Assembly: GCA_027023425.1 (NCBI GenBank)
Contig: JALVVL010000022.1
Coordinates: 48,210-112,209 of the forward strand
DNA: 64,000 bases
From: Anaerolineales bacterium
Lineage (GTDB): Bacteria > Chloroflexota > Anaerolineae > Anaerolineales > DRMV01
Reading direction: 5' to 3'
Shown: piece after piece, positions 1 through 64,000 of the stretch
Numbering within the stretch: the first letter of the stretch is position 1
Layout: each line of letters begins with the position of its first letter
Notes under the pieces: generated by a model
Database searches by the model: none
What the model saw: only the letters and a program-made list of their open reading frames with translations
Told to the model about the DNA's origin: nothing
Made by a program: the position numbers and the translations under genes

Positions 1-1
1 G

Positions 2-1039
2 TTTTACTGGTCGCCGGGGGTGTTGGGGGCGGCGCTCAACAGCCTTGTAGGTTTTGTTTCGGTTGGCAGGGGAGCGGATTCGGTTTCGGCGTTTGAAGCC
101 GTTTTCATTTTGCTGGCCTATTCGCCGTTGGCGGTAGGAGCGGCCTTGGTCGGTTTGTTTTTGGCTTGGCGCGCCCAATCTACCGAATTGCCCGCCCACA
201 GCCGTTGGCTGAGGGGAATGCTTATCTTTTTGGCCGCGGCCTTGGTAGCGCTGTTTGTGTATCCGCTGCGCCCCGTGGCGTTCTTGGCATGGGTTCTTCC
301 GACCTTGTGGCTTGTTGCCGCGTGGGCGTTGTCTCGTTTGCCCAAACCGAGCACCGCGGCTTCGGTACATGCCGTGCTCATATTCTTGCTTTTTAGTTTT
401 GTGTTGCTAAACACCTTCGGGTTTGCCAATTCCATTGCTGGCTCTAAGGTAGCAACTGCGAGGTTGGTGCTTATCGCCCTCACCTTTCTGCTTATGCTGG
501 CCGCTACGGCATTGCTCGCGTGGGGCTGGACGCTTGACGAGGCGCTATCTGGCTTTGCGTGGGGCGCAACGATCTTTGTTTTGGTGCTGAACCTGAGTGC
601 TTTGTACCGCGCGGCTTATGCCCCTCGCCCCCGGGAATTTTGGTACGGCGAGCCCGCTTCGCCCAATGTGCACCTGCTTCAGCGCACTGTGGCCGATTTT
701 GGCAATTGGGTTCACGGCCACGCTGATACACTCACCCTCTTAGACCTCACCAATTCCCCGGCTTTGGCGTGGGATTTTCACAGCCTTCACTCCTACAAAG
801 CCGCCATTTTCCCCCCGCCCCGCGCCAAACCCGAAGCGGCCATAACCGCTCGCAATGCCCAGCCGCCTAAAGGCGCGGCCTACACAGGGCAAGATTTTCG
901 CGTCACGGCGCGCACAGTTTTTCCATTTGCAAACCTGCGCGAGGCATTGAAATGGCTTGCTTTCAGGCAGAGCACGCTTGAAAGCCGCTCGGATGTTTTG
1001 TGGATTAGGAACGATTTGTTTGCTGGGGCGAAAAAATGA
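2..1039 (+). CDS. Membrane glycosyltransferase-like protein, 5' end cut by window edge
   Basis: The frame is open from the first bases, so the gene begins upstream of the window; the GTG at 20 in the ORF track is unlikely to be the true start. The visible part has about seven hydrophobic segments followed by a soluble tail of roughly 130 residues. This layout resembles the C-terminal half of GT-C (PMT/GT39-like) membrane glycosyltransferases, two of which occur elsewhere in the window. The N-terminal acidic catalytic motif would be outside the window, so the assignment is inference. Its stop overlaps an ATG in the next frame, and cmk follows closely, which suggests co-transcription. Confidence 0.6.
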   Translation, partial: FYWSPGVLGAALNSLVGFVSVGRGADSVSAFEAVFILLAYSPLAVGAALVGLFLAWRAQSTELPAHSRWLRGMLIFLAAALVALFVYPLRPVAFLAWVLPTLWLVAAWALSRLPKPSTAASVHAVLIFLLFSFVLLNTFGFANSIAGSKVATARLVLIALTFLLMLAATALLAWGWTLDEALSGFAWGATIFVLVLNLSALYRAAYAPRPREFWYGEPASPNVHLLQRTVADFGNWVHGHADTLTLLDLTNSPALAWDFHSLHSYKAAIFPPPRAKPEAAITARNAQPPKGAAYTGQDFRVTARTVFPFANLREALKWLAFRQSTLESRSDVLWIRNDLFAGAKK

Positions 1040-1062
1040 TGCCCCACAATAAGGAGCAGTTT

Positions 1063-1758
1063 ATGGGAAGCCCCCTCCGCATAGCGATTGACGGCCCTGC
1101 GGCTTCGGGAAAGTCTACTTTGGGGAAGCGCCTTGCCGCAGCGCTCGGCTACCTTTATTTTGATACAGGCGTCATGTATCGCGCTGTGGCTTTGGCGGCC
1201 TTGCGGCGTCACATTCCGGCAGAGGACGCCGACCGCCTGACCGACCTTGCCGCAAATTTGCAAATTGACGTCCGCCCACCGAGCAAAGACGACGGGCGGG
1301 ATTACGATGTCCTTTTGAACGGCGAGGATGTAACTTGGGAAATCCGTCGCCCTGAAGTTGATGCGATAGTTTCGGTTGTGGCCTCGCACCCGGGCGTGCG
1401 GGAGGTGCTGACGCGCAAACAGCGGGAAATTGGCGAGCGGGGGAGGGTTGTGATGGTGGGGCGCGATATTGGCACGGTGGTGATGCCTGACGCCGATTTG
1501 AAAATTTACCTTGATGCTTCGCCCGAAGAAAGAGCGCGCCGCCGTTACTTGCAGAGGCTGGGGCGCGGCGAGCAGGCTTCGTTTGAACACATCTTGGAGG
1601 CCGTCCGCGAGCGCGACCGCTTAGACCACGGCCGCGCGGTTGCCCCGCTGCGTCCGGCGCAAGACGCAATTGTGTTGGATTCCAGCGAGTTGAACGCCGA
1701 GCAAGTCTTCCAACGGGCACTCGCGCTTGTTAGGGGATATGTCAGACGCACCGACTAA
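1063..1758 (+). CDS. cmk: Cytidylate kinase
   Basis: Phosphorylates CMP and dCMP with ATP in pyrimidine nucleotide metabolism; cytosolic. The protein has the P-loop GPAASGKST right at the N-terminus (IAIDGPAASGKST), the YFDTGVMYRA segment typical of CMP kinase, the GRDIGTVV motif, and the lid region ERARRRYLQ. At 231 residues it has the usual family length. I start at ATG 1063 because AAGGAG lies 6 bases upstream and the family begins right before the P-loop; the ORF track start at 1036 adds nine unlikely residues. The 3' end overlaps the start of plsC by 20 bases. Confidence 0.95.
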   Translation: MGSPLRIAIDGPAASGKSTLGKRLAAALGYLYFDTGVMYRAVALAALRRHIPAEDADRLTDLAANLQIDVRPPSKDDGRDYDVLLNGEDVTWEIRRPEVDAIVSVVASHPGVREVLTRKQREIGERGRVVMVGRDIGTVVMPDADLKIYLDASPEERARRRYLQRLGRGEQASFEHILEAVRERDRLDHGRAVAPLRPAQDAIVLDSSELNAEQVFQRALALVRGYVRRTD

Positions 1759-2461
1759 GCCCTACTCGGTCCCGTTGCATGTGCGCTTGAACCGCGTTTT
1801 GTTGTTGGGGGCGTTTAGGGCGCTGGCACGCGTGCTTTTGCGTGTTAGGCGCGTTGGTTGGGAAAACATCCCAAAGAGCGGTGCATATGTGATTGCGTAC
1901 AACCATGTTTCCATTTTAGAGCCGCCCTTGCTGGCCGCCTTTTGGCCTAAGCCGCCGGAAGCGGTGGCGGCGCTGGATGTGTTTTTCCGGCCTTGGCAAG
2001 CGCGCTTGGTGAAACTTTACGGCGCTTTGCCAGTGCGCCGCCATGAGGTTGACAGGCGGGTTTTGAGCGCGATGGAAGCCGTATTGCGCGCCGGCAAGCC
2101 CCTTTTGATTGCCCCCGAGGGCGGGCGCTCGCACGTGCCCGGTCTGCGGCGCGGCTGGGCTGGCCTTGTGCAGGTGCTGGATAGGCTCGGCAGCATCCCG
2201 ATAGTGCCGGTTGGCCTCACGGGCACTTCCGACGCCCATTTGCGCGATGCTTTGCGCTTTAAACGGCCTGAAGTGGTGATTCGGGTAGGCAAACCGTTCA
2301 CATTGCCCCCCTTGCCGCCTAAAGGAGCAGAGCGGCGGGCGGCGCGCCGGCGGTACATTGATTTTGTGATGTGCCGCATTGCCGACCTGCTGCCACCGGA
2401 ATATCGCGGCGTGTATGCCGAATGCCCTGAGTTTGCTAATTTGCAGGCACCTTTGCGGTAA
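1739..2461 (+). CDS. plsC: 1-acyl-sn-glycerol-3-phosphate acyltransferase, HX4E variant
   Basis: PlsC-type lysophosphatidic acid acyltransferase of phospholipid synthesis, membrane-associated. An N-terminal hydrophobic stretch precedes the acyltransferase motif NHVSILEPP, then motif III PEGGRSHVPG and the motif IV region IVPVGLTG. The usual HX4D is here HX4E (His56, Glu61), an Asp-to-Glu change at the charge-relay position; a second PlsC homologue at 13320-14051 has the canonical HX4D. The start is ATG 1739 with AGGGGA just before it; it overlaps the end of cmk. Family assignment is firm; acyl acceptor and activity are inferred. Confidence 0.85.
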   Translation: MSDAPTKPYSVPLHVRLNRVLLLGAFRALARVLLRVRRVGWENIPKSGAYVIAYNHVSILEPPLLAAFWPKPPEAVAALDVFFRPWQARLVKLYGALPVRRHEVDRRVLSAMEAVLRAGKPLLIAPEGGRSHVPGLRRGWAGLVQVLDRLGSIPIVPVGLTGTSDAHLRDALRFKRPEVVIRVGKPFTLPPLPPKGAERRAARRRYIDFVMCRIADLLPPEYRGVYAECPEFANLQAPLR

Positions 2462-2552
2462 AACGAAGCCTAAACGCCGCTGCTTTTTGCCTGTAAGAAA
2501 ATGAGCATTTTGTGACAGGCTCTTTCCCAAAACAACCTCAGGAGAGTTGACC

Positions 2553-2951
2553 ATGAAAAGGCCGCTCCTCGCCCTTTTTCTTTCGCTTGCCTACCTAACG
2601 ACAGTTTTTCTCGTTGTGTGGGTGGGCTTGTGGGCATGGGAGCGGGTTTACCGGCTGTTTTCGTGTTTGCCGGGTAGCCCAACGGTGCATTTGGCTGGGT
2701 GGATTGCGCTGCTTGCGGCTCTGGCATTTGCGGCAATTGCGGGCGCGGCCTGTCGTCTTTCGCGCGGGCAGTTTTATGGGCGTTGGCCGGTGTTCACGCT
2801 TGCCGGTCTCATTGCCATTGGCTTAGCAGTTTTACTCGGACGCGGTGCAAGCGCACTTTGGGCTTCGGTTGTGCTGGCCTCGGCGCTCGGAATTTTGAGC
2901 CATCTTTGGCTGGAAAACCGTTGCGCGGCCCAATCTCCTCGGCTTGGGTAA
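2553..2951 (+). CDS. Small integral membrane protein, unknown function
   Basis: A protein of 132 residues with four predicted transmembrane helices and a short polar tail. I do not recognise a family. The ATG at 2553 has CAGGAGAG about 8 bases upstream and is preferred to the TTG at 2547. It lies about 90 bp after plsC and could be the last gene of the cmk-plsC run. The preceding gap contains a small hairpin (GCCTGT...ACAGGC with an inner AAAATG/ATTTT), so it might be transcribed separately. Confidence 0.55.
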   Translation: MKRPLLALFLSLAYLTTVFLVVWVGLWAWERVYRLFSCLPGSPTVHLAGWIALLAALAFAAIAGAACRLSRGQFYGRWPVFTLAGLIAIGLAVLLGRGASALWASVVLASALGILSHLWLENRCAAQSPRLG

Positions 2952-2998
2952 TAAAGGCTTCTCGTAGTGCTTGACATCCTCTCCGCGATTGAACGGTT

Positions 2999-3540
2999 GA
3001 AACCGCAGATTTCGCAGAAAAAATCTGTGCTAATCTGTGTAATCTGTGGTTTTTATCCTTGGCGTCCTTTGTGCCCTTGGCGTCCTTGGCGTTACTATCC
3101 ACCGATTGACACAGATTTACACCGATTGGTTGTCTGAAACCACAGATTCCGCAGATTTCGCAGAAAAACTTCCACAGATCTCACAGGTTTACACCGATTG
3201 AAAGAAAACCACAGAGGACACAGAAATTTACAGAGAACACAGAAAAAAATCTGTGCTAATCTGTGTAATCTGTGGTTTGTTTTACCCTTGGCGTCCTTTG
3301 TGCCCTTGGCGTCCCTATCCACCGATTGACACAGATTTACACCGATTGGTTGTCTGAAACCACAGATTCCGCAGATTTCGCAGAAAAACTTCCACAGATC
3401 TCACAGGTTTACACCGATTGAAAGAAAACCACAGAGGACACAGAAGTTTACAGAGAACACAGAAAAAAATCTGTGCTAATCTGTGTAATCTGTGGTTTTT
3501 TCTTTCTTTGTTTCCTTTGCGTCTTTGCGTTACACTTGAC
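2999..3540. repeat. Repeat island 1 of iterated CACAGATT / CCAAGG / CGCAGAG modules
   Basis: The gap between the membrane protein and secG is filled by short quasi-periodic modules: CACAGATT-type units (period 9-11 bp), ACCGATTGACACAGATTTACACCGATTG, CCACAGAGGACACAGAA and CTTGGCGTCC-type units. The same modules recur in at least nine other gaps of this window. The short ORFs reported here on either strand (for example those encoding HRLHRLAQI) are translations of the repeats, not genes. The last part before secG (3541-3650) is non-repetitive and carries the secG promoter. Confidence 0.9.
3096..3498. repeat. Direct tandem duplication, 183 bp copies with 220 bp period
   Basis: Bases 3096-3278 and 3316-3498 are identical except for one mismatch at 3226/3446 (A versus G). 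The copies start at TATCCACCGATTGAC and end at CTGTGGTTT. The 37 bp between them are a CTTGGCGTCC-type module that also flanks the first copy. A partial third, more diverged copy of the CTGTGCTAATCTGTG part lies at about 3025-3055. Near identity implies recent duplication or gene conversion. Confidence 0.95.
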
Positions 3541-3576
3541 ATCCTTTGCATCCCTGATTCACCATGCCCGCTTGGT

Positions 3577-3605
3577 TTGACGATTCCCGCGCGGGCGAGT
3601 ATAAT
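3577..3605 (+). promoter_or_regulatory. Sigma-70-type promoter of secG
   Basis: TTGACG (3577-3582), a 17-bp spacer, and a perfect TATAAT (3600-3605). The predicted transcript would start near 3612 and run into secG with about 40 nt of leader, including a CGCTCGCCCCAAGGGGC segment that can form a small hairpin. The promoter sits immediately downstream of the repeat island. Confidence 0.8.
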
Positions 3606-3650
3606 CGGGGCGCTCGCCCCAAGGGGCAATCCTTTCGTCTGGAGGCCGTT

Positions 3651-3884
3651 TTGGAAACCTATCTGGACATTGCACTGATAATCACCTCAATCGCTCTGAT
3701 AACGATTGTGGTTTTGCAAAGCAAAGGCGCCGGTCTGGGCGGCCTTACTGGCTCGGACATGGGGGCGGTGTTCAGTGCCCGCCGCGGTCTGGAAAAAACC
3801 TTTTTCTACCTCACCATCGTCATCAGCATCATCTTCTTCTTGCTCACAATAGCGGCGGTCATAGTCACCAAACAGGCCGGGTAA
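3651..3884 (+). CDS. secG: SecG, preprotein translocase subunit
   Basis: Accessory subunit of the SecYEG channel in the cytoplasmic membrane. The 77-residue protein has two transmembrane helices separated by the conserved SecG loop (VVLQSKGAGLGGLTGSD...FSARRGLEK). I choose the TTG at 3651: GGAGG lies 5 bases upstream and the promoter at 3577-3605 would fire downstream of the ATG at 3564 used in the ORF track, whose extra 29 residues are not SecG-like. The solute-binding protein gene begins 3 bp after its stop, so the two are probably one transcript. Confidence 0.9.
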   Translation: METYLDIALIITSIALITIVVLQSKGAGLGGLTGSDMGAVFSARRGLEKTFFYLTIVISIIFFLLTIAAVIVTKQAG

Positions 3885-3887
3885 CCA

Positions 3888-5627
3888 ATGGCAAATGGAG
3901 GCTTTCTCCGCCGCTTCCGCTGGCAAATACTGCTCGCGGTTGTGGCGGTCGTTGCTATTGGCGTGTTACTTTGGGGGCAAAAGCCAGCCACGGCACCTAA
4001 CACGGTAAACTCAGGGCCAGTGCCAAAGCGCGGAGGGGTCTATACCGAAGCGCTAATCGGTCATTTAAGCCGCCTCAACCCCCTGCTTGACGGCGGAAAT
4101 CAGGTTGACCGCGACGTAGACCGAGTGCTGAACTGCGGCTTAGTGCGGTTTGACGCGCGCGGCCTTCCGCAGCCATCTCTGGCCGAATCTTGGGGAATTT
4201 CAGCCGACGGCGCAGTCTACAACTTCGCCATCCGCAAAAATGCCAAATGGCACGACGGCAAGCCAGTCACAGCGGACGACGTGCTGTTCACCATTGAACT
4301 CATGCGCAGCGACGCGCTCCCCCTCCCACCGGCAATACGTTCACTCTGGAAAAGCGTCAAAGTCAAAAAATTCAACGACTACACCTTCCAAATTCGGCTA
4401 CCTGAGCCCTATGCGCCTTTTTTGGACTACCTGACTTTTGGTATTTTGCCCAAACACGTGTGGAAGGACGTCCCACCATCGGAAATAATAAACTCACCCA
4501 AAAACCTACAGCCGATCGGATGCGGGCCATACCAGTTTGACTCGCTGGTTGTGAAAGACGGCAAAATAACGGGGGTGGCGCTCAAGGCTTTCAAGGGCTA
4601 CTACGAAGGCCATCCTTTCATTGAGCGCGTTGTTTTCCGCTACTACGACACCCCCGAGCAAGCCCTGCAAGCCTACAAAGACGGCGAAGTGCTCGGCATT
4701 CAACGCATCACCAACGACATCCTGAAACCGGCACTCGCCGAACCGGCGCTCAACTTTTACACCGCTCGGTTGCCGCGCATGACGCTGATTTACCTCAACC
4801 TTGGCAACCAAGAAGTGCCGTTTTTCAAAGACAAAAACGTCCGCAAAGCCCTTTACTTAGGCCTAAACCGGCAGTGGATGATAGACCACGTTTTGAACGG
4901 GCAAGCGATGATTGCAACCGGCCCGATATTCCCGGGAACATGGGCTTACTACAACAAACTAAAACCCATCCCATACGACCCCGACCGCGCCATAAGCATA
5001 CTCAAAAAAGACAAATTTGTGATACCGGCGGGCGGCGGGGACGTGCGCGAAAAAGGCGGAAAACCGCTTGCCTTTGAACTGGTTTACCCGGACGATGAGA
5101 TACACGCCGCGCTCGCCAAAGAAATCCAACGGGACTGGAGCGCTTTGGGCGTAAAGGCCACCCTCAAGGCCGTTCCTTACGAAAAACTGATAACCGACTA
5201 TCTGGAACCGCGCACCTACCAAGCCGCACTGGTTGACATAGACCTCACCCGTTCGCCAGATCCCGACCCTTACCCCTTCTGGCATCAAACTCAAGTCACC
5301 AACGGGCAAAACTACGCAATGTGGGATAATCGGCGCGCCAGCGAATACCTTGAACAGGCGCGCATCACCCCCGACATCATAAAACGCCAAAAACTGTACT
5401 ACAACTTTCAGGTAATCTTTGAAGAAGAACTGCCCGCCCTGCCCTTGTTCTATCCGGTTTACACCTACGCAGTTGACAAACGCGTAGGCGGCGTGCAACT
5501 CGGCCCGGTGTTTGACATCAGCGACCGATTCAACCGGATAAACAAATGGTACATGGCCGTCCAAGCAGGTGGGGCAAAAGCCCAAGCGGGCAACACGCCG
5601 GCTTCAACTGGCACTCCGTCGCCATAA
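3888..5627 (+). CDS. Peptide/nickel-type ABC transporter solute-binding protein (SBP family 5)
   Basis: Extracytoplasmic binding protein of the DppA/OppA class. Residues 10-29 form one hydrophobic N-terminal segment (signal anchor or uncleaved signal; no lipobox cysteine is evident). The mature domain has family hallmarks: GGVYTEALIG near the start, LAESWGIS...NFAIRKNAKWHDGKPVTADDVLFT, and KALYLGLNRQWMID later. Length 579 residues is usual. No permease or ATPase genes are adjacent, so it either serves a transporter encoded elsewhere or has another role. It is followed by a strong terminator. Confidence 0.85.
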   Translation: MANGGFLRRFRWQILLAVVAVVAIGVLLWGQKPATAPNTVNSGPVPKRGGVYTEALIGHLSRLNPLLDGGNQVDRDVDRVLNCGLVRFDARGLPQPSLAESWGISADGAVYNFAIRKNAKWHDGKPVTADDVLFTIELMRSDALPLPPAIRSLWKSVKVKKFNDYTFQIRLPEPYAPFLDYLTFGILPKHVWKDVPPSEIINSPKNLQPIGCGPYQFDSLVVKDGKITGVALKAFKGYYEGHPFIERVVFRYYDTPEQALQAYKDGEVLGIQRITNDILKPALAEPALNFYTARLPRMTLIYLNLGNQEVPFFKDKNVRKALYLGLNRQWMIDHVLNGQAMIATGPIFPGTWAYYNKLKPIPYDPDRAISILKKDKFVIPAGGGDVREKGGKPLAFELVYPDDEIHAALAKEIQRDWSALGVKATLKAVPYEKLITDYLEPRTYQAALVDIDLTRSPDPDPYPFWHQTQVTNGQNYAMWDNRRASEYLEQARITPDIIKRQKLYYNFQVIFEEELPALPLFYPVYTYAVDKRVGGVQLGPVFDISDRFNRINKWYMAVQAGGAKAQAGNTPASTGTPSP

Positions 5628-5651
5628 GGCAGCAAAGCACAACATCCAAAC

Positions 5652-5684
5652 AAAAACAGCCGCTCACCCAAAGCGGCTGTTTTT
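5652..5684. terminator. Bidirectional intrinsic terminator
   Basis: Perfect 13-bp inverted repeat AAAAACAGCCGCT / AGCGGCTGTTTTT with a 7-nt loop. It has a T-run on both strands and lies between convergent genes: the solute-binding protein (+) and the molybdenum hydroxylase subunit (-), so it can stop both transcripts. Confidence 0.9.
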
Positions 5685-5705
5685 GTTGCACACAAGGCAT
5701 TGCGG

Positions 5706-7949
5706 CTAAGCCGCGGCTTTTTCCAGCCCGGCCAGCACCCGCTCGCCGGTCAGCGGGAAGTCGTGATACCACACGCCCACCGCGTGGCGCATGGCGTGCA
5801 TCACCGCGGGGGCAACCGGCAGGAAGGGCATTTCGCCCATGCCGCGCGCACCGTAGGGGCCGCGCGGGTCAGCGTATTCCAAAATCAGCGGGCGCACCCG
5901 CACCGGCACGTCCTTCACCGTGGGGATGAGGTAAGTGGAAAGCCGGTCAGTGACCACGTAGCCATCCTGCTGGATGAAATTCTCAATCAGCGTCCAGCCC
6001 AGGGCCTGCACCACGCCGCCCTCAATTTGGCCTTCCACCTGCTGGGGGTTGACCGCGCGGCCAACGTCGTTGCCCAAAATCACATCCACCACCCGCACCT
6101 CGCCGGTTTCGGTGTCCACTTCTAACGCAACAGCCGCCGCAACGTAGCCGTAAGCGAAGTTGGGCTCCGCGAAGCCGGTAACTTCGTCGAAGGGCGTGGT
6201 GGGCGGGGCTTTGTAGGTAAACTCCACGGAAACCGGGCGCTCGCCCGCCTGCCAGCGCCACAGCGCGCGCTCAGCCGCGCCCTTCACCGCGTGCCCGGCC
6301 ATAAACGTCAGGCGGGAAGCCGACGCACTGCCCGAACTTTCGGTGAACGCGGTGTCGGAGACGCGCATTTCCACCTTTTCAGGGGCAATGCCCAAAGTTT
6401 CGGCCGCGATTTGCAGCATGGCGGTGTGATGCCCTTGGCCGACCTCCGCGCCAGCAATGTAGACCACCGCGCGCTCAATTTCTTCACCACCCTCCAGTTT
6501 CACCTTCGCCCAACTGTTCTCAGGATAGCCGAAAGAAAAGCCCACGTTCTTGAAGCCCGCGGCAAAGCCGATGCCGCGCTTGATGTGCGGCTTGGGCAGG
6601 CCGTTCCAATGCGGCCAAATCGTATCATCCGCGTCTTCGGGGCGATACCAGCCCTCAGGCCCCTTGCGCCAGCCTGCGGCTTTGGCGGTTTCCTCAATGA
6701 CCTGCGCAATGCTCACCCCCGGCGGCACCGGCGTACCCACCGACATCAGGCTGCCTTCCCGCAGCACATTGCGCAGGCGGAATTCCACCGGATCCATGCC
6801 CAAGGCCTCGGCGAGTTTGTTCATCTGCATTTCGGCCACGAAGTTGCCCTGAGGCCCGCCGAAGCCGCGGAACGCGCCCGCCGGGATGTTGTTGGTGTAA
6901 ACCGCGTAGCCGTCCACCCACACATTGGGGATTTCGTAGGGGCCGGTGCAGGTAATCACCGCGTTGCCCAGCACCTTGTTGCTGGTGTACCAGTACGCGC
7001 CGCCATCGGCAATCAGTTCCACCTGTGCGGCAATGACCTTGCCCTCTTTGGTCGCTCCCCATTTGGCGCGCATGAAGTACTGGTGGCGCTTGTGATGGCC
7101 GATGATGGATTCTTCGCGGCTCCAGATGATTTTGACGGGGCGAACGATGCCGCGCTGGTGCAGCCGCCAAACGGCTAAGGCGAGCACGATTTGCACCGAC
7201 ATATCCTCCCGCCCGCCGAACGCGCCGCCGATAGCCGGATAAATCACCCGGATTTGGTCTTCGGGCAGTTGCAGCGCGTGGGCAATCTGCTCGCGGTCTT
7301 CATGCGTCCACTGCCCGGCCACGTAAATCGCGATGCGGCCTTCCTCATCAATGAAAGCCACGCCCGCTTCGGGCTGGAGGTAAGCGTGCTCCTGCATGGG
7401 CGTGTGGTATTCGGCTTCCACGATGACATCGGCTTGAGCGAAGGCGGCTTCCACATCGCCCTTGCGGATGCGGTCGTGGGTGAAAATGTTGGTGCCGAGT
7501 TCGGGGTGCAGCAGCGGCGCGTCGGGCTGCATGGCCTCGCGCGGGTCGGTCACCACCGGCAGGTCTTCGTATTCCACTTGGATGAGGTCGCGGGCGCGGG
7601 CCGCGATTTCCTCGGTTTCGGCCACCACCACCGCGACCTGGTCGCCCACGAAGCGCACCCGGTCGGCGTAGGGCTTGTTGGAGCCGGGGCCGCAGAGCAC
7701 CGGCTGGTCGGGCTCCATCAGACCGTATTCGTTGTTGGGCACGTCTTTGGCGGTAAACACGCCTAACACGCCGGGGAGCGCCTCCGCGGCAGAAGTGTCA
7801 ATGCTCAAAATGCGCGCGTGCGGCCTTCCGGCGAACAAAATTTTCATGTAAGCCATGTTCGGCAGGTCAATATCGGCAGGGAAAAGGGCTTTGCCGGTGA
7901 CTTTATCTTTTGCGTCAATTCGCTTAAGGGAACGTCCAAGAACTTCCAT
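5706..7949 (-). CDS. Xanthine dehydrogenase-type molybdopterin-binding (large) subunit
   Basis: Molybdenum cofactor subunit of a xanthine-oxidase-family hydroxylase, oxidising purines or other N-heterocycles with water as oxygen donor. Residues that match the bovine XDH active site are visible: GGAFGGRE (Glu248, equivalent of Glu802), GAFRGFGGPQ (Arg361, equivalent of Arg880), and GARGMGE near the C-terminus (equivalent of Glu1261). The CO-dehydrogenase loop VAYRCSFR is absent. This favours a purine-type substrate, in line with the purine deaminases at 48-51 kb. Start ATG 7949 has GAGGTT upstream; the ORF track GTG (7961) overlaps that site. It is the last gene of a tight run. Confidence 0.9.
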   Translation of the reverse strand: MEVLGRSLKRIDAKDKVTGKALFPADIDLPNMAYMKILFAGRPHARILSIDTSAAEALPGVLGVFTAKDVPNNEYGLMEPDQPVLCGPGSNKPYADRVRFVGDQVAVVVAETEEIAARARDLIQVEYEDLPVVTDPREAMQPDAPLLHPELGTNIFTHDRIRKGDVEAAFAQADVIVEAEYHTPMQEHAYLQPEAGVAFIDEEGRIAIYVAGQWTHEDREQIAHALQLPEDQIRVIYPAIGGAFGGREDMSVQIVLALAVWRLHQRGIVRPVKIIWSREESIIGHHKRHQYFMRAKWGATKEGKVIAAQVELIADGGAYWYTSNKVLGNAVITCTGPYEIPNVWVDGYAVYTNNIPAGAFRGFGGPQGNFVAEMQMNKLAEALGMDPVEFRLRNVLREGSLMSVGTPVPPGVSIAQVIEETAKAAGWRKGPEGWYRPEDADDTIWPHWNGLPKPHIKRGIGFAAGFKNVGFSFGYPENSWAKVKLEGGEEIERAVVYIAGAEVGQGHHTAMLQIAAETLGIAPEKVEMRVSDTAFTESSGSASASRLTFMAGHAVKGAAERALWRWQAGERPVSVEFTYKAPPTTPFDEVTGFAEPNFAYGYVAAAVALEVDTETGEVRVVDVILGNDVGRAVNPQQVEGQIEGGVVQALGWTLIENFIQQDGYVVTDRLSTYLIPTVKDVPVRVRPLILEYADPRGPYGARGMGEMPFLPVAPAVMHAMRHAVGVWYHDFPLTGERVLAGLEKAAA

Positions 7950-7969
7950 TTTGAACCTCACCGATGGGG

Positions 7970-8596
7970 TTAGTATTCGGTATCTTCACGCGGAGGGCGA
8001 GCGGCGTTGAACAGCCAAGCAATAACCGCCGCCAAAGTCCATAGAATTGCCAGCAGCACCAAAAAGAGCAAGAAATAAACGCCGGCTAAAGGAACCGGGC
8101 CGGGCATAAGCCATCCCGGCGGGATGGCAACCCACCCGTGGGAGATGTCCAGCCGCACCAGCCAAACACTTCCCACCAATGCAATGAGAACGCCAAGCGC
8201 GCCCAACACCCTCACGCCGGTATCGGGGCTGAGCCTGCGTTTGCGCCTGAGCGGACGCTTGACGTCAAGCGGCGTGTAAGGCGTCACGCGCAATGCGGCA
8301 TAGAGCAAGGCGTAAACCAGCGCGTACAAAGCATAAAATAACGCCGCATAGCCGATCGTGAGCCACAATGCCCCTTGCGGAATGCCGATTTTGGGCAACG
8401 GGCGGTAGGCGGACGCCGACAATCCAAGCCATTCCACAGCCTTGGGGTAAGCAAGGGTGAGGCGCGCCGCGGCATACGCCAAAATTGGCAACAAAACCGC
8501 CAACATTATCCCCAAAGCGCCCCAAATGGGATGCCCCATCGTGCGCTTGGCAAACGAAGGCATTTCCGGGCGTCCGGAGGAGGAATACATGCCCAT
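7970..8596 (-). CDS. Membrane protein encoded between the two molybdenum hydroxylase genes
   Basis: A protein of 208 residues with four predicted transmembrane helices (about residues 25-47, 77-103, 128-148, 167-192) and a basic cytoplasmic loop (KRPLRRKRR). No family is recognised and it lacks permease features. Its ATG at 8596 has AGGAG 5 bases upstream. It sits 24 bp after the FAD/FeS subunit and 20 bp before the Mo subunit, so it is co-transcribed with them. It could anchor the enzyme to the membrane or pass electrons or substrate, but that is only inferred from position. Confidence 0.6.
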   Translation of the reverse strand: MGMYSSSGRPEMPSFAKRTMGHPIWGALGIMLAVLLPILAYAAARLTLAYPKAVEWLGLSASAYRPLPKIGIPQGALWLTIGYAALFYALYALVYALLYAALRVTPYTPLDVKRPLRRKRRLSPDTGVRVLGALGVLIALVGSVWLVRLDISHGWVAIPPGWLMPGPVPLAGVYFLLFLVLLAILWTLAAVIAWLFNAARPPREDTEY

Positions 8597-8620
8597 ATCG
8601 GCTCCTAAAAGTGCTTAGGC

Positions 8621-10042
8621 CTAAACTGTCTTCTCTAACGCCGCGGCGGCCTTTTCAACCGCGCGCACTATCTTGTAGTAACCGGTGCAGCGGCAGAGGT
8701 TGCCCGTGAGCGCATTCTGAATCGTCTCACGGTCGGGATGCGGAAATTCTTCCAGCAATTTCACGGTAGTCATCACAAAGCCGGGGGTGCAGAAACCACA
8801 TTGCACCGCTCCGGCTTCCACAAACGCCTGCTGGACGGGGTGCAAGGCATCGTCTTGAGCCAAGCCTTCAACGGTGACAATATCGCGGCCATAGGCCGCT
8901 GGTGCGGGAATCATACAACTGAGCGCGGCCACCCCGTCTATAAACACCTCGCACGCACCGCACTCGCCTTCACCGCAGGCCTCCTTCGGGCCGGTAAAGC
9001 CGACTTCTTCGCGTAGCATCCGCAGCAGGCTTTTGCGAAAAGCACCCTTTACGCTCACCTCACGGCCGTTCACGCGGAAACGGATAGGCGTCTCTTCGGT
9101 GAGCACCACCGTTTCGGGCAATGGGTTGGGCTTGGGGCGGGCTTTGCCCCACAATAGCGGCGGGCGCTCAGGGAAATCTTCAGCCTCGCGCCCTTCGGCA
9201 ATGCGCAGCAGTGCGCGCTTGACCAACACGGCCACCATGCGGCGACGGTAATCGGCGGAAGCACGCAGGTCGTCAATCGGGCGAGCGGCTTCTGAGGCCA
9301 ACCTTCCGGCTTCGGCGGCAACGGCTTCATCCAAAGTTTTACCCTTCAAATAAGCCTCGGCCTCGGGCGCGCGGATGATGGTGGGTGCTACCGCGCCCAA
9401 GGTGATTTTGGCATCCTGCACCACACCATCCTCAAGGGTGAGCACCGCAGCGGCGCTGACCACCGAAATCACCTGCGCCTTCCGCAAGCCCATTTTGAGA
9501 AAAACGCCGCGCTGGTTGGGCTTCATCGCGGGGAAAGCAATCTCGGTCAGCATTTCATCTGGGCGCATCACGGTGCGACGCACGCCAGTGTAAAATTCGC
9601 TCAGCGGTACGGTGCGCTTGCCGCTCATCGAGCGCAAGGTGACCTGCGCGCCCAACGCCATCAGCGGCACGATGGTGTCGTTAGCCGGGGAGGCGGTGAC
9701 CAGGTTGCCCGCGATGGTGGCGCGGTTGCGGATTTGCGGCGAGCCCACGCCCCAACTGGCCTGCGCCAGCGGAAAGCCATATTTCCGCAAAACGGGCGAA
9801 ATTTCGGCTTCGCTATGAAGCACGTTTGGCCCAATTCGCACCCACCCATCCTCAAGCCTGATTTCATCAAGGCCCGGGATGCGCGTGGTGTCAACCAATA
9901 CTTCCACATTCGGGCGCACATTGCGCTGAAGTTCCAGCATCAGGTCGGTTGCCCCGGCCACAATGCGCGCCCGCTCGCCGTGCTCGGCGAGGGCTTTGAG
10001 AGCGTCTTCAAGTGATGCTGCAATGATGTAAGTATGCCACAT
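8621..10042 (-). CDS. Xanthine dehydrogenase-type FAD-binding / 2Fe-2S fusion subunit
   Basis: Electron-transfer subunit of the molybdenum hydroxylase. Residues 1 to about 285 are the FAD domain (ARIVAGATDLMLEL; SPQIRNRATIAGNLVTASPAND). After a Pro-rich linker, about residues 315-473 carry two 2Fe-2S clusters: the plant-type CGEGECGAC...C, and CGFC...CRC of the four-helix domain. In separate-subunit enzymes these are two proteins (CoxM/CoxS-like); the order here, FAD then FeS, is the reverse of the single-chain eukaryotic XDH order. GGAGG precedes ATG 10042 by 7 bases. It starts 19 bp after the PD-(D/E)XK-like gene. Confidence 0.9.
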   Translation of the reverse strand: MWHTYIIAASLEDALKALAEHGERARIVAGATDLMLELQRNVRPNVEVLVDTTRIPGLDEIRLEDGWVRIGPNVLHSEAEISPVLRKYGFPLAQASWGVGSPQIRNRATIAGNLVTASPANDTIVPLMALGAQVTLRSMSGKRTVPLSEFYTGVRRTVMRPDEMLTEIAFPAMKPNQRGVFLKMGLRKAQVISVVSAAAVLTLEDGVVQDAKITLGAVAPTIIRAPEAEAYLKGKTLDEAVAAEAGRLASEAARPIDDLRASADYRRRMVAVLVKRALLRIAEGREAEDFPERPPLLWGKARPKPNPLPETVVLTEETPIRFRVNGREVSVKGAFRKSLLRMLREEVGFTGPKEACGEGECGACEVFIDGVAALSCMIPAPAAYGRDIVTVEGLAQDDALHPVQQAFVEAGAVQCGFCTPGFVMTTVKLLEEFPHPDRETIQNALTGNLCRCTGYYKIVRAVEKAAAALEKTV

Positions 10043-10061
10043 ATCTAACCTCCAAAAGCCT

Positions 10062-10592
10062 TTACACAGGCCCTATATCGCTCAAAAGTTCTTCAAACGA
10101 AGCCCACACTCTTTTGCGACCCACACTTCGCCAGTGAATTTTCTTGCCGTTCCATTGCTGCACTGCACGACGGGGCGGCTTATCGTTCATCACTAACGCC
10201 ACTACCTTATGTTTCTTCAACCTGTCTTTCCCAGGCCACACCTCATGATGACGAGAACCTACGGGTTCATCACGGCAAAAATAGCAAATCGTATCGGTAA
10301 TCTGCTCAACGGCATTTTCGTCCGCGCCCTTTTTCAAATCCAGAAAGATCACATAGCACTCATCGCCATTGCAGCCGATGAGCACACCATCGCAGCGATG
10401 CGCACCCGAACCACCGCTCGCAGGACAGAGACAACGATCCTGAGGGCGAAAATAACCACCATCTAACAAATAACAAGCCACGTCCTCGCCGCCGATTACA
10501 AACCGAGCCCCGCTCTCTTGAAAGCGGCACGGCGCCTTTCTGGCCCCAGAAAAGGCTCGCGGATCGTAAGGCTTTACTCCGGTGCAGGGCAT
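10062..10592 (-). CDS. Small PD-(D/E)XK-nuclease-like protein coupled to an AAA ATPase
   Basis: A protein of 176 residues that I cannot assign to a named family. It has a PD-(D/E)XK-like core: Asp68 (CDGVLIG), a hydrophobic strand, and YVIFLDLKKG (Asp85-x-Lys87), followed by a helix with a Gln (AVEQI). It is cysteine-rich, with CLC, CYFC and further single Cys, which may bind a metal or Fe-S cluster. The true start is ATG 10592, which shares one base with the ATPase stop (TGATG), so translation is coupled; the ORF track extension to 10658 lies inside the ATPase gene. Nuclease function is inference from one motif. With the ATPase it forms a candidate defence or DNA-processing pair. Confidence 0.55.
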   Translation of the reverse strand: MPCTGVKPYDPRAFSGARKAPCRFQESGARFVIGGEDVACYLLDGGYFRPQDRCLCPASGGSGAHRCDGVLIGCNGDECYVIFLDLKKGADENAVEQITDTICYFCRDEPVGSRHHEVWPGKDRLKKHKVVALVMNDKPPRRAVQQWNGKKIHWRSVGRKRVWASFEELLSDIGPV

Positions 10593-11890
10593 CAGGCTGT
10601 CTCCTCCGATGCCTCTAAGACCGCTTGAATGCTGTTGAAATACTTGTAAACCGTCCATTCTGCTTCCCGCAAGCGGTCTTCATTTACTTCCCCTTCCTCT
10701 GTCATCAACTTGCGGACACCGTCAAAGGCAACTTCATAGACAGCGACTTGCTCGCGGTGCAAGCGCGACTCCTCTGGCGGAAGGCGCAGTTTCTTTCCAA
10801 ATGCCGTATCTTTCCCTTTAACCGCCGAAGCCCGCAAAAGGGCGTTCAACGAGAACAAAAGCAGAGGAGAATGGGTAGTAAAGACGACACGGATGCCTTG
10901 ATTCACCAAATAAGCCAAAATGTGCAATACTTCCAACTGGGCGGTCGGATGCAGATGGACTTCCGGCTCTTCCACATAAATTACCGCCTCTTCTGCAGCA
11001 AGGCCGTGCCTACGCCACTCCAGCAGGCACATGGAAGCCAAAACCAATGGCCAAGCCTCCATTTGCCCGGAAGAAGCCATTTCCAAATCGTGGATGGTGC
11101 CATCAGGCAAACGCCATTTCCACACCTTGGGGCCACGAGGTGGAAGGTAAGCCTCCCCTCCCAACGCCTTAAACGCCCGTTTCCACACCCACTGAGCCTC
11201 GGCCGTAGCCGGCTTGCCGTCATCCCAGCCAATAAAAGTTTCCATTGCCAGATTTAGAGTTCTGGTAAAAGAACGCATTGTCAAAGGTAAAGAGGGAGAC
11301 TGAAGAATATCGGGAGCAGTGTTCAGAAAACGGGAATAGAAAGTGCGCTCAGCAGGAATGAACAAAGCCGGAAGAGGGCGTAGCCATCGCTCGCGCCACC
11401 CTATTTCTTCAGTGAGGCCATGCACCCATGTCAAAAACGATTTCTCTAAATGAGGCATATTCTGGGTTTGGTACACGCGGAACCCCATCGTTTCATAGTC
11501 TCGCCAAGGTTTGTCCCGCTGGTAGAGAATTTGAACGCCCTGCTTCACCAACGAATTGAAACCGCGGCGTTTATCTTGCACTTCCCCCCGACGCAGCCTA
11601 TCTAAAAGGGACTTCAACAGGCGGGAGGGGTCGGCCTCCTCCTCCCGGCTCACAAACTGAGCGGCCAGATATGGAAATGCACGTCCCAAAAACAGGAGTT
11701 GCATCAGCAACGACTTGCCACTCCCCTGAGGGCCGACAAAGACCGTCAGAGGCGCCAAATTCACCCGGACGCGCCCTTCTTCCCCAAGGTCAAAAGGTCC
11801 TAATTCCCCTGCCGGGTGCTTGGTGTTCGGCAGAGGGAGAATCTGCAGTCTCTCCATCGTCGCTTCCCCGTTTTCACGCTTAGACGCCAT
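10592..11890 (-). CDS. AAA/ABC-class ATPase (OLD/RecF-like, AAA_21 type)
   Basis: A stand-alone ATPase of 432 residues. Walker A is GPQGSGKS (53-60), an ABC-like signature ASSGQ is at 272-276, Walker B and catalytic Glu are VIYVEEPEVHLHP (303-315), and the H-loop is TTHSP (338-342). FIPAER (178-183) is typical of the AAA_21 proteins found in phage-defence and toxin-like modules. No TOPRIM or nuclease domain is fused to it; the coupled downstream gene may supply that activity. Start ATG 11890 has AAGGGAG 8 bases upstream; the first 57 residues of the ORF track are shadow sequence over ppaC. It begins 13 bp after the ppaC stop, with no room for a promoter. Confidence 0.8.
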   Translation of the reverse strand: MASKRENGEATMERLQILPLPNTKHPAGELGPFDLGEEGRVRVNLAPLTVFVGPQGSGKSLLMQLLFLGRAFPYLAAQFVSREEEADPSRLLKSLLDRLRRGEVQDKRRGFNSLVKQGVQILYQRDKPWRDYETMGFRVYQTQNMPHLEKSFLTWVHGLTEEIGWRERWLRPLPALFIPAERTFYSRFLNTAPDILQSPSLPLTMRSFTRTLNLAMETFIGWDDGKPATAEAQWVWKRAFKALGGEAYLPPRGPKVWKWRLPDGTIHDLEMASSGQMEAWPLVLASMCLLEWRRHGLAAEEAVIYVEEPEVHLHPTAQLEVLHILAYLVNQGIRVVFTTHSPLLLFSLNALLRASAVKGKDTAFGKKLRLPPEESRLHREQVAVYEVAFDGVRKLMTEEGEVNEDRLREAEWTVYKYFNSIQAVLEASEETA

Positions 11891-11903
11891 AAACGCATCT
11901 CCC

Positions 11904-13250
11904 TTATTCCAGCAAGCCCAGCACCACCGGCAGCAACTGCTTTTTGCGCGAAACCACACCTTCGGCCAAACGCGTGCCGTCGGGCAGGCGTGGGTAGGGC
12001 ATATCGTCAAGCACTTCAGGCGGGTTGGCAAGCACCAAGCGGCTGGAGCCGCGCACCACATCCGTCACCATCAAAATCGCAAAATCAAGCCCGCGCTTTT
12101 CGCGCAGGCGCTCTAAGGCCTCTTGAATTTCCTTTAGGTGCTCATCCAACTGCACCAAACTCGTAACCTCGGCTTGCGCAATGGCAAAATGATAGCCGCC
12201 CGCTTCGTAAACTTTCAAATCGGTGGAGACGACCTCATCGGGGTCGCGGCTGGCCAGCCCCGCACCCGCCGAAAGCAAGGCTTCGCCAAAGGACTGGATG
12301 GTTTCGCCTTCAAGCGGAGCGCCCATGATGAACGCCCAGCGCGCCAAGCGCTCCGCGGCTTGCCGGTCGCGCTCGGTGGTGGTGGGTGAAGTCAAAATCA
12401 GCGTGTCGGAAAGCAAACCAGCGAGCAACAAACCGGCAATTTCAGGCGGCGCGCTCAACCCCGCCTCCGCTATCCGCTCCGAAACCAAAGTGCTGGTGCT
12501 ACCCACCACATCCACAGTAAAGCGGATGGGCGTCTTGGTGTGCGGGTTGCCGAGGCGGTGGTGGTCTAAAACCTCAAGCAATTCGGCCTCTTCCAGTGCG
12601 CCGATGGCCTGCGCCGGTTCGTTGTGGTCAACCAAAACCACCTTCAGGCGCGGCGGGTTGAGCAGGTCGCGCTGGCGGCATACACCCTGATAGCGGCCTT
12701 TGTCGTCCACCACGATGAAGAAATTGTGTTCTTCGCGCAAAATGCGGTTGAGCGCGTCGCGGATGTGTGTTTCGGCGCGAAAACGCGGCACGGTTGTATC
12801 GCAAGCCTCGGCCGCAGGCCGCACGAGAAAATCGCAAATGCGCTGGTTTTCACCGTTTGGTGTTGGGCCAACCAGTCTGCCCAAAAAATCAAACAAACTA
12901 AGGCCGGTAATCAGGCCATAGGGCGTGCCGTCTTCGTTTACCACGGGCGCGACGCCGCCGGTGCGGTTGGCAATAGCCCATGCGTCGCGCAGGGGCTGGT
13001 TGGGCGTCACCGTATCCAAGCGACGAGAAACCGCGGCGAAGCGCGGCGAAGCGTCGGTCAGCAATTTGGGCGGTTTAATTCCCAGCCGTTCCAACGCCCA
13101 AGTGGTTTGAGGGTTTAGAGAGCCAGCGCGCGCCGCCACTGCATTCACCCCATCGCGCTCGCGCAGCAGCCAAGCATACCCCACAGCCGCGGCGACAGAA
13201 TCGGTGTCGGGGTTTACATGGCCGACAACATATACCGCTCCTTTTTCCAT
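11904..13250 (-). CDS. ppaC: Manganese-dependent inorganic pyrophosphatase with CBS domains
   Basis: Family II pyrophosphatase, hydrolysing PPi made in biosynthesis. The DHH domain starts with VVGHVNPDTDS (metal ligands), a pair of CBS domains is inserted (about residues 65-185), and the DHH part resumes with VVLVDHNE and EVLDHHRLG before a DHHA2 domain with SRKKQLLP at the C-terminus. CBS-containing family II enzymes are usually regulated by adenine nucleotides. Length 448 fits the CBS-containing subgroup lacking a DRTGG domain. Start ATG 13250 has CAGGAG upstream; the ORF track extension is rejected. Confidence 0.92.
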   Translation of the reverse strand: MEKGAVYVVGHVNPDTDSVAAAVGYAWLLRERDGVNAVAARAGSLNPQTTWALERLGIKPPKLLTDASPRFAAVSRRLDTVTPNQPLRDAWAIANRTGGVAPVVNEDGTPYGLITGLSLFDFLGRLVGPTPNGENQRICDFLVRPAAEACDTTVPRFRAETHIRDALNRILREEHNFFIVVDDKGRYQGVCRQRDLLNPPRLKVVLVDHNEPAQAIGALEEAELLEVLDHHRLGNPHTKTPIRFTVDVVGSTSTLVSERIAEAGLSAPPEIAGLLLAGLLSDTLILTSPTTTERDRQAAERLARWAFIMGAPLEGETIQSFGEALLSAGAGLASRDPDEVVSTDLKVYEAGGYHFAIAQAEVTSLVQLDEHLKEIQEALERLREKRGLDFAILMVTDVVRGSSRLVLANPPEVLDDMPYPRLPDGTRLAEGVVSRKKQLLPVVLGLLE

Positions 13251-13319
13251 CTCAAAACTCCTGTGGGGAAAGAGAAACGTCATTCCAATAAAATTCTACC
13301 ACGCCGGTCAAATGAACAT

Positions 13320-14051
13320 TTACCCAACGCCGTCCGCATTCCCATCGGAATACAACGAAGCATACTGCGGCTGGTCATCCTCCAAAGCCCGACGGGTGAT
13401 GGGGCTGCGCAGGTAGGGATTAGGCCATTCCGGCGGCGGCAGGTGTTCGGCAGAAGGCAAGCGGTAAGCAGAGGCGACAATATCGCGCACGCGGCGGGTG
13501 AGGCGAAAAGCGGCCTCGCGGCGCGGCACACCTTTGGGCACTTCAGCCTTTACCGGTGGATGGACGATTATTTCAAGGCGCGCGCGGCGAGGGCGTCGGC
13601 GGTGGAAGGGCCAAGCGGCATAAAAGCCGTTCAGCGTTACGGGCACAATGGGCGCGCCGGTAGTAAGTGCCAAACGCGCCGCTCCAGAGCGCCACTTCAG
13701 AAATTTGCCGTCGGGCGTGCGTCCCCCCTCGGGGAAAACGGCCAAAATCCCGCCTGCGCGCAAGTGGGCAAGCGCAGTGCGGTAGGCCTTGTGGCTTATC
13801 GGCGTCGGCGTTTCATTCCAAATATCAACCGGAATGGCATCAAGCAGCCGGTAAAGCCAACCCAACACGGGAAGGCGGTAGTGCTCTTCCCAAACCATAA
13901 AACGGGGCTTGAGCGGGGCAACAGCATAGAGAAATAGCGCATCAAGGTAACTGGAATGGTTGGCAACGATGATAGAAGGCCCACGGCGGGGTAAATTTTC
14001 TATGCCGCTTACGCTGTAATTCCAAAACAAACGGAGAACCTTGGCGAGCAT
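13320..14051 (-). CDS. plsC: 1-acyl-sn-glycerol-3-phosphate acyltransferase, canonical HX4D
   Basis: Second PlsC-type acyltransferase of the window. It has NHSSYLD (HX4D), FPEGGRTPDG (motif III) and APIVPVTLNG (motif IV), with a length of 243 residues. It lies 6 bp after the NifU-like gene and 69 bp before ppaC, on the same strand. No clear Shine-Dalgarno is visible before ATG 14051, which fits translational coupling to the gene before it. Whether it acts on lysophosphatidic acid or another acceptor cannot be told. Confidence 0.88.
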   Translation of the reverse strand: MLAKVLRLFWNYSVSGIENLPRRGPSIIVANHSSYLDALFLYAVAPLKPRFMVWEEHYRLPVLGWLYRLLDAIPVDIWNETPTPISHKAYRTALAHLRAGGILAVFPEGGRTPDGKFLKWRSGAARLALTTGAPIVPVTLNGFYAAWPFHRRRPRRARLEIIVHPPVKAEVPKGVPRREAAFRLTRRVRDIVASAYRLPSAEHLPPPEWPNPYLRSPITRRALEDDQPQYASLYSDGNADGVG

Positions 14052-14057
14052 TTGGCG

Positions 14058-14405
14058 CTAACCGACCTTCTTCAAAGCCTGAAGGATAAGGTCTACCCGC
14101 GCCCGCATTGTTTCCTTGTTGCGCTCTTCCGCGAAAAAGTTGAGCAACTCCTCCGGCTCAAGAGAATAGTCATCGGCAGGCTGACCGCGCAATTTCTCGG
14201 CGGCCAAATCGGCCAAAGCGAGCAGTTTTCGGCAACGGCGACTGCTGTTGAAGCGGACGTCGGCCAACTTCCCATCGGCGATTCGGGCAAAAAATGATAC
14301 CCGATGCACGCCCGAGCGGGCTTCTTGTCCCAAACGCTCGTAGCCTTCTGGCTTTTCATCCACCCAGTTTTTTAGGCCTTGCTTGTGATATTCTGAGACT
14401 TTCAT
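14058..14405 (-). CDS. NifU/IscU N-domain-like protein without the scaffold cysteines
   Basis: A protein of 115 residues. The segment VSFFARIADGKLADVRFNSSRRCRK, then a helix, then NKETMRARVDLILQAL follows the order of the IscU/NifU scaffold domain (…G.i.DV.F...GC...PE...C...A..AL). Only one cysteine remains and it is not in the normal GCG context, so it should not be a working Fe-S scaffold. The similarity is by eye and could be wrong. I chose ATG 14405 (GAGGTG upstream); ATG 14447, just after AGGGGG and a TATAAC at 14460-14465, is an alternative giving 129 residues. It would be the first gene of the long minus-strand run. Confidence 0.5.
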   Translation of the reverse strand: MKVSEYHKQGLKNWVDEKPEGYERLGQEARSGVHRVSFFARIADGKLADVRFNSSRRCRKLLALADLAAEKLRGQPADDYSLEPEELLNFFAEERNKETMRARVDLILQALKKVG

Positions 14406-14469
14406 GGCAAACACCTCACTCGCTGTTTGACCGACAAATCTCGCCATCACACCCCCTAAGTTATACTTT

Positions 14470-14520
14470 TACACAGGGAACACAGAGAATTTTCTCCGTG
14501 TCCTCCGTGCTCTCCGGGTG
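14470..14520. repeat. Short repeat-island fragment
   Basis: Contains ACACAGGGAACACAGAG and CTCCGTGTCCTCCGTGCTCTCCG, a single-module version of the islands elsewhere. The rest of the gap 14406-14660 holds only the inverted repeat listed next. Confidence 0.7.
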
Positions 14521-14575
14521 AGAAAATGAGCGTTTCGTCAGTCAAACAGCCTAATTTGGATAATTCGCGAACACA

Positions 14576-14600
14576 CCGCGCCGCACTATTAACGGCGCGG
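14576..14600 (-). terminator. GC-rich inverted repeat downstream of acpS
   Basis: CCGCGCCG / CGGCGCGG, 8 bp stem with a 9-nt loop, 60 bp past the acpS stop codon. It has no good T-run on either strand, so it may be a weak terminator or simply a stable hairpin. Confidence 0.35.
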
Positions 14601-14660
14601 CGGGCTTAAGTTTAGCACACAATCGGCCTTGCAGTGGAAATGGTGCATTTATGCCCACGG

Positions 14661-15050
14661 TTATAATTGAGATTGCCGCTCCTGCACTCCAATGGACGCC
14701 ACAAACGCCACCGCGCACTCGGCAGTGTGGCTCAGGCTGAGCGACCAAACCTCCAAGCCAAGCGAACGGGCAAGTTGCGCGGCCTTACCGTGCAACACAA
14801 GTTGCGGCTCGCCGTTAGGCAAAGTCAGGATCTCAATTTCGCGCCAGCCCACTTTGCCAATTCCGGTTCCCAACGCCTTAGAAACTGCCTCTTTTGCGGC
14901 AAACCGCGCCGCCAACGACTGCACCTTTCCCCCGCATTGCTCCCGTTCCTGTGGCGTGAAAATGCGCGCCAACAAGCGCTCGCCGTGCCTTTCAAGCGCG
15001 CGCTCAAACCTTCTTACTTCCACCAAATCCACACCAGTTCGCAGGAGCAT
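14661..15050 (-). CDS. acpS: Holo-[acyl-carrier-protein] synthase
   Basis: Transfers 4'-phosphopantetheine from CoA to acyl carrier protein. It has the AcpS motifs GVDLVEVRRFE (Asp ligand of Mg) and FAAKEAVSKALGTG, plus SLSHT near the C-terminus; the 129-residue length is usual. ATG 15050 fits the family (GVDL begins five residues in); ATG 15059 is an alternative with three more residues. The gene is divergent from birA, whose start at 15058 lies within 10 bases, so each gene's promoter must be in or before the other's coding region. Confidence 0.92.
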   Translation of the reverse strand: MLLRTGVDLVEVRRFERALERHGERLLARIFTPQEREQCGGKVQSLAARFAAKEAVSKALGTGIGKVGWREIEILTLPNGEPQLVLHGKAAQLARSLGLEVWSLSLSHTAECAVAFVASIGVQERQSQL

Positions 15051-15057
15051 CGTCGCC

Positions 15058-15861
15058 ATGATACCACAAACCACAGCCCCACCGGACGGATTGAAAGCGG
15101 CGCTCGGTGGATTGCCTGTGCCGCGCTTGCTCTATTACGCCAGCGCCGGCTCTACCAACGATGTGGCGATAGAGTGGGCTGAGGAAGGCGCGGCAGATTG
15201 GTCACTGGTGGTGGCCGACGAGCAAACAAAGGGGCGCGGGCGCTTCGGCAGGCGGTGGTTCACGCCGCCGCGGAGCGCGCTGGCTTTTAGCGTTGTGGTG
15301 CGCCCAACCGAGGCGGAGCGCTCCGTCATGGGGCGCTTTGCCGCTTGGGGAGCGCTTGGCGTGGCCTCGGCGCTTGAGGCTTTGGGGCTAAAGCCTCGCA
15401 TCAAATGGCCTAACGATGTTTTGCTCGGCGGCGAGAAGGTGAGCGGCGTGCTCGCCGAGGCGGTTTGGTCGGGGGATGTGCCAACGGCGTTGGTGGTGGG
15501 AATAGGCGTGAATGTTTTGGCTTCAGCGGTGCCGCCGCGCGAACTCACCGATTTCCCCGCAGGGAGCGTGGAAGCGCATTTGGGCGTGAAGCCAGCGCGC
15601 TGGCATCTTTTGCGCCGCATCCTCATGGCAATGGCGGAATGGCGCGCCCGCCTGCCCACGGATGAATTTTTGCGCGCGTGGGAAGCCCGCTTGGCCTACC
15701 GCGGCGCGCAAGTCCAATTGGGGGAAGCGCGCGGTGTCCTGCTCGGCTTGAGCCGCGACGGGGGCATTGTGCTCCGCACGCCGAGCGGCGAGCGCTTAAT
15801 CCTTCATGCCGTCGCCGACGCCCACCTACGCCCAATACACCAATTCTCCCAAAATCCCTGA
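15058..15861 (+). CDS. birA: Biotin--[acetyl-CoA-carboxylase] ligase (no DNA-binding domain)
   Basis: Activates biotin to biotinyl-AMP and attaches it to biotin carboxyl carrier proteins. Visible motifs are AGSTNDVA, the biotinyl-AMP loop GRGRFGRRW, KWPNDVLL, KVSGVLAE and VGIGVNV. The N-terminal winged-helix repressor domain of E. coli BirA is absent (267 residues), so this is a monofunctional type I ligase. Start ATG 15058 has CAGGAG 11 bases upstream; the first 122 residues of the ORF track are antisense shadow of acpS. Confidence 0.92.
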   Translation: MIPQTTAPPDGLKAALGGLPVPRLLYYASAGSTNDVAIEWAEEGAADWSLVVADEQTKGRGRFGRRWFTPPRSALAFSVVVRPTEAERSVMGRFAAWGALGVASALEALGLKPRIKWPNDVLLGGEKVSGVLAEAVWSGDVPTALVVGIGVNVLASAVPPRELTDFPAGSVEAHLGVKPARWHLLRRILMAMAEWRARLPTDEFLRAWEARLAYRGAQVQLGEARGVLLGLSRDGGIVLRTPSGERLILHAVADAHLRPIHQFSQNP

Positions 15862-15913
15862 TACCAAATACCCAATCCCAAATTTCCTGACGCCTCGCGG
15901 TACAATTCCCCCC

Positions 15914-16819
15914 ATGAACTTGCGGACGCGCGCAATCTGGGCTGGCATACTTGCATCTTCGTTTTGGGGTGGGCTCTTCCCTGCCATCAAAGTAGTGATG
16001 GCTGTCCTGCCGCCGTTTGTGCTCCTGACGGTGCGGTTCACGCTGGCGATTGCCCTGCTTCTGCCGTTTGTTTTCTGGAAAGGCGGCTTTCGCATGGACC
16101 GGCGCACCGCGCTGAAAACCGCGGCTGTCGGCGCGCTGGGCTTTGGCTTTACTTTGGGCATCCAGTTTGTGGGCACCAACCTTTCTACCGCCGCCAACGG
16201 CGCGCTGGTCACCACTGCCACACCCGCGTTTGTGGTGATGTTCGGCGCGCTTTTGCTCCACGAGCGGATGACGCGCAGACAGGCGGTAGCGCTTGTGCTG
16301 GCTACCTTGGGCGTGCTTGTGGTGATGGATTTGCCCCACGCCCACTTTGACGCCGTCTTTTGGGGAAATGTGGCGTTGCTCGCCGCGGCGCTCGGCTGGG
16401 CGCTGTATTCGGTCTTGGTGCGTTGGCTGACGCGCACGCACGACACGCTGGAAGTCAGCGTGGTATCAATGGCAGGCGGCCTGCCGGTGGTCGCCCCGTT
16501 GGCGCTTTTGCAGTTGGACAGCGTGCGCTGGGCTGACCTTTCTTGGGGGACAATTTGGGGCGTGCTCTACGTGGCAATTTTTGCCACCGCGCTCGCAATG
16601 TTTTTGTGGAATTACGCCTTTACGCATTTGGAGACCGGCGCAGCGGCTCTCACCTTCTTCGCCCAACCGTTGGTCGGCACGCTGATAAGCGTCCTCTTCC
16701 TCGGAGAACAGTTGACGGTGTGGTTTGTGCTCGGCGGGGCTATGCTCCTTGCCGGCATGTACCTTGCCAGCACAAGTCCCGCCGAACCAAGCATAACAAA
16801 AGCGGAGGCTCAAAGATGA
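15914..16819 (+). CDS. DMT-superfamily transporter (EamA family)
   Basis: Putative metabolite exporter of the inner membrane. It has about ten transmembrane helices in two EamA repeats (WGGLFPAIKVVMA in the first; GWALYSVLVRW in the second). Length 301 is usual. There is no Shine-Dalgarno before ATG 15914; TACAAT at 15901-15906 lies only 8 bases upstream, which could mean a leaderless transcript. The substrate cannot be inferred. Its stop overlaps the start of the next gene (ATGA). Confidence 0.85.
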   Translation: MNLRTRAIWAGILASSFWGGLFPAIKVVMAVLPPFVLLTVRFTLAIALLLPFVFWKGGFRMDRRTALKTAAVGALGFGFTLGIQFVGTNLSTAANGALVTTATPAFVVMFGALLLHERMTRRQAVALVLATLGVLVVMDLPHAHFDAVFWGNVALLAAALGWALYSVLVRWLTRTHDTLEVSVVSMAGGLPVVAPLALLQLDSVRWADLSWGTIWGVLYVAIFATALAMFLWNYAFTHLETGAAALTFFAQPLVGTLISVLFLGEQLTVWFVLGGAMLLAGMYLASTSPAEPSITKAEAQR

Positions 16820-17826
16820 AATTCTTGGGCTTTCTGACCCTGAGCGCGGTCGCCCTAATCGCGCCGTTGCTCGCAATTGGATGGAACACCACGGCGGCGC
16901 TGGAATCGCCCATTGCGCTCAAAAACGCCGTTCATCAGTATTGGCTGAGCAACCGCGATGCGCTCGCTGACGCAGGCAAAGATTTTGCCGCATCAGAAGC
17001 CCGCACTTTGCCGAGCAACAACTCGGCCGTATGGCTTTGGCGCGTGCTGGCCGAATTTGACCACAAGCGTTGGAAAACCCTAATGGACTACGTGCTTCCC
17101 CCTCGGCTTTTGGAAAGCACCACCGACAGCCTGATTGACCAATGGGAAGCGTGGTGGCTCGCCCCCGATTCTCAGCCGCGCCTTATAGCCGATTTGCGCC
17201 CGATAAAGCGCAACCTAAGCGCAAATTCCACGCGCATAGCCGATTGGATTTTAGCCCAAGTGCCACCTTGCGACCTAATGCAAAATGCGGCGTGGGGCAA
17301 AGCCATGCTCTTGAAAAACTGGCGGCAAGCGCCCCTGTGTTTACCCGCCATAGGCGCGAACAGCATCAAGCAAAGCCTGAGGAACGCCCTTCGCTCTCCC
17401 AATATCCCCGAGCAGGTAGACCTGCTTGCTAAAACCGGCACTTCTCCCCAACAACTAATCCGCCTGAAGCAAGAATACAATCACTTCAAGCGCCAACTGC
17501 CACTTGCGGGATTGATAACCGTCGCGCTTTGGCTTTTGGGCTCGTTGATGATGGGGCGCTCATGGAGCGGACGCATCTTCGCCGCGGGGAGCAGTTTGCT
17601 GTTCACCGCGGGCGGCATGGTGCTGTTAGGCTACGCCGCATCGCCAATAGCCAAATTCACAATTGCATACTTTGCGCCCCCCAACCTGCCCTCCTGGGCC
17701 GCCACAGCGCTGGGCAACACAATAGAGTTCTACATAGGGCTTGCCTTCAGGCCGTTGATTACGCAAGGTTTGATTTTAGGCGTGGCAGGGGCGGTTTTGC
17801 TGTTACTCGCGGCGTTGAAAAAATAG
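16816..17826 (+). CDS. Membrane protein of unknown function
   Basis: A protein of 336 residues. It has an N-terminal hydrophobic segment (signal or anchor), an extracytoplasmic region of about 200 residues rich in Trp, and three or four C-terminal transmembrane helices. No family is recognised. The start is ATG 16816, overlapping the EamA stop by 4 bases, with GGAGG a few bases before; the ORF track start at 16543 is antiphase with EamA. It is convergent with pyk. Confidence 0.65.
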   Translation: MKFLGFLTLSAVALIAPLLAIGWNTTAALESPIALKNAVHQYWLSNRDALADAGKDFAASEARTLPSNNSAVWLWRVLAEFDHKRWKTLMDYVLPPRLLESTTDSLIDQWEAWWLAPDSQPRLIADLRPIKRNLSANSTRIADWILAQVPPCDLMQNAAWGKAMLLKNWRQAPLCLPAIGANSIKQSLRNALRSPNIPEQVDLLAKTGTSPQQLIRLKQEYNHFKRQLPLAGLITVALWLLGSLMMGRSWSGRIFAAGSSLLFTAGGMVLLGYAASPIAKFTIAYFAPPNLPSWAATALGNTIEFYIGLAFRPLITQGLILGVAGAVLLLLAALKK

Positions 17827-17875
17827 CCCTGTGCTATGAAGCGCCTGCTCACAACCACCGAGGCCACAAACGGGG

Positions 17876-19324
17876 CTATGGCCTTTCGCCCACAGTGTGC
17901 AAAAGAGCAAAATTTGGCGGGCGCATTGCGCCGACCGGGAAGCCGGAAATCAGTACGACTTTTTGCCCTTCGCTTATCAGCGTGGCCGAGCGCATTGCTG
18001 CTTCCACATGAGCGAGCATGGTTTCAACCGTGTTGGCAAACGGCACCTGCTGGGGGAAAACGCCCCAATACATACTCAGGCGGCGGTAGGTGTGCTCGTC
18101 GGGCGTGAATGCCAAGATGGGCACGCGCGGCCGCGCCTTTGACATCAGCGTTGCAGTTCTGCCGGTTTGGGTGAAAACGGCAATCGCCGAAACATCGCGG
18201 TCGTGGGCGAGTTCGCGCGCCGCCAAGGTCAGCGCGCGGGCGTCATCGCGGTCGCCCTCATCAGCAGGCAGGACAAAATGCGCCCATTCGCTGCCGTGGC
18301 GCTCGGCCTCAGTGATGATCGCGCTCATCATCCGCACCGCTTCCACCGGATAGCGCCCGACGGCAGTCTCGGCAGAAAGCATGAGCGCGTCGCTGCCATC
18401 AAAGACGGCATTTGCCACATCCGAAGCCTCGGCGCGCGTGGGGCGGGGGTTGTTCACCATAGAATCCAGCATTTGAGTTGCGGTGATAACAAGTTTGGCG
18501 CGGCGGTTGGCGGCAGCAATGATGCGCTTTTGCGCGATTGGCACATCCTGCGGCGGCAGTTCAACGCCGAGGTCGCCGCGCGCCACCATCACCCCATCCG
18601 CCGCTTCCAAAATTTCGTCCAGGTTGTCCAGCGCCTCGGGGCGCTCAAGTTTGGCGATGATAGGCGTGTCAATCTTTTCGGGGGCAATTTGGGCAATGGC
18701 TTGGCGCACGCGTGCCACATCATCCGCCGAGCGCACAAACGAAACTGCCACAGCGTCAACATCGTGCTTCAACCCAAAAGCGAGGTCGGCTTCGTCCTTT
18801 TCGGTGAATGCGGGCACGTTCAGCGGCGTGCCGGGGAAATTCAAACCTTTGTGCGAAAGCAACTTGCCGCCGAGCACCACTTTTGCTTCCACAAAATTGC
18901 CGCGCACCGCCGTAACGCGCAATTCGTAGTGCCCGTCGTCCATCAAAATCCGCGTCCCCACCTTCACCACCTCGGGCAACTGGGGAAAGTCAATCGGGAT
19001 GGGCTTTGGAGCATCCTGCGGCGGCGGCAGGTGCTCAGGGTAAAGCGTGACGGTTTCGCCTTCCTTGAGCATAAGCGGCTCTTGGGGCAACTTGCCGACG
19101 CGGATTCGTGGCCCCTGCAAATCCTGCAAAATGGCTGTTGCCTTGCCGAGCCGCTTGCTCAGACGGCGCACGCGCTCAATTGCCTGTGCATGCTGTTCGT
19201 GCGTGCCGTGCGAAAAATTGAGGCGCACCACGTCCACGCCTTCTTGCAAAAGAGCGATGAGCACGCTTTCGTTCATGCTCGCCGGGCCAAGTGTGGCGAT
19301 GATTTTGGAGCGTCTGGTTCGCAT
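17876..19324 (-). CDS. pyk: Pyruvate kinase
   Basis: Converts phosphoenolpyruvate and ADP to pyruvate and ATP, the last step of glycolysis. Motifs are KIIATLGPAS at the N-terminus, VRLNFSHG, the active-site IIAKLERPEALDN...GVMVARGDLGVE, TATQMLDSM, and FDGSDALMLSAETA. Length 482 is usual, with the C-terminal allosteric domain retained and no fused PEP-utiliser domain. Start ATG 19324 has GAGGAAA upstream; the 21 extra residues of the ORF track are not conserved. Confidence 0.97.
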   Translation of the reverse strand: MRTRRSKIIATLGPASMNESVLIALLQEGVDVVRLNFSHGTHEQHAQAIERVRRLSKRLGKATAILQDLQGPRIRVGKLPQEPLMLKEGETVTLYPEHLPPPQDAPKPIPIDFPQLPEVVKVGTRILMDDGHYELRVTAVRGNFVEAKVVLGGKLLSHKGLNFPGTPLNVPAFTEKDEADLAFGLKHDVDAVAVSFVRSADDVARVRQAIAQIAPEKIDTPIIAKLERPEALDNLDEILEAADGVMVARGDLGVELPPQDVPIAQKRIIAAANRRAKLVITATQMLDSMVNNPRPTRAEASDVANAVFDGSDALMLSAETAVGRYPVEAVRMMSAIITEAERHGSEWAHFVLPADEGDRDDARALTLAARELAHDRDVSAIAVFTQTGRTATLMSKARPRVPILAFTPDEHTYRRLSMYWGVFPQQVPFANTVETMLAHVEAAMRSATLISEGQKVVLISGFPVGAMRPPNFALLHTVGERP

Positions 19325-19443
19325 TGTTTCCTCTCGGAAGGGGAGAAACACAGAAAGCACAGGAACTTTGTAACTCACGTTACGCATGGATGGTTAACAG
19401 GCAACAATTTCGTCCTATGAAACTGGTACACATTTGGCTTTTT

Positions 19444-19547
19444 CGCCCTCACCTATCCCCCAGAGCCTTGCTTCGCGGCGGCTCAGCCCCCTTTCCTCTC
19501 CCAGTGGGAGAGGAAAGGGGGCGCGCAGCGGGGGTAAGGTGAGGGCG
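19444..19547. repeat. Nested long inverted repeat (REP-like hairpin)
   Basis: Outer arms CGCCCTCACCT / AGGTGAGGGCG (11 bp, perfect) enclose a perfect inner 16-bp palindrome of CCCCCTTTCCTCTCCC with a 3-nt loop AGT (19487-19521). It lies in the 581-bp gap 19325-19905 between pyk and the CoA-transferase gene. Hairpins of the type CTCCCAnTGGGAG are common dispersed elements in bacterial genomes; only one full copy is seen here. Confidence 0.85.
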
Positions 19548-19609
19548 CTCATATGTGTTGATGCTAAAGTGCGTAACATGAGTTTGTAATTTTACCTACG
19601 CAAAGGTGG

Positions 19610-19693
19610 GTGCTGCCTTTTTGGGGCTCACCCTTCTCCAAAAGTCGCCGTAGGGCGACTTCGCAAGCAGTAGGTGCAGTTTCAACTGCCGCT
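19610..19693 (-). repeat. Dispersed hairpin element, copy 1
   Basis: On the minus strand this reads GGCAGTTGAAACTGC, CCTACTGC, then AAGTCGCCCTACGGCGACTT followed by TTGG and GAGCCCCAA. Homologous copies are at 30384-30470 and 56430-56475. Each holds two small palindromes. In this orientation the second hairpin with T-run could also terminate the CoA-transferase transcript. Confidence 0.8.
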
Positions 19694-19694
19694 G

Positions 19695-19905
19695 GAAACC
19701 ACAGAAGACACAGAAAAGCCACAGAAAACTCAGGAATTTTCTCTTGGCGCCCTTCGTGCCCTTGGCGGCCTTGGCGTTCCTATCCACCAATTGACACAGA
19801 TTTACACCAATTGAAGAAAAAACACAGAAGACACAGAAACCTCACAGAAAACACAGAATTTTGTGTTCTCTGTGCCCATCTGTGGAATCTGTGGTTTTCC
19901 TTTTG
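19695..19905. repeat. Repeat island 2
   Basis: CCACAGAAGACACAGAAA, CTTGGCGCCC, the ACCAATTGACACAGATTTACACCAATTG module and CTGTGTTTTCTGTG-type units, as in island 1. It ends at the stop codon of the CoA-transferase gene. The ORFs here are repeat translations. Confidence 0.85.
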
Positions 19906-21216
19906 TCAGATGTAATTCAGTTCCTTCGCCTGATGGCGGAGTTCGTCGCGGAAATCGGGATGTGCGATGTTGATGAGCGCGTGGGCGCGCTGGCGGATGG
20001 ATTTGCCGTAAAGGTTGGCTACGCCGTATTCCGTTACCACATAGCGGACATGGTTGCGCGTGGTAACAACGCCTGCGCCGCGCTTGAGCATGGCGACAAT
20101 GCGGCTGACGCGCGTGCCGTCGCGTAGGGTGGTCGTGCTCGGCAGGGCAATGATGGGCACCCCGCCTTTAGAACGGGAAGCGCCGTAGATGAAATCCAAC
20201 TGCCCACCTACGCCGCTGTAAAGTTTCGGCCCAATGCTGTCGGCGCACACTTGCCCCGTCAGGTCAACCTCAATCGCGGAATTTATCGCCACCATCCGCT
20301 CGTTTTGGGCAATCACAAACGGGTCGTTGACGTATTCGGTCGGGTGGAGTTCAATCATCGGGTTGTTATCCACCCAGTCATAAAGTTTTTGCGAGCCCAA
20401 GATGAAGCCGGCGATGATTTTGCCGCGGTGCAAAGTCTTGCGCGCGCCGGTCAGCACCCCGCGCTCCACCAAATCCATCACGCCATCCGAGAAAAGTTCG
20501 GTGTGCACGCCGAGGTCTTTCTTGTCGTGCAAATAGCGGAGCACCGCGTCGGGGATTGCGCCGATGCCCATTTGCATTGTCGCCCCGTCGGGGATGAGGT
20601 CGGCGATGTTTGAGGCTATCTTTTCCACCACCTGCGGGTCGCCCTTTGCACCCATGACCATCTCGGCGATTGGATAATTCACGGGCACAATGTAGTCCAA
20701 TCGGCTGACATGGATGAAAGAATCGCCCAAGGTGCGCGGCATTTGCTCATTGATTTCGGCGATGATGATTTTGGAAGACTCGGCCGGGGTTTTGGTAAGC
20801 CCAACCTCCACGCCAAAACTGCAAAAGCCGTGCTCATCAGGCGGCGAAAGGTGAACGAGCGCCACATCCAAAGGCAAAATGCCGTTTTTGAAGAGCAGCG
20901 GAAATTCAGAAAGGAAAACCGGCGTGAAGTCGGCTCGCCCTTCTTGCACAGCCTTGCGGATGTTGGCGCTGATGAACATGGTGTTGACGCGCAGGTGCCC
21001 TTCCATCTCAGGAGAAACATACTCGGCTGGCCCAACGGTGAGCGCTTGATCAATTTCCACATTTTCCAGTTCCGGGGCGCGCTTCACCAGCGCCTTGAGG
21101 AGCACCTGCGGCGTAGAGCAGTTACCCGTCAGGAAGACGCGCTGATTTGATTTGATCACACTTATCGCTTCTTCTGCGCTGACAATGCGCGAGCGGTAAA
21201 TTTTTTGCCAATCCAT
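19906..21216 (-). CDS. Acetyl-CoA hydrolase / butyrate-type CoA-transferase family protein
   Basis: Family I CoA-transferase related to 4-hydroxybutyrate CoA-transferase and acetyl-CoA hydrolase. Two domains are visible, with GIGAIPDAVL, the catalytic-Glu segment VHTELFSDG, and the CoA-site GVGGQLDFIYGA. Length 436 is usual. It lies 2 bp after alanine dehydrogenase on the same strand, which suggests a joint role in amino-acid fermentation (acyl-CoA to acid with CoA recovery or ATP yield through acetyl-CoA). The exact acyl donor and acceptor cannot be told from sequence. Confidence 0.88.
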   Translation of the reverse strand: MDWQKIYRSRIVSAEEAISVIKSNQRVFLTGNCSTPQVLLKALVKRAPELENVEIDQALTVGPAEYVSPEMEGHLRVNTMFISANIRKAVQEGRADFTPVFLSEFPLLFKNGILPLDVALVHLSPPDEHGFCSFGVEVGLTKTPAESSKIIIAEINEQMPRTLGDSFIHVSRLDYIVPVNYPIAEMVMGAKGDPQVVEKIASNIADLIPDGATMQMGIGAIPDAVLRYLHDKKDLGVHTELFSDGVMDLVERGVLTGARKTLHRGKIIAGFILGSQKLYDWVDNNPMIELHPTEYVNDPFVIAQNERMVAINSAIEVDLTGQVCADSIGPKLYSGVGGQLDFIYGASRSKGGVPIIALPSTTTLRDGTRVSRIVAMLKRGAGVVTTRNHVRYVVTEYGVANLYGKSIRQRAHALINIAHPDFRDELRHQAKELNYI

Positions 21217-21218
21217 TG

Positions 21219-22304
21219 CTATTTCTCCTGATAGGGCAAGCGAGCAAGGTTGCGGAGTTCGCCCTTGTAAGTGTTGACGGCGTGGGCTAAAGCCGGTTTT
21301 TCTACCATTGCGCGGGCAATGCCGTGGTCGGCAATGCTGAGGATGTAGGGCATCGCGGCGGTGACGAGGGCATGGGTGGCAGTGCGCGCCACCACGCCGG
21401 GCATGTTGGGCACGGCGTAGTGGATGACGCCTTCCTCAATGTAGGTGGGGTGGTCGTGGGTTGTGGGGCGCGAAGTTTCAACGCATCCGCCTTGGTCTAT
21501 GCTGACGTCAATGATGATGGCGCGTGGCTTCATCGCCCGCACCATTTCGCGCGTTACAACGATGGGAGCGCGCTCGCCCGGGCGAAGCACCGCCCCTACC
21601 ACCACATCGGCATACGCCACCGAGCGGGCAATGTTGTACTTGGTCGCCGGCAATGTGGCAACCGTGGGGTAATCGCGGAAGATTTTTTCAAGCGCACTCT
21701 GGCTGATGTCCAGCACGGTGACGTGCGCCCCAAGCCCAACGAAGCCGCGGACGGCGCACGAGCCAACTACCCCCGCGCCGATTATCACCACTTCCGCCGG
21801 AGGGACGCCGGGCAAACCGCCCAAGATAATCCCTTTGCCGCCGTGGTTGTTTTGCAAAAGCCGCGCCGCGACCTGCACGCTCATTAGCCCGCCTATGCGG
21901 CTCATCGGCTTCAGCACCGGCCGTTCCCCGTCATCTTCTTCAATTTGCTCCAGCGCAACCGAGGTGATGTCGTTTTCAAGCATGTAGGCTACTTTGTCCT
22001 GCTTAGCCGAGGCCAAATGGAGCAAGCCCACCAACACCGACCCCGGGCGCATCCAGTGCAATTCTTCAAGCATAGGACGGGCGACTTTCACCAGCAGGTC
22101 TGCCCGCCCAAAGGCTTCGTGCGGGGAATAGACGATGCGCGCACCGGCGTTTTCGTAATCCTCATCGCTGAATCCGGCGCCCAGACCGGCTTCGTGCTCC
22201 ACGTAAACCGTGTGGCCGTGGCTGGTAAGCACATGCACGCCGTGAGGCGACATGCCCACCCGATATTCAAACGGGCGCCGCTCTTTGGGAATGCAGATAT
22301 TCAT
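21219..22304 (-). CDS. ald: Alanine dehydrogenase
   Basis: NAD-dependent oxidative deamination of L-alanine to pyruvate. It has the N-terminal KERRPFEYRVGMSP segment, the Rossmann motif VVIIGAGVVGSCAVRGFVGLGA, and the active-site stretch IDVSIDQGGCVETSRPTTH; 361 residues. Start ATG 22304 has AAGGAGAG upstream; the ORF track adds ten residues. It forms an operon with the CoA-transferase that follows. Confidence 0.93.
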   Translation of the reverse strand: MNICIPKERRPFEYRVGMSPHGVHVLTSHGHTVYVEHEAGLGAGFSDEDYENAGARIVYSPHEAFGRADLLVKVARPMLEELHWMRPGSVLVGLLHLASAKQDKVAYMLENDITSVALEQIEEDDGERPVLKPMSRIGGLMSVQVAARLLQNNHGGKGIILGGLPGVPPAEVVIIGAGVVGSCAVRGFVGLGAHVTVLDISQSALEKIFRDYPTVATLPATKYNIARSVAYADVVVGAVLRPGERAPIVVTREMVRAMKPRAIIIDVSIDQGGCVETSRPTTHDHPTYIEEGVIHYAVPNMPGVVARTATHALVTAAMPYILSIADHGIARAMVEKPALAHAVNTYKGELRNLARLPYQEK

Positions 22305-22331
22305 GGCAACTCTCCTTTCATGCTGAGCAAA

Positions 22332-22371
22332 CAAGCCTCCCTGCGCGCCGTGTTGAGGCGTGGGAGGCTTG
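22332..22371 (-). terminator. Terminator between argF and ald
   Basis: Perfect 10-bp stem CAAGCCTCCC / GGGAGGCTTG with a 20-nt loop that itself contains GCGCGC. On the minus strand it is followed by TTTGCTC, a short T-run. It is placed between argF and ald, so it may limit read-through. Confidence 0.5.
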
Positions 22372-22402
22372 CTGTATTGGAAATTAGCGCGGGGCGTTCC
22401 GC

Positions 22403-23329
22403 CTAAATGCCGCCCATGAGCCGCGCGAGGATGGCTTTTTGGGCATGCAGGCGGTTGTGCGCCTGCTGGAACACAACAGAATGCGGCCCATCTATCACCT
22501 CATCGGTAATTTCCTCACCGCGGTGGGCGGGGAGGCAGTGCATCACAATCACCTCTGGCTTCGCTTCCGCCACCAGCGCCGCGTTGACCTGATAGGGCGG
22601 GAAAACGCGCTTGCGCTTTTCGGCTTCGGCTTCTTCGCCCATGCTGACCCAGGTGTCAGTGTAAATCACGTCGGCGCCTTTCACTGCCTCGTGCGGGTCG
22701 TGGGTGAATTGGAGGCTCGCGCCGCTCTCGGCGGCAAATTCGCGCGCCTGCTCAATTGCCTGCTCGGGAATTTCATAACCTTCCGGGCCTGCCCAAGCAA
22801 AGTTCGCACCGAGTTTGGTGCTGATGTGCATCAGCGAAACCGCCACATTGTTGCCATCGCCGATGAAGGCAACTTTCAAGCCTTTCACTTTGCCAAAATG
22901 TTCGTAGATTGTGAGCGCGTCGGCCAAAGCCTGAGCGGGGTGGTTGTAATCGCTCAGACCGTTGATGACCGGCACATCAGCCCAGCGGGCGAGTTCAAGG
23001 ATGTGTTCGTGGGCAAACACCCGCGCCATGATGCCCTGCACGTAGCCGCTGAGCACGCGCGCAATATCGGAAATTGCCTCGCGTTTGCCCAAGCCGATTT
23101 CCTGCGGGCCAAGGTAAAAAGCGTGCCCGCCGAGGTGCTCCATTGCCATTTCAAAAGAAACCCGCGTGCGCAAACTGGGCTTCTGGAACACCATCGCCAG
23201 CGCCTTGCCTTTGAGAATGGGCTTATTGCCACCCGCGAACCATTCTTTTTTTAGTTCAACGGCAAGGTCAAGAAGCCCTTGAATTTCTTCGGGGGAATAA
23301 TCGGCAATTGCAATGAAGTCGCGTTTCAT
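22403..23329 (-). CDS. argF: Ornithine carbamoyltransferase
   Basis: Makes citrulline from ornithine and carbamoyl phosphate. Signature motifs are SLRTRVSFE (carbamoyl-phosphate site), HPAQALAD and [10 protein letters not shown] (ornithine site); 308 residues. Start ATG 23329 has GGAGG 7 bases upstream. No other arginine genes are adjacent. The upstream region carries a CACAGGTTTTCCTGTG palindrome and a MITE 75 bp before the start. Confidence 0.95.
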
Positions 23330-23357
23330 GTTGAATCCTCCGTTCAAAAGAATCTTA

Positions 23358-23373
23358 CACAGGTTTTCCTGTG
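23358..23373. promoter_or_regulatory. Perfect palindrome upstream of argF
   Basis: CACAGGTTTTCCTGTG, a 6-bp stem with a 4-nt loop, 28 nt upstream of the argF start codon. It could be an operator or a leader hairpin. It does not look like an ArgR box. Confidence 0.3.
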
Positions 23374-23404
23374 GATTGCTCAAAGCATGGTTCCAAAAAC
23401 AAGT

Positions 23405-23559
23405 TAGGAGTTACGCGGTTCTCCTGCTTCATGTCACCGCGAGGTGGTCGTAGACTGCCGAAGCGGTCTCCCCCACTGTCTGGGGGATGGCTTCGCCGCC
23501 TATGGCGGCTCGCCATGACATGAAAACGCACGCTTCTACCAGCAACCGCGTAAGTCCTA
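23405..23559. mobile_element. MITE-like element, copy A (155 bp)
   Basis: Ends are TAGGAGTTACGCGGTT and AACCGCGTAAGTCCTA, imperfect terminal inverted repeats of 16 bp. It is homologous along its whole length to 52352-52506 (copy B, also 155 bp). Inside is a CCGCCTATGGCGG palindrome and a CATGTCA...TGACATG inverted pair. The TA at both ends would fit insertion by an IS630/Tc1-type transposase (inference). No transposase is encoded. Confidence 0.85.
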
Positions 23560-23673
23560 TAAGTATAACATCGCAAGGTTAGCAAAACAACAAAAGCGCG
23601 CCCGTTGCCTACAAGCAAATTGCGAAGCGCTGTTTCTCGCCCTCACTGCTTGTAACCTTCACCTGCCGAATGG

Positions 23674-23702
23674 TGGATAATGCCGCTCACTTACGATAAA
23701 AT
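23674..23702 (+). promoter_or_regulatory. Probable promoter of the NDP-kinase-like gene
   Basis: TGGATA (4 of 6 match to TTGACA), a 17-bp spacer and TAAAAT (5 of 6 match). It would start transcription near 23709, giving a leader of about 90 nt. The leader can form a GGTGG...CCACC hairpin. Confidence 0.45.
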
Positions 23703-23703
23703 A

Positions 23704-23796
23704 ATGCCAGACGCATATGCTCTACGGCGTCGCCAGTTGGTGGGAAGAGCATTGTCCTGCCACCATTGCGGCGCACAAATCCCAAAACTGAGGTAA
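23704..23796 (+). CDS. Possible 30-residue leader ORF with a CxxC motif
   Basis: ATG-to-TAA frame too short for the ORF track. It contains CHHCGAQIP, a zinc-ribbon-like half motif, and stops 4 bases before the ATG of the next gene, so it could couple its translation. Against it: no Shine-Dalgarno, and the likely promoter would start transcription after this ATG. It may be chance. Confidence 0.2.
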   Translation: MPDAYALRRRQLVGRALSCHHCGAQIPKLR

Positions 23797-23800
23797 AAGA

Positions 23801-24814
23801 ATGAGCGAATTCAAAGACCTTTTACAATCCAAAGTTTTTACCGAAAATGCCGAACAGGAAATTCTCAAACCTTTCTCTTTTCAGGAAGGGTACAAAAACG
23901 AACTGATTTTCTTCTTCAAGCCGGAAACTTTTTTGCTCCCTGCGCAGGTTTCGGAGCGCGTGATAGAAATGATTGAGAGCAAATTGGAGGAATACGGGGC
24001 AAACGTCTCCGGCATTGTGGCGGTGCGCGGCCCTGTTTTGGAGCGCCACGGCATTATGGACCGCCATTACGGCTTCATAAACACACTTTCCAAAAACGCT
24101 TCCAAGATGGTTAGTTTAGAAGAACTGGAACCGGTAGCCGAGGCCATAGGGCTTGATCTTCAGGCCGAAAAGCCGCAAATCCTCGGCGGGCATGAATTTT
24201 TGGAGCAATTTCCGGAGTTCAACGCCGAAAGTTTGAACGATTTGTGGTTCCAAGAACGCTCGGCGCGGGTGCGAAGCGGCTTTTACGTCCGGCGTGTGAA
24301 TGTGAACGGCAAAGATGTTGTGCTCGTGAACGGCTTTCACCCCCTGCAGTTGGAACATTACACCAACCCCGAGCACAAAACAGTTGTGGCTCTTTTGCAC
24401 TCCAACACACCGTGGAAGGTTTTGCGGGAGGAAATGATAGGCGATACTTACCCCGATAAGGCTTCGCCAAACTCGGTGCGCGGCACCCTCTACGCCGATG
24501 ACGAGGTCAACAAGTGGGTGGAAGTTTCTATCGCTAACAACTTTGTGCATCTCTCTGCGGGGCCTTTTGAGGCTTTGAAGGAGATGGAAAACTTCCTCAA
24601 GCCGCTGATCGGGGAATTTTCGCTGGCCAAAACCAATGTTGGGCGCGCCATCATTGCATCCGGCCTTGATGAAAGCGCGATTTCGTATGCCCTCACTAAC
24701 CCCACTGTGAAAACTGCCGAGGGCGAAACCGACCTCTTCTCGGCAACCGAATTGGCCGACACTGACGAAGCAGTGGCTCTGTTTGTGGAAAATGTGAAGG
24801 CAAGCAAAGCCTGA
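23801..24814 (+). CDS. Nucleoside-diphosphate-kinase-like protein with a large insertion
   Basis: A protein of 337 residues. Its pieces follow the order of NDP kinase: ELIFFFKPET (32-43, cf. LxxIKPDA), DRHYGF (87-92, cf. EEHYAEH), VVALLHSNTPWKVLREEMIGDT (195-216, cf. VVAMVLEG...LMG.T), SPNSVRGTL (222-230, cf. APGTIRGD), and NNFVHLSAGP (246-255, cf. NxxHGSDS), which keeps the phospho-acceptor His (His250). About 90 extra residues sit between the HY motif and VVAL, and a C-terminal extension of about 65 follows. Ordinary NDPK is about 140 residues. Catalysis is not assured. GAGGTAAAAG precedes the ATG. Confidence 0.65.
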   Translation: MSEFKDLLQSKVFTENAEQEILKPFSFQEGYKNELIFFFKPETFLLPAQVSERVIEMIESKLEEYGANVSGIVAVRGPVLERHGIMDRHYGFINTLSKNASKMVSLEELEPVAEAIGLDLQAEKPQILGGHEFLEQFPEFNAESLNDLWFQERSARVRSGFYVRRVNVNGKDVVLVNGFHPLQLEHYTNPEHKTVVALLHSNTPWKVLREEMIGDTYPDKASPNSVRGTLYADDEVNKWVEVSIANNFVHLSAGPFEALKEMENFLKPLIGEFSLAKTNVGRAIIASGLDESAISYALTNPTVKTAEGETDLFSATELADTDEAVALFVENVKASKA

Positions 24815-24831
24815 GATGAGGCATTTTGAAC

Positions 24832-24864
24832 AAAAAAGCGCGGCTTTGGGAGCCGCGCTTTTTT
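24832..24864. terminator. Bidirectional intrinsic terminator
   Basis: Perfect 14-bp stem AAAAAAGCGCGGCT / AGCCGCGCTTTTTT with a 5-nt loop. It separates the NDPK-like gene (+) from the convergent glycosyltransferase gene (-) and has T-runs on both strands. Confidence 0.92.
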
Positions 24865-24868
24865 GTTT

Positions 24869-26158
24869 TCACGCTTGCTTGTGCTCGGTGTTTGCTCTGA
24901 TGCGCCTCAGCATCAGTGCCAGCCCAAAAGCGATGCTCAATTCCACAAATGGGAGCAAACCCACCACATAGCGCTGAAAGTTTAGCGGGATAGCCAGCGT
25001 GATGGTACTCCCCATTCCCAACGTGGCGATGATTGTTGCCAAGACCGGCGGCCGCCTAAACTCGGTCATCATGGCCAAAAACCCCAACAGCGTTAGGATA
25101 AAGAGCAAACCGCCTACGGTGATGTTGCGACCCCAGCGGTTGAGCGGGTTTGCCTCGTATGCTCTTATCGCTGGAGCAAGTTCGTGCTTGTAATTGCCGG
25201 TTTCCATGAATTGCAACGGGGCAAAGTACAGATGGCCGAGCACTACGGCGCTTTTGGCTTTTAGCCCTTTGGGCACCATGAAAGGGGCAACAGCCGAATA
25301 TTCTTTTTGCTGGGAAGCCGTGGTGGCAAAGCGTTCACGCAAAGCCGCCAAAGTTGCTTGACTTGGTTTCTTCCAGAAAACGGGGTTTAGGGCAAAAGTG
25401 ACCAGCATCGCCGTGAGCAGGGCAATTCCCCAACGATGGAGCGCTTTTTTGTGGATGTGCGAGCCGTCCTGCGCAAGAGCAAGCGCCGCCGCGGGCAATA
25501 GTCCAATTCCCCAAGGCTTGGCGTTTACCGCTATGGCAAAAGCGAGGCCGACAAGCCAAGGTTTGGGGTTGCGGGCGGTGATTGCCCAAAGCGTAAGGGC
25601 GACGCCGAAGAGCAAAGTGCCTTCCATCATGGCGCGGCGGGCGTGTAGCAACGCCAACGGGTTGAGGAGCACAAGTGCGAAGGCAAGCAAGCCAGCCGCC
25701 AGGCCGCCGAGGCGCGCGCCTACGGCGAAAATGAGCACAGCCGAGGCAAACGCCAACGCGGCGATTGCCGAGCGCGCCGCCAGCAGTTGCCGCTCGCTCG
25801 GAAGCGCGCCAAGGCGCTTGTTTTCTTGCCATGTTTTGCTCCAATCCCAATCTGTTTTGGTGGGTTGTTCCCCCGCGAGCGCCAACCCCACCCCTATGGC
25901 ATAGCGGGTCAGCGGCGCATCCACCAAGCGGTAGTGGGCTCGCCTTTTCTCTCCCCGCGGGTATGCCATACCAAAAGGCGAGCGCAACAAGGTTTTGAGG
26001 TCACCGCTCATGTAAATTTCGGTGCTTTCATCCGGGTGAAACGGCACAGCGGCGATATTGGCGAACCAAAAAAGCGCCCCCGCCGAAATTAGGACGGCAG
26101 CGAGCGCTATTGCTTTTGTGCGGCCTTTCAAAGCAGTGAGCAGATCCTTCAAGTTCAC
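24869..26158 (-). CDS. GT39/PMT-like membrane glycosyltransferase
   Basis: A polytopic protein of 429 residues with about ten transmembrane helices. After the first helix comes VPFHPDESTEIYMSGD, the acidic loop typical of GT-C enzymes that use polyprenyl-phosphate sugars. The family is inferred from this topology and motif. It starts with GTG at 26158, overlapping the stop of the response regulator (GTGA), so translation may be coupled. Confidence 0.7.
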   Translation of the reverse strand: MNLKDLLTALKGRTKAIALAAVLISAGALFWFANIAAVPFHPDESTEIYMSGDLKTLLRSPFGMAYPRGEKRRAHYRLVDAPLTRYAIGVGLALAGEQPTKTDWDWSKTWQENKRLGALPSERQLLAARSAIAALAFASAVLIFAVGARLGGLAAGLLAFALVLLNPLALLHARRAMMEGTLLFGVALTLWAITARNPKPWLVGLAFAIAVNAKPWGIGLLPAAALALAQDGSHIHKKALHRWGIALLTAMLVTFALNPVFWKKPSQATLAALRERFATTASQQKEYSAVAPFMVPKGLKAKSAVVLGHLYFAPLQFMETGNYKHELAPAIRAYEANPLNRWGRNITVGGLLFILTLLGFLAMMTEFRRPPVLATIIATLGMGSTITLAIPLNFQRYVVGLLPFVELSIAFGLALMLRRIRANTEHKQA

Positions 26159-26577
26159 CCTTCTCGCGGTGGGGTATCTCCATCAGGAGGTGGGGTATCT
26201 CCATCTGGTTGGCCGGAAAGCACCTTTTCCACCCTTTCCAAAAGCGTTTCGGGCGAAAACGGTTTGACTATGTAATCATCTACCCCAACGATATAAAGAC
26301 CCAGCACTCGGTCTATCTGCTGGGCTTTGGCGGTTACTACTATTACCGGCGTTTTGCTGTTTCTGCTTTCAGCCCTTATACGCCTGAAGACTTCCCACCC
26401 GTCTATCTTGGGCATCATTAAGTCAAGCAGTATTAGGTCAAAATCTTGCTTGTTGGCGAGTTCTAACCCCTCTTCTCCCCCTTCCGCGCCGATAACTTCG
26501 TAGCCCGCGCGCGACAAGATGAGCCTCAATAAGTCAATCATATCGGGCTCGTCTTCAATGCAAAGAATACGCTTCAT
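26155..26577 (-). CDS. CheY-like response regulator (receiver domain only)
   Basis: A 140-residue receiver domain with the acidic pair ED in CIEDEPD, phospho-acceptor Asp in LILLDLMMP, VVTAKA (switch Thr) and VKPFS (Lys). No output domain is present. The last 20 residues are a low-complexity tail with PDGDTPP written twice, due to a 21-bp tandem duplication (GGTGGGGTATCTCCATC at 26168 and 26189). No kinase gene is adjacent. It overlaps the following glycosyltransferase gene by 4 bases. Confidence 0.92.
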   Translation of the reverse strand: MKRILCIEDEPDMIDLLRLILSRAGYEVIGAEGGEEGLELANKQDFDLILLDLMMPKIDGWEVFRRIRAESRNSKTPVIVVTAKAQQIDRVLGLYIVGVDDYIVKPFSPETLLERVEKVLSGQPDGDTPPPDGDTPPREG

Positions 26578-26636
26578 GCTTTTTTCCCTCCACTTCCACT
26601 GCCTAAGCGCCTACTGCACGCCGCGAGCATTACCAG

Positions 26637-26710
26637 GGTGGCTGATGGGACTTGAACCCACAACATCCTGATCCACAGTCAGGTGCTCTGCCACTTGAGC
26701 TACAGCCACC
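26637..26710 (-). tRNA. tRNA-His (GTG)
   Basis: Cloverleaf with anticodon GTG in CTGTGGA, T-loop GGTTCAAGTCC and D-arm TAGCTCAAGTGGCAGA. The 5' end has the extra G(-1) opposite C73 expected of bacterial tRNA-His. The 3' CCA is not encoded. Confidence 0.95.
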
Positions 26711-26802
26711 ATAGTGCGGGGCACATTTTACCACGCACAATGGCAAGTGTGAAGGGTGCGATTAGGCCGCCAAGTTGTGGAACAGGGCTTTATGCAGATT
26801 TC

Positions 26803-26850
26803 AACCCGTTCTGGACGCAGGCAGTTTTGGCATGCAGAACGGGTTTTGTT
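26803..26850 (+). terminator. Terminator-like hairpin upstream of the thioredoxin gene
   Basis: Perfect 11-bp arms AACCCGTTCTG / CAGAACGGGTT with a 21-nt loop, followed on the plus strand by TTGTTTT. There is no plus-strand gene just upstream, so it might be an attenuator or a remnant. TACAAT at 26878-26883 could be the -10 of the thioredoxin promoter. Confidence 0.4.
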
Positions 26851-26920
26851 TTCCGCCGAGCGCGCTTACAGTTTTGGTACAATTTGCCAGCAGAATAACC
26901 CCAAGAAAAAGGAGAGCGCC

Positions 26921-27256
26921 ATGCCATTTGTGGATTTGCCCTCGCTCACCATGGAAAATTTTGAGGAAGAGGTGCTAAATAGCACTTTGCCGGTGTTGGT
27001 TGATTTTACTGCCGAGTGGTGCGGTCCGTGTAAGATGTTAGACCCCCAAGTTGCTCAATTGGCAAAAGAGTGGGAAGGAAAGGTAAAAGTGTTTCAACTT
27101 GATGTTGACAAAGCGGCAGATTTGGCGGCGCGACTGCGCGTGCTGGGCGTTCCCACTTTGGCGCTGTTCATTGATGGCAAAATGGTCGCTCGGATGACAG
27201 GTTACAAGCCCAAAAAGGGCATTATCAAGAAGTTCAGCAAGTACCTTTCGTTGTGA
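26921..27256 (+). CDS. trxA: Thioredoxin
   Basis: Disulfide reductase with FTAEWCGPCKML active site (WCGPC), the cis-Pro loop GVPTLALF, and the usual 111 residues. Start ATG 26921 has AAGGAGAG upstream; the 55 extra residues of the ORF track include the hairpin region and are not coding. The C-terminus ends KKGIIKKFSKYLSL. It stands alone, followed by a repeat island. Confidence 0.95.
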   Translation: MPFVDLPSLTMENFEEEVLNSTLPVLVDFTAEWCGPCKMLDPQVAQLAKEWEGKVKVFQLDVDKAADLAARLRVLGVPTLALFIDGKMVARMTGYKPKKGIIKKFSKYLSL

Positions 27257-27259
27257 AAG

Positions 27260-27615
27260 ATTAACGCAGAGACACAGAGGAAACAGAGGCGCAGAGGAAC
27301 GCAGAGACGCCAAGGGCGCAAAGAGAAAACCACAGATTACACAGATTAGCACAGATGAGAAGATTAGCGATTTAGGATTTGCGGAAGGACGCCAAGGTCG
27401 CCAAGGGCACGAAGGACGCCAAGAAAAAATTTCTGTGTCTTCTGTGGTTTTCTCCTTCAATCGGTGTAAATCTGTGTCAATCGGTGGATAACCACGCCAA
27501 GGGCGCCAAGGGCACAAAGGACGCCAAGAAAAAAGTTTTTCTGTGTTTTCTGTAAATTTCTGTGTCCTCTGTGGTTTTCTCCTTCAATCGGTGTAAATCT
27601 GTGGTTTTTACTTCA
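27260..27615. repeat. Repeat island 3
   Basis: Starts right after the trxA stop with AACGCAGAGACACAGAGG and runs through CACAGATTACACAGATTAGCACAGAT, CGCCAAGG-type units, and the TCAATCGGTGTAAATCTGTGTCAATCGGTGGAT module. It then repeats part of this again. It fills most of the 433-bp gap to prs. Confidence 0.88.
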
Positions 27616-27689
27616 ACTTTACGCCCCAACAGCCTAACGACCCAACTACCAACGTTCCTCTCTCACTACAAATCTGCGAGCAATCCCAC

Positions 27690-28649
27690 CTACTCATTGA
27701 ACAAAGCGCCAACGCTGCGGCCTTCGTGGGCGCGGCGTATCACTTTTGCCAGCAACGGCGCTACGCTCAGCACCTTCAGCCTTCCGCCAAAAGCGGCCTG
27801 CTTTTCGGGGGGGATTGGGACTGTGTCGGTGGTGACCACTTCCTTTATTGGAAGGGCCGCGAGCCTTTGGGCCGCCGTTCCGGAGAAAATGGGATGCACA
27901 AACGACATATAAACATCCCGCGCTCCGTTAGCCTTCAAAATTTGCACCGCTTGCGCCATTGAGCCACCGGTGTCCACCTCGTCGTCCACCAAAATAACAT
28001 CTCGCCCGGCTACGTCGCCTATCACCGTAACGGCGTGGGCTTTGGCGTCGTTGCCCGTGCGCCTTTTTTCAATAAACGCTATGGGCAAGCCAAGTTTTTC
28101 TGCAAAATTGCGGCCTTTTTTGGCAAAGCCCAAGTCGGCAGTAACTACAACCGGGTTGTGCATCTTTGGCAATTTGCCCATCAGGTAATCGCTGAGCATG
28201 TGAAAAGCGGTCAGCACATCGCCCGGAATTGAGAAAAAGCCTTGGATTTGCCCGGCGTGGAGGTCAAAGGTGATATAGCGGTCGGCGCCAGCCACCTCAA
28301 TCATATCGGTTACGAGGCGGGCAGTGATGGGGACGCGCGGCTGGTCTTTTTTATCTGAGCGGGCGTAGCACAAATAAGGCACTACTGCTGTTATCCGCCC
28401 GGCAGAATCCAGCCTCATCGTTTGGAGCATTATCAGCAATTCCATCAAATTGCGGTGCACGGGGCGCGAGGTAGTTTGGATCACATACACATCCTGCCCG
28501 CGCACGCTGTGGTGCAGTTTGACAAACAGGTTTTCGTTAGGAAATTCTATTAGGTCAATGCCGCCAAGGGGAATTTGCAACTCGGCAGCCACCCGAGCCG
28601 CGAACGCAGGGAACGAAGAGCCGGAAAAAATTTTGATGCTGCCGTACAT
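27690..28649 (-). CDS. prs: Ribose-phosphate pyrophosphokinase
   Basis: Makes PRPP from ribose-5-phosphate and ATP for nucleotide, His and Trp synthesis. Motifs are PYLCYARSDKKDQPR (ATP loop), TFDLHAGQIQGFF, and the PRPP loop VILVDDEVDTGGSM; 319 residues. ATG start. It lies 52 bp after meaB on the same strand. Confidence 0.96.
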   Translation of the reverse strand: MYGSIKIFSGSSFPAFAARVAAELQIPLGGIDLIEFPNENLFVKLHHSVRGQDVYVIQTTSRPVHRNLMELLIMLQTMRLDSAGRITAVVPYLCYARSDKKDQPRVPITARLVTDMIEVAGADRYITFDLHAGQIQGFFSIPGDVLTAFHMLSDYLMGKLPKMHNPVVVTADLGFAKKGRNFAEKLGLPIAFIEKRRTGNDAKAHAVTVIGDVAGRDVILVDDEVDTGGSMAQAVQILKANGARDVYMSFVHPIFSGTAAQRLAALPIKEVVTTDTVPIPPEKQAAFGGRLKVLSVAPLLAKVIRRAHEGRSVGALFNE

Positions 28650-28701
28650 TTGGAGCGCCTCCTGAAGTTGCTACACGGCAGGGGTGCGAGCACCAACTAC
28701 T

Positions 28702-29721
28702 TCATGAGCCCTGAGCAGAGGAAAGTAAAGATTCCACAGCCTCAGCCGGAGCGAGGCGGCGGGCGAAAACTTGCTCCAGAACTTCGCGATACTTTCTTTC
28801 CGGCATGTTTTTCTGCCACCGCCGCAACAGGGTCTCGCCGAGCAAGTCCTCAACCTCGGTGCTCAGGCGCAGGCGGTCGCGCGCCTCCCATTCGCCCGTT
28901 TTCTGCAAAAATTCGCGGTGTTTGGCTATCGCGGCGGCCAGTTCGTCAATACCCTTGTTCTCAGTGGCGACCGTTTTGATGACCGGCGGCACCCATTCCT
29001 CCGAATCGTTCTCACCGCCCGCCGGAATTTCCACTTTCATCATCTGGCCGTGATGGGAAACCATTTCACGGGATGGATGAGCCAATTTCAGCATTTCAAT
29101 CAAAGCCCGCTCGGTGGAAATTGCGCCGGGGCGGTCGGCTTTGTTCACAACCAGAATATCCGCGATTTCCAAAATGCCGGCTTTGATTGCCTGCACGTCG
29201 TCGCCGAGGCCGGGCGCTTCTACCACCAAGGTGGTGTGGGCAAGGCGGGCGATGTCCACCTCGGCCTGCCCCGCACCAACCGTCTCTATGAAGATAACTT
29301 CAAAGCCAGCGGCATCCAAAGCCTGCACAACCCCAGCAGTGGCGCGCGCGAGCCCACCCAATGCGCCGCGCGACGCCATTGAGCGAATAAACACTCCCCT
29401 ATCGCCGGTAAGATCGCGCATCCGTATGCGGTCTCCCAAAATTGCGCCGCCCGTGAACGGACTGGAAGGGTCTACTGCCACAATGGCTACGGTTTTAGGC
29501 TCGCCCTCGGGCGGGTGGCGGTAGAAGTAGGCCAATCGGTTTACCAGCGAAGATTTGCCGGTACCCGGAGCGCCGGTAACGCCGATGAGGTGTGCTTTGC
29601 CGGTATATGGGAAAAGGGCGGCTAATGCCTCCCGCCCTTCGGTGGTGTCGTTTTCAATTTGAGTGAGCACGCGCGAAAGCGCGTACCTGTTTCCTTCCAA
29701 CACCTGTTGCACTATGCTCAC
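28702..29721 (-). CDS. meaB: Methylmalonyl-CoA mutase-associated GTPase MeaB
   Basis: G3E-family GTPase that guards and reloads B12 on methylmalonyl-CoA mutase. Motifs are GAPGTGKSSLVNRL (P-loop), VDPSSPFTGGAILGDRIRM, ETVGAGQAEVD (switch) and VVNKAD (base recognition); 339 residues. It begins with GTG (AAAGGAGCG upstream), 12 bp after the B12-binding subunit gene, and forms an operon with it. The large mutase subunit is not in the window. Confidence 0.95.
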   Translation of the reverse strand: MSIVQQVLEGNRYALSRVLTQIENDTTEGREALAALFPYTGKAHLIGVTGAPGTGKSSLVNRLAYFYRHPPEGEPKTVAIVAVDPSSPFTGGAILGDRIRMRDLTGDRGVFIRSMASRGALGGLARATAGVVQALDAAGFEVIFIETVGAGQAEVDIARLAHTTLVVEAPGLGDDVQAIKAGILEIADILVVNKADRPGAISTERALIEMLKLAHPSREMVSHHGQMMKVEIPAGGENDSEEWVPPVIKTVATENKGIDELAAAIAKHREFLQKTGEWEARDRLRLSTEVEDLLGETLLRRWQKNMPERKYREVLEQVFARRLAPAEAVESLLSSAQGS

Positions 29722-29733
29722 TTTGGCGCTCCT

Positions 29734-30150
29734 TTAGCCGGATTGGTCGTCTTCGCCCAGCACTGCTTTGCGTATGTCGGCGACTATGTCGCTGGTGAGG
29801 GTGCCCGGCCCGTAAACTTCAAGCACTCCCATTTCCTTGAGGGCTGGCACGTCCTCGTCGGGGATAATGCCGCCCACGAACACTTTTACGTGGTCTTGCC
29901 CGTTCTGGCGCAGAAGTTCAATCACGCGCGGCACGAGCGCCATGTGAGCCCCGGAGAGGATAGAAAGCCCCACCACGTCCACATCCTCTTGCAAGGCGGC
30001 TTCGGCTATCATTTCAGGCGTTTGGCGCAGGCCGGTGTAAATCACTTCCATTCCGGCATCGCGTAGGGCGCGCGCCACCACCTTCGCCCCTCGGTCGTGC
30101 CCGTCAAGCCCCGGCTTGGCTATCAGAACGCGAATCCGTCGTTCGGACAT
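29734..30150 (-). CDS. Cobalamin-binding subunit of methylmalonyl-CoA mutase
   Basis: Stand-alone B12 domain of 138 residues with the DxHxxG motif in [10 protein letters not shown], plus GLSILSGAH and [10 protein letters not shown], the usual Rossmann-like B12 pocket. In split mutases it pairs with a separate catalytic chain to convert methylmalonyl-CoA and succinyl-CoA. An isobutyryl-CoA mutase-type role is possible. A TATAAT on the minus strand at 30198-30203 may be its promoter. Confidence 0.9.
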
Positions 30151-30197
30151 TTTCTTCTCCTGTGGTTAGGCTATTGCATGAAGAAACCTGTATTTTC

Positions 30198-30203
30198 ATT
30201 ATA
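30198..30203 (-). promoter_or_regulatory. Possible -10 element for the B12 subunit-meaB operon
   Basis: Perfect TATAAT on the minus strand, about 47 nt before the start codon. No good -35 is visible at 16-18 bp, so support is limited. Confidence 0.3.
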
Positions 30204-30383
30204 CCCTAAGCCGCGTTGAACATGAGGCCGGAAAAAAGGCGAGTGGAGCAGGCTTCGGCTGCACCCGTGCCTTCTCCGCATTGGATTTAGGGGCAAACAC
30301 CCGCCCCTGAGCGCGGAGCGAGCAGAAGTTCACGCGGGTGGACTTCGCAAAGCGTCGCCCGTGACTTCAGTCGCTGGGCAAAT

Positions 30384-30470
30384 GGCAGCGGTTGAAACTG
30401 CCCCTACTGCCTGCGAAGTCGCCCTACAGCGACTTTTTGAGGGTAACAAGCCCCAAAATGGCATTCCCTG
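30384..30470 (+). repeat. Dispersed hairpin element, copy 2
   Basis: Plus-strand copy: GGTTGAAACTGCC, CCTACTGCCTGCG, AAGTCGCCCTACAGCGACTT with five Ts, then GGGTAACAAGCCCCAAAATGG. The second palindrome has 7-bp arms and a 6-nt loop. The rest of the 403-bp gap 30151-30553 has small GC-rich hairpins (AGGGGC...GCCCCT near 30290) but no gene. Confidence 0.8.
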
Positions 30471-30553
30471 AACCGTATTGAGCGCGGGCAAGGAAAGTGG
30501 TATCCTTTGGGCGAGAGGAATACGCCTCGGGAGAAAGGTTTTAGGAGCAACGC

Positions 30554-32179
30554 GTGAAGCCTCAAAAAAGCGTTTTCCCAAAGTGGGGTTGGTGTTTGTT
30601 GCCCGCGATAGCGCTGGCTTGGAAGGGGCTATGGCTTTGGCGGCAAGCCTTCCCTTTCAACGCGGACGAAGCGATTGTGGCGTTGATGGCGCGGCACATC
30701 CTGCACGGCGAGCGCCCCATCTTTTTCTACGGCCAAGCGTACATGGGTAGCCTTGATGCCTTCCTCGTGGCGGCGGCATTTAAAGTTTTTGGGCAAAAGG
30801 TGCTTGCCATACGCCTTGTGCAGGCCATGCTGTATGCCATCATCGTGGATTTGAGCGCCTATTTGGCCTTACGCCTGAGCAAAAATCCGTTGGCGGCTTG
30901 GGCAGTGGGGTTGCTTTTGGCCGTGCCCACCGTCAATATGACCTTGTACACCACCGTTTCGCTCGGCGGCTACGGCGAGGCAATGCTGATAGGCACTGTT
31001 TTGCTGATTTTGGCTCTTAGGCCATGTTCGGCAACACCTTGGGGGGCAGCAGCGTGGGGCGCTTTGTTCGGGCTTGGATTGTGGGCTTTTGGGTTTGTGG
31101 CGGTATACGCCTTGCCTGCGGCGCTCTTCATCTTCCTCAAGTGGTCGCAGGGATGTAAATTCGGCTTCCGAAAGCGGGCAAGGTTGGCGCTCTTTGGCGC
31201 ATTTGGGGCAGTTGTGGGGGCTTTTCCGTGGTGGTGGTACGGCCTTGAGCACGGCTGGAGGCCGCTGCTGGACGAACTGCTCGGCAGCGCCGTCGCCGTG
31301 GAGCACGTCGGCTGGATTGCGCGGACCGCGCGCCATTTGCTTTCATTTTTGGCGCTTGGCCTGCCCGTCACTTTGGGGGTGCGCCCTCCTTGGGGGGTTG
31401 AGGTGCTTGCACCGCCGCTCGCCGCCCTTGCGGTCGGAATTTACGCCATTTGGGCTTTGGAAGCATGGCGGCATCGTTCCTTCCCTTCCAGCGGAGCGTG
31501 GCTCATGTGGGGCGTCGCGGCCACGTTGGTGGCGGGCTTTTTGTTCACTTCGTTTGGCGTTGACCCCTCAGGTAGGTATTTTTTGCCCCTCACCCAAGTG
31601 CTCTTTGTCGGCCTTGGGTGCTTTCTCGGCGGGGTGATGCGCCGCGCGCGCTGGTTAGGAATTGGTGCTCTCGGGGTTGTATTGCTTTTCCACGGGTTGA
31701 GCACCGCGCAAGCCGCTTCTAACCCTTACCGGCTTACTACCCAATTCGCTCCCGATGCCCGTGTCCGCCCCGGCTACGAAAAGGCGCTGATGGAGTTTTT
31801 GCGCTCTCACCACCTGCTCCGCGGTTACACGAACTACTGGGTGGCTTATCCCCTTGCTTTCCTTTCCGAAGAGCAGATAATTTTCATCCCACGCTTGCCA
31901 TATCATCAGGACATGCGCTACACCCCGCGCGACGACCGCTACCCACCATACGACCGGCTGGTTGAATGCGCCAAGCATGTGGCCTACATCACCACAGGCC
32001 AGCCAGCGCTGGAAAAACAACTGCGCGAGGCCTTTCGCACCCACAACATCTCATGGAAAGAAAAACTCATTGGCGATTACCGCATTTTTTACGCCCTTTC
32101 CGCCCCCATCACCCCTTGGGAAATGGAGATTTCGCCCCCACCTTCGTTGAAATGCGAACGCACTGAGGCGCCCAAATAG
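30554..32179 (+). CDS. GT-C membrane glycosyltransferase-like protein (PMT superfamily)
   Basis: A protein of 541 residues with about ten transmembrane helices and a soluble C-terminal region of roughly 150 residues. The loop after helix 1, FNADEAIVALMARHIL, resembles the acidic GT-C motif, and YGQAYMGSLDAF is typical of this group. The acceptor is unknown. GTG start at 30554 with AGGAG 6 bases upstream. It is a single gene between a dispersed hairpin element and lexA. Confidence 0.7.
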   Translation: MKPQKSVFPKWGWCLLPAIALAWKGLWLWRQAFPFNADEAIVALMARHILHGERPIFFYGQAYMGSLDAFLVAAAFKVFGQKVLAIRLVQAMLYAIIVDLSAYLALRLSKNPLAAWAVGLLLAVPTVNMTLYTTVSLGGYGEAMLIGTVLLILALRPCSATPWGAAAWGALFGLGLWAFGFVAVYALPAALFIFLKWSQGCKFGFRKRARLALFGAFGAVVGAFPWWWYGLEHGWRPLLDELLGSAVAVEHVGWIARTARHLLSFLALGLPVTLGVRPPWGVEVLAPPLAALAVGIYAIWALEAWRHRSFPSSGAWLMWGVAATLVAGFLFTSFGVDPSGRYFLPLTQVLFVGLGCFLGGVMRRARWLGIGALGVVLLFHGLSTAQAASNPYRLTTQFAPDARVRPGYEKALMEFLRSHHLLRGYTNYWVAYPLAFLSEEQIIFIPRLPYHQDMRYTPRDDRYPPYDRLVECAKHVAYITTGQPALEKQLREAFRTHNISWKEKLIGDYRIFYALSAPITPWEMEISPPPSLKCERTEAPK

Positions 32180-32198
32180 GCTTTTTCCAACCCCGCCC

Positions 32199-32227
32199 TT
32201 GACAAAGAACACCTGTTCTGTTATCCT
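32199..32227 (+). promoter_or_regulatory. lexA promoter with SOS box
   Basis: TTGACA (32199-32204), a 17-bp spacer and TATCCT. Within the spacer lies GAACACCTGTTC (32207-32218), a perfect match to the Gram-positive-type LexA box GAACN4GTTC. LexA bound here would block RNA polymerase, so the gene is very likely autoregulated. A weaker core AACAAGTGTT follows at 32239-32248. Confidence 0.88.
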
Positions 32228-32282
32228 TCAAAAAGGAAAACAAGTGTTACCGCAAGGCGCCCTTACGAGAGGAGGTAACTCA

Positions 32283-33053
32283 ATGCCTCGTAGGCCAAGC
32301 AATTCATTGGACGAATTGGATAAGAAAATTTTAGCCACCATCAGGGAGTGGATTAGCAAATACCACTTTCCGCCAACCGTGCGCGAGATAAAAAACGCTG
32401 TTGGCGCCTCTTCAACCTCCGTTGTGGATTACCGCCTCAAGAAACTGGAAAGGCTCGGGCTTCTGAAAAGGCTTGACAACGGCCGTAGGCAGGCGCGCAA
32501 CATTATGCTCTTACCCACACCGCACAACTCAGATTTCGCCAAAGAGGGCGATTTCTTTGAGGCGATGGGGGCAAAACAACCCCTTGAGGCAACGGTAGAA
32601 GAAGAAACCCAACTGGAAGTGCCGGTTGCCGGCCGAATTGTCGCAGGCGCGCCATTGCCTTCTTTCGCCGATGCTTTTACGCCGGAGGACATGATAGAAG
32701 TACCCGCTTCCCTTTTGCCTAAGCGTTCCAGCAGGCTTTACGCCCTTGAGGTAAAGGGAAACTCAATGATTGACGCAATGGTGCAAGACGGCGACATAAT
32801 CATTCTGGAAGCAGTTGAACACGCCAACAGAGGCGATATGGTTGCCGCATGGCTGCGAGACCGCGACGAAGCCACCCTCAAATACTACATCCCCGACGGA
32901 AAGCGAGTGATACTCCGCCCCGCAAATTCCTCAATGGAAGACATTGTGGTGGAAAACCCGGCCGAACTTGAGATAAAAGGACGGGTAATGCTGGTAATCC
33001 ACCGTGTAGACGGAGCGACCTGCACTTACACCGTACACCGCAAGTGCATCTAA
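32283..33053 (+). CDS. lexA: LexA repressor
   Basis: SOS repressor with self-cleaving peptidase domain. An N-terminal winged helix (ILATIREWISKYHFPPTVREI, recognition part ASSTSVVDYRLKKL) is followed by a linker. The cleavage site is Ala116-Gly117 (PVAGRIVAG), the nucleophile Ser161 (GNSMID) and the general base Lys200 (TLKYY). At 256 residues it is longer than E. coli LexA, mostly in the linker. Start ATG 32283 has AGGAGGT upstream. Confidence 0.95.
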   Translation: MPRRPSNSLDELDKKILATIREWISKYHFPPTVREIKNAVGASSTSVVDYRLKKLERLGLLKRLDNGRRQARNIMLLPTPHNSDFAKEGDFFEAMGAKQPLEATVEEETQLEVPVAGRIVAGAPLPSFADAFTPEDMIEVPASLLPKRSSRLYALEVKGNSMIDAMVQDGDIIILEAVEHANRGDMVAAWLRDRDEATLKYYIPDGKRVILRPANSSMEDIVVENPAELEIKGRVMLVIHRVDGATCTYTVHRKCI

Positions 33054-33109
33054 CTTGGCGGCAACAAGCAAGGTTGTTTGCTCGCCAATAAATCTTCACT
33101 TTCACAACC

Positions 33110-33138
33110 TTGACAATACCGCCGGAGGTGTGTAGAAT
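33110..33138 (+). promoter_or_regulatory. Promoter of the tRNA-Phe/tRNA-Gly unit
   Basis: Perfect TTGACA (33110-33115), 17-bp spacer, TAGAAT (33133-33138). The tRNA-Phe gene begins 22 bp downstream. Confidence 0.8.
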
Positions 33139-33159
33139 TTGGGGGCGCTGGTAAAGGGC

Positions 33160-33232
<73 letters not shown>

Positions 33233-33238
33233 CTACAA

Positions 33239-33311
33239 GCGGGCGTAGTTCAGTTGGTAGAACGCCTCCTTGCCAAGGAGAAGGTCGTGGGTTCGAGTCC
33301 CATCGCCCGCT
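33239..33311 (+). tRNA. tRNA-Gly (GCC)
   Basis: Cloverleaf of 73 nt: acceptor GCGGGCG/CGCCCGC, D-arm AGTTCAGTTGGTAGAAC, anticodon GCC in TTGCCAA, T-loop GGTTCGAGTCC. It is 6 bp after tRNA-Phe, so both are co-transcribed. Confidence 0.96.
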
Positions 33312-33385
33312 CAAAGCACCAAAGGCAAAGGGCTGAGGGCAGGTGGCTGACACACAGCCGTTTGCCTTCAGCCTAACTTTTATCT

Positions 33386-33517
33386 ACGCCAAGGATGCCA
33401 AGGTTAACGCAGAGGCGCAGAGAAGCGCAAAGAACGCAAAGAAAAATTTCTGTGGTGTTTCTGTGTCTTCTGTGTTTTTTTCTTCAATCGGTGTAAATCT
33501 GTGCCAATCTGTGGATT
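33386..33517. repeat. Repeat island 4, between tRNA genes
   Basis: CGCCAAGGATGCCAAGG, AACGCAGAGGCGCAGAG, CTGTGTCTTCTGTG and the TCAATCGGTGTAAATCTGTG module, all as in the other islands. It separates tRNA-Gly from tRNA-Cys. Confidence 0.85.
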
Positions 33518-33544
33518 GGAGATCAAATCTCTAACCTGTAAAAT
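33516..33544 (+). promoter_or_regulatory. Possible promoter of tRNA-Cys
   Basis: TTGGAG (weak -35), 17-bp spacer, TAAAAT. The -35 lies at the end of the repeat island, so the repeat may contribute to the promoter. Confidence 0.4.
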
Positions 33545-33560
33545 CTTCGTGTCGTAGTTC

Positions 33561-33632
33561 GGCGACGTAGCCAAGTGGGAAGGCAGGGGCCTGCAAAGCC
33601 CTGATTCGCGGGTTCGAATCCCGCCGTCGCCT
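33561..33632 (+). tRNA. tRNA-Cys (GCA)
   Basis: Cloverleaf of 72 nt: acceptor GGCGACG/CGTCGCC with U73, D-arm AGCCAAGTGGGAAGGC, anticodon GCA in CTGCAAA, T-loop GGTTCGAATCC. CCA is not encoded. Confidence 0.95.
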
Positions 33633-33639
33633 CAGCAAA

Positions 33640-33667
33640 AAAAGAGCGCCCGCGCGGGCGCTCTTTT
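33640..33667. terminator. Bidirectional intrinsic terminator
   Basis: Perfect 28-bp palindrome made of AAAAGAGCGCCCGC and its complement, T-run on both strands, between tRNA-Cys (+) and the fumarase genes (-). Confidence 0.92.
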
Positions 33668-33692
33668 CGTTTCTGGCTCCTGTTTCAGCAGC

Positions 33693-34313
33693 CTAAACGC
33701 CGATTATCGCTTTCAGTTTCTCCTCCGACATCTCAAGTATATCTTCGTGCAGGCTCTTGCCGTGGCTGTCCATAGTCACAATCGCGGGGAAATCTTTGAC
33801 CTCAATCACCCACATTGCCTCGGGCACACCAAATTCCAGTTTATAAACAGCGAGCACGCGCTGCACACTTTGGGCAATCAAAGTCGCCGCGCCGCCAACG
33901 GCATGGAAGTAAACCGCGGGCTCTTCTTGGCACGCTTTCAGCGTTTTCGGCCCCATGCCGCCCTTGCCCATCACACCGCGCAGGTGGAAATGATGGATCA
34001 CCTCAGCCTCATACGGCTCTTCACGAATGCTCGTGGTGGGGCCCGCGGCGACAAATCTATAATCGCCGGTATCCAACCCGGCCACTACCGGCCCGCAGTG
34101 GTAAAGGACGCTGTGGTCAAGCACCTTTTTTATGGCTTCGTAAACTTCCAAATCATCGCCTTGCGGCTCGCGGGTTTTACGAATGAAAGTGTCAATCATC
34201 CATTTATGAACAGCATCGCGGCCGGTCATCATCACGCCGGAAAGTAAAACGGCATCACCGGCGTGAAGGCTCCGGATGGTTTCGTCGTCAATCGGGAGTT
34301 TAATTTCACGCAT
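33693..34313 (-). CDS. Fumarate hydratase class I, beta subunit
   Basis: C-terminal (beta) domain of the [4Fe-4S] fumarase, hydrating fumarate to malate together with the alpha subunit. Family features are the N-terminal LPIDDETIRSLHAGDAVLLSG, YHCGPVV, AAGPTTSIRE and MGKGGMG. Length 206 is usual for the split form. It starts 16 bp after the alpha gene. A tartrate dehydratase-type substrate cannot be excluded. Confidence 0.92.
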   Translation of the reverse strand: MREIKLPIDDETIRSLHAGDAVLLSGVMMTGRDAVHKWMIDTFIRKTREPQGDDLEVYEAIKKVLDHSVLYHCGPVVAGLDTGDYRFVAAGPTTSIREEPYEAEVIHHFHLRGVMGKGGMGPKTLKACQEEPAVYFHAVGGAATLIAQSVQRVLAVYKLEFGVPEAMWVIEVKDFPAIVTMDSHGKSLHEDILEMSEEKLKAIIGV

Positions 34314-34329
34314 AGCACCCTTCCTCTCT

Positions 34330-35205
34330 TTACTTGTATTCGGCTTTGCCGTTGCGGTAAATCATCATGTGGCGGCGGTAAGCCCAGCACATATAGGCAA
34401 TGGAGACAAAGTAGCACGCCGGCAAGCGGTGAACAGCCTTTATGCGCGTGGCAACCACGGTGGTTTTGCCGCCCAAGCCCATTGGGCCAATGCCGAGTTT
34501 GTTTGCATCTTCGGTAATGCGATGCTCTAACTCGGCCAAAGCGGGGTCGGGGTTTTCCTCATCAAGCCGTCGCCAGAGCGACTCTTTGGCGGCGTAGTAG
34601 GAAGAGCCGCGGTCGCCACCAATCCCAACGGCGATGAAGCCCGGCGCACACCCCTTGCCCTGCGCTTGGTAAATGGCGTCCATCACCACCTTGTAGACGC
34701 CCTCAAGGTCGCGGCCGGCGTGCAGGCGCGAATCGGGCAATTTGTATTGGGTGGAAACGTTTTCCGAGCCGCCGCCTTTGAGCATCAGCCGCACGGTGAC
34801 CGTATCGCCGTCAACCTCGTGGAAATGCACCGTGGGGAAATACTCATCGCCGATGTTGTTGCCGGTGTTTTTGCCGGTAATCGGATTCACGGCGTTGGGG
34901 CGCAGGTAAACGCGCTTGGTGGCTTCTGCCACAGCGGCTTCAATTTGACGCCGCATTTCGCGCATGCTCCACCCCTGCGGCATATCCACGTAGAAAATCG
35001 GCACGCCGGTATCTTGGCAGATGGGGGTGGAATTGGCACGCGCCATTTCCACATTGCGCAAAATGGTATCAAGCACACTGCGCGCCACCGAGCCCTCATC
35101 TTCACGGTCTCGCGCGGCGCGCAGTGCGGCCTCCACGTCGTCCGGCAGATCAGTTGCCGCCAGACGCACAAGTTCCAACAATTCTTGCGTCAGGTCAGGT
35201 TGCAT
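34330..35205 (-). CDS. Fumarate hydratase class I, alpha subunit
   Basis: [4Fe-4S]-bearing subunit with the three cluster cysteines in ICQDTG, GKGCAPGF and LPACYF, and the substrate loop GGGSENVS. It has 291 residues. Start ATG 35205 has AAGGAGG 5 bases upstream; the ORF track adds five residues. This oxygen-labile class is usual in anaerobes. A TACAAT on the minus strand at 35243-35248 may be its -10. Confidence 0.93.
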   Translation of the reverse strand: MQPDLTQELLELVRLAATDLPDDVEAALRAARDREDEGSVARSVLDTILRNVEMARANSTPICQDTGVPIFYVDMPQGWSMREMRRQIEAAVAEATKRVYLRPNAVNPITGKNTGNNIGDEYFPTVHFHEVDGDTVTVRLMLKGGGSENVSTQYKLPDSRLHAGRDLEGVYKVVMDAIYQAQGKGCAPGFIAVGIGGDRGSSYYAAKESLWRRLDEENPDPALAELEHRITEDANKLGIGPMGLGGKTTVVATRIKAVHRLPACYFVSIAYMCWAYRRHMMIYRNGKAEYK

Positions 35206-35401
35206 TGCATCCTCCTTCAAATCGGCTATCGGGGATAAAATTATTGTAAGCCAAACTTCACAGCGCGCATAGTGATGAATGACACTTTGCCGCCTGTGTT
35301 ATCATTCAAGAGAAAAGGGCGGCAGTTACAAGCCGTTGCTACCCAGCGCCAGCCAAAGCCTCCAACGTTTCGGCTTCACACGCACAACAAGGGAGTGGAT
35401 C

Positions 35402-36472
35402 ATGCCACGCGTGGCCTTGTTTTTAGATTTTGAAAACTTATACAACGCGCTAAAAAAACAGCGCGCCGACTACCGCAACCCCTACGGCGAATCGCCGCAC
35501 ATGGATTTTGAACAACTGGTTGAATACATCAACGAAAACTACGGCGAACTTGCGCCGCGCGATTTCATCGTGGTCGCCAATTTCACCCACTACAACCCCC
35601 AACTCGGCGGGCTAAACCGCCTCGCCACCGTGATTGACGCGCAAAGTTTTCACACGCGCGCCGCACAGCGCGAAAAATTTGGCCGCGGCAAGGGACGCAA
35701 ATTCGTCATCCAGCAGTTCGCCGATATGCGCCTTGCATTTGAAATAGGCAAACATGTGGCAACCAACCCGGCCGATATTTACATCATCGGCAGCGGCGAT
35801 AAGGCCTTCGTCGCCGTCGGAAGGGCGCTTGAAAATGAAGGATACCAGGTCGTATTTTTGGTAGCAGGGGCAGATTCGGAATCGGTGGCATACGAAATTA
35901 GAGCCGAATTTGACCTGCTTGATTTCACCGTCACCCAAAAAGCCAAGCCCCAAGAGCCGCCCATTCCCAAAGCGGAAGGAAAAAAGCAAACGGCTAAGCC
36001 GCCCAAGCAAGATGTTGCCGCGCTTGTCGGCCAATTGCGGCGCGAACTCACCACCGCCATCCCCTTAGCGCTTGCCGAGGCGCTGGTAGGCCCGCCCGAG
36101 CAAGCACAAAAAGCCATCCGCGCCGCTCAAAGCAAGGGCGAGGTGGATGTTTGGGAAAACAACTCTGGCATAATGTGCATTTCGCTGCGCTCGGAGCGGC
36201 TTTTCGGCAAAGTGCAAATCATGGAAAGCCGTCCAGAGGTGGTGTGGGCGGCCAATGTGCTAAAAGCAGTGCGCAGCATCGCGGAAAAAGGCGCACCCTA
36301 CGACCGCCCATCGTGGAGGCGCGCGCTGAAAGAGCACCTCGGCATCTCAAACCGCGAATCCAAAGAACTGCTCCAGCAATTGCTGGAATTGGGGATTTTG
36401 AAAGACGGAGCGCTTGATAAGCCAACTATCAACATAAGGGCTGCAAAAGCGCTCATGGAAAAGCGGCGCTAA
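35402..36472 (+). CDS. NYN-domain (PIN-like) putative ribonuclease
   Basis: A protein of 356 residues. Residues 1-180 form a NYN/LabA-like PIN-fold domain with acidic clusters VALFLDFENLY, and YIIGSGDKAFVAVGRAL. A charged linker (KPQEPPIPKAEGKKQ) leads to about 150 residues of helical, possibly winged-helix, repeats (IRAAQSKGEVDVWENN; ESKELLQQLLELGILKD). It probably cuts or binds RNA; the target is unknown. Start ATG 35402; the longer ORF track frame has no ribosome site. Its TAA overlaps the TAG of the convergent kinase gene in the shared bases CTAA. Confidence 0.75.
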   Translation: MPRVALFLDFENLYNALKKQRADYRNPYGESPHMDFEQLVEYINENYGELAPRDFIVVANFTHYNPQLGGLNRLATVIDAQSFHTRAAQREKFGRGKGRKFVIQQFADMRLAFEIGKHVATNPADIYIIGSGDKAFVAVGRALENEGYQVVFLVAGADSESVAYEIRAEFDLLDFTVTQKAKPQEPPIPKAEGKKQTAKPPKQDVAALVGQLRRELTTAIPLALAEALVGPPEQAQKAIRAAQSKGEVDVWENNSGIMCISLRSERLFGKVQIMESRPEVVWAANVLKAVRSIAEKGAPYDRPSWRRALKEHLGISNRESKELLQQLLELGILKDGALDKPTINIRAAKALMEKRR

Positions 36473-37434
36473 TCAGGCTGCGCTCGGCGCAAGCGCAACC
36501 AAAAGCATGTGCCCTTGCCGGTTTCACTTTCAAACCCCATAGCGCCGTCCATTTTTTCCGCCAAAGTGTGCGCCACATGCAACGAAAGCCCCCAGCCCTG
36601 ATGAGCGCGCACCTCTTCCGCCTCAGAGCGGAAGAAGGGGGTGAAAACCCGCTCAGCATCATCGGGCCCAATCCCAATGCCAGTGTCGCAAACCCAAACC
36701 ACAACCTCATCCCCCTGCGGCTCGGCGCGCACCGTGATGCTGCCGCCTTCGGGGGTGTAACGATGGGCGTTGTCCACCATCGCTTCAACTATTTGGGAAA
36801 CGCGCCCTCTATCCCCTAAAACTTTGGGTAAACTTTCGGGAATTTCGGCCTTCAAGGTCTGTTTTTTCTCTTCGCAGAGCGGGCGGTACTGCGCCACAAT
36901 TCCCGAAAGGACACCTGCGAGGTCTATCGGTTCACGCTTGGGGCGCAGGCGGCCCGATTCCAGTTTGCCCATTTCCGAAACACGATCAATCAGCGTCGCC
37001 ATGCGCTCCACATTGTTGCGAATGACGGTGAGGAATTGGGCTTGCTGGTCGGTGACCGGCCCCATCACGCCCTTGACCAGCAGGTCGGCGTAGCCCTTGA
37101 TGGAAGTCAGCGGCAGGCGCAATTCGTGGGTGACGGTGGAAATGAAGGCCGGCAGGCGGCTGCGCTCAGCCTCCAGCGCCTCACGCAGCGCCTGCGGCGA
37201 AGCGCCCCACACCGCGAGGGTCTTCCCTTCCTCAAGGGGGTAAAGCCGCACTGTGCCGAACTGCGGCGAAAGGAAACGCGCAGCCTCGCTCACCGGCAAC
37301 GCCACGCCCTCGGTGGGGAAGAGGGTGCCAGCGGGCGGCGCGTCTTCCCCTGAGGCGGCCAGTACCCGCCCTTGTTCATCCAACAGCGCCCAAGAAAAGC
37401 CTTCGTGGGTGAGGATGTCAGTCCATTTCTGCAT
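36469..37434 (-). CDS. Cytosolic sensor histidine kinase
   Basis: A protein of 321 residues without membrane segments. A small N-terminal sensor region (about 1-105, PAS-like by size only) is followed by HisKA with the phospho-acceptor FISTVTHELRLPLTSIKGYAD, then the HATPase N-box VDNAHRYTPEGG, G1 CDTGIGIG and G2 GWGLSLHVA. Start ATG 37434 has CAGGAGG upstream and overlaps the end of nth by 17 bases; the longer ORF track is out-of-frame shadow over nth. There is no adjacent response regulator. Confidence 0.88.
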   Translation of the reverse strand: MQKWTDILTHEGFSWALLDEQGRVLAASGEDAPPAGTLFPTEGVALPVSEAARFLSPQFGTVRLYPLEEGKTLAVWGASPQALREALEAERSRLPAFISTVTHELRLPLTSIKGYADLLVKGVMGPVTDQQAQFLTVIRNNVERMATLIDRVSEMGKLESGRLRPKREPIDLAGVLSGIVAQYRPLCEEKKQTLKAEIPESLPKVLGDRGRVSQIVEAMVDNAHRYTPEGGSITVRAEPQGDEVVVWVCDTGIGIGPDDAERVFTPFFRSEAEEVRAHQGWGLSLHVAHTLAEKMDGAMGFESETGKGTCFWLRLRRAQPD

Positions 37435-38137
37435 CGGTTTTGGCCTCCTGCGAACGGGCAAAATCGCACAGGTCGCGCAGCGGGCAGATCTCGCAGCGCG
37501 GCTTGCGGGCGGTGCAAATTTCCCGCCCCAAGCGGATGAGGTTGAGGTGCGCGTCGTAGTAAGTTTCGGGCGGGAAGACCTTTTCCAGAAATTCGTGCGC
37601 CTGCTCGCGGTTGAGGCGCGGCGGGCGTAGGCCAAGCCTTCCGGTGACGCGGTAGATGTGGGTATCCACGGGGAAGGCGGGCTTGCCGAGGGAAAACTGG
37701 AGCACGATAGCCGCGGTCTTCGGCCCCACGCCCTTGAAGCGGGTGAGGTGACGCTTGGCCTCGTCGGGGGGCATGTCGGCAAGGTAATCCAAGGTGAGCC
37801 GCCCCTGCTCGGCGGTGATTTGGCGCAACACGTTTTGAATACGCGGCCCCTTCTGGTTCGCCAGCCCCGCCGGGCGGATGGTCGCGATGACTTCCTCGGC
37901 GGGGGCGTCGCGCACCGCCTCCCACGAAGGGTAGCGGGCTTTGAGGGCGAAAAAGGCGCGGTCGCGGTTGTTGTCGTTGGTGTTTTGCGAAAGGATGGTG
38001 GAGACCAATTCGTCCAACGGGGGCAAAGGCTGCCGCCAGCGCGGCTTGCCGAAGTGCGCCAGCAAGCGGCGGTGGACTTCAAGCGCTTTTTCGCGCAAGG
38101 CTTCAGGGGGAGGAAAAGAAGCGTTAGCGCCAGTCAA
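37418..38137 (-). CDS. nth: Endonuclease III family DNA glycosylase
   Basis: Removes oxidised pyrimidines and cuts the abasic strand. It has the helix-hairpin-helix FKGVGPKTAAIV with the catalytic Lys, the catalytic Asp in VDTHIYRV, and the C-x6-C-x2-C-x5-C cluster site at the C-terminus. The start is uncertain: TTG 38137 (GGAGGGG just upstream; 239 residues) fits best, since the ORF track ATG at 38218 lies within the asparaginase gene. An HhH-GPD glycosylase of other base specificity is possible. Confidence 0.88.
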   Translation of the reverse strand: MTGANASFPPPEALREKALEVHRRLLAHFGKPRWRQPLPPLDELVSTILSQNTNDNNRDRAFFALKARYPSWEAVRDAPAEEVIATIRPAGLANQKGPRIQNVLRQITAEQGRLTLDYLADMPPDEAKRHLTRFKGVGPKTAAIVLQFSLGKPAFPVDTHIYRVTGRLGLRPPRLNREQAHEFLEKVFPPETYYDAHLNLIRLGREICTARKPRCEICPLRDLCDFARSQEAKTDAEMD

Positions 38138-39218
38138 CCTTCCCCTCCAACACAAAACACGGCCGGCCTTCGCCCACGGGGATTTTGCGCCAATTGGTAA
38201 CGGTGGTTTTCGGGCCAAAGGAGGCCATTTGGGCTGCGAGCGCGTCGTCCAGCGCGCCGAGTTGACGCAACACTTCCAGCGTCACCGCGGGGCGGGCGCG
38301 GTTTTTGCCATCACCGTCGGCGATTTTGAGGGCAATGCCCACGCCGCCTTCTACCCCGGGCACGACGCCGGGCCGCAGCGCCACGGCCTGATACGCCTCC
38401 GCGCCGCCTTTGGCCAGCATCCGCCCGCCAGCGGCCTCCATGAACAGGGTATCAAAGCGCCCAGGGCCGCCCACCATGAACGGGTGTGCGGTCATGGCCG
38501 AGAAAATGGCCTCCAGCGCCGCGGCGCGCTTGGGCGGCAGGCCGCGCGGGTCGGCCAAGCGGGCATAGGCAAAAGCCGCGTGGTAGAGCGAAACCGCGAA
38601 ATTCGGCGCGGAGCACCCATCCACGCCGATATGCACTGCCTCGGGGTCTAAGCCGCACATTTCAGCAAAGGTGCGCAAAATACGCTGTTGCACGGGATGG
38701 CCGGGGTCAATGTAGTTCTCGGTCGGCCAGCCATGCAAAACCGCCTGCGCCAACATGCCGGTATGCTTGCCCGAGCAGTTGTGGCGGTTGGGGGTAGGCT
38801 GTTCGCCGCGGGCTTTGAGCGCGTCCGCGGTGGCGGCGTCTAACGGCGGGTGGGTGCCGCAGAGCAGTTGGCTCTCACTCAGCCCCGCCTTGGCCTGAAT
38901 GCCCGCCACCACCCGCACGTGCTCATCGGTGCCCGAATGCGAGGCGCAGATCACCGCGAGTTCCTGCGTGGTGAGGCCAAAATGCTCAGGGCCGCCGTCT
39001 TCCACAAAGGGCAACGCCTGAAAGGGCTTGGCCGAAGAGCGCAAGAAGGTAATGACGAAAGGGTTGCCGTGCGCGGCCAGCAAATTGCCTCGCGCATCCA
39101 CCACTGCGATGGCGGCATCGTGCACGCTTTCCACCAGATCCCCGCGGGTGAGTTCGTAAGCCGGTTGATAGGGCGGCCAAGGGTCGGGGTGGTCGCCCCA
39201 GACGAGAAGTTGTGCCAT
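38124..39218 (-). CDS. L-asparaginase II family protein
   Basis: Asparaginase_II-type amidohydrolase of 364 residues (Rhizobium-type family rather than the classic AnsA/B fold). Typical motifs are ELTRGDLVESVHD, RSSAKPFQALP, SHSGTDEHV, NCSGKHTGML, GVDGCSAPNF and MVGGPGRFDT. Start ATG 39218 with GGAGAAT upstream. It ends overlapping nth and begins one base after the stop of the MBL-like gene. It may feed aspartate and ammonia into catabolism. Confidence 0.9.
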   Translation of the reverse strand: MAQLLVWGDHPDPWPPYQPAYELTRGDLVESVHDAAIAVVDARGNLLAAHGNPFVITFLRSSAKPFQALPFVEDGGPEHFGLTTQELAVICASHSGTDEHVRVVAGIQAKAGLSESQLLCGTHPPLDAATADALKARGEQPTPNRHNCSGKHTGMLAQAVLHGWPTENYIDPGHPVQQRILRTFAEMCGLDPEAVHIGVDGCSAPNFAVSLYHAAFAYARLADPRGLPPKRAAALEAIFSAMTAHPFMVGGPGRFDTLFMEAAGGRMLAKGGAEAYQAVALRPGVVPGVEGGVGIALKIADGDGKNRARPAVTLEVLRQLGALDDALAAQMASFGPKTTVTNWRKIPVGEGRPCFVLEGKVDWR

Positions 39219-39219
39219 G

Positions 39220-40098
39220 TTATTCTCCATTGTTTGCCCGCTTATGACGCTTAGCGTGAGAGGGATGGGCAATCCCGTTCAAATAAGTGTGCAAGCCGTG
39301 CACAAGCCGTCGCTGGTACAAGCGCGCCACGGCATCATCCTCAGGTTTAGGCCACATAGCAAGCAATTCAGCAACAGCCGAGACAAATTCTCCATCGGTC
39401 GGCTTGGCGTTTTTCAATCCCTCGGCCAAAGTTTTGACCGTCGTCAGAAACCTCTGCATGTGATGAATGGCCGCGACGGGCACCAGGCCATCCCGTCCAC
39501 TGACTATAAAATAATCGCGGTAATCGGGGGCAAGCAGCAAGTCCAGCGAAGCCAACCACGCATCAATGTCGGCCTCGGCAAGGAATGGCGGCTGGGTGAC
39601 GGTTACACTATCGCCCACAAAAACTACCCTGCGGTCGGGCACGAAAACCCAAACAGCGCCCTCTTGCGGGCCGGGGTGATTTTCAAGCACTAACGGCTCT
39701 CCACCCCAGTGAATTTCCAAACGATAAGAAAAACCCATCTGGGGCGGCATCCAGCGCATGTTAGCAATTTGAGAGCAAAGTTCCCAAGCATGGCCGCGAT
39801 TGTTGTCGTTTACGCGAAAAATAGCGGCACGCCGCCGGAAAATATCCACCGTGGCGCTGTGGGCTACAACCGGCACTTCCAGCATCCGCGAGCCCAACGT
39901 ACGGTCGGGATGGGCGTCAAGATAGGCCAACATGGTTTCCCCGCGGCTAAAACCACGGCACCGCGCACGCCACAGCCTGCTGTGCTGAGGGCAAGGCGGG
40001 GAATCAACTAACAGCGTGCCGCTTTCGCGGATCACAGCCCCTGTTGTGATTCCCCAATAATCATCCAACACGTAGACATCCGGTGCAATTTCTTGCAT
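39220..40098 (-). CDS. Metallo-beta-lactamase-fold protein with altered metal site
   Basis: A protein of 292 residues with MBL-fold layout: N-terminal strands VYVLDDYWGITTGAVIRESGTLLVDSPP, a central AHSATVDIF, and VVFVGDSV. The signature HxHxDH is here DAHPDR (61-66), keeping the second His and the Asp but losing the first and last His. A normal dinuclear Zn site is therefore unlikely. ATG 40098 is used; no strong Shine-Dalgarno is visible. It leads a run of four overlapping genes to the kinase at 36469. Confidence 0.6.
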   Translation of the reverse strand: MQEIAPDVYVLDDYWGITTGAVIRESGTLLVDSPPCPQHSRLWRARCRGFSRGETMLAYLDAHPDRTLGSRMLEVPVVAHSATVDIFRRRAAIFRVNDNNRGHAWELCSQIANMRWMPPQMGFSYRLEIHWGGEPLVLENHPGPQEGAVWVFVPDRRVVFVGDSVTVTQPPFLAEADIDAWLASLDLLLAPDYRDYFIVSGRDGLVPVAAIHHMQRFLTTVKTLAEGLKNAKPTDGEFVSAVAELLAMWPKPEDDAVARLYQRRLVHGLHTYLNGIAHPSHAKRHKRANNGE

Positions 40099-40148
40099 TT
40101 AGGTCTCCTCACAAACAATAACGTGTAACCTTTCAGCCAGCAAGGAAA

Positions 40149-40530
40149 TAGGCCACAGAGGACGCAGAGGAAGCAAAGAGCGCAAAGAGATTGACGCCAA
40201 GAGCGCCAAGGATAAAAACCACAGATTACGCCGATTAGCACAGATGAGAGGATTAGCGATTTAGGATTTGCGGAAGGACGCCAAGGGCGCCAAGGACGCG
40301 AAGGACGCCAAGAGGTTAACGCAGAGGCGCAGAGGTTAACGCAAAGGGCGCAAAGAAAAATTTTCTGTGTTCTCTGTAAATTTCTGTGTCTTCTGTGGTT
40401 TTCTTCTTAAATCGGTGTAAATCGGTGGACAAAACCACAGATTACACAGATTAGCACAGATTTTTTCTGCGGAATCTGCGGTTTATCCCAAACTCAATCG
40501 GCGCAAATCTGCGTAAATCGGTGGATGGTA
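40149..40530. repeat. Repeat island 5
   Basis: CCACAGAGGACGCAGAGG, CGCCAAGAGCGCCAAGG, CACAGATTACGCCGATTAGC, then AACGCAGAGGCGCAGAGG, the CTGTGTTCTCTGTAAATTTC unit, and a second CACAGATTACACAGATTAGC run ending with TTTTTTCTGCGGAATCTGCG. The last part is identical to part of island 6 at about 49425-49470. It fills the 489-bp gap 40099-40587. Confidence 0.9.
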
Positions 40531-40587
40531 ATGCCAAGGCTGAACAGTTACAACATCGTAATATTTCAGGGAAATGTAGTTGCCTTA

Positions 40588-42606
40588 CTAACGCGGCTTG
40601 GCCTCTATCGGTAAAGTGAAATAGAATTTAGAGCCATCCCCGGGCTCGCTTTCAACCCCTATTTTACCCCCATGCGCCTCCACCGCCATGCGGCAAAAAG
40701 CAAGCCCCAGACCCAACCCACGCACACCGGTGGAAGCGCGGGTGTATTTGTCAAAAATGCGCTCGCGGGCATCAGGCGCGATCCCCGGGCCATCATCATG
40801 CACCCAAAACATGACCTCATCCTTACCATGCACTTCTGCCCCTACCTCAATCTCACCACCGGCAGGGGTATGTTTTAGGGCATTATCCAACAGGTTGATA
40901 AGCACCCGCTGAACCATATCGGCATCACACTTTATTTCAGGAAGGCCGTCGGACACTTTCACCACAATTCTATGACCACGCACCTGTGCCGTGGGCTCAA
41001 CCACCTCTACTGCCTGCGAAATCAATTCCTCAGGCCGCACCCAGACCAGGTTCAACACCGCTTCACCACTTTCCAGCCGTCCCACGTCCAACAAGTTATC
41101 GGTCAGTCTACGAATACTGTCGGCAGAGCGCTTGAGAATGCCTAAGACACCCATCGCTGTCTCGCTCTCTGCACATTCCTCTTGCAAAACCCCCACCCCC
41201 GAAACGATATTCCCGAGCGGGGAACGAATATCGTGATAAATAATGTCAAGCAGGTCGTTGCGAAGTTGATCTAAGCGTTTGCGTTCGGTCATATCACGCA
41301 TTATCCACTGCAAATGCGGGCGAGAATTCATTATGATCCTGCGCACATACACTTTTACCGGCACAGGGCGACCGTCCTTGGAAAAAGCAGTGGATTCATA
41401 TGAAATCGGTGGTTCGGAAGGGATGGCCATGAGATCCTCAGGGAGCAAATCCAACGGAAGACGATGCACATCTGTGATTGATAGAACGCCGCCTCGCAGA
41501 TCCTCCCAGCGGTAGTTCAACGACTCTTTGGCACAACGATTTGCCTCCACAATTTTGCCTTGCAAGTCGGTGATGAAGATCCACTCCAGTGTATCGTTGA
41601 AAAGTTCACGGTATTGGTTATAAGCATTTTGAAGTTGGGCGAATAAACTGGAATGCCAAAGCACCGTCCCTATCAAATCGGCAGCCCCTTGTAGAAATTG
41701 CCGCTCATCTGGGCTGAAAATACCAGTAGAAGGGTTAACTGCAATCAAAAGCGCCGTCTTTTCTTCTTTAATGTGAACGGGGAAACAAGCGAGTTGCCGA
41801 GCGGCTATACCCAATAAGCGCTCAAGGGGGGCACAATTTTGTTCAGAATCTTGAGCCTCCGGAGGGAAACGAAACCCCAGCAGTTCGTCAGCGGCTATAC
41901 CGACCGACGCGGTTATGGCGAGCGAGTTCGCGACCGGCAAAAAGCGGGCTAAAGCGAGCGTTTCAACCTGTGCCGCGCGGCGCGTCTCCTCCAGAATGGT
42001 TTGCACCAAGTTTTTACCCTCCGGCAAACCGGCGACGGCGGCCGCGGAACGCGCCAGCGAGCGCATAAAAACTGCTTGTTGTTTGCTCGCAGAATAGGTG
42101 AGGGCATTTAGCAAACCTATTCCCCCCACATGAGCAAGGGCCAGCAAAGAGGTGAGGTGTTTTTCCTTGAAAAAGCCCGCTTCCTGATGCCCCACAGTCA
42201 GCACCCCAACCACATTGTCACCCTTCACGATGATGGGAATGCTTATCACCGAGCGACTTGTTTCATAAGAAGCACGCAGCCAACGTTCGTCTTCGCGGGT
42301 ATCGGGCACAAGCGCGGGGGTGCGATTGCGGAGCACCCACCCGGCCAGCCCGCGGCGCAAAGTATCACCCACTTGCAAAAATGTGTTTTCGTATACCTTC
42401 CCTTCCAAGTTGATAATTGCAAGCACAAGGTAATCACCCTGCAAAATTGCTAAACTGCCACTTGTAGCGCTTACAGCGTCTAAGGCTATACGAAGAAAGT
42501 TTTGGGCAACCGTCTTCAAATCCAGTTCGCCGATCACCTCCTGCATCAAGCGATAGAACAACTCAGGATAGGTTTGCGAAAAATCCAAAAGTTCAGAGCC
42601 GTTCAT
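40588..42606 (-). CDS. GAF-GAF-PAS sensor histidine kinase
   Basis: A soluble kinase of 672 residues. Residues about 20-165 are a GAF domain (SGSLAILQGDYLVL...GVLTVGHQEAGFF), a second GAF-like region spans about 180-320, and a PAS domain follows (YRELFNDTLEWIFITDLQGKIVEAN...ERKRLDQL). HisKA carries the His in DIIYHDIRSPLGNIVSG, and HATPase has NLLDNALKHTPAGGE and DDGPGIAPD. The signal is unknown. Its start overlaps the thrC end by 14 bases, so thrC and the kinase are probably co-transcribed. No regulator is adjacent. Confidence 0.92.
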   Translation of the reverse strand: MNGSELLDFSQTYPELFYRLMQEVIGELDLKTVAQNFLRIALDAVSATSGSLAILQGDYLVLAIINLEGKVYENTFLQVGDTLRRGLAGWVLRNRTPALVPDTREDERWLRASYETSRSVISIPIIVKGDNVVGVLTVGHQEAGFFKEKHLTSLLALAHVGGIGLLNALTYSASKQQAVFMRSLARSAAAVAGLPEGKNLVQTILEETRRAAQVETLALARFLPVANSLAITASVGIAADELLGFRFPPEAQDSEQNCAPLERLLGIAARQLACFPVHIKEEKTALLIAVNPSTGIFSPDERQFLQGAADLIGTVLWHSSLFAQLQNAYNQYRELFNDTLEWIFITDLQGKIVEANRCAKESLNYRWEDLRGGVLSITDVHRLPLDLLPEDLMAIPSEPPISYESTAFSKDGRPVPVKVYVRRIIMNSRPHLQWIMRDMTERKRLDQLRNDLLDIIYHDIRSPLGNIVSGVGVLQEECAESETAMGVLGILKRSADSIRRLTDNLLDVGRLESGEAVLNLVWVRPEELISQAVEVVEPTAQVRGHRIVVKVSDGLPEIKCDADMVQRVLINLLDNALKHTPAGGEIEVGAEVHGKDEVMFWVHDDGPGIAPDARERIFDKYTRASTGVRGLGLGLAFCRMAVEAHGGKIGVESEPGDGSKFYFTLPIEAKPR

Positions 42607-43753
42607 ATTTCAACCCACTCCCCGTGTTGAAAAGGACTACGGTGTCGGCAGCATTTATCCATCCGGAAGAAACGAGTTTTTTGAGTGCGGCAACAGTCGC
42701 TGCGCCTTCAGGTGCAGCGAAAATGCCTTCTTCTGCGGCAAGCAGGCGCTGGGCGGCTAAAATTTCCTCATCAGGAACGGCAATAGCGGTGCCGTTGGTT
42801 TCGCGCAATGCGCGCAAAATCAGCCTATCCGCAAACGCCGCGGGCACGCGCAAGCCCGCGGCAACCGTGTGGGCATTTTCCCACGGACGGGCGCGCTCCG
42901 CGCCTTCGTGAAACGCACGCACTATCGGCGCGCACCCTTCCGACTGCACGCTTACCAGCCGCGGGCGCTCAGAGCCAATCCACCCAAGCGCCTCAAGTTC
43001 ATCAAAAGCCTTCCACATGCCAACCAAGCCCGTTCCCCCGCCGGTGGGGTAAATTATCACATCGGGCAAATGCCAGCCAAAAGCCTCGGCAATTTCCAAG
43101 CCCATAGTCTTTTTGCCTTCAACGCGATAGGGCTCTTTGAAGGTGGAGACGCTCCACCAGCCGCGCTCGCGAGCGTGCTCGGCGGCAAGTTTGCCAGCAT
43201 CGCTTATCAGCCCATCCACCAGCACGAGGTCGGCCCCGGCGGCGGCAACCTCGGCTTTGTTGACTTCGGGCGCGTCCGCGGGCATGTACACATGGGCTTT
43301 GACGCCAGCGCGCGCGGCATACGCCGCCAACGCCCCACCCGCATTCCCCGCCGTGGGGATGACAAATTCCCTTATGCCGAGTTCCAGCGCCCGCGAAACC
43401 GCCATCACCAGCCCGCGCGCCTTGAAAGTGGCGGTCGGGTTTTGCGATTCGTCCTTCACCCACACATGCTCCAAGCCGAATTCACGGGCAAGGCGCGGCA
43501 CCTCCACCAGCGGCGTATCGCCCTCGCCTAAGGTGATGCGGTGCTCAGCCGAGCGCACGGGCAAAATTTCATGCCAGCGCCAGATGCCGCGCGGGCGCGA
43601 TGCCACCGCTTCGGGCGTGAGGGCACGCGACGCGGCGTCTAAGTCGTAGCGCGGCAACAGGGGCGATTCGCACCGCGGGCAGAAAGTCTGCGGCTTGTCG
43701 GCTTCAAAATGCGCGCCGCATTCGGGGCATTCTAAGTAAGTGAGGGTGGACAT
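42593..43753 (-). CDS. thrC: Threonine synthase
   Basis: PLP enzyme converting O-phosphohomoserine to threonine. It has an N-terminal zinc ribbon (CPECGAHF...CPRC), LGEGDTPLVEVPRL, the PLP Lys in DESQNPTATFKARG, TAGNAGGAL, and the phosphate-binding PTGGGTGLVG. The 386-residue protein belongs to the class with zinc ribbon. Start ATG 43753; the ORF track extension is a purine/pyrimidine repeat. A related PLP lyase (e.g. diaminopropionate or cysteate synthase type) is less likely. Confidence 0.88.
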   Translation of the reverse strand: MSTLTYLECPECGAHFEADKPQTFCPRCESPLLPRYDLDAASRALTPEAVASRPRGIWRWHEILPVRSAEHRITLGEGDTPLVEVPRLAREFGLEHVWVKDESQNPTATFKARGLVMAVSRALELGIREFVIPTAGNAGGALAAYAARAGVKAHVYMPADAPEVNKAEVAAAGADLVLVDGLISDAGKLAAEHARERGWWSVSTFKEPYRVEGKKTMGLEIAEAFGWHLPDVIIYPTGGGTGLVGMWKAFDELEALGWIGSERPRLVSVQSEGCAPIVRAFHEGAERARPWENAHTVAAGLRVPAAFADRLILRALRETNGTAIAVPDEEILAAQRLLAAEEGIFAAPEGAATVAALKKLVSSGWINAADTVVLFNTGSGLKYERL

Positions 43754-43761
43754 GGGAGACC

Positions 43762-43808
43762 TCGGAAGGGAGGATAGGCGGGGATAGGGAGGATAGGGGG
43801 TTAGGAGG

Positions 43809-43813
<5 letters not shown>
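43762..43813. repeat. Iterated GGATAGG/GGTTAGG tract between lon and thrC
   Basis: Strand-asymmetric run of 8-10-bp units (GGATAGGC, GGGGATAGG, GAGGATAGG, GGGTTAGG, AGGTTAGG) that touches the lon stop codon. It resembles the CCTAACCACCTAACC unit in the last repeat island. Confidence 0.7.
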
Positions 43814-46271
<2,458 letters not shown>

Positions 46272-46274
46272 AGT

Positions 46275-47693
46275 TCACCCAATCCTCACGGGAGTCCAAG
46301 GTTGAGAAGTGGCATAATGTGCGCGCCAAATACTCCTCCCCGCGGCGGCGATAAACAGGCTACCGGTGATGAGCACAACCGCCTCCCCACCGGAGCGGCG
46401 GAGCGCTTCGGCAATTGCCCGCTCGGCGGGCATCACAGCGGTTGTGGGGCGTCCGAAGCGGCGCGCCAACTTCGCCAGATATTCCGGATCCGCAGCGCGG
46501 GGGTGCGTGGACGCGGTGGTGATGATTTCGCGGGCGCGCGGTGCGAGTTCTGCCAACATGCCGTGGTGGTCTTTGTCCTCCGACGCTCCGAAAACCAACA
46601 CCACCGGCCAATTTGGGAAGTATTCATCCACGGTAAGGCGCACCTGAAGGGCGGCGGCGCGGTTGTGGGCTCCATCCACCACCACGGGCGGATTGCGGTG
46701 CAAAACCTCAAAGCGGGCAGGCCAGCGCACGGCGGCAAACCCGCGGCGGATGGCATCAAGCGAAACTTCAAGCCCTTGGCGGCGGGCAAGGTGCAGCGCG
46801 GCGTAAGCGGTCGCCGCATTCACAACCTGATGAGGCCCGAGCAAAGGCGTTGTTAGCCGCGTCGGCTCCCATTCCTGAAAACCGCCCGAAGCGATGTAGG
46901 CATCAACCAGCGGTTGCTCGGCGGAATGCCAGACGAAAAGGGTTTGCCCGTCAAGCGAACGCGCTACCGGCGAGTATAGCACATCCCTGCCCACCTCCAA
47001 AACGGGCACACGCCGCGAGCGCGCCACTTCCAAAATTCGCAGGCGCGCTTCGCGGGGCTGCGGCGCCAGCGCCAGCGGAACCCCCTCTTTCAAAATTCCG
47101 GCTTTTTCGCCCGCAATGGCCTCCAGCGTATTGCCCAAAATCGCCGTGTGGTCATAAGAAATGGGAGTGATCACGGTGGTAAGGGGCTGAACGATGTTGG
47201 TAGCGTCAAGTCTGCCGCCCATGCCGACCTCCACAACGGCAACTTCAACGCCGCGCTGAGCAAAGTGGAGGAAGGCCGCGGCGGTGATAAGTTCGTAAGT
47301 GGTCAAGTGTGGGATGCGCTCGGTCAGCGGGCGAAGGCGCTCCACCAGCGCGGGGAGGTGCGCGTGAGGCATCGGCTCGCCGTCAACCCGAATGCGCTCG
47401 GCAAAATCCTCAAGGTGCGGCGATGTGTAAAGCCCCACACGGTAACCCTGAGCCTGCAAGGCAGAAGCGGTGAGCGCGGCAACCGAACCCTTGCCTTTCG
47501 TGCCCGCTATATGAATGACGGCGTAGGCGCGCTCGGGGTTACCTAAAGCCGCCATCGTTTTTTCCATGCGACGCAGGTCAAACCTCTCGGGCGCGTTGCG
47601 GAGGTTGCGCGTTAGGCTGCGATCAATGAAACTGTAAAGAAAATCAAGCGCCTGCTGGTATTCGGTCTCAGCATTGTGCCCTTGGGCAAACAT
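46275..47693 (-). CDS. folC: Folylpolyglutamate synthase / dihydrofolate synthase
   Basis: Adds glutamate to (dihydro)folates. It has the Mur-ligase P-loop HIAGTKGKGSVAA, YTSPHLEDFAERIRV, GMGGRLDATNIV, ISYDHTAILG and VVDGAHNRAA; 472 residues. Start ATG 47693 with GGAGAC upstream; the ORF track extension covers an 8-bp tandem repeat. It is the first gene of the folC-lon-thrC-kinase run. Confidence 0.95.
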   Translation of the reverse strand: MFAQGHNAETEYQQALDFLYSFIDRSLTRNLRNAPERFDLRRMEKTMAALGNPERAYAVIHIAGTKGKGSVAALTASALQAQGYRVGLYTSPHLEDFAERIRVDGEPMPHAHLPALVERLRPLTERIPHLTTYELITAAAFLHFAQRGVEVAVVEVGMGGRLDATNIVQPLTTVITPISYDHTAILGNTLEAIAGEKAGILKEGVPLALAPQPREARLRILEVARSRRVPVLEVGRDVLYSPVARSLDGQTLFVWHSAEQPLVDAYIASGGFQEWEPTRLTTPLLGPHQVVNAATAYAALHLARRQGLEVSLDAIRRGFAAVRWPARFEVLHRNPPVVVDGAHNRAAALQVRLTVDEYFPNWPVVLVFGASEDKDHHGMLAELAPRAREIITTASTHPRAADPEYLAKLARRFGRPTTAVMPAERAIAEALRRSGGEAVVLITGSLFIAAAGRSIWRAHYATSQPWTPVRIG

Positions 47694-47708
47694 AGCGTCT
47701 CCAAAAGA

Positions 47709-47756
47709 GTGCTCCAGTGCTCCAGTGCTCCAGTGTTCCAGTGTTCCGGTGTTTCG
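47709..47756. repeat. 8-bp tandem repeat upstream of folC
   Basis: Six units in a row: GTGCTCCA three times, then GTGTTCCA, GTGTTCCG and GTGTTTCG. It lies 15 bp upstream of the folC start, in its leader or promoter region. The rest of the gap to 47914 has TACAAT at 47865-47870, a possible -10 for the deaminase gene. Confidence 0.9.
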
Positions 47757-47914
47757 GCGCAAAAGTGGCTCAAACAGCGCCCTCACCCCAGCACCTCAAT
47801 CCCTTAGTCTCTCAACTCCTCACACTTTTCCTCAATCTTACCATGCTCCAAAAGCATTTTGCGGTACAATGTAATGCTAAGAATACAACAATTCCATAAA
47901 ACAGGTTTTGCCCC

Positions 47915-49297
47915 ATGTCCACACTCCTCATCCGCAACGCCGAAATTTTAGTGACGATGGACGATGCCCACCGGGAAATTCCCAACGGCGGCATGTTCAT
48001 CCGCGACGGTTTCATTGAACAAGTAGGCCCTACGGCCGAACTGCCTTCTACCGCCGACGAAATCCTTGACCTGAGCGGGCACATCGTGTTGCCCGGCCTG
48101 ATCAACACCCACCACCACTTTTACCAAACCCTGACCCGCGTCATCCCCGCGGCGCAGGATGCCAACCTCTTCCACTGGCTGACTACCCTCTACCCCATTT
48201 GGGCGCGCATCACCCCGCCCGAATTCCGCATTGCCACCAAAACCGCGCTTTCCGAACTGGCGCTTTCGGGCTGCACCACCGCCTTTGACCACTGGTATCT
48301 CTTCCCCAACGGTGCGCGGCTGGATGACGAAATAGAAGCCGCGCAGGAAGTCGGCCTGCGGCTGCACGCTTCGCGCGGCTCCATGAGCCTGGGCGAGAGC
48401 AAAGGCGGCCTGCCGCCCGACAGCGTGGTGGAAGACGAGGATTTCATCCTCAAAGACTCCCAGCGGCTGATTGAGCAATACCACGATCCCAACCCCGGCT
48501 CGTTCCTGCAAATCGTGCTCGCGCCGTGCTCGCCTTTCAGCGTGACTGCCGACCTGATGCGGGAAAGCGCCAAACTGGCGCGCGAATACGGCGTGCGCCT
48601 GCACACCCATCTCGCCGAAACCGAGGACGAGGAAATTTTCTGCATTGAAAAATTCGGCAAAAAGCCCGTGGCCTACATGGAAGAACTGGGCTGGATTGGC
48701 CCCGATGTGTGGTTTGCCCACAGCATCCACGTCAACGATGAGGAAATCCGGCTTTACGCGGAACACGGCGTGGGGGTGGCGCACTGCCCGGCTTCCAACA
48801 TGCGCTTGGGCTCTGGCATTGCGCCGATTTACGAAATGCTGATGGCGGGCGTGCCGGTGGGCTTGGGCGTGGACGGCTCGGCGAGCAACGACGGCTCGCA
48901 CCTGCTGGAGGAAACCCGTCTGGCGATGCTGTTGGCGCGGGTGCGCTCAGGCGTGCTGGGCTTTTCCCGCAGCGGCTCGGGCGCGCCGCCGCTGCTGACC
49001 GCGCGGCAGGCGTTAGAAATGGCAACCCGCGGCGGCGCGCGGGTGCTGGGCCGGGACGACATCGGCCAACTCGCGCCGGGCAAAGCCGCTGACTTCTTCG
49101 CCGTCAATCTCAACCGCTTGGACTATGCCGGCGCGCTGCACGACCCGGTGGCCGCGTTGGTTTTCTGCGCGCCCGTGCGCGCTGATTACACCGTGGTTGG
49201 TGGCAAATTCGTGGTGAAAGAAGGCCAACTCACCACCGTGGACTTGCCAGCGCTGATTGAAGCCCACAATCAAGCCGCCCGCCGCATCGCCGGGTAA
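47915..49297 (+). CDS. 8-oxoguanine deaminase (amidohydrolase family)
   Basis: Zn-dependent amidohydrolase converting 8-oxoguanine to urate. Sites are HxH in INTHHHFYQTLTR, His in THLAETEDEE, His in WFAHSIHVND, and Asp in GVDGSASNDGSHLLEETR. The SASNDG loop and HFYQTLTR are hallmarks of the 8-oxoguanine deaminase branch rather than SAH or cytosine deaminases. It has 460 residues. Together with adenine deaminase downstream and the XDH-type enzyme at 5.7-10 kb it suggests purine breakdown. Substrate is inferred from motif resemblance. Confidence 0.8.
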   Translation: MSTLLIRNAEILVTMDDAHREIPNGGMFIRDGFIEQVGPTAELPSTADEILDLSGHIVLPGLINTHHHFYQTLTRVIPAAQDANLFHWLTTLYPIWARITPPEFRIATKTALSELALSGCTTAFDHWYLFPNGARLDDEIEAAQEVGLRLHASRGSMSLGESKGGLPPDSVVEDEDFILKDSQRLIEQYHDPNPGSFLQIVLAPCSPFSVTADLMRESAKLAREYGVRLHTHLAETEDEEIFCIEKFGKKPVAYMEELGWIGPDVWFAHSIHVNDEEIRLYAEHGVGVAHCPASNMRLGSGIAPIYEMLMAGVPVGLGVDGSASNDGSHLLEETRLAMLLARVRSGVLGFSRSGSGAPPLLTARQALEMATRGGARVLGRDDIGQLAPGKAADFFAVNLNRLDYAGALHDPVAALVFCAPVRADYTVVGGKFVVKEGQLTTVDLPALIEAHNQAARRIAG

Positions 49298-49299
49298 AA

Positions 49300-49741
49300 C
49301 AAAACCACAGATTACGCAGATTGGCACAGAGGTTAACGCCAAGGTCGCCAAGGACACAGAGGACGCCAAGAAAGTAACGCAGAGGCGCAGAGAAAGCAGA
49401 GGCGCAGAGGACGCAAAGAAAAAACCACAGATTACACAGATTAGCACAGATTTTTTCTGCGGAATCTGCGAAATCTGCGGTTTCAACTATCCAATCGGTG
49501 TAAATCTGTGTCAATCGGTGGATGGTAACGCAGAGGCGCAGAGAAACGCAAAGGACGCAAAGAAAAAATTTCTGTGTTTTCCCGCTCTACCCACGACGCA
49601 ACGACCTAATGACTCAACGACCTAACGACCCAATCCCTCAGTACCTCAATTCCTCTCTCTCTTTCTGTGCTCTCTGTAAATTTCTGTGCCTTCTGTGGTT
49701 TTCTTACTCAATCGGTGTAAATCAGTGTCAATCTGTGGACA
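49300..49741. repeat. Repeat island 6
   Basis: CACAGATTACGCAGATTGGC, CGCCAAGGTCGCCAAGG, AACGCAGAGGCGCAGAG, CACAGATTACACAGATTAGC, TTTTTTCTGCGGAATCTGCG, CAATCGGTGTAAATCTGTG, then CGACCTAACGACC-type and CTCAATTCCTC-type units and a last CAATCGGTGTAAATCAGTG. It fills the 463-bp gap between the two deaminase genes. Confidence 0.9.
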
Positions 49742-49760
49742 TTATCACGCGGAGGTCGTC

Positions 49761-51554
49761 ATGGACGCTAAAACTTGGTACCAAACCCGCCAAAAACTCA
49801 TCGCCGTCGCCATGGGGCGCAAGCCCGCGGATTTGGTCATCCGCAACGGCAAGTGGGTGAGCGTGCAGAGCGGCGAAATCATCCCCCACACCGACGTCGC
49901 AGTGGCCGATGGCCGCATTGCCTTTGTGGGCGCTGACGCCTCCCACACCATCGGCGAGCACACCACCGTAGTGGATGCCCAAAGCATGTACTTAGTGCCC
50001 GGCCTGTTAGACGGCCACATGCACGTGGAATCGGGCATGGTCACGGTGACGGAATTCGTGCGTGCCGTCGCCCCCCACGGCACCACGGGTATGTTCGTTG
50101 ACCCCCACGAAATTGCCAACGTCTTCGGCCTAAAGGGCGTGCGCCTGATGGTGGACGAAGCCCGCCAGCAGCCCATCCACGTGTGGGTGCAGGTGCCCTC
50201 GTGCGTACCTTCTGCCCCCGGGCTGGAAACCCCCGGCGGCACCATCACCCCCGAAGACGTCGCCGAAGCCATGCAGTGGGAAGGCATCATCGGCCTCGGC
50301 GAGATGATGAACTTCCCCGGCGTGTTCAACGGCGACGAAAAAATGCTGCGGGAAATGGCCGAAACCGCGGCCGCGGGTAAGGTCATCGGCGGGCACTACG
50401 CCAGCCCCGACCTGGGCCTGCCCTTCCACGGCTATGTGGCCGGCGGCCCCGAAGACGACCACGAAGGCACCCGTCTGGAAGACGCGGTAGCCCGCGTCCG
50501 CCAGGGCATGAAAGCCATGCTGCGCTACGGCTCCGGCTGGCTGGATGTCGCCCCGCAGGTCAAAGCCATCACCGAAATGGGGCTGGATTCCCGCCGCTTC
50601 TTGCTCTGCACCGACGACAGCCACGCCGAAACCTTGGTCAACGAAGGCCACATGGATAGGGTGCTGCGCCACGCAGTCAGCCAGGGGCTGCCGCCGCTGA
50701 CCGCCATCCAGATGATGACCATCAACACTGCCGAGCACTTCGGCCTCAGCCGCGAAATCGGCATGATCGCCCCGGGCCGCTGGGCCGACATCCTGCTGGT
50801 GCCCGACATTGCCGACTTCCACGCCCACAAAGTGTTTGCCAAAGGCCGCCTGATTGCCGAAGACGGCCGCCTGCTGATCCACCTGCCCGCCTACCCTTAC
50901 CCTGAATGGGCGCGCAACTCGGTGCACCTGAAGCGCCCCCTCACCGCGGCGGATTTCCGCCTGCCCGCGCCCAAAGCCAGCGGCACGGTAAAGGCACACG
51001 TCATCGGCATCATTGAGGGGCAGGCGCCCACAAAGCATTTGGTGATGGAAGTGCCCGTCACCGACGGCGAAGTGAAGCCCAATGCCGACCTTGACCTCGC
51101 CAAAGCCGCGGTGGTGGAACGCCACCACGCCACCGGCACGGTGCAGGTGGGCCTGGTGCATGGCTTTGGCTTCCGCGGCAAGTGTGCGGTGGCTTCTACT
51201 GTGGCGCACGACAGCCACCACATGATTGTGGTCGGCACCGACGAGGAAAGCATGGCCGTCGCGGCCAACAAACTCGCCGAAGTGGGCGGCGGGCAGGTGG
51301 TGGTGAAAGACGGCGAAGTCATCGGCTTGGTGGAACTGCCCATCGCGGGGCTGATGTCCACCGAGCGCGCCGAAGTGGTGGCGCAAAAGGCCGCCACCGT
51401 GCTGGCAGGCTTCCGCACCTGCGGCTGCCGCATCAAGAACCCCAACATGCAACTCGCGCTGATGGCGCTGGTCGTCATCCCCGAACTGCGGCTTTCGGAC
51501 AAAGGGCTGGTGGATGTGACCAAATTCGCCTTCGTGCCGGTGTTAGAAGCCTAA
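49761..51554 (+). CDS. ade: Adenine deaminase
   Basis: Converts adenine to hypoxanthine. It has PGLLDGHMHVESGMVT (metal HxH), VDPHEIANVFG, FLLCTDDSHAETL, NTAEHFGLS, and the C-terminal Ade-specific half with VAHDSHHMIVVGTD and GFRTCGCR. Length 597 is usual. Start ATG 49761 has GGAGGT upstream; the 25 residues before it in the ORF track are repeat-island translation. Its product could feed the xanthine dehydrogenase-type enzyme. Confidence 0.95.
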   Translation: MDAKTWYQTRQKLIAVAMGRKPADLVIRNGKWVSVQSGEIIPHTDVAVADGRIAFVGADASHTIGEHTTVVDAQSMYLVPGLLDGHMHVESGMVTVTEFVRAVAPHGTTGMFVDPHEIANVFGLKGVRLMVDEARQQPIHVWVQVPSCVPSAPGLETPGGTITPEDVAEAMQWEGIIGLGEMMNFPGVFNGDEKMLREMAETAAAGKVIGGHYASPDLGLPFHGYVAGGPEDDHEGTRLEDAVARVRQGMKAMLRYGSGWLDVAPQVKAITEMGLDSRRFLLCTDDSHAETLVNEGHMDRVLRHAVSQGLPPLTAIQMMTINTAEHFGLSREIGMIAPGRWADILLVPDIADFHAHKVFAKGRLIAEDGRLLIHLPAYPYPEWARNSVHLKRPLTAADFRLPAPKASGTVKAHVIGIIEGQAPTKHLVMEVPVTDGEVKPNADLDLAKAAVVERHHATGTVQVGLVHGFGFRGKCAVASTVAHDSHHMIVVGTDEESMAVAANKLAEVGGGQVVVKDGEVIGLVELPIAGLMSTERAEVVAQKAATVLAGFRTCGCRIKNPNMQLALMALVVIPELRLSDKGLVDVTKFAFVPVLEA

Positions 51555-51574
51555 ACTCGCAAACGCCAAAAGCA

Positions 51575-51608
51575 AAAATTGCCCGATGGAATTCCATCGG
51601 GCAATTTT
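51575..51608. terminator. Bidirectional intrinsic terminator
   Basis: Perfect 34-bp palindrome of AAAATTGCCCGATGGAA and its complement centred on GAATTC, between convergent ade (+) and an MBL hydrolase gene (-). Confidence 0.9.
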
Positions 51609-51633
51609 CATTTACCGCGAAAGGACGATTTCG

Positions 51634-52326
51634 CTACTCAAGCACAAACACATCCCCGGGCTTCAAAACATGAGGCTGAGCCGCGGTTTCGGCCTCAACC
51701 CGCTTAGCCCAAGCGTGGGGGTCTTGCTCAATCAGCGGCCACGTGTTGTAGTGAATGGGAATGACGTGCTTGGGGCTGATGAGTTTGACGGCGCGCAGGG
51801 CATCATCGGGGCCCATCGTAAAGTTGTCACCGATGGGGAGCATGGCAAGGTCAATACCCTCCTCGCCTATCAATTGCATGTCGCCGAACAAACCGGTGTC
51901 CTGAGCGAGGTAAATCTTTTTCCCATCATTGGTGGTAAGCAAAATACCAGCCGGGTTGCCGCCGTAAGAACCATCGGGCAAAGCCGAGCCGTGCAAAGCA
52001 AGGGTAAGTTTCAAATAGCCAAACGGGTGCTTGAAACCGCCGCCAATGTGCTGAGGATGCACTTTCTCAACGCCTTTGGCGCTCAGCCAATTTGTGATTT
52101 CGTAATTGGAAATGATGGGAATATTCAAGCGCTTGGCAATATCAATGGCGTCGCCCACGTGGTCACCGTGGCCGTGGCTCACAACGATGAAATCTGCCGA
52201 AACCTTATCGGCTGTGGTGCTGGCCGCGGGGTTGCCGGTGAAAAAGGGGTCAACCAAAATTTTGTAGCCATCCGCGGTTTCTATGCCGATGGTTGCATGA
52301 CCGTACCAAGTAATTTTGGTAGCCAT
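51634..52326 (-). CDS. UPF0173-type metal-dependent hydrolase (MBL fold)
   Basis: A protein of 230 residues with intact metal site VSHGHGDHVGDA (HxHxDH), YLAQDTGLFGDM, and HVIPIHYNTWP near the C-terminus. This is a widespread family (UPF0173, YtkL-like) with no settled substrate. AAGGAGGT precedes ATG 52326. A MITE ends only 25 bp upstream of the start codon, so transcription must begin inside or beyond the element. Confidence 0.9.
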   Translation of the reverse strand: MATKITWYGHATIGIETADGYKILVDPFFTGNPAASTTADKVSADFIVVSHGHGDHVGDAIDIAKRLNIPIISNYEITNWLSAKGVEKVHPQHIGGGFKHPFGYLKLTLALHGSALPDGSYGGNPAGILLTTNDGKKIYLAQDTGLFGDMQLIGEEGIDLAMLPIGDNFTMGPDDALRAVKLISPKHVIPIHYNTWPLIEQDPHAWAKRVEAETAAQPHVLKPGDVFVLE

Positions 52327-52351
52327 ATCACACCTCCTTGTGAAATTTTGC

Positions 52352-52506
52352 TAGGAGTTACGCAGTTCTCCCGCTCCATGTCACCGCGAGGCGGTCACAG
52401 GCCGCCGAAGCGGTCTCCCCCACCGTGTGGGGGATGGTTTCGCCGCCTATGGCGGCTCGCCATGACATGAAAACGAGCGCTTCTATGAACAACTGCGTAA
52501 GTCCTA
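52352..52506. mobile_element. MITE-like element, copy B (155 bp)
   Basis: Same length and layout as copy A, with TAGGAGTTACGCAGTT and AACTGCGTAAGTCCTA ends (16 bp, one mismatch). The middle shares CCGCCTATGGCGGCTCGCC and CATGACATGAAAACG with copy A. It has the same orientation relative to the adjacent minus-strand gene as copy A. The rest of the gap to 52614 shows nothing else. Confidence 0.85.
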
Positions 52507-52614
52507 TTTGCAACGGAATGAGTGCTTGCCTTTCTTAGTATAGCGCAAATTGGCAAAAAGCAAATGGTAGAGAGAAATTTTTGTGTACGAAAGGTGGCAC
52601 GCAGGGCAAACACC

Positions 52615-53805
52615 CTACACCTTCATGGCCGACACCGCGCCTACCACCAGCGATAAAAGCAAAACAAGCACAAGCAACAACCACGGCGAAAGATTGGACA
52701 ACACTTCTCGCCAGTGCGAAATGCCAAGGGCATCAGCCTGCCAATCGCTTTCCAAATCGCCGAGCGATGCCCCAAACACCTTTTGCACCCCGGCGCGGCA
52801 GTCAACCCCTTGGGCGTAAACGTCAACCAAATTATGCATGGCAATGCGGCCGTAGCGATGGCTTAGATAATCTGTGAAAGAAGCCGATTCAGCATAGGCC
52901 AGCAAAGCCGCACCAGCCTCTTTTGGAAAGCCGCGGCACAAATCCTCCATCGGAATGAGCCGTTTTGCGGCCACAGCGCGTTTCAAAGCCACCGAGTAAT
53001 CCGGCAAAGGGGAAAGTTCATTTAACGAAGCCAGCCCTTCATTCAACCACACCGGCAACGACCGGTAACCGATACCGGCCTGTTGGTAAAGCAGGTAATG
53101 CGCCAACTCATGCGGCACAAGGCGGCGGATTTCGTCTTTATTTCCACCGTTGCGCCCCACTGACACAAACAACGCCCCCAATTCAGGCGAGGCGTGAGCG
53201 GCCACCCAAGGCTCAGTTCCCAAAGCAGACCGAAGGTCGGCGTTGTTGGCATAAATGTAAATGCTCACCTGCTTCGGGGTAGGCGCAAGCCAAATTTCCT
53301 GCGCCCGCATTAGACCATCGTAGGCGGCGTTGAGGGCGGCTTGCGCCACTTCCACCCCGCCACGGTACCAAAACACCCCAAACGGCGGGGCGCTCATCCT
53401 TTCCCAAACGAAGCGGTTATCCTCCAACACGAATGAAAAAGAAGCAGTAGTGTACGAACGCCCATCCCGCGTTTTTACCCTGAACCAGTAGAAAATTTTG
53501 GAAAACGGGGGTAAGTGGTGAAGGCGCAAATCGTGCACAAACACAGCCTCACCCTTATCCGCGTTCCAAGTCATTTCGCCGCTCAGCAACTCGGCAGAAT
53601 GTGCCGGGCGGTAAAGCACGGAGACGGCTTTGACCTCCTGCGCCGGTTTGAAGCGCACCGTAAAGCGAATTTGCTCGCCGAATTTGTAAGTAACGCTCGG
53701 GAATGCTTGGGGCAATTTCTCTTGGGCGCGCGCGGCGGCCGTGGAGACCGCCAGCGCCACCAACCCCACAACAACAAACCACCACAGCCGACGAAAACCG
53801 CGCAT
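52615..53805 (-). CDS. Membrane-anchored gluzincin (peptidase MA-like) protein
   Basis: A protein of 396 residues with an N-terminal signal peptide (WWFVVVGLVALAVSTAAARA), an extracytoplasmic part with a zinc metallopeptidase motif VPHELAHYLLY followed by VWLNEGLAS (HExxH plus distal Glu, gluzincin type), and a C-terminal transmembrane anchor. It resembles the peptidase MA group, which is common in this phylum. The target is unknown. It begins directly at the stop of the HEAT-repeat gene, suggesting co-translation. Confidence 0.75.
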   Translation of the reverse strand: MRGFRRLWWFVVVGLVALAVSTAAARAQEKLPQAFPSVTYKFGEQIRFTVRFKPAQEVKAVSVLYRPAHSAELLSGEMTWNADKGEAVFVHDLRLHHLPPFSKIFYWFRVKTRDGRSYTTASFSFVLEDNRFVWERMSAPPFGVFWYRGGVEVAQAALNAAYDGLMRAQEIWLAPTPKQVSIYIYANNADLRSALGTEPWVAAHASPELGALFVSVGRNGGNKDEIRRLVPHELAHYLLYQQAGIGYRSLPVWLNEGLASLNELSPLPDYSVALKRAVAAKRLIPMEDLCRGFPKEAGAALLAYAESASFTDYLSHRYGRIAMHNLVDVYAQGVDCRAGVQKVFGASLGDLESDWQADALGISHWREVLSNLSPWLLLVLVLLLSLVVGAVSAMKV

Positions 53806-54966
53806 TTACTCCTCGTCATCCTCCCCAAAGAAATCATCGGGCAGCCACGGTAGCATATCGTTCTCTTCCATTTCTTCCAACTCTTCCTCGCTCAATGTGT
53901 GCATCATTTCAGCAAGTTCGTCTTCGCTAAAAGCAAGCAACAAAAACTGAGGATCGCCCAGACCCGCGTTGAAGGTGAAATTGTCAATAGCCTCGCTAAT
54001 CACTTCTCTCTCCTCTTGACTGGCGGCATTGCGCGAAGCCCTCTTGAGTGCGTCTTTCACCCTTTCGCCGCCTGCGCCGATTTCCGAAAGTGCCCAAGCC
54101 GCCATCATCCGCACATCGGCATCCGCATCGCGCAGCAGGTAGAGCAGTTTGGGGACGGCATCCTCAAGGCCGAGCATACCAGCGGCGCGCGCCGCCATAG
54201 AGCGAATTTTAGGGTTCACGTGGTCAAAATACCTCAAAACGGTATCACCCCATTCATCTTCATCCATTGTGTTGCCAATAGCCCGCAAGGCACTTGCCAA
54301 CCATTCGTCATCGGTGCTCTGTAAAGCCTGATGGATAAACTCATCAATGCGCTCACGCTGCTGACTGTAGCCAAGCGTTTCAAGAGCCCTGCGCCGCACA
54401 CGCTCATCCTCGGCCTCGTCCTCCAAAATGCCGAACAATGCGCTTTCAATTTCCTCTAACAAACGCTCGCTCAAGGAATCTACTGCCCCTAAAAACATCT
54501 GATTGCTAAGGGCTGAAACGGCGTTAGCGCGCACTTCGGGATCCGGGTCCGTGGTAGCAATTTCCACGAAGCGCCGCGTCACATCCCTATCATCTTCACC
54601 CCACAAAGTGCTAATGGCATGGAAACGCACTTGCGGGTCGGGGTCGTCCAAAGCAAGTTTGCCGAGTTCGTACAAATTGACGGTAAAGCTCTCATCAGAG
54701 AGGGCAGAGGCGTCTTCCATGATGGCGCGCCTGCGGCGGAGAGGAATGCGCGGCCACACCTCCTGCAACTGCTTGACTTCTTTGGGAGACAACCCGTTCA
54801 AGAGAAACAAATAATTCGGTCCCAAAGGCTTTTGCTCATCAGGTAAAGACTCAAGCAAATCTGCAAAAGTATTTGCCCGCTTTTGCTCAAGCGTCTTCTT
54901 TTCCGCGCGCTTCGCTTTATGCTGCCGCTTTTGGCCTTTATTGCGTTTCTTGTTTTTCTTGCTCAC
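53806..54966 (-). CDS. HEAT-repeat protein
   Basis: A protein of 386 residues with a very basic N-terminus (MSKKNKKRNKGQKRQHKAKR), then about six helical HEAT/PBS-lyase-type repeats (e.g. DPDPQVRFHAISTLWG, DPDPEVRANAVSAL, NPKIRSMAARAAGMLG, DADVRMMAAWALSEIG) and a very acidic C-terminus (LSEEELEEMEEND...DDFFGEDDEE). Probably a protein-protein scaffold; the basic N-terminus may bind nucleic acid or ribosomes. The partner is unknown. It is the first gene of a pair with the gluzincin. Confidence 0.8.
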   Translation of the reverse strand: MSKKNKKRNKGQKRQHKAKRAEKKTLEQKRANTFADLLESLPDEQKPLGPNYLFLLNGLSPKEVKQLQEVWPRIPLRRRRAIMEDASALSDESFTVNLYELGKLALDDPDPQVRFHAISTLWGEDDRDVTRRFVEIATTDPDPEVRANAVSALSNQMFLGAVDSLSERLLEEIESALFGILEDEAEDERVRRRALETLGYSQQRERIDEFIHQALQSTDDEWLASALRAIGNTMDEDEWGDTVLRYFDHVNPKIRSMAARAAGMLGLEDAVPKLLYLLRDADADVRMMAAWALSEIGAGGERVKDALKRASRNAASQEEREVISEAIDNFTFNAGLGDPQFLLLAFSEDELAEMMHTLSEEELEEMEENDMLPWLPDDFFGEDDEE

Positions 54967-55024
54967 AGAGCACCTCCAAAGGTAACACTCTTTGAAAAGC
55001 CAACTGCCGATTGAAGTTCGTTAG

Positions 55025-55216
55025 GCGTTGAGTCGTTGAGTCGTTAGGGCGTTGCGTCGTGGGTGGAGCAGAAAAACCACAGAGGACACAGAAATTTTCT
55101 CTTGGCGTCCTTCGTGTCCTTGGCGCCCTTGGCGTTAACCTCTGTGCTAATCTGTGTAATCTGTGGTTTTTTCTTTGCGTCCTCTGCTCCTCTGCTTTCT
55201 CTGCGTCTCTGCGTTA
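55025..55216. repeat. Repeat island 7
   Basis: GTTGAGTCGTTGAGTCGTTAGG, CCACAGAGGACACAGAA, CTTGGCGCCCTTGGCG, CTGTGCTAATCTGTGTAATC and CTGCGTCTCTGCG units. It ends at the stop codon of the site-2 protease gene. Confidence 0.85.
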
Positions 55217-55218
55217 AC

Positions 55219-56283
55219 TCAATGCAGCCACTCCCGCAGGTTGACCACCACCAGCAGGCCCAAAAGCAAAACAAAGCCTACAAAATTGATGGCGTTTACC
55301 AAGCGGATGGGGGCACGGCGGCGCACCGCCATCTCTCCCAAGGCAAGCAGCGCCCGCCCACCATCAAGCGCAGGAAGCGGTATCAGGTTGAGCACTCCCA
55401 ACGAAATGGTCAAAATAATGAAGAACGAAAGCGTATTCACCGGAAAACGATCGCCGGAGGCGCGGGCGTTTTGCACGTCAGCCGTGCGGAATTGCCGAAA
55501 TACTTTGTACATCCCCTTATAGCCCAGCAACTGCGGCTTCGGGGTGCTTGGGGAGCGCTTGCGCCGCAAAAGGGTGAACGGCATCTTAGCCACCTGAATT
55601 GTGTCGCCAACCGTGGCGCGCACCCCCATCCATACAGCGGTAAAAATGCCCGCCTTGCGCAGCGTTGGGCCCATTAAAATGCCAATCGCCCCGGTGGGCG
55701 GGGGTGGATTGCGCGGCGTAAGCGCAACTGTTATCACCTTTTCCCCGCGTTTCACACTCAGAGAAATTTTCTCACCCAAGTGAGAATAAATCAAATCGTG
55801 AATTTGGTCGGGGCCTTTCACAGGCTGGCCGTTCACCGCAACAATCAAATCGCCCGGCTTCAGACCAGCCATCTGCGCGGGGGAATTGGGCGCCACCTCA
55901 ATGATGGCTATCTTGCCCAAATCGGGCACACCCTCATGGGCAAAAATCAGAGCATAAAGCACCACAGCCACCAGCAAATTCATCAACGGCCCCGCCAAGG
56001 CCACCAAAAATTGCTTGAACGGCGGGGCAAGCGCCAACGCGTCCACGGTTTCCCCGTTTTCGCCCTCTTTTATGACCTTAGGGCGCACAAACCCGCCCAA
56101 GGGGATGGCGTTTAGCGTGTATTTGGTGCCGCCGGCTTCAAACAAAGTGAGAAGGCGCGGCGGAAACCCAATGCCGAATTCCTCAATCGGAATTCCGAGC
56201 AAGCGCGCCACAATAAAATGCCCAAACTCGTGCAACAAAATCAACAGAGCAAGCGCAACCACAAACAAAACCAAAGTACCCAT
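55219..56283 (-). CDS. rseP: RIP/site-2 zinc metalloprotease (RseP family)
   Basis: Intramembrane protease that cleaves signal peptides or anti-sigma factors. The catalytic motif HEFGH is in the first transmembrane helix, a PDZ domain with AGLKPGDLIVAVNG is in the middle, and NLIPLPALDGGR (second metal motif LDGG) is in the C-terminal helix; 354 residues. Start ATG 56283 with GAGGGA upstream; the ORF track adds 15 residues. No sigma factor is adjacent. Confidence 0.93.
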   Translation of the reverse strand: MGTLVLFVVALALLILLHEFGHFIVARLLGIPIEEFGIGFPPRLLTLFEAGGTKYTLNAIPLGGFVRPKVIKEGENGETVDALALAPPFKQFLVALAGPLMNLLVAVVLYALIFAHEGVPDLGKIAIIEVAPNSPAQMAGLKPGDLIVAVNGQPVKGPDQIHDLIYSHLGEKISLSVKRGEKVITVALTPRNPPPPTGAIGILMGPTLRKAGIFTAVWMGVRATVGDTIQVAKMPFTLLRRKRSPSTPKPQLLGYKGMYKVFRQFRTADVQNARASGDRFPVNTLSFFIILTISLGVLNLIPLPALDGGRALLALGEMAVRRRAPIRLVNAINFVGFVLLLGLLVVVNLREWLH

Positions 56284-56429
56284 ACAGTTCCCTCGGTCAG
56301 GAAGGCTGAAAGTCTCAGTCTCCCCCATTATATCGCGTCGGGCTCGGCGAAAATCCTAAAAAACGGCGCAAGTACCTGTCCGTCCCGTAGGCGAAAGAAA
56401 ACTCTTAACCGCGGAGCAAGTGAAGTAAG

Positions 56430-56475
56430 CGGCGGCAGTTAAAACTGCACCTACTGCCTGCGAAGTCGCCCTACA
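56430..56475 (+). repeat. Dispersed hairpin element, copy 3 (truncated)
   Basis: GGCAGTTAAAACTGC, CCTACTGCCTGCG, AAGTCGCCCTACAGC, cut before the second palindrome closes, next to the stop of the ABC-class ATPase gene. The preceding bases GCGGAGCAAGTGAAG also resemble the flank of copy 2. Confidence 0.75.
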
Positions 56476-56478
56476 GCA

Positions 56479-58185
56479 TCACTCGGCCGGCCGCACTTTC
56501 AAGGAACGCAAGCGATTCAAAGCCGCCCCGATTTCCAGCAAGCGGACGGCGGCGAGGTCGCCCGGGGGATCGCGGAAGCGCCCCAAAGCCTCCCAGCCGC
56601 GCTCTTCAACCTCGCGCAAAACCAATTCCAGCGCGGTGCGCAGAGGGCGCTTGCCGTCAAAATAGCCGCGTTCCAGCGCATAAGCCCACGCAAGCCCAAT
56701 CGCACGCACCTGCGAGGGGTGCACAATTTGCTCCAGCGCCCGCAAATCAACATCCTCGCGCCCCCAAGTCAGCCCATCCAAGCCGCGGGCTTTGAGGACG
56801 ACAGGCTTTTTGCCGCGCGCGGGGTTCAGGCTTTGCGGCTCGGGGGCGCGGGGCGTCAGCGGCAAGGGCGAATCCGCCTCACTTTCCCGCCCTGTGGGGA
56901 ACTGCGCGGCGACCAAGCGGGCGCGCTCGGTGAGGTCTTGCGGCTCGTATTCCACCATGCCGATAACCGTGTCCGCCACATCCAGATAATCGCCGCTGCC
57001 GCCCAGCACAAGCACGGTGCTCACGCCGCGCTCGGCATAAAGTTGGCGCACGCGGTCAATGAACGGCGTAATCGGCTCGTGCTCCTTGGGCACCAAAGCC
57101 TGCATGCGGCGGTCGCGAATCATAAAATTGGTGGCCGCGGTGTCTTCATCCACCAAAAGCACCTGTGCGCCGAGTTCCAGCGCTTCCATGATGGCCGCGG
57201 CCTGCGAAGTTGAACCAGAGGCGTTTTCGGTGCTAAAAAACGCGGTACCGCGCCCCAGCGGTAGGTTGGAGATGAAACCGCTGATGTTCACGCCCGCTAC
57301 ACTGCGCCCATCCTCGGCACGGATTTTGACCGTGGTGGGATGAGAAACCACGCGCTCGCGGCCGTCATCGGGCTTGTGGTTGTAAATTCCCAGCGCGAGG
57401 GCGTTCAGCAGGGTGGATTTGCCGTGAAAGCCGCCGCCGACGATGAGGGTAACGCCGCGCGGAACTCCCATCCCGCTCACCACGCCTGCGTTGGGAAGGT
57501 GCACCTCGGTGCGCAGGCTCGGCGGCGAGCGGAAGGGCAAGCCATTCGGCAGAGGGCGGTCGTCCACCCCCGAGCGGCGGGGCAAAAGCGCCCCATCGGC
57601 CACAAAGGCAACCAAACCAAGCGAATCCAAGCGTGAGCGCAGAAAATCGGCGTCCTCGGCGGTGAGGGCATAGCGGCGCGCAGAAGCCAAATCCACCGCC
57701 GCGGCGCGCAACGACGAACGCACCACAGCGGGCACGTCTTCGGTGAGGAGGGCAATGGCTTCGCGCGCCAAAATGCGCCTGCCAGCCGCAGGCAAGCCCA
57801 CCGTGAAACGCGCCTCCACCCCCTGCGCGCCCACGCGCACCGCCGTGCGCGGGAGCATTTGCTGGCCGGGGGCGTCTATGCGAATTTCGCCGCTGTGCCC
57901 AGTGCCGCGCCGCCGCGAGAAACGGCGCGCCTGCGCCGCAAACTGCTCGGCAAGGTAGTGCTCCAAGCCCACGCGGCGGCTAACGTTTTCCCACAATTCG
58001 GGTGGGAAACCTGCCACGCGGGCAGGAAGGCAGACGCGGAGGCGGCTCGGCGCGGCAAACGGATCGCCCTGCACGTGTTCAACGCACAGGGCAAAATCGC
58101 CAAAATCGTACCGGCCGGCGATGGATTTGTAGGCCTTGTAGCCGCGGCCGTCCAACCGGCTTAGAAGCGCAATGAGTTTTTGCAT
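56479..58185 (-). CDS. Predicted ABC-class ATPase (COG3044 type)
   Basis: A protein of 568 residues of a conserved but poorly characterised ABC-class ATPase family. The N-terminal half (about 1-230) has ARVAGFPPELWEN and RRRGTGHSGEIRID; the ATPase part has Walker A IVGGGFHGKSTLL and Walker B VLLVDEDTAATNFMIRD, with ENASGSTSQAA as signature-like stretch and VLGGSGDYLDVADTVI. A nucleic-acid-related role has been suggested for the family, but I cannot confirm one. ATG 58185 is chosen; TTG 58197 is an alternative. It lies 21 bp after hbd. Confidence 0.75.
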   Translation of the reverse strand: MQKLIALLSRLDGRGYKAYKSIAGRYDFGDFALCVEHVQGDPFAAPSRLRVCLPARVAGFPPELWENVSRRVGLEHYLAEQFAAQARRFSRRRGTGHSGEIRIDAPGQQMLPRTAVRVGAQGVEARFTVGLPAAGRRILAREAIALLTEDVPAVVRSSLRAAAVDLASARRYALTAEDADFLRSRLDSLGLVAFVADGALLPRRSGVDDRPLPNGLPFRSPPSLRTEVHLPNAGVVSGMGVPRGVTLIVGGGFHGKSTLLNALALGIYNHKPDDGRERVVSHPTTVKIRAEDGRSVAGVNISGFISNLPLGRGTAFFSTENASGSTSQAAAIMEALELGAQVLLVDEDTAATNFMIRDRRMQALVPKEHEPITPFIDRVRQLYAERGVSTVLVLGGSGDYLDVADTVIGMVEYEPQDLTERARLVAAQFPTGRESEADSPLPLTPRAPEPQSLNPARGKKPVVLKARGLDGLTWGREDVDLRALEQIVHPSQVRAIGLAWAYALERGYFDGKRPLRTALELVLREVEERGWEALGRFRDPPGDLAAVRLLEIGAALNRLRSLKVRPAE

Positions 58186-58206
58186 TTCAACGGGCAATCG
58201 CTCGGG

Positions 58207-59106
58207 TTACCGGCAGGCCTTGTCCACTAACGGGTTGGGCACGCCTTTGGGGTTTTCGCGGTAGTCGTAAAAGCCGATGCCGCTCTTGCGGCCTAAGTAG
58301 CCGGCATCCACCATCTGGCGGAGCAGGTAGGCCGGGCGGTATTTGTCGTCGCCCAGGTCGCGTTGAAGCACTTCCATCACATACAACACCACATCCACGC
58401 CGATAAGGTCGGCAAGGTAAAGGGGCCCCATGGGGTGGTTCATGCCCAATTTCATCACGGTGTCAATGGCCTCAATGGAGCCAACGCCCTCCTCAAGTGC
58501 GAACACCGCTTCGTTGATCATCGGGCACAAAATGCGGTTGGAGATGAAACCGGGGCGGTCGTTGGCCTCCACCGGCACTTTGCCCATGGCCTTGGCGACT
58601 TCAACCACCGTCTGCGTGGTTTCGTCCGAAGTGGCCAAGCCGCGGATCACCTCCACCAGCCGCATCAGCGGCACCGGGTTCATGAAGTGCATCCCAATGA
58701 CCTTGTCGGGACGCTGGGTGACCGAGCCGATCTTGGTAATCGGGATGGACGAGGTGTTGGACGCCAAAATGGCGTCGGGGCGGGTGATGCCATCCAGGTC
58801 GCGGAAAATATCCAGTTTGATGGAAGGGTTTTCGGTCGCGGCTTCAATCACCAAATCGGCATCCGCGGCCTCGGTGAGGCTATCGGTGGTGCGGATGTTG
58901 AGCGCGGCTTCCCGCTGCTCAGGAGTAATTTTGCCTTTTTCCAGCAATTTGGCTGTAGATTTGTCAATCGTCTTTTTGGCGCGCTCAATTTGTTCGGGCA
59001 CCACGTCCATCATGGTAACTTCAAAGCCCGAAACCGCGGCCGTCTGGGCAATGCCGTTGCCCATCGTGCCCGCGCCGACGACGAAAATTTTGCGAATGGT
59101 AGTCAT
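58207..59106 (-). CDS. hbd: 3-hydroxybutyryl-CoA dehydrogenase
   Basis: NAD(P)-dependent oxidation of 3-hydroxybutyryl-CoA (or reduction of acetoacetyl-CoA). It has the Rossmann motif [13 protein letters not shown], catalytic His in [11 protein letters not shown] with [11 protein letters not shown], and [18 protein letters not shown]; 299 residues, a usual length. With the thiolase upstream it forms the first two steps of C4 acyl-CoA synthesis or the last two of beta-oxidation. Confidence 0.94.
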
Positions 59107-59128
59107 GGTAACCTCCTTTGTGCATTTC

Positions 59129-59170
59129 GTTGGGTCGTTACGTCGTTAGGTCGTTGCGTCGTAACGACCT
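59129..59170. repeat. CGTCGTTAGGTCGTTG-type repeat between thiolase and hbd
   Basis: Iterated GGTCGTTACGTCGTTAGGTC, the complement of the CGACCTAACGACC units in islands 6 and 10, ending in a GTCGTAACGACCTACGAC turn. It touches the thiolase stop codon. Confidence 0.75.
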
Positions 59171-60377
59171 ACGACTCCACCATCTCCACCGCCATCCCCA
59201 CCGCCTCGCCGCCGCCGAGGCAAAGGGCGGCAATGCCGCGCTTCAGCCCGCGGTCTTTCAAGGCGTAAATCAGGGTGGTGAGGATGCGCGCGCCGCTGGC
59301 GCCTATCGGGTGGCCGAGGGCGATCGCGCCGCCGTGGACGTTCACCTTCGCCCAATCCCAGCCCAGGGGCGCCAGTTCTTTACCGTTGGCAAGCGCCTGT
59401 GCGGCAAAGGCTTCATTCAGTTCTATCAAATCCACATCATCCAGGGTCCAGCCCGCCTTGGCCAGCACCTTGGGGATGGCTTTAGCCGGGGCGGAGAAAA
59501 TCCACTTCGGCTCCACCGCGGCGTAGCCGTAGGCCACAATGCGAGCGAGGGGCTGCGCGCCGATTTCCTCGGCATAGGCAAGGCTGGAGACCACCAGTGC
59601 GGCCGCACCGTCGTTCAGCCCCGGCGAGTTGCCCGCGGTGACAATGCCATCGGGCTTGAACGCAGGCCGCAGTTTGGCCAGCGCCTCAAGGGAGGTGTCG
59701 CGGCGGGGCGTTTCGTCGGTATCCACCACCGTGACCTTGCCCTTGCGGCCGGGTACTTCCACCGGCACGATTTCGGCCTTGAACTTGCCGGAATCTATGG
59801 CCGCGATGGCTTTCATGTGGCTGGCATAGGCGAATTCGTCCAATTCCTGACGGGTAATGCCAAATTGCTCAGCAATGAACTCCGCCGCACCGCCCATGTG
59901 CCAGTCTTCAAACGGGCACCAAAGGCCATCTTTGAGCAAGGCGTCGGTCAGTTGGCCGTGGCCGTAGCGCAATTCGCCACGCCGCGCCCAAAAGAGGAAG
60001 GGCGCGTTGCTCATGCTTTCCATGCCGCCGGCCACGTACAGGCTGGCATCGCCGGCGCGGACGGCCTGTGCGGCCAGCATCACCGCCTTCAGCCCTGAGC
60101 CGCACACCTTGTTGACGGTAAACGCGCCCACCGTGGAGGGCAAACCGCCGAAAATCGCGGCCTGCCGCGCCGGGTTTTGCCCTTCGCCCGCGGTGACCAC
60201 ATTGCCCATCACCACCTCATCAATGGACGCGGGGTCGGGGATGCCCGCGCGGGCAACCGCTTCGCGCACCACCGCCGCGCCCAGCTTTACCGCGGGCAGC
60301 GGCGCCAGCGCACCGCGGAAACGCCCCATCGGCGTCCGCACCGCGCTGAGAATGACGGCTTCTCGTGTTTTGTCCAC
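59169..60377 (-). CDS. Acetyl-CoA acetyltransferase (thiolase)
   Basis: Condenses two acetyl-CoA or cleaves 3-ketoacyl-CoA. Catalytic residues are visible: nucleophilic Cys in [20 protein letters not shown], His in [10 protein letters not shown] and the second Cys in CLGGGEAVG; 402 residues. It is followed on the same strand by hbd after a 62-bp repeat-bearing gap. Direction (synthesis or degradation) cannot be told. Confidence 0.95.
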
Positions 60378-60399
60378 GACAACCTCCGTTGAAAAAGAT

Positions 60400-60735
60400 C
60401 ATCCACCGATTGAAAAAAACCACAGAAGACACAGAACCACCACAGAAAGCACAGAAATTTTTCCTTGGCGACCTTGGCATTCTTATCCACCGATTGACAC
60501 AGATTTACACCGATTGAGAAACACAGAAATTTACAGAGAACACAGAATTTTTTTCTTTGCGCCTCTGCGTTTCTCTGCGCCTTTGTTTCCTCTGCGTCTT
60601 TGTGTTATCTTGGCGCCCTTTGTGCCCTTGGCGACCTTGGCGTTAACCGTTTTGCGCTCTCTGCGTCTCTGTTTTCTCTGCGTCTCTGCGTTACCTCCTT
60701 GGCGACCTTGGCGTTAATCTGCGTAATCTGTGGTT
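60400..60735. repeat. Repeat island 8
   Basis: CACCGATTGAAAAAAACCACAG, ACACAGAAAGCACAG, CTTGGCGACCTTGGC, the ATCCACCGATTGACACAGATTTACACCGATTG module, CTCTGCGTTTCTCTGCGCC and CTTGGCGCCCTTTGTGCCCTTGG. It fills the gap upstream of the thiolase gene (60378-60766). Confidence 0.9.
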
Positions 60736-60747
60736 TTTATCTTTATC

Positions 60748-60786
60748 AAAAAAAGAACATGCGGCGTCACGCTGCCGCATGTTCTT
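60748..60786 (-). terminator. Intrinsic terminator overlapping the end of the HIT gene
   Basis: Arms AAGAACATGCGGC / GCCGCATGTTCTT (13 bp, perfect) with an 8-nt loop, followed on the minus strand by seven Ts. The stem includes the last codons and stop of the HIT gene. Confidence 0.88.
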
Positions 60787-61282
60787 GAGAAGCGCCGTGC
60801 AAGGCAATCCACGCGGAACGCACCCGTTTGTAGGTATCCTCAAGGGCTTCGGGGAGCACGCGCGTGTGCGCCAAGGTGGACATGAAGTTAGTATCGCCCG
60901 ACCAGCGCGGCACCACGTGCATGTGCAGGTGGGCGGCGATGCCCGCGCCTGCGGCTGCGCCCAAGTTCATCCCCACGTTGAACGCCTGCGGGTGGTAAAC
61001 CTCGCGGAGCACGGCAATGGCCTGCACGGTGAGTTCCATCATTTCCGCGCGCGTCGCCGCTTCCAGCGCGGCCAGGTCAGATTCATGCTTGTAGGGGATC
61101 ACCATCAGGTGCCCCGTGGTGTAAGGGTAGCGGTTGAGCATTACAAAAGCCCGCTGGCCGCGATACACGATCAAATTTTCCGGGCCATCCTCATGCTCCA
61201 AAGCCTTGCAGAACACGCAGCCGGGCTCGTTGAAATGATTTTCAATGTACTCCATCCTCCACGGCGACCAAAGGTACTCCAT
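60767..61282 (-). CDS. HIT-family nucleotide hydrolase/phosphorylase
   Basis: A protein of 171 residues with the histidine triad HLHMHVVPRW and a CVFC pair near the N-terminus (PGCVFCKAL), as in the Ap4A phosphorylase/ADP-sulfurylase-like HIT branch. Start ATG 61282 (MEYLWSPWRMEYI, the usual N-terminus of the branch); the ORF track extension is not conserved. The substrate is uncertain, probably dinucleoside polyphosphates. Confidence 0.9.
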   Translation of the reverse strand: MEYLWSPWRMEYIENHFNEPGCVFCKALEHEDGPENLIVYRGQRAFVMLNRYPYTTGHLMVIPYKHESDLAALEAATRAEMMELTVQAIAVLREVYHPQAFNVGMNLGAAAGAGIAAHLHMHVVPRWSGDTNFMSTLAHTRVLPEALEDTYKRVRSAWIALHGASQEHAAA

Positions 61283-61458
61283 ATTTGCCTCGCTACAAAA
61301 TTTTCGCGCCACCCATGCGCAAAACAATTTTACCCCATTTCTTGGGCTACAAACCCAAGGCAAACTATGCCTTCAATATCACAACAGCACACTGACCTCC
61401 CCGCAGATGAGACCTCTTACCCCAAAGCATATGACAACCGTCATGGTAAAATAACCAC

Positions 61459-62880
61459 ATGCTTGCCGACCAGGTGCGCCATTGGTTTGAAATAAACCGC
61501 CCCCTAATGCTATTTGTTTACGGGCAAGTGCTATTTGTGATGGGGATAGCCATTCTATTTCAAACTCGGCGCTATTCAAGGCTTGTGCTGGCGCGCAGTA
61601 TGCCATGGCTGGCCGCTTTCGGCATCTTGCAAGGGTTTTATGAATGGGGAAACTTTTTTCTGCCGCTACAGGCCCCGTATACACCGGCAAGCGCGCTCAC
61701 CGCGCTTGAGGCAATCCAAGTGTTTTTGCTCGCCGCATCGTTTGCCTCCCTGTTCCAGTTCGGCATCACGCTTTCTGCCCCCTTCCCAAAGCGCTGGGAA
61801 TGGGTAAGGAAACTGCCGTTCATCGTATGGTTAGCATGGCTGACCATACCGTTCTATCTTGACCTCGCCTTACGGCAAGACGTGTCCGAGTGGAAATGGA
61901 TAGCCGAAACCACAGCGCGCTACTTCATAGGCTTTCCGGGAGCCGTGATGGCCGCATGGGGGCTTAGAAAACAAGCAAAGTTGCGGCTACTTCCCCTTGA
62001 ACTTCCCACAATTTACAACTTACTGCGAATAGCAGGAGCATCGCTCTTGGCCTACGGCGTGCTGGCGGGACTGGTAGTTTCGCCCCCACACTTCCCGTTC
62101 TCGCTGATGGACGCCCTCACTTTCCAACGGCTTTTCATCCTACCCGTAGAAGCCTATCAAACTGCAGTGGTGCTTGTGCTTTCGGTTGCCGTAATTTTAG
62201 GGCTTGAGGTGTTTGAATTTGAAACCGACCGTCTGATTGAGCGAATGGAACAAGCGCAAGTAGCCGCCATTGAGCGCGAGCGCATTGCCCGTGACCTGCA
62301 CGATGGAGCAATCCAAAAAGTTTACGCCGCCGGCTTAGTGGCACAAGCCTTGAGAAACAAGGTGAACGACGAAAAAATTGCCGCCGATCTTGACCGGCTC
62401 ATGGAAGGAATCAACGAAGCAATTGCCGAACTGCGCCGTTTTTTGAAAGACCTGAGCGAAGAGCCCGAAACGCTTGACCTTGCAGGCGCACTTGAACGAT
62501 TGGTGGACGAAGCGCGGCGCATTTCAGGTACAGAAATCTACCTTGAAACAGAAGGAGAAATCCCCGCTTTATCGCCTGAAGCAACAACACACATACTCTC
62601 CTTTACCCGTGAAGCCCTCTCAAACGCAATCCGCCACGCGCGCAGTCCGCTGATTGAAGTCCATTTGCGCCGCGTCAAGAGCAAAAACACCGACCTACTA
62701 AAACTGGAAATCCAAGACCACGGCGTCGGCCTACCCAACCCCGTTGACCCCGGCTACGGGCTAAGAAATATGCAAGATAGAGCCCACCTGCTCGGTGGCA
62801 AATTCAAACTAAATTCATCCCGCTCCGGCACACTTGTAACGCTTGAAGTGCCGTTAGGAGAACAATGGGAGGCACTATGA
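61459..62880 (+). CDS. NarL-type sensor histidine kinase with membrane N-terminus
   Basis: A protein of 473 residues. Residues 1-255 contain about seven transmembrane helices without a large extracellular loop, so the signal may be sensed in the membrane. HisKA_3 dimerisation domain has the phospho-acceptor in ERIARDLHDGAIQKVYA, and the HATPase has REALSNAIRHA, DHGVGLP and GYGLRNMQDRA. ATG 61459 has no Shine-Dalgarno; TAAAAT at 61447-61452 lies just upstream, which may mean a leaderless transcript. It overlaps its partner regulator by 4 bases (ATGA). Confidence 0.9.
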   Translation: MLADQVRHWFEINRPLMLFVYGQVLFVMGIAILFQTRRYSRLVLARSMPWLAAFGILQGFYEWGNFFLPLQAPYTPASALTALEAIQVFLLAASFASLFQFGITLSAPFPKRWEWVRKLPFIVWLAWLTIPFYLDLALRQDVSEWKWIAETTARYFIGFPGAVMAAWGLRKQAKLRLLPLELPTIYNLLRIAGASLLAYGVLAGLVVSPPHFPFSLMDALTFQRLFILPVEAYQTAVVLVLSVAVILGLEVFEFETDRLIERMEQAQVAAIERERIARDLHDGAIQKVYAAGLVAQALRNKVNDEKIAADLDRLMEGINEAIAELRRFLKDLSEEPETLDLAGALERLVDEARRISGTEIYLETEGEIPALSPEATTHILSFTREALSNAIRHARSPLIEVHLRRVKSKNTDLLKLEIQDHGVGLPNPVDPGYGLRNMQDRAHLLGGKFKLNSSRSGTLVTLEVPLGEQWEAL

Positions 62881-63548
62881 GAAAAACCCGTTTGTTGATA
62901 GTGGACGACCATGAAGTAGTACGCATAGGGCTACGCACCCTTTTGGATGCCGAGGCGGACATGGAAGTAGTTGCCGAGGCATCATCGGCAAACGAAGCCT
63001 TAATGCAAGTGGAACGCTACAGGCCGGATGTGGTTATCATGGATGTACGGCTAAAGGGCCAAAGCGGCCTTGAAGCCTGCCGCATGATCCGTCAACGCCA
63101 CCCAGAAACACAAGTGATTATCCTCACCTCATATTTGAACGAAGAATTCATCTCACACGCCCTGCGCGTGGGCGCGGCGGGCTATTTGCTCAAAGAAGTA
63201 GGCGGCAGCGAACTTGTGCGCTCAATTCGTAATGCGGCCTCAGGCAAAGCCGCGTTTGACCCCCACACCGCCAGCCGCATGGCCGCGCGCCTGCGCCGCT
63301 TGGAAATGAACATGGAAGAAAACGCCTTCAAAGGGCTTTCAGGGCGCGAAATGGAAGTGCTGGAACTGGTTTCAAAAGGCAAAAGCAACCGCGAAATCGC
63401 CGAAAAACTCAGCCTCAGCCAGGGCACGGTGCGCAATTATGTTTCTTCCATCATGGAAAAACTCGGAATGCGCAACCGCATAGAACTCGCCACCTATGCC
63501 GTCAAGCACAACATCTCCGAGTGGATGCCGGATATAAACGCTGAGTAA
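62877..63548 (+). CDS. NarL/LuxR-family response regulator
   Basis: Partner of the preceding kinase. The receiver domain has VDDHEVV, phospho-acceptor Asp in VVIMDVRLKG, ILTSYL and YLLKEVG. The C-terminal LuxR-type helix-turn-helix is GLSGREMEVLELVSKGKSNREIAEKL...VRNYVSSIMEKLGMRNR. It has 223 residues. Start ATG 62877 with GGGAGG 4 bases upstream; the ATG at 62865 covers that site. Targets are unknown. Confidence 0.94.
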   Translation: MRKTRLLIVDDHEVVRIGLRTLLDAEADMEVVAEASSANEALMQVERYRPDVVIMDVRLKGQSGLEACRMIRQRHPETQVIILTSYLNEEFISHALRVGAAGYLLKEVGGSELVRSIRNAASGKAAFDPHTASRMAARLRRLEMNMEENAFKGLSGREMEVLELVSKGKSNREIAEKLSLSQGTVRNYVSSIMEKLGMRNRIELATYAVKHNISEWMPDINAE

Positions 63549-63573
63549 CCGCGCCGCCGCGGTTGACGCCAAA

Positions 63574-63877
63574 ATCACCAAGAGAGAACCACAGATTACA
63601 CAGAAAAAACCACAGATTAGCGCAGATTTTTTCTGTGTTCTCTGCAAATTTCCGTGTTTTCTGTGTTTTCCCGCTCTACCTACGACGCAACAATCCAACG
63701 ACTCAACGACTCAACAACTCAACGACCTAACGACCTAACCACCTAACCACCTAACCACCTAACGACTCAACGCCCCAATCCCTCAATACCTCAATCCCTT
63801 TCCCTTTCTGTGTTCTCTGTAAATTTCTGTGTCTTCTGTGGTTTCAATCATCCAATCAGTGTAAATCTGTGTCAATA
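63574..63877. repeat. Repeat island 9
   Basis: CGCCAAAATCACCAAGAGAG, CACAGATTACACAGAAAAAACCACAGATTAGC, the CTACCTACGACGCAACAATCC run with CAACGACTCAACGACC and CCTAACCACCTAACC units, CTCAATACCTCAATCCC, CTGTGTTCTCTGTAAATTTC, and a last CAATCAGTGTAAATCTGTGTCAAT. It ends right where the leader RNA promoter begins. Confidence 0.9.
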
Positions 63878-63878
63878 G

Positions 63879-63970
63879 TATGATAAAGACAGGGGGCGGG
63901 TGCGGCAGGTCGGTAGTGAAATGGTCCTTTGAGACCGGCACAGAGTGAAGGCCGCCGCACCCGTTTTCAA
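63879..63970 (+). ncRNA. Putative structured leader RNA at the window edge
   Basis: TATGAT at 63879-63884 is a good -10. The predicted RNA starts near 63891 and folds: outer stem CGGGTGCGGC / GCCGCACCCG (10 bp, perfect; 63897-63906 and 63954-63963) followed by TTTTC, and inside it GTCGGT/ACCGGC and a GGTC-CTTTGA-GACC hairpin. The inner loop resembles the PyrR-binding loop (UCCNGNGAG) with one change. It may be a leader/attenuator of the gene beyond the window. I could not match it to a known riboswitch. Confidence 0.45.
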
Positions 63971-64000
63971 AGTAATCCGAACAGTTACCAGGGTCACGAA

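Follow-up and report, generated by a model that had tools for sequence, protein, structure and literature searches.

The 64,000-nucleotide stretch of Anaerolineales DNA analysed here (the window) encodes a 337-residue protein which, judging from its sequence and its modelled structure, is probably a nucleoside diphosphate kinase (NDPK) that has diverged deeply but is catalytically competent, serves as the Ndk of this organism and has replaced the canonical Ndk several times. Seen in at least 22 genomes in place of the canonical one, the long form is probably a second version of this housekeeping enzyme that has so far been overlooked. What is new is a family of long NDPKs, its distribution and its exclusion with ndk; the protein itself is a divergent NDPK variant and constitutes no new category.

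The gene and its relation to canonical Ndk

The gene and its flanking signals are the following:

23790..23794, + strand, GAGGT box resembling a Shine-Dalgarno (ribosome-binding) site, upstream of the ATG
23801..24814, + strand, long NDP-kinase gene (337 aa) with an ATG start, recognized from its homologues and its NDPK fold
24828..24868, + strand, hairpin followed by a T-run just past the stop codon, a probable terminator

The GAGGT box was seen directly in the sequence; the hairpin, with a folding energy of -28.9 kcal/mol, was not listed by a simple pattern scan. The ORF is intact and is conserved at full length among its homologues, which are 23-42% identical across most of their length and measure about 330-345 aa. 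The gene stands alone between two oppositely oriented neighbours, argF and a large membrane-protein-like ORF, and its GC content (0.51) is slightly lower than that of most neighbours. It lies at the edge of a conserved argF block, at a place where relatives have other genes. This block (17879-23383 of the window), comprising argF and alanine-dehydrogenase-like, CoA-transferase-like and pyruvate-kinase-like genes, is conserved in several of the f1 genomes examined. In one relative (G005:C33; L080:4231-11399) some 5 kb separate a canonical ndk from argF, the immediate neighbour of the long form in the window. The neighbours differ between genomes, being argF in the window and DUF488-like and SIS-domain-like genes in Anaerolineaceae, and synteny gives no hint of function.

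Only residues 210-267 of the protein match the Pfam NDK profile (PF00334), scoring 19.4 bits where the cut-off is 27, and the NCBIfam model NF001908 scores 18.1 bits against a cut-off of 155. Routine annotation would therefore leave the protein unnamed or weakly named. Among 14 members of the long family, 8 gave any PF00334 match at E<=1. A profile-profile comparison between the 14 long proteins and 26 canonical NDKs, the kind of check that the sequence-only reading of this gene had proposed, connected the two groups across the C-terminal half with 97% probability (E 4e-11). The N-terminal half alone matched weakly, in the right register (probability 4.6%, E 0.009); it has diverged too far to match significantly, and its equivalence is therefore based on the order of the motifs, the predicted secondary structure and the fold match. 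The family profile, from which canonical NDKs were left out, also matched NDK-like frames in 27 other genomes. In the PDB it matched the NDKs of Pyrobaculum aerophilum (1xqi, 2e-5) and Borrelia burgdorferi (4di6, 5e-4), the best sequence matches to the long form; matches to TCP-1 and to a choline-binding protein in a sequence search of the PDB (E about 0.4) were rejected as chance. In the two NDKs, as in the long form, the stretch from the IRG arginine to the NxxH motif is lengthened, and the alignment is ungapped; on the other hand, their chains of 195 and 190 aa are too short for an insertion of ~85 aa in a hairpin plus a C-terminal extension of ~60 aa.

The AlphaFold2 model of the window protein, for which an alignment of 11 family members was the input, reached a pLDDT of 88.6 and a pTM of 0.85, with no segment below 50. 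All 50 Foldseek matches listed against the PDB were NDPKs (target-normalised TM up to 0.79), and the top match among those listed was again 1xqi. With a second AlphaFold model, that of a homologue from Aminicenantes, all 50 matches listed were once more NDPKs. By these models the long protein has the ferredoxin-like fold of NDPKs, and the earlier proposal, for which any other predicted fold had been named as the refutation, held in both cases.

Active site and additional segments

The residues and segments that could be placed with respect to the canonical enzyme are:

23918..23920, + strand, K40 (counterpart of K12) in NELIFFFKPE, at the end of the first strand; invariant in 14 homologues, placed with the model
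24065..24070, + strand, H89-Y90, with Y90 as counterpart of Y52; Y90 invariant and H89 nearly so, in a modelled helix (85-103)
24110..24334, + strand, insertion (residues ~104-178) at the tip of the alphaA-alpha2 hairpin; no match to the canonical NDK profile
24335..24343, + strand, F179-H180-P181, counterpart of F60-F61-P62, at the start of a helix (180-188); invariant in 14 homologues
24383..24394, + strand, VVAL strand (residues 195-198; canonical VMAM/VVMV), placed by profile alignment and within a modelled strand (193-201)
24446..24484, + strand, T216-x-P218...S225-V226-R227-G228, Kpn-loop region (T94, P96, R105), invariant or nearly so and aligned to the canonical enzyme
24539..24583, + strand, N247-x-V-H250-L-S252...E261 (N115, H118, S120, E129), placed by conservation and by alignment to the canonical NxxHxS and E
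24614..24811, + strand, C-terminal extension (residues 272-337, ~60 aa), in which N300, F313 and E317 are invariant

Conservation was read from the alignment of 14 long homologues, in which K40, Y90, R227, N247, H250 and S252 are invariant and T216 and E261 nearly invariant. As these catalytic residues are kept across the alignment, the motif match is not due to chance. When membership of the NDK superfamily was tested, the phospho-acceptor His was found in an N-x-x-H context with an E at +11. Counterparts of the phosphate-binding residues K12, Y52, T94 and R105 are present as well, K40 and Y90 being placed by motif order and by the model, with a weak profile match in the N-terminal half; around K40 the model has a strand (33-39) and then a helix (48-64), and the profile match is in the expected register. 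The assignment of F179-H180-P181 to the F60 region follows from the next segment, QL..Y, which aligns to the canonical 'sLveyit', with an uncertainty of one residue in the register, so that the counterpart of F60 is either F179 or H180. The roles of K12, Y52, R105, N115 and H118 are those described for NME1 (PMC10482350). Human NME1/NME2 (NM23) are hexameric proteins of ~152 aa without the additions, about 10-14% identical to the long form in structural alignments; even so, K12, Y52, F60, R105, N115, H118 and E129 all have counterparts in it. For T216 and E261 we take the roles to be those of T94 and E129 in NME1.

The claim that all core motifs occur in order was borne out for KPE, HY, VVAL, SVRG and NFVH. 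It had to be amended in two respects: the canonical H-G-S-D reads H-L-S-A (G119 replaced by L and D121 by A), and the likely counterpart of R88, the K/R found at position 209 in nearly all members, is shifted, aligning to R88 solely when a one-residue insertion is allowed. With these reservations, the long form resembles canonical Ndk (PF00334, NF001908) in its predicted fold, in the order of the catalytic motifs, in its phospho-acceptor His with E and N partners, and in being usually encoded by one gene per genome.

The main difference from canonical Ndk is one of size. The protein was correctly described as more than twice the normal length (337 aa as compared with about 135-150 aa), and the extra sequence was placed between the HY motif and the VVAL strand. 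In that interval the long form has ~105 residues against ~20 in the canonical enzyme, that is, ~85 extra; yet there is more sequence elsewhere, namely ~30 aa at the N-terminus, ~10 residues after R227 in the Kpn loop, and the C-terminal extension. The insertion ends before F179-H180-P181, the canonical F60-F61-P62 at alpha-2, and is therefore located at the tip of the alphaA-alpha2 hairpin, between Y52 and F60. It contains the conserved sequences GGHEF, RSGFY and LVNG and is modelled as a small alpha/beta module (pLDDT ~74-96). The C-terminal extension is predicted to form helices and a beta hairpin (pLDDT 82-97), and did not match canonical NDK.

Other enlarged NDKs were observed. Genome G816 carries, besides a normal ndk, three weak NDK matches in frames of 295-331 aa that lie near one another on a single contig (G816:C55:3123-7771), another enlarged NDK-like group without the hairpin insertion. 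The NDKs of family f2 (L054, L055 and L056) are enlarged differently and more mildly than the long form: ~12 aa are added ahead of the VVAL strand, the Kpn loop is longer, and the C-terminus is extended.

The low similarity to canonical NDK, together with the existence of some non-catalytic NDPK-domain proteins in eukaryotes, could suggest a regulatory or structural protein in which the NDPK core is a relic. We consider this very unlikely, as K40, Y90, R227, N247, H250 and, nearly always, E261 are kept at 21-27% identity, a pattern that catalysis explains best. In line with a catalytically competent NDPK, close pairs of the long form show a dN/dS of 0.14-0.18, indicative of purifying selection.

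Distribution and exclusion with canonical ndk

A profile scan of genome contigs retrieved 10 loci for the long form; a scan with the single sequence gave no match. The long form occurs in Brevefilum and other Anaerolineaceae and in two further Chloroflexota families (genomes G207 and G133), with a patchy distribution. Outside this phylum it was found in an Aminicenantes genome (G482), in a second genome of the same phylum as G482 (G783), where two contigs each hold part of the gene, and on a conjugative plasmid of Parageobacillus caldoxylosilyticus (NZ_CP040554.1), annotated as hypothetical. No homologue of the long form was found in phages and viral contigs, and the window protein had no match in PHROGs; a role in anti-phage defence was discarded, as it had no PADLOC match. 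Our search of the open-access literature gave no description of an NDPK of this type. In the family tree the sequences from the window, Aminicenantes, the plasmid and G133 sit on long branches, and for this reason we claim no transfer route.

The search for a canonical ndk elsewhere in the genome, also proposed by the sequence-only reading, found none: the genome of the window (G000) gave no PF00334 match. The same exclusion was seen in family f13, where among 147 genomes 17 had the long form, 107 had canonical Ndk, 23 had neither and none had both. In a sample of the phylum (400 genomes, 284 of them high-quality), canonical Ndk scored over the cut-off in 276 of the 284, and none of these 276 had the long form; it was present in six of the eight high-quality genomes lacking canonical ndk (G000, G042, G066, G098, G133 and G207). 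In G133 the PF00334 match is the long protein itself, under the cut-off, and the genome was counted as lacking canonical ndk. Nor was canonical Ndk found in G482, in G783 or in the other Anaerolineaceae recovered by the profile. The long form and the absence of ndk thus coincide in at least 22 genomes (17 of f13 plus G000, G133, G207, G482 and G783). These counts refer to the chromosome sets examined; for Parageobacillus the analysis covered the plasmid. Fisher p values for the exclusion were 4e-11 and 1e-11, a statistic that ignores shared ancestry; its recurrence in f1, in two genera of f13, in f41, in f42 and in a second phylum is a stronger argument. Family f42, to which G133 belongs, also holds very divergent but recognisable NDKs (L059-L066, 58-81 bits). 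Genomes with neither form, such as G159 and G347, indicate that cells can do without Ndk; NTPs can also be made by pyruvate kinase or adenylate kinase.

Most of these genomes are drafts, and the absence of ndk from any single one could reflect an assembly gap. The genome of the window is itself a draft (93.9% completeness), which, along with the GC content of the gene and the different genes that neighbouring genera carry at the locus, could point to a binning error, a chimeric ORF or a canonical ndk lost in gaps. Such an artefact seems extremely improbable to us, given that the same form and the same absence recur in the 22 or more genomes, including assemblies of 2 contigs (G810) and 8 contigs (G809), that the neighbouring argF shares 74-83% identity with orthologues from other f1 genera, and that the full-length ORF is conserved.

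The exclusion also bears on whether the protein is a lineage-specific NDPK or a repurposed enzyme, the two possibilities first considered. A phosphotransferase with the NDPK fold might have kept the phosphohistidine chemistry while its insertion came to recognise another substrate, for instance a larger or modified nucleotide, a CoA-like compound or a biosynthetic intermediate. The large conserved insert at the base-binding hairpin and the change from HGSD to HLSA would agree with this, as would the plasmid homologue, which lies beside genes for SurE, NUDIX, a DegT/DnrJ aminotransferase and a P-loop kinase-like protein. However, were the enzyme specialised, it would be expected to occur frequently alongside ndk, whereas the genomes checked have the long protein solely where ndk is lacking, and no common gene neighbourhood exists. 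We therefore favour an NDPK and regard repurposing as unlikely, while 'lineage-specific' proved too narrow for a protein found in several Chloroflexota families, in the phylum of Aminicenantes and on a Parageobacillus plasmid. The plasmid cluster (L015:676-9241) encodes a methionine adenosyltransferase, a split DegT/DnrJ aminotransferase, an SDR, the P-loop kinase-like protein, the long NDK, SurE, an APH-like phosphotransferase and NUDIX, and is biosynthesis-like; from its sequence context, this homologue may be a specialised exception with another function.

Proposed function and significance

Purifying selection, an intact catalytic set and presence solely in genomes lacking ndk are most simply explained if the long protein is the Ndk of these genomes; it is from these that we infer its enzymatic activity and the replacement of ndk function. 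The enzyme would work by ping-pong transfer, with H250 taking the gamma-phosphate from an NTP and handing it to an NDP. K40, Y90, T216, R227, N247 and the K/R at 209 would handle the phosphates, E261 would orient H250, and F179/H180 would stack on the base. The two jaws of the base-binding cleft, the alphaA-alpha2 hairpin and the Kpn loop, are predicted to be lengthened by the ~85-residue insertion and by the ~10 added residues, respectively. In combination with the C-terminal extension, these additions probably alter the shape of the nucleotide cleft and of the oligomer interface. We infer this role of the insert from its position in the model, and probable horizontal transfer of the long form from its patchy distribution; canonical ndk was probably replaced more than once. 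A bolder proposal, possible though on balance doubtful, is that an undescribed second class of housekeeping NDPK repeatedly displaced Ndk, its extra module acting as a jaw of the cleft that confers a new property such as selectivity, allosteric control or a different oligomer.

Ndk, which keeps nucleotide pools in balance, is among the most widespread and conserved enzymes, and a genome with 'no ndk' is usually read as a case of loss in which other kinases cover its function. Our results suggest that some of these genomes instead carry a homologue missed by standard annotation, and that the long form may be a natural instance of a housekeeping enzyme being replaced repeatedly. It would also offer a testable example of a base-non-specific active site tolerating an addition of 85 residues, and the family profile is ready to be used for mending the annotation and the metabolic models of Anaerolineaceae/Brevefilum and their relatives.
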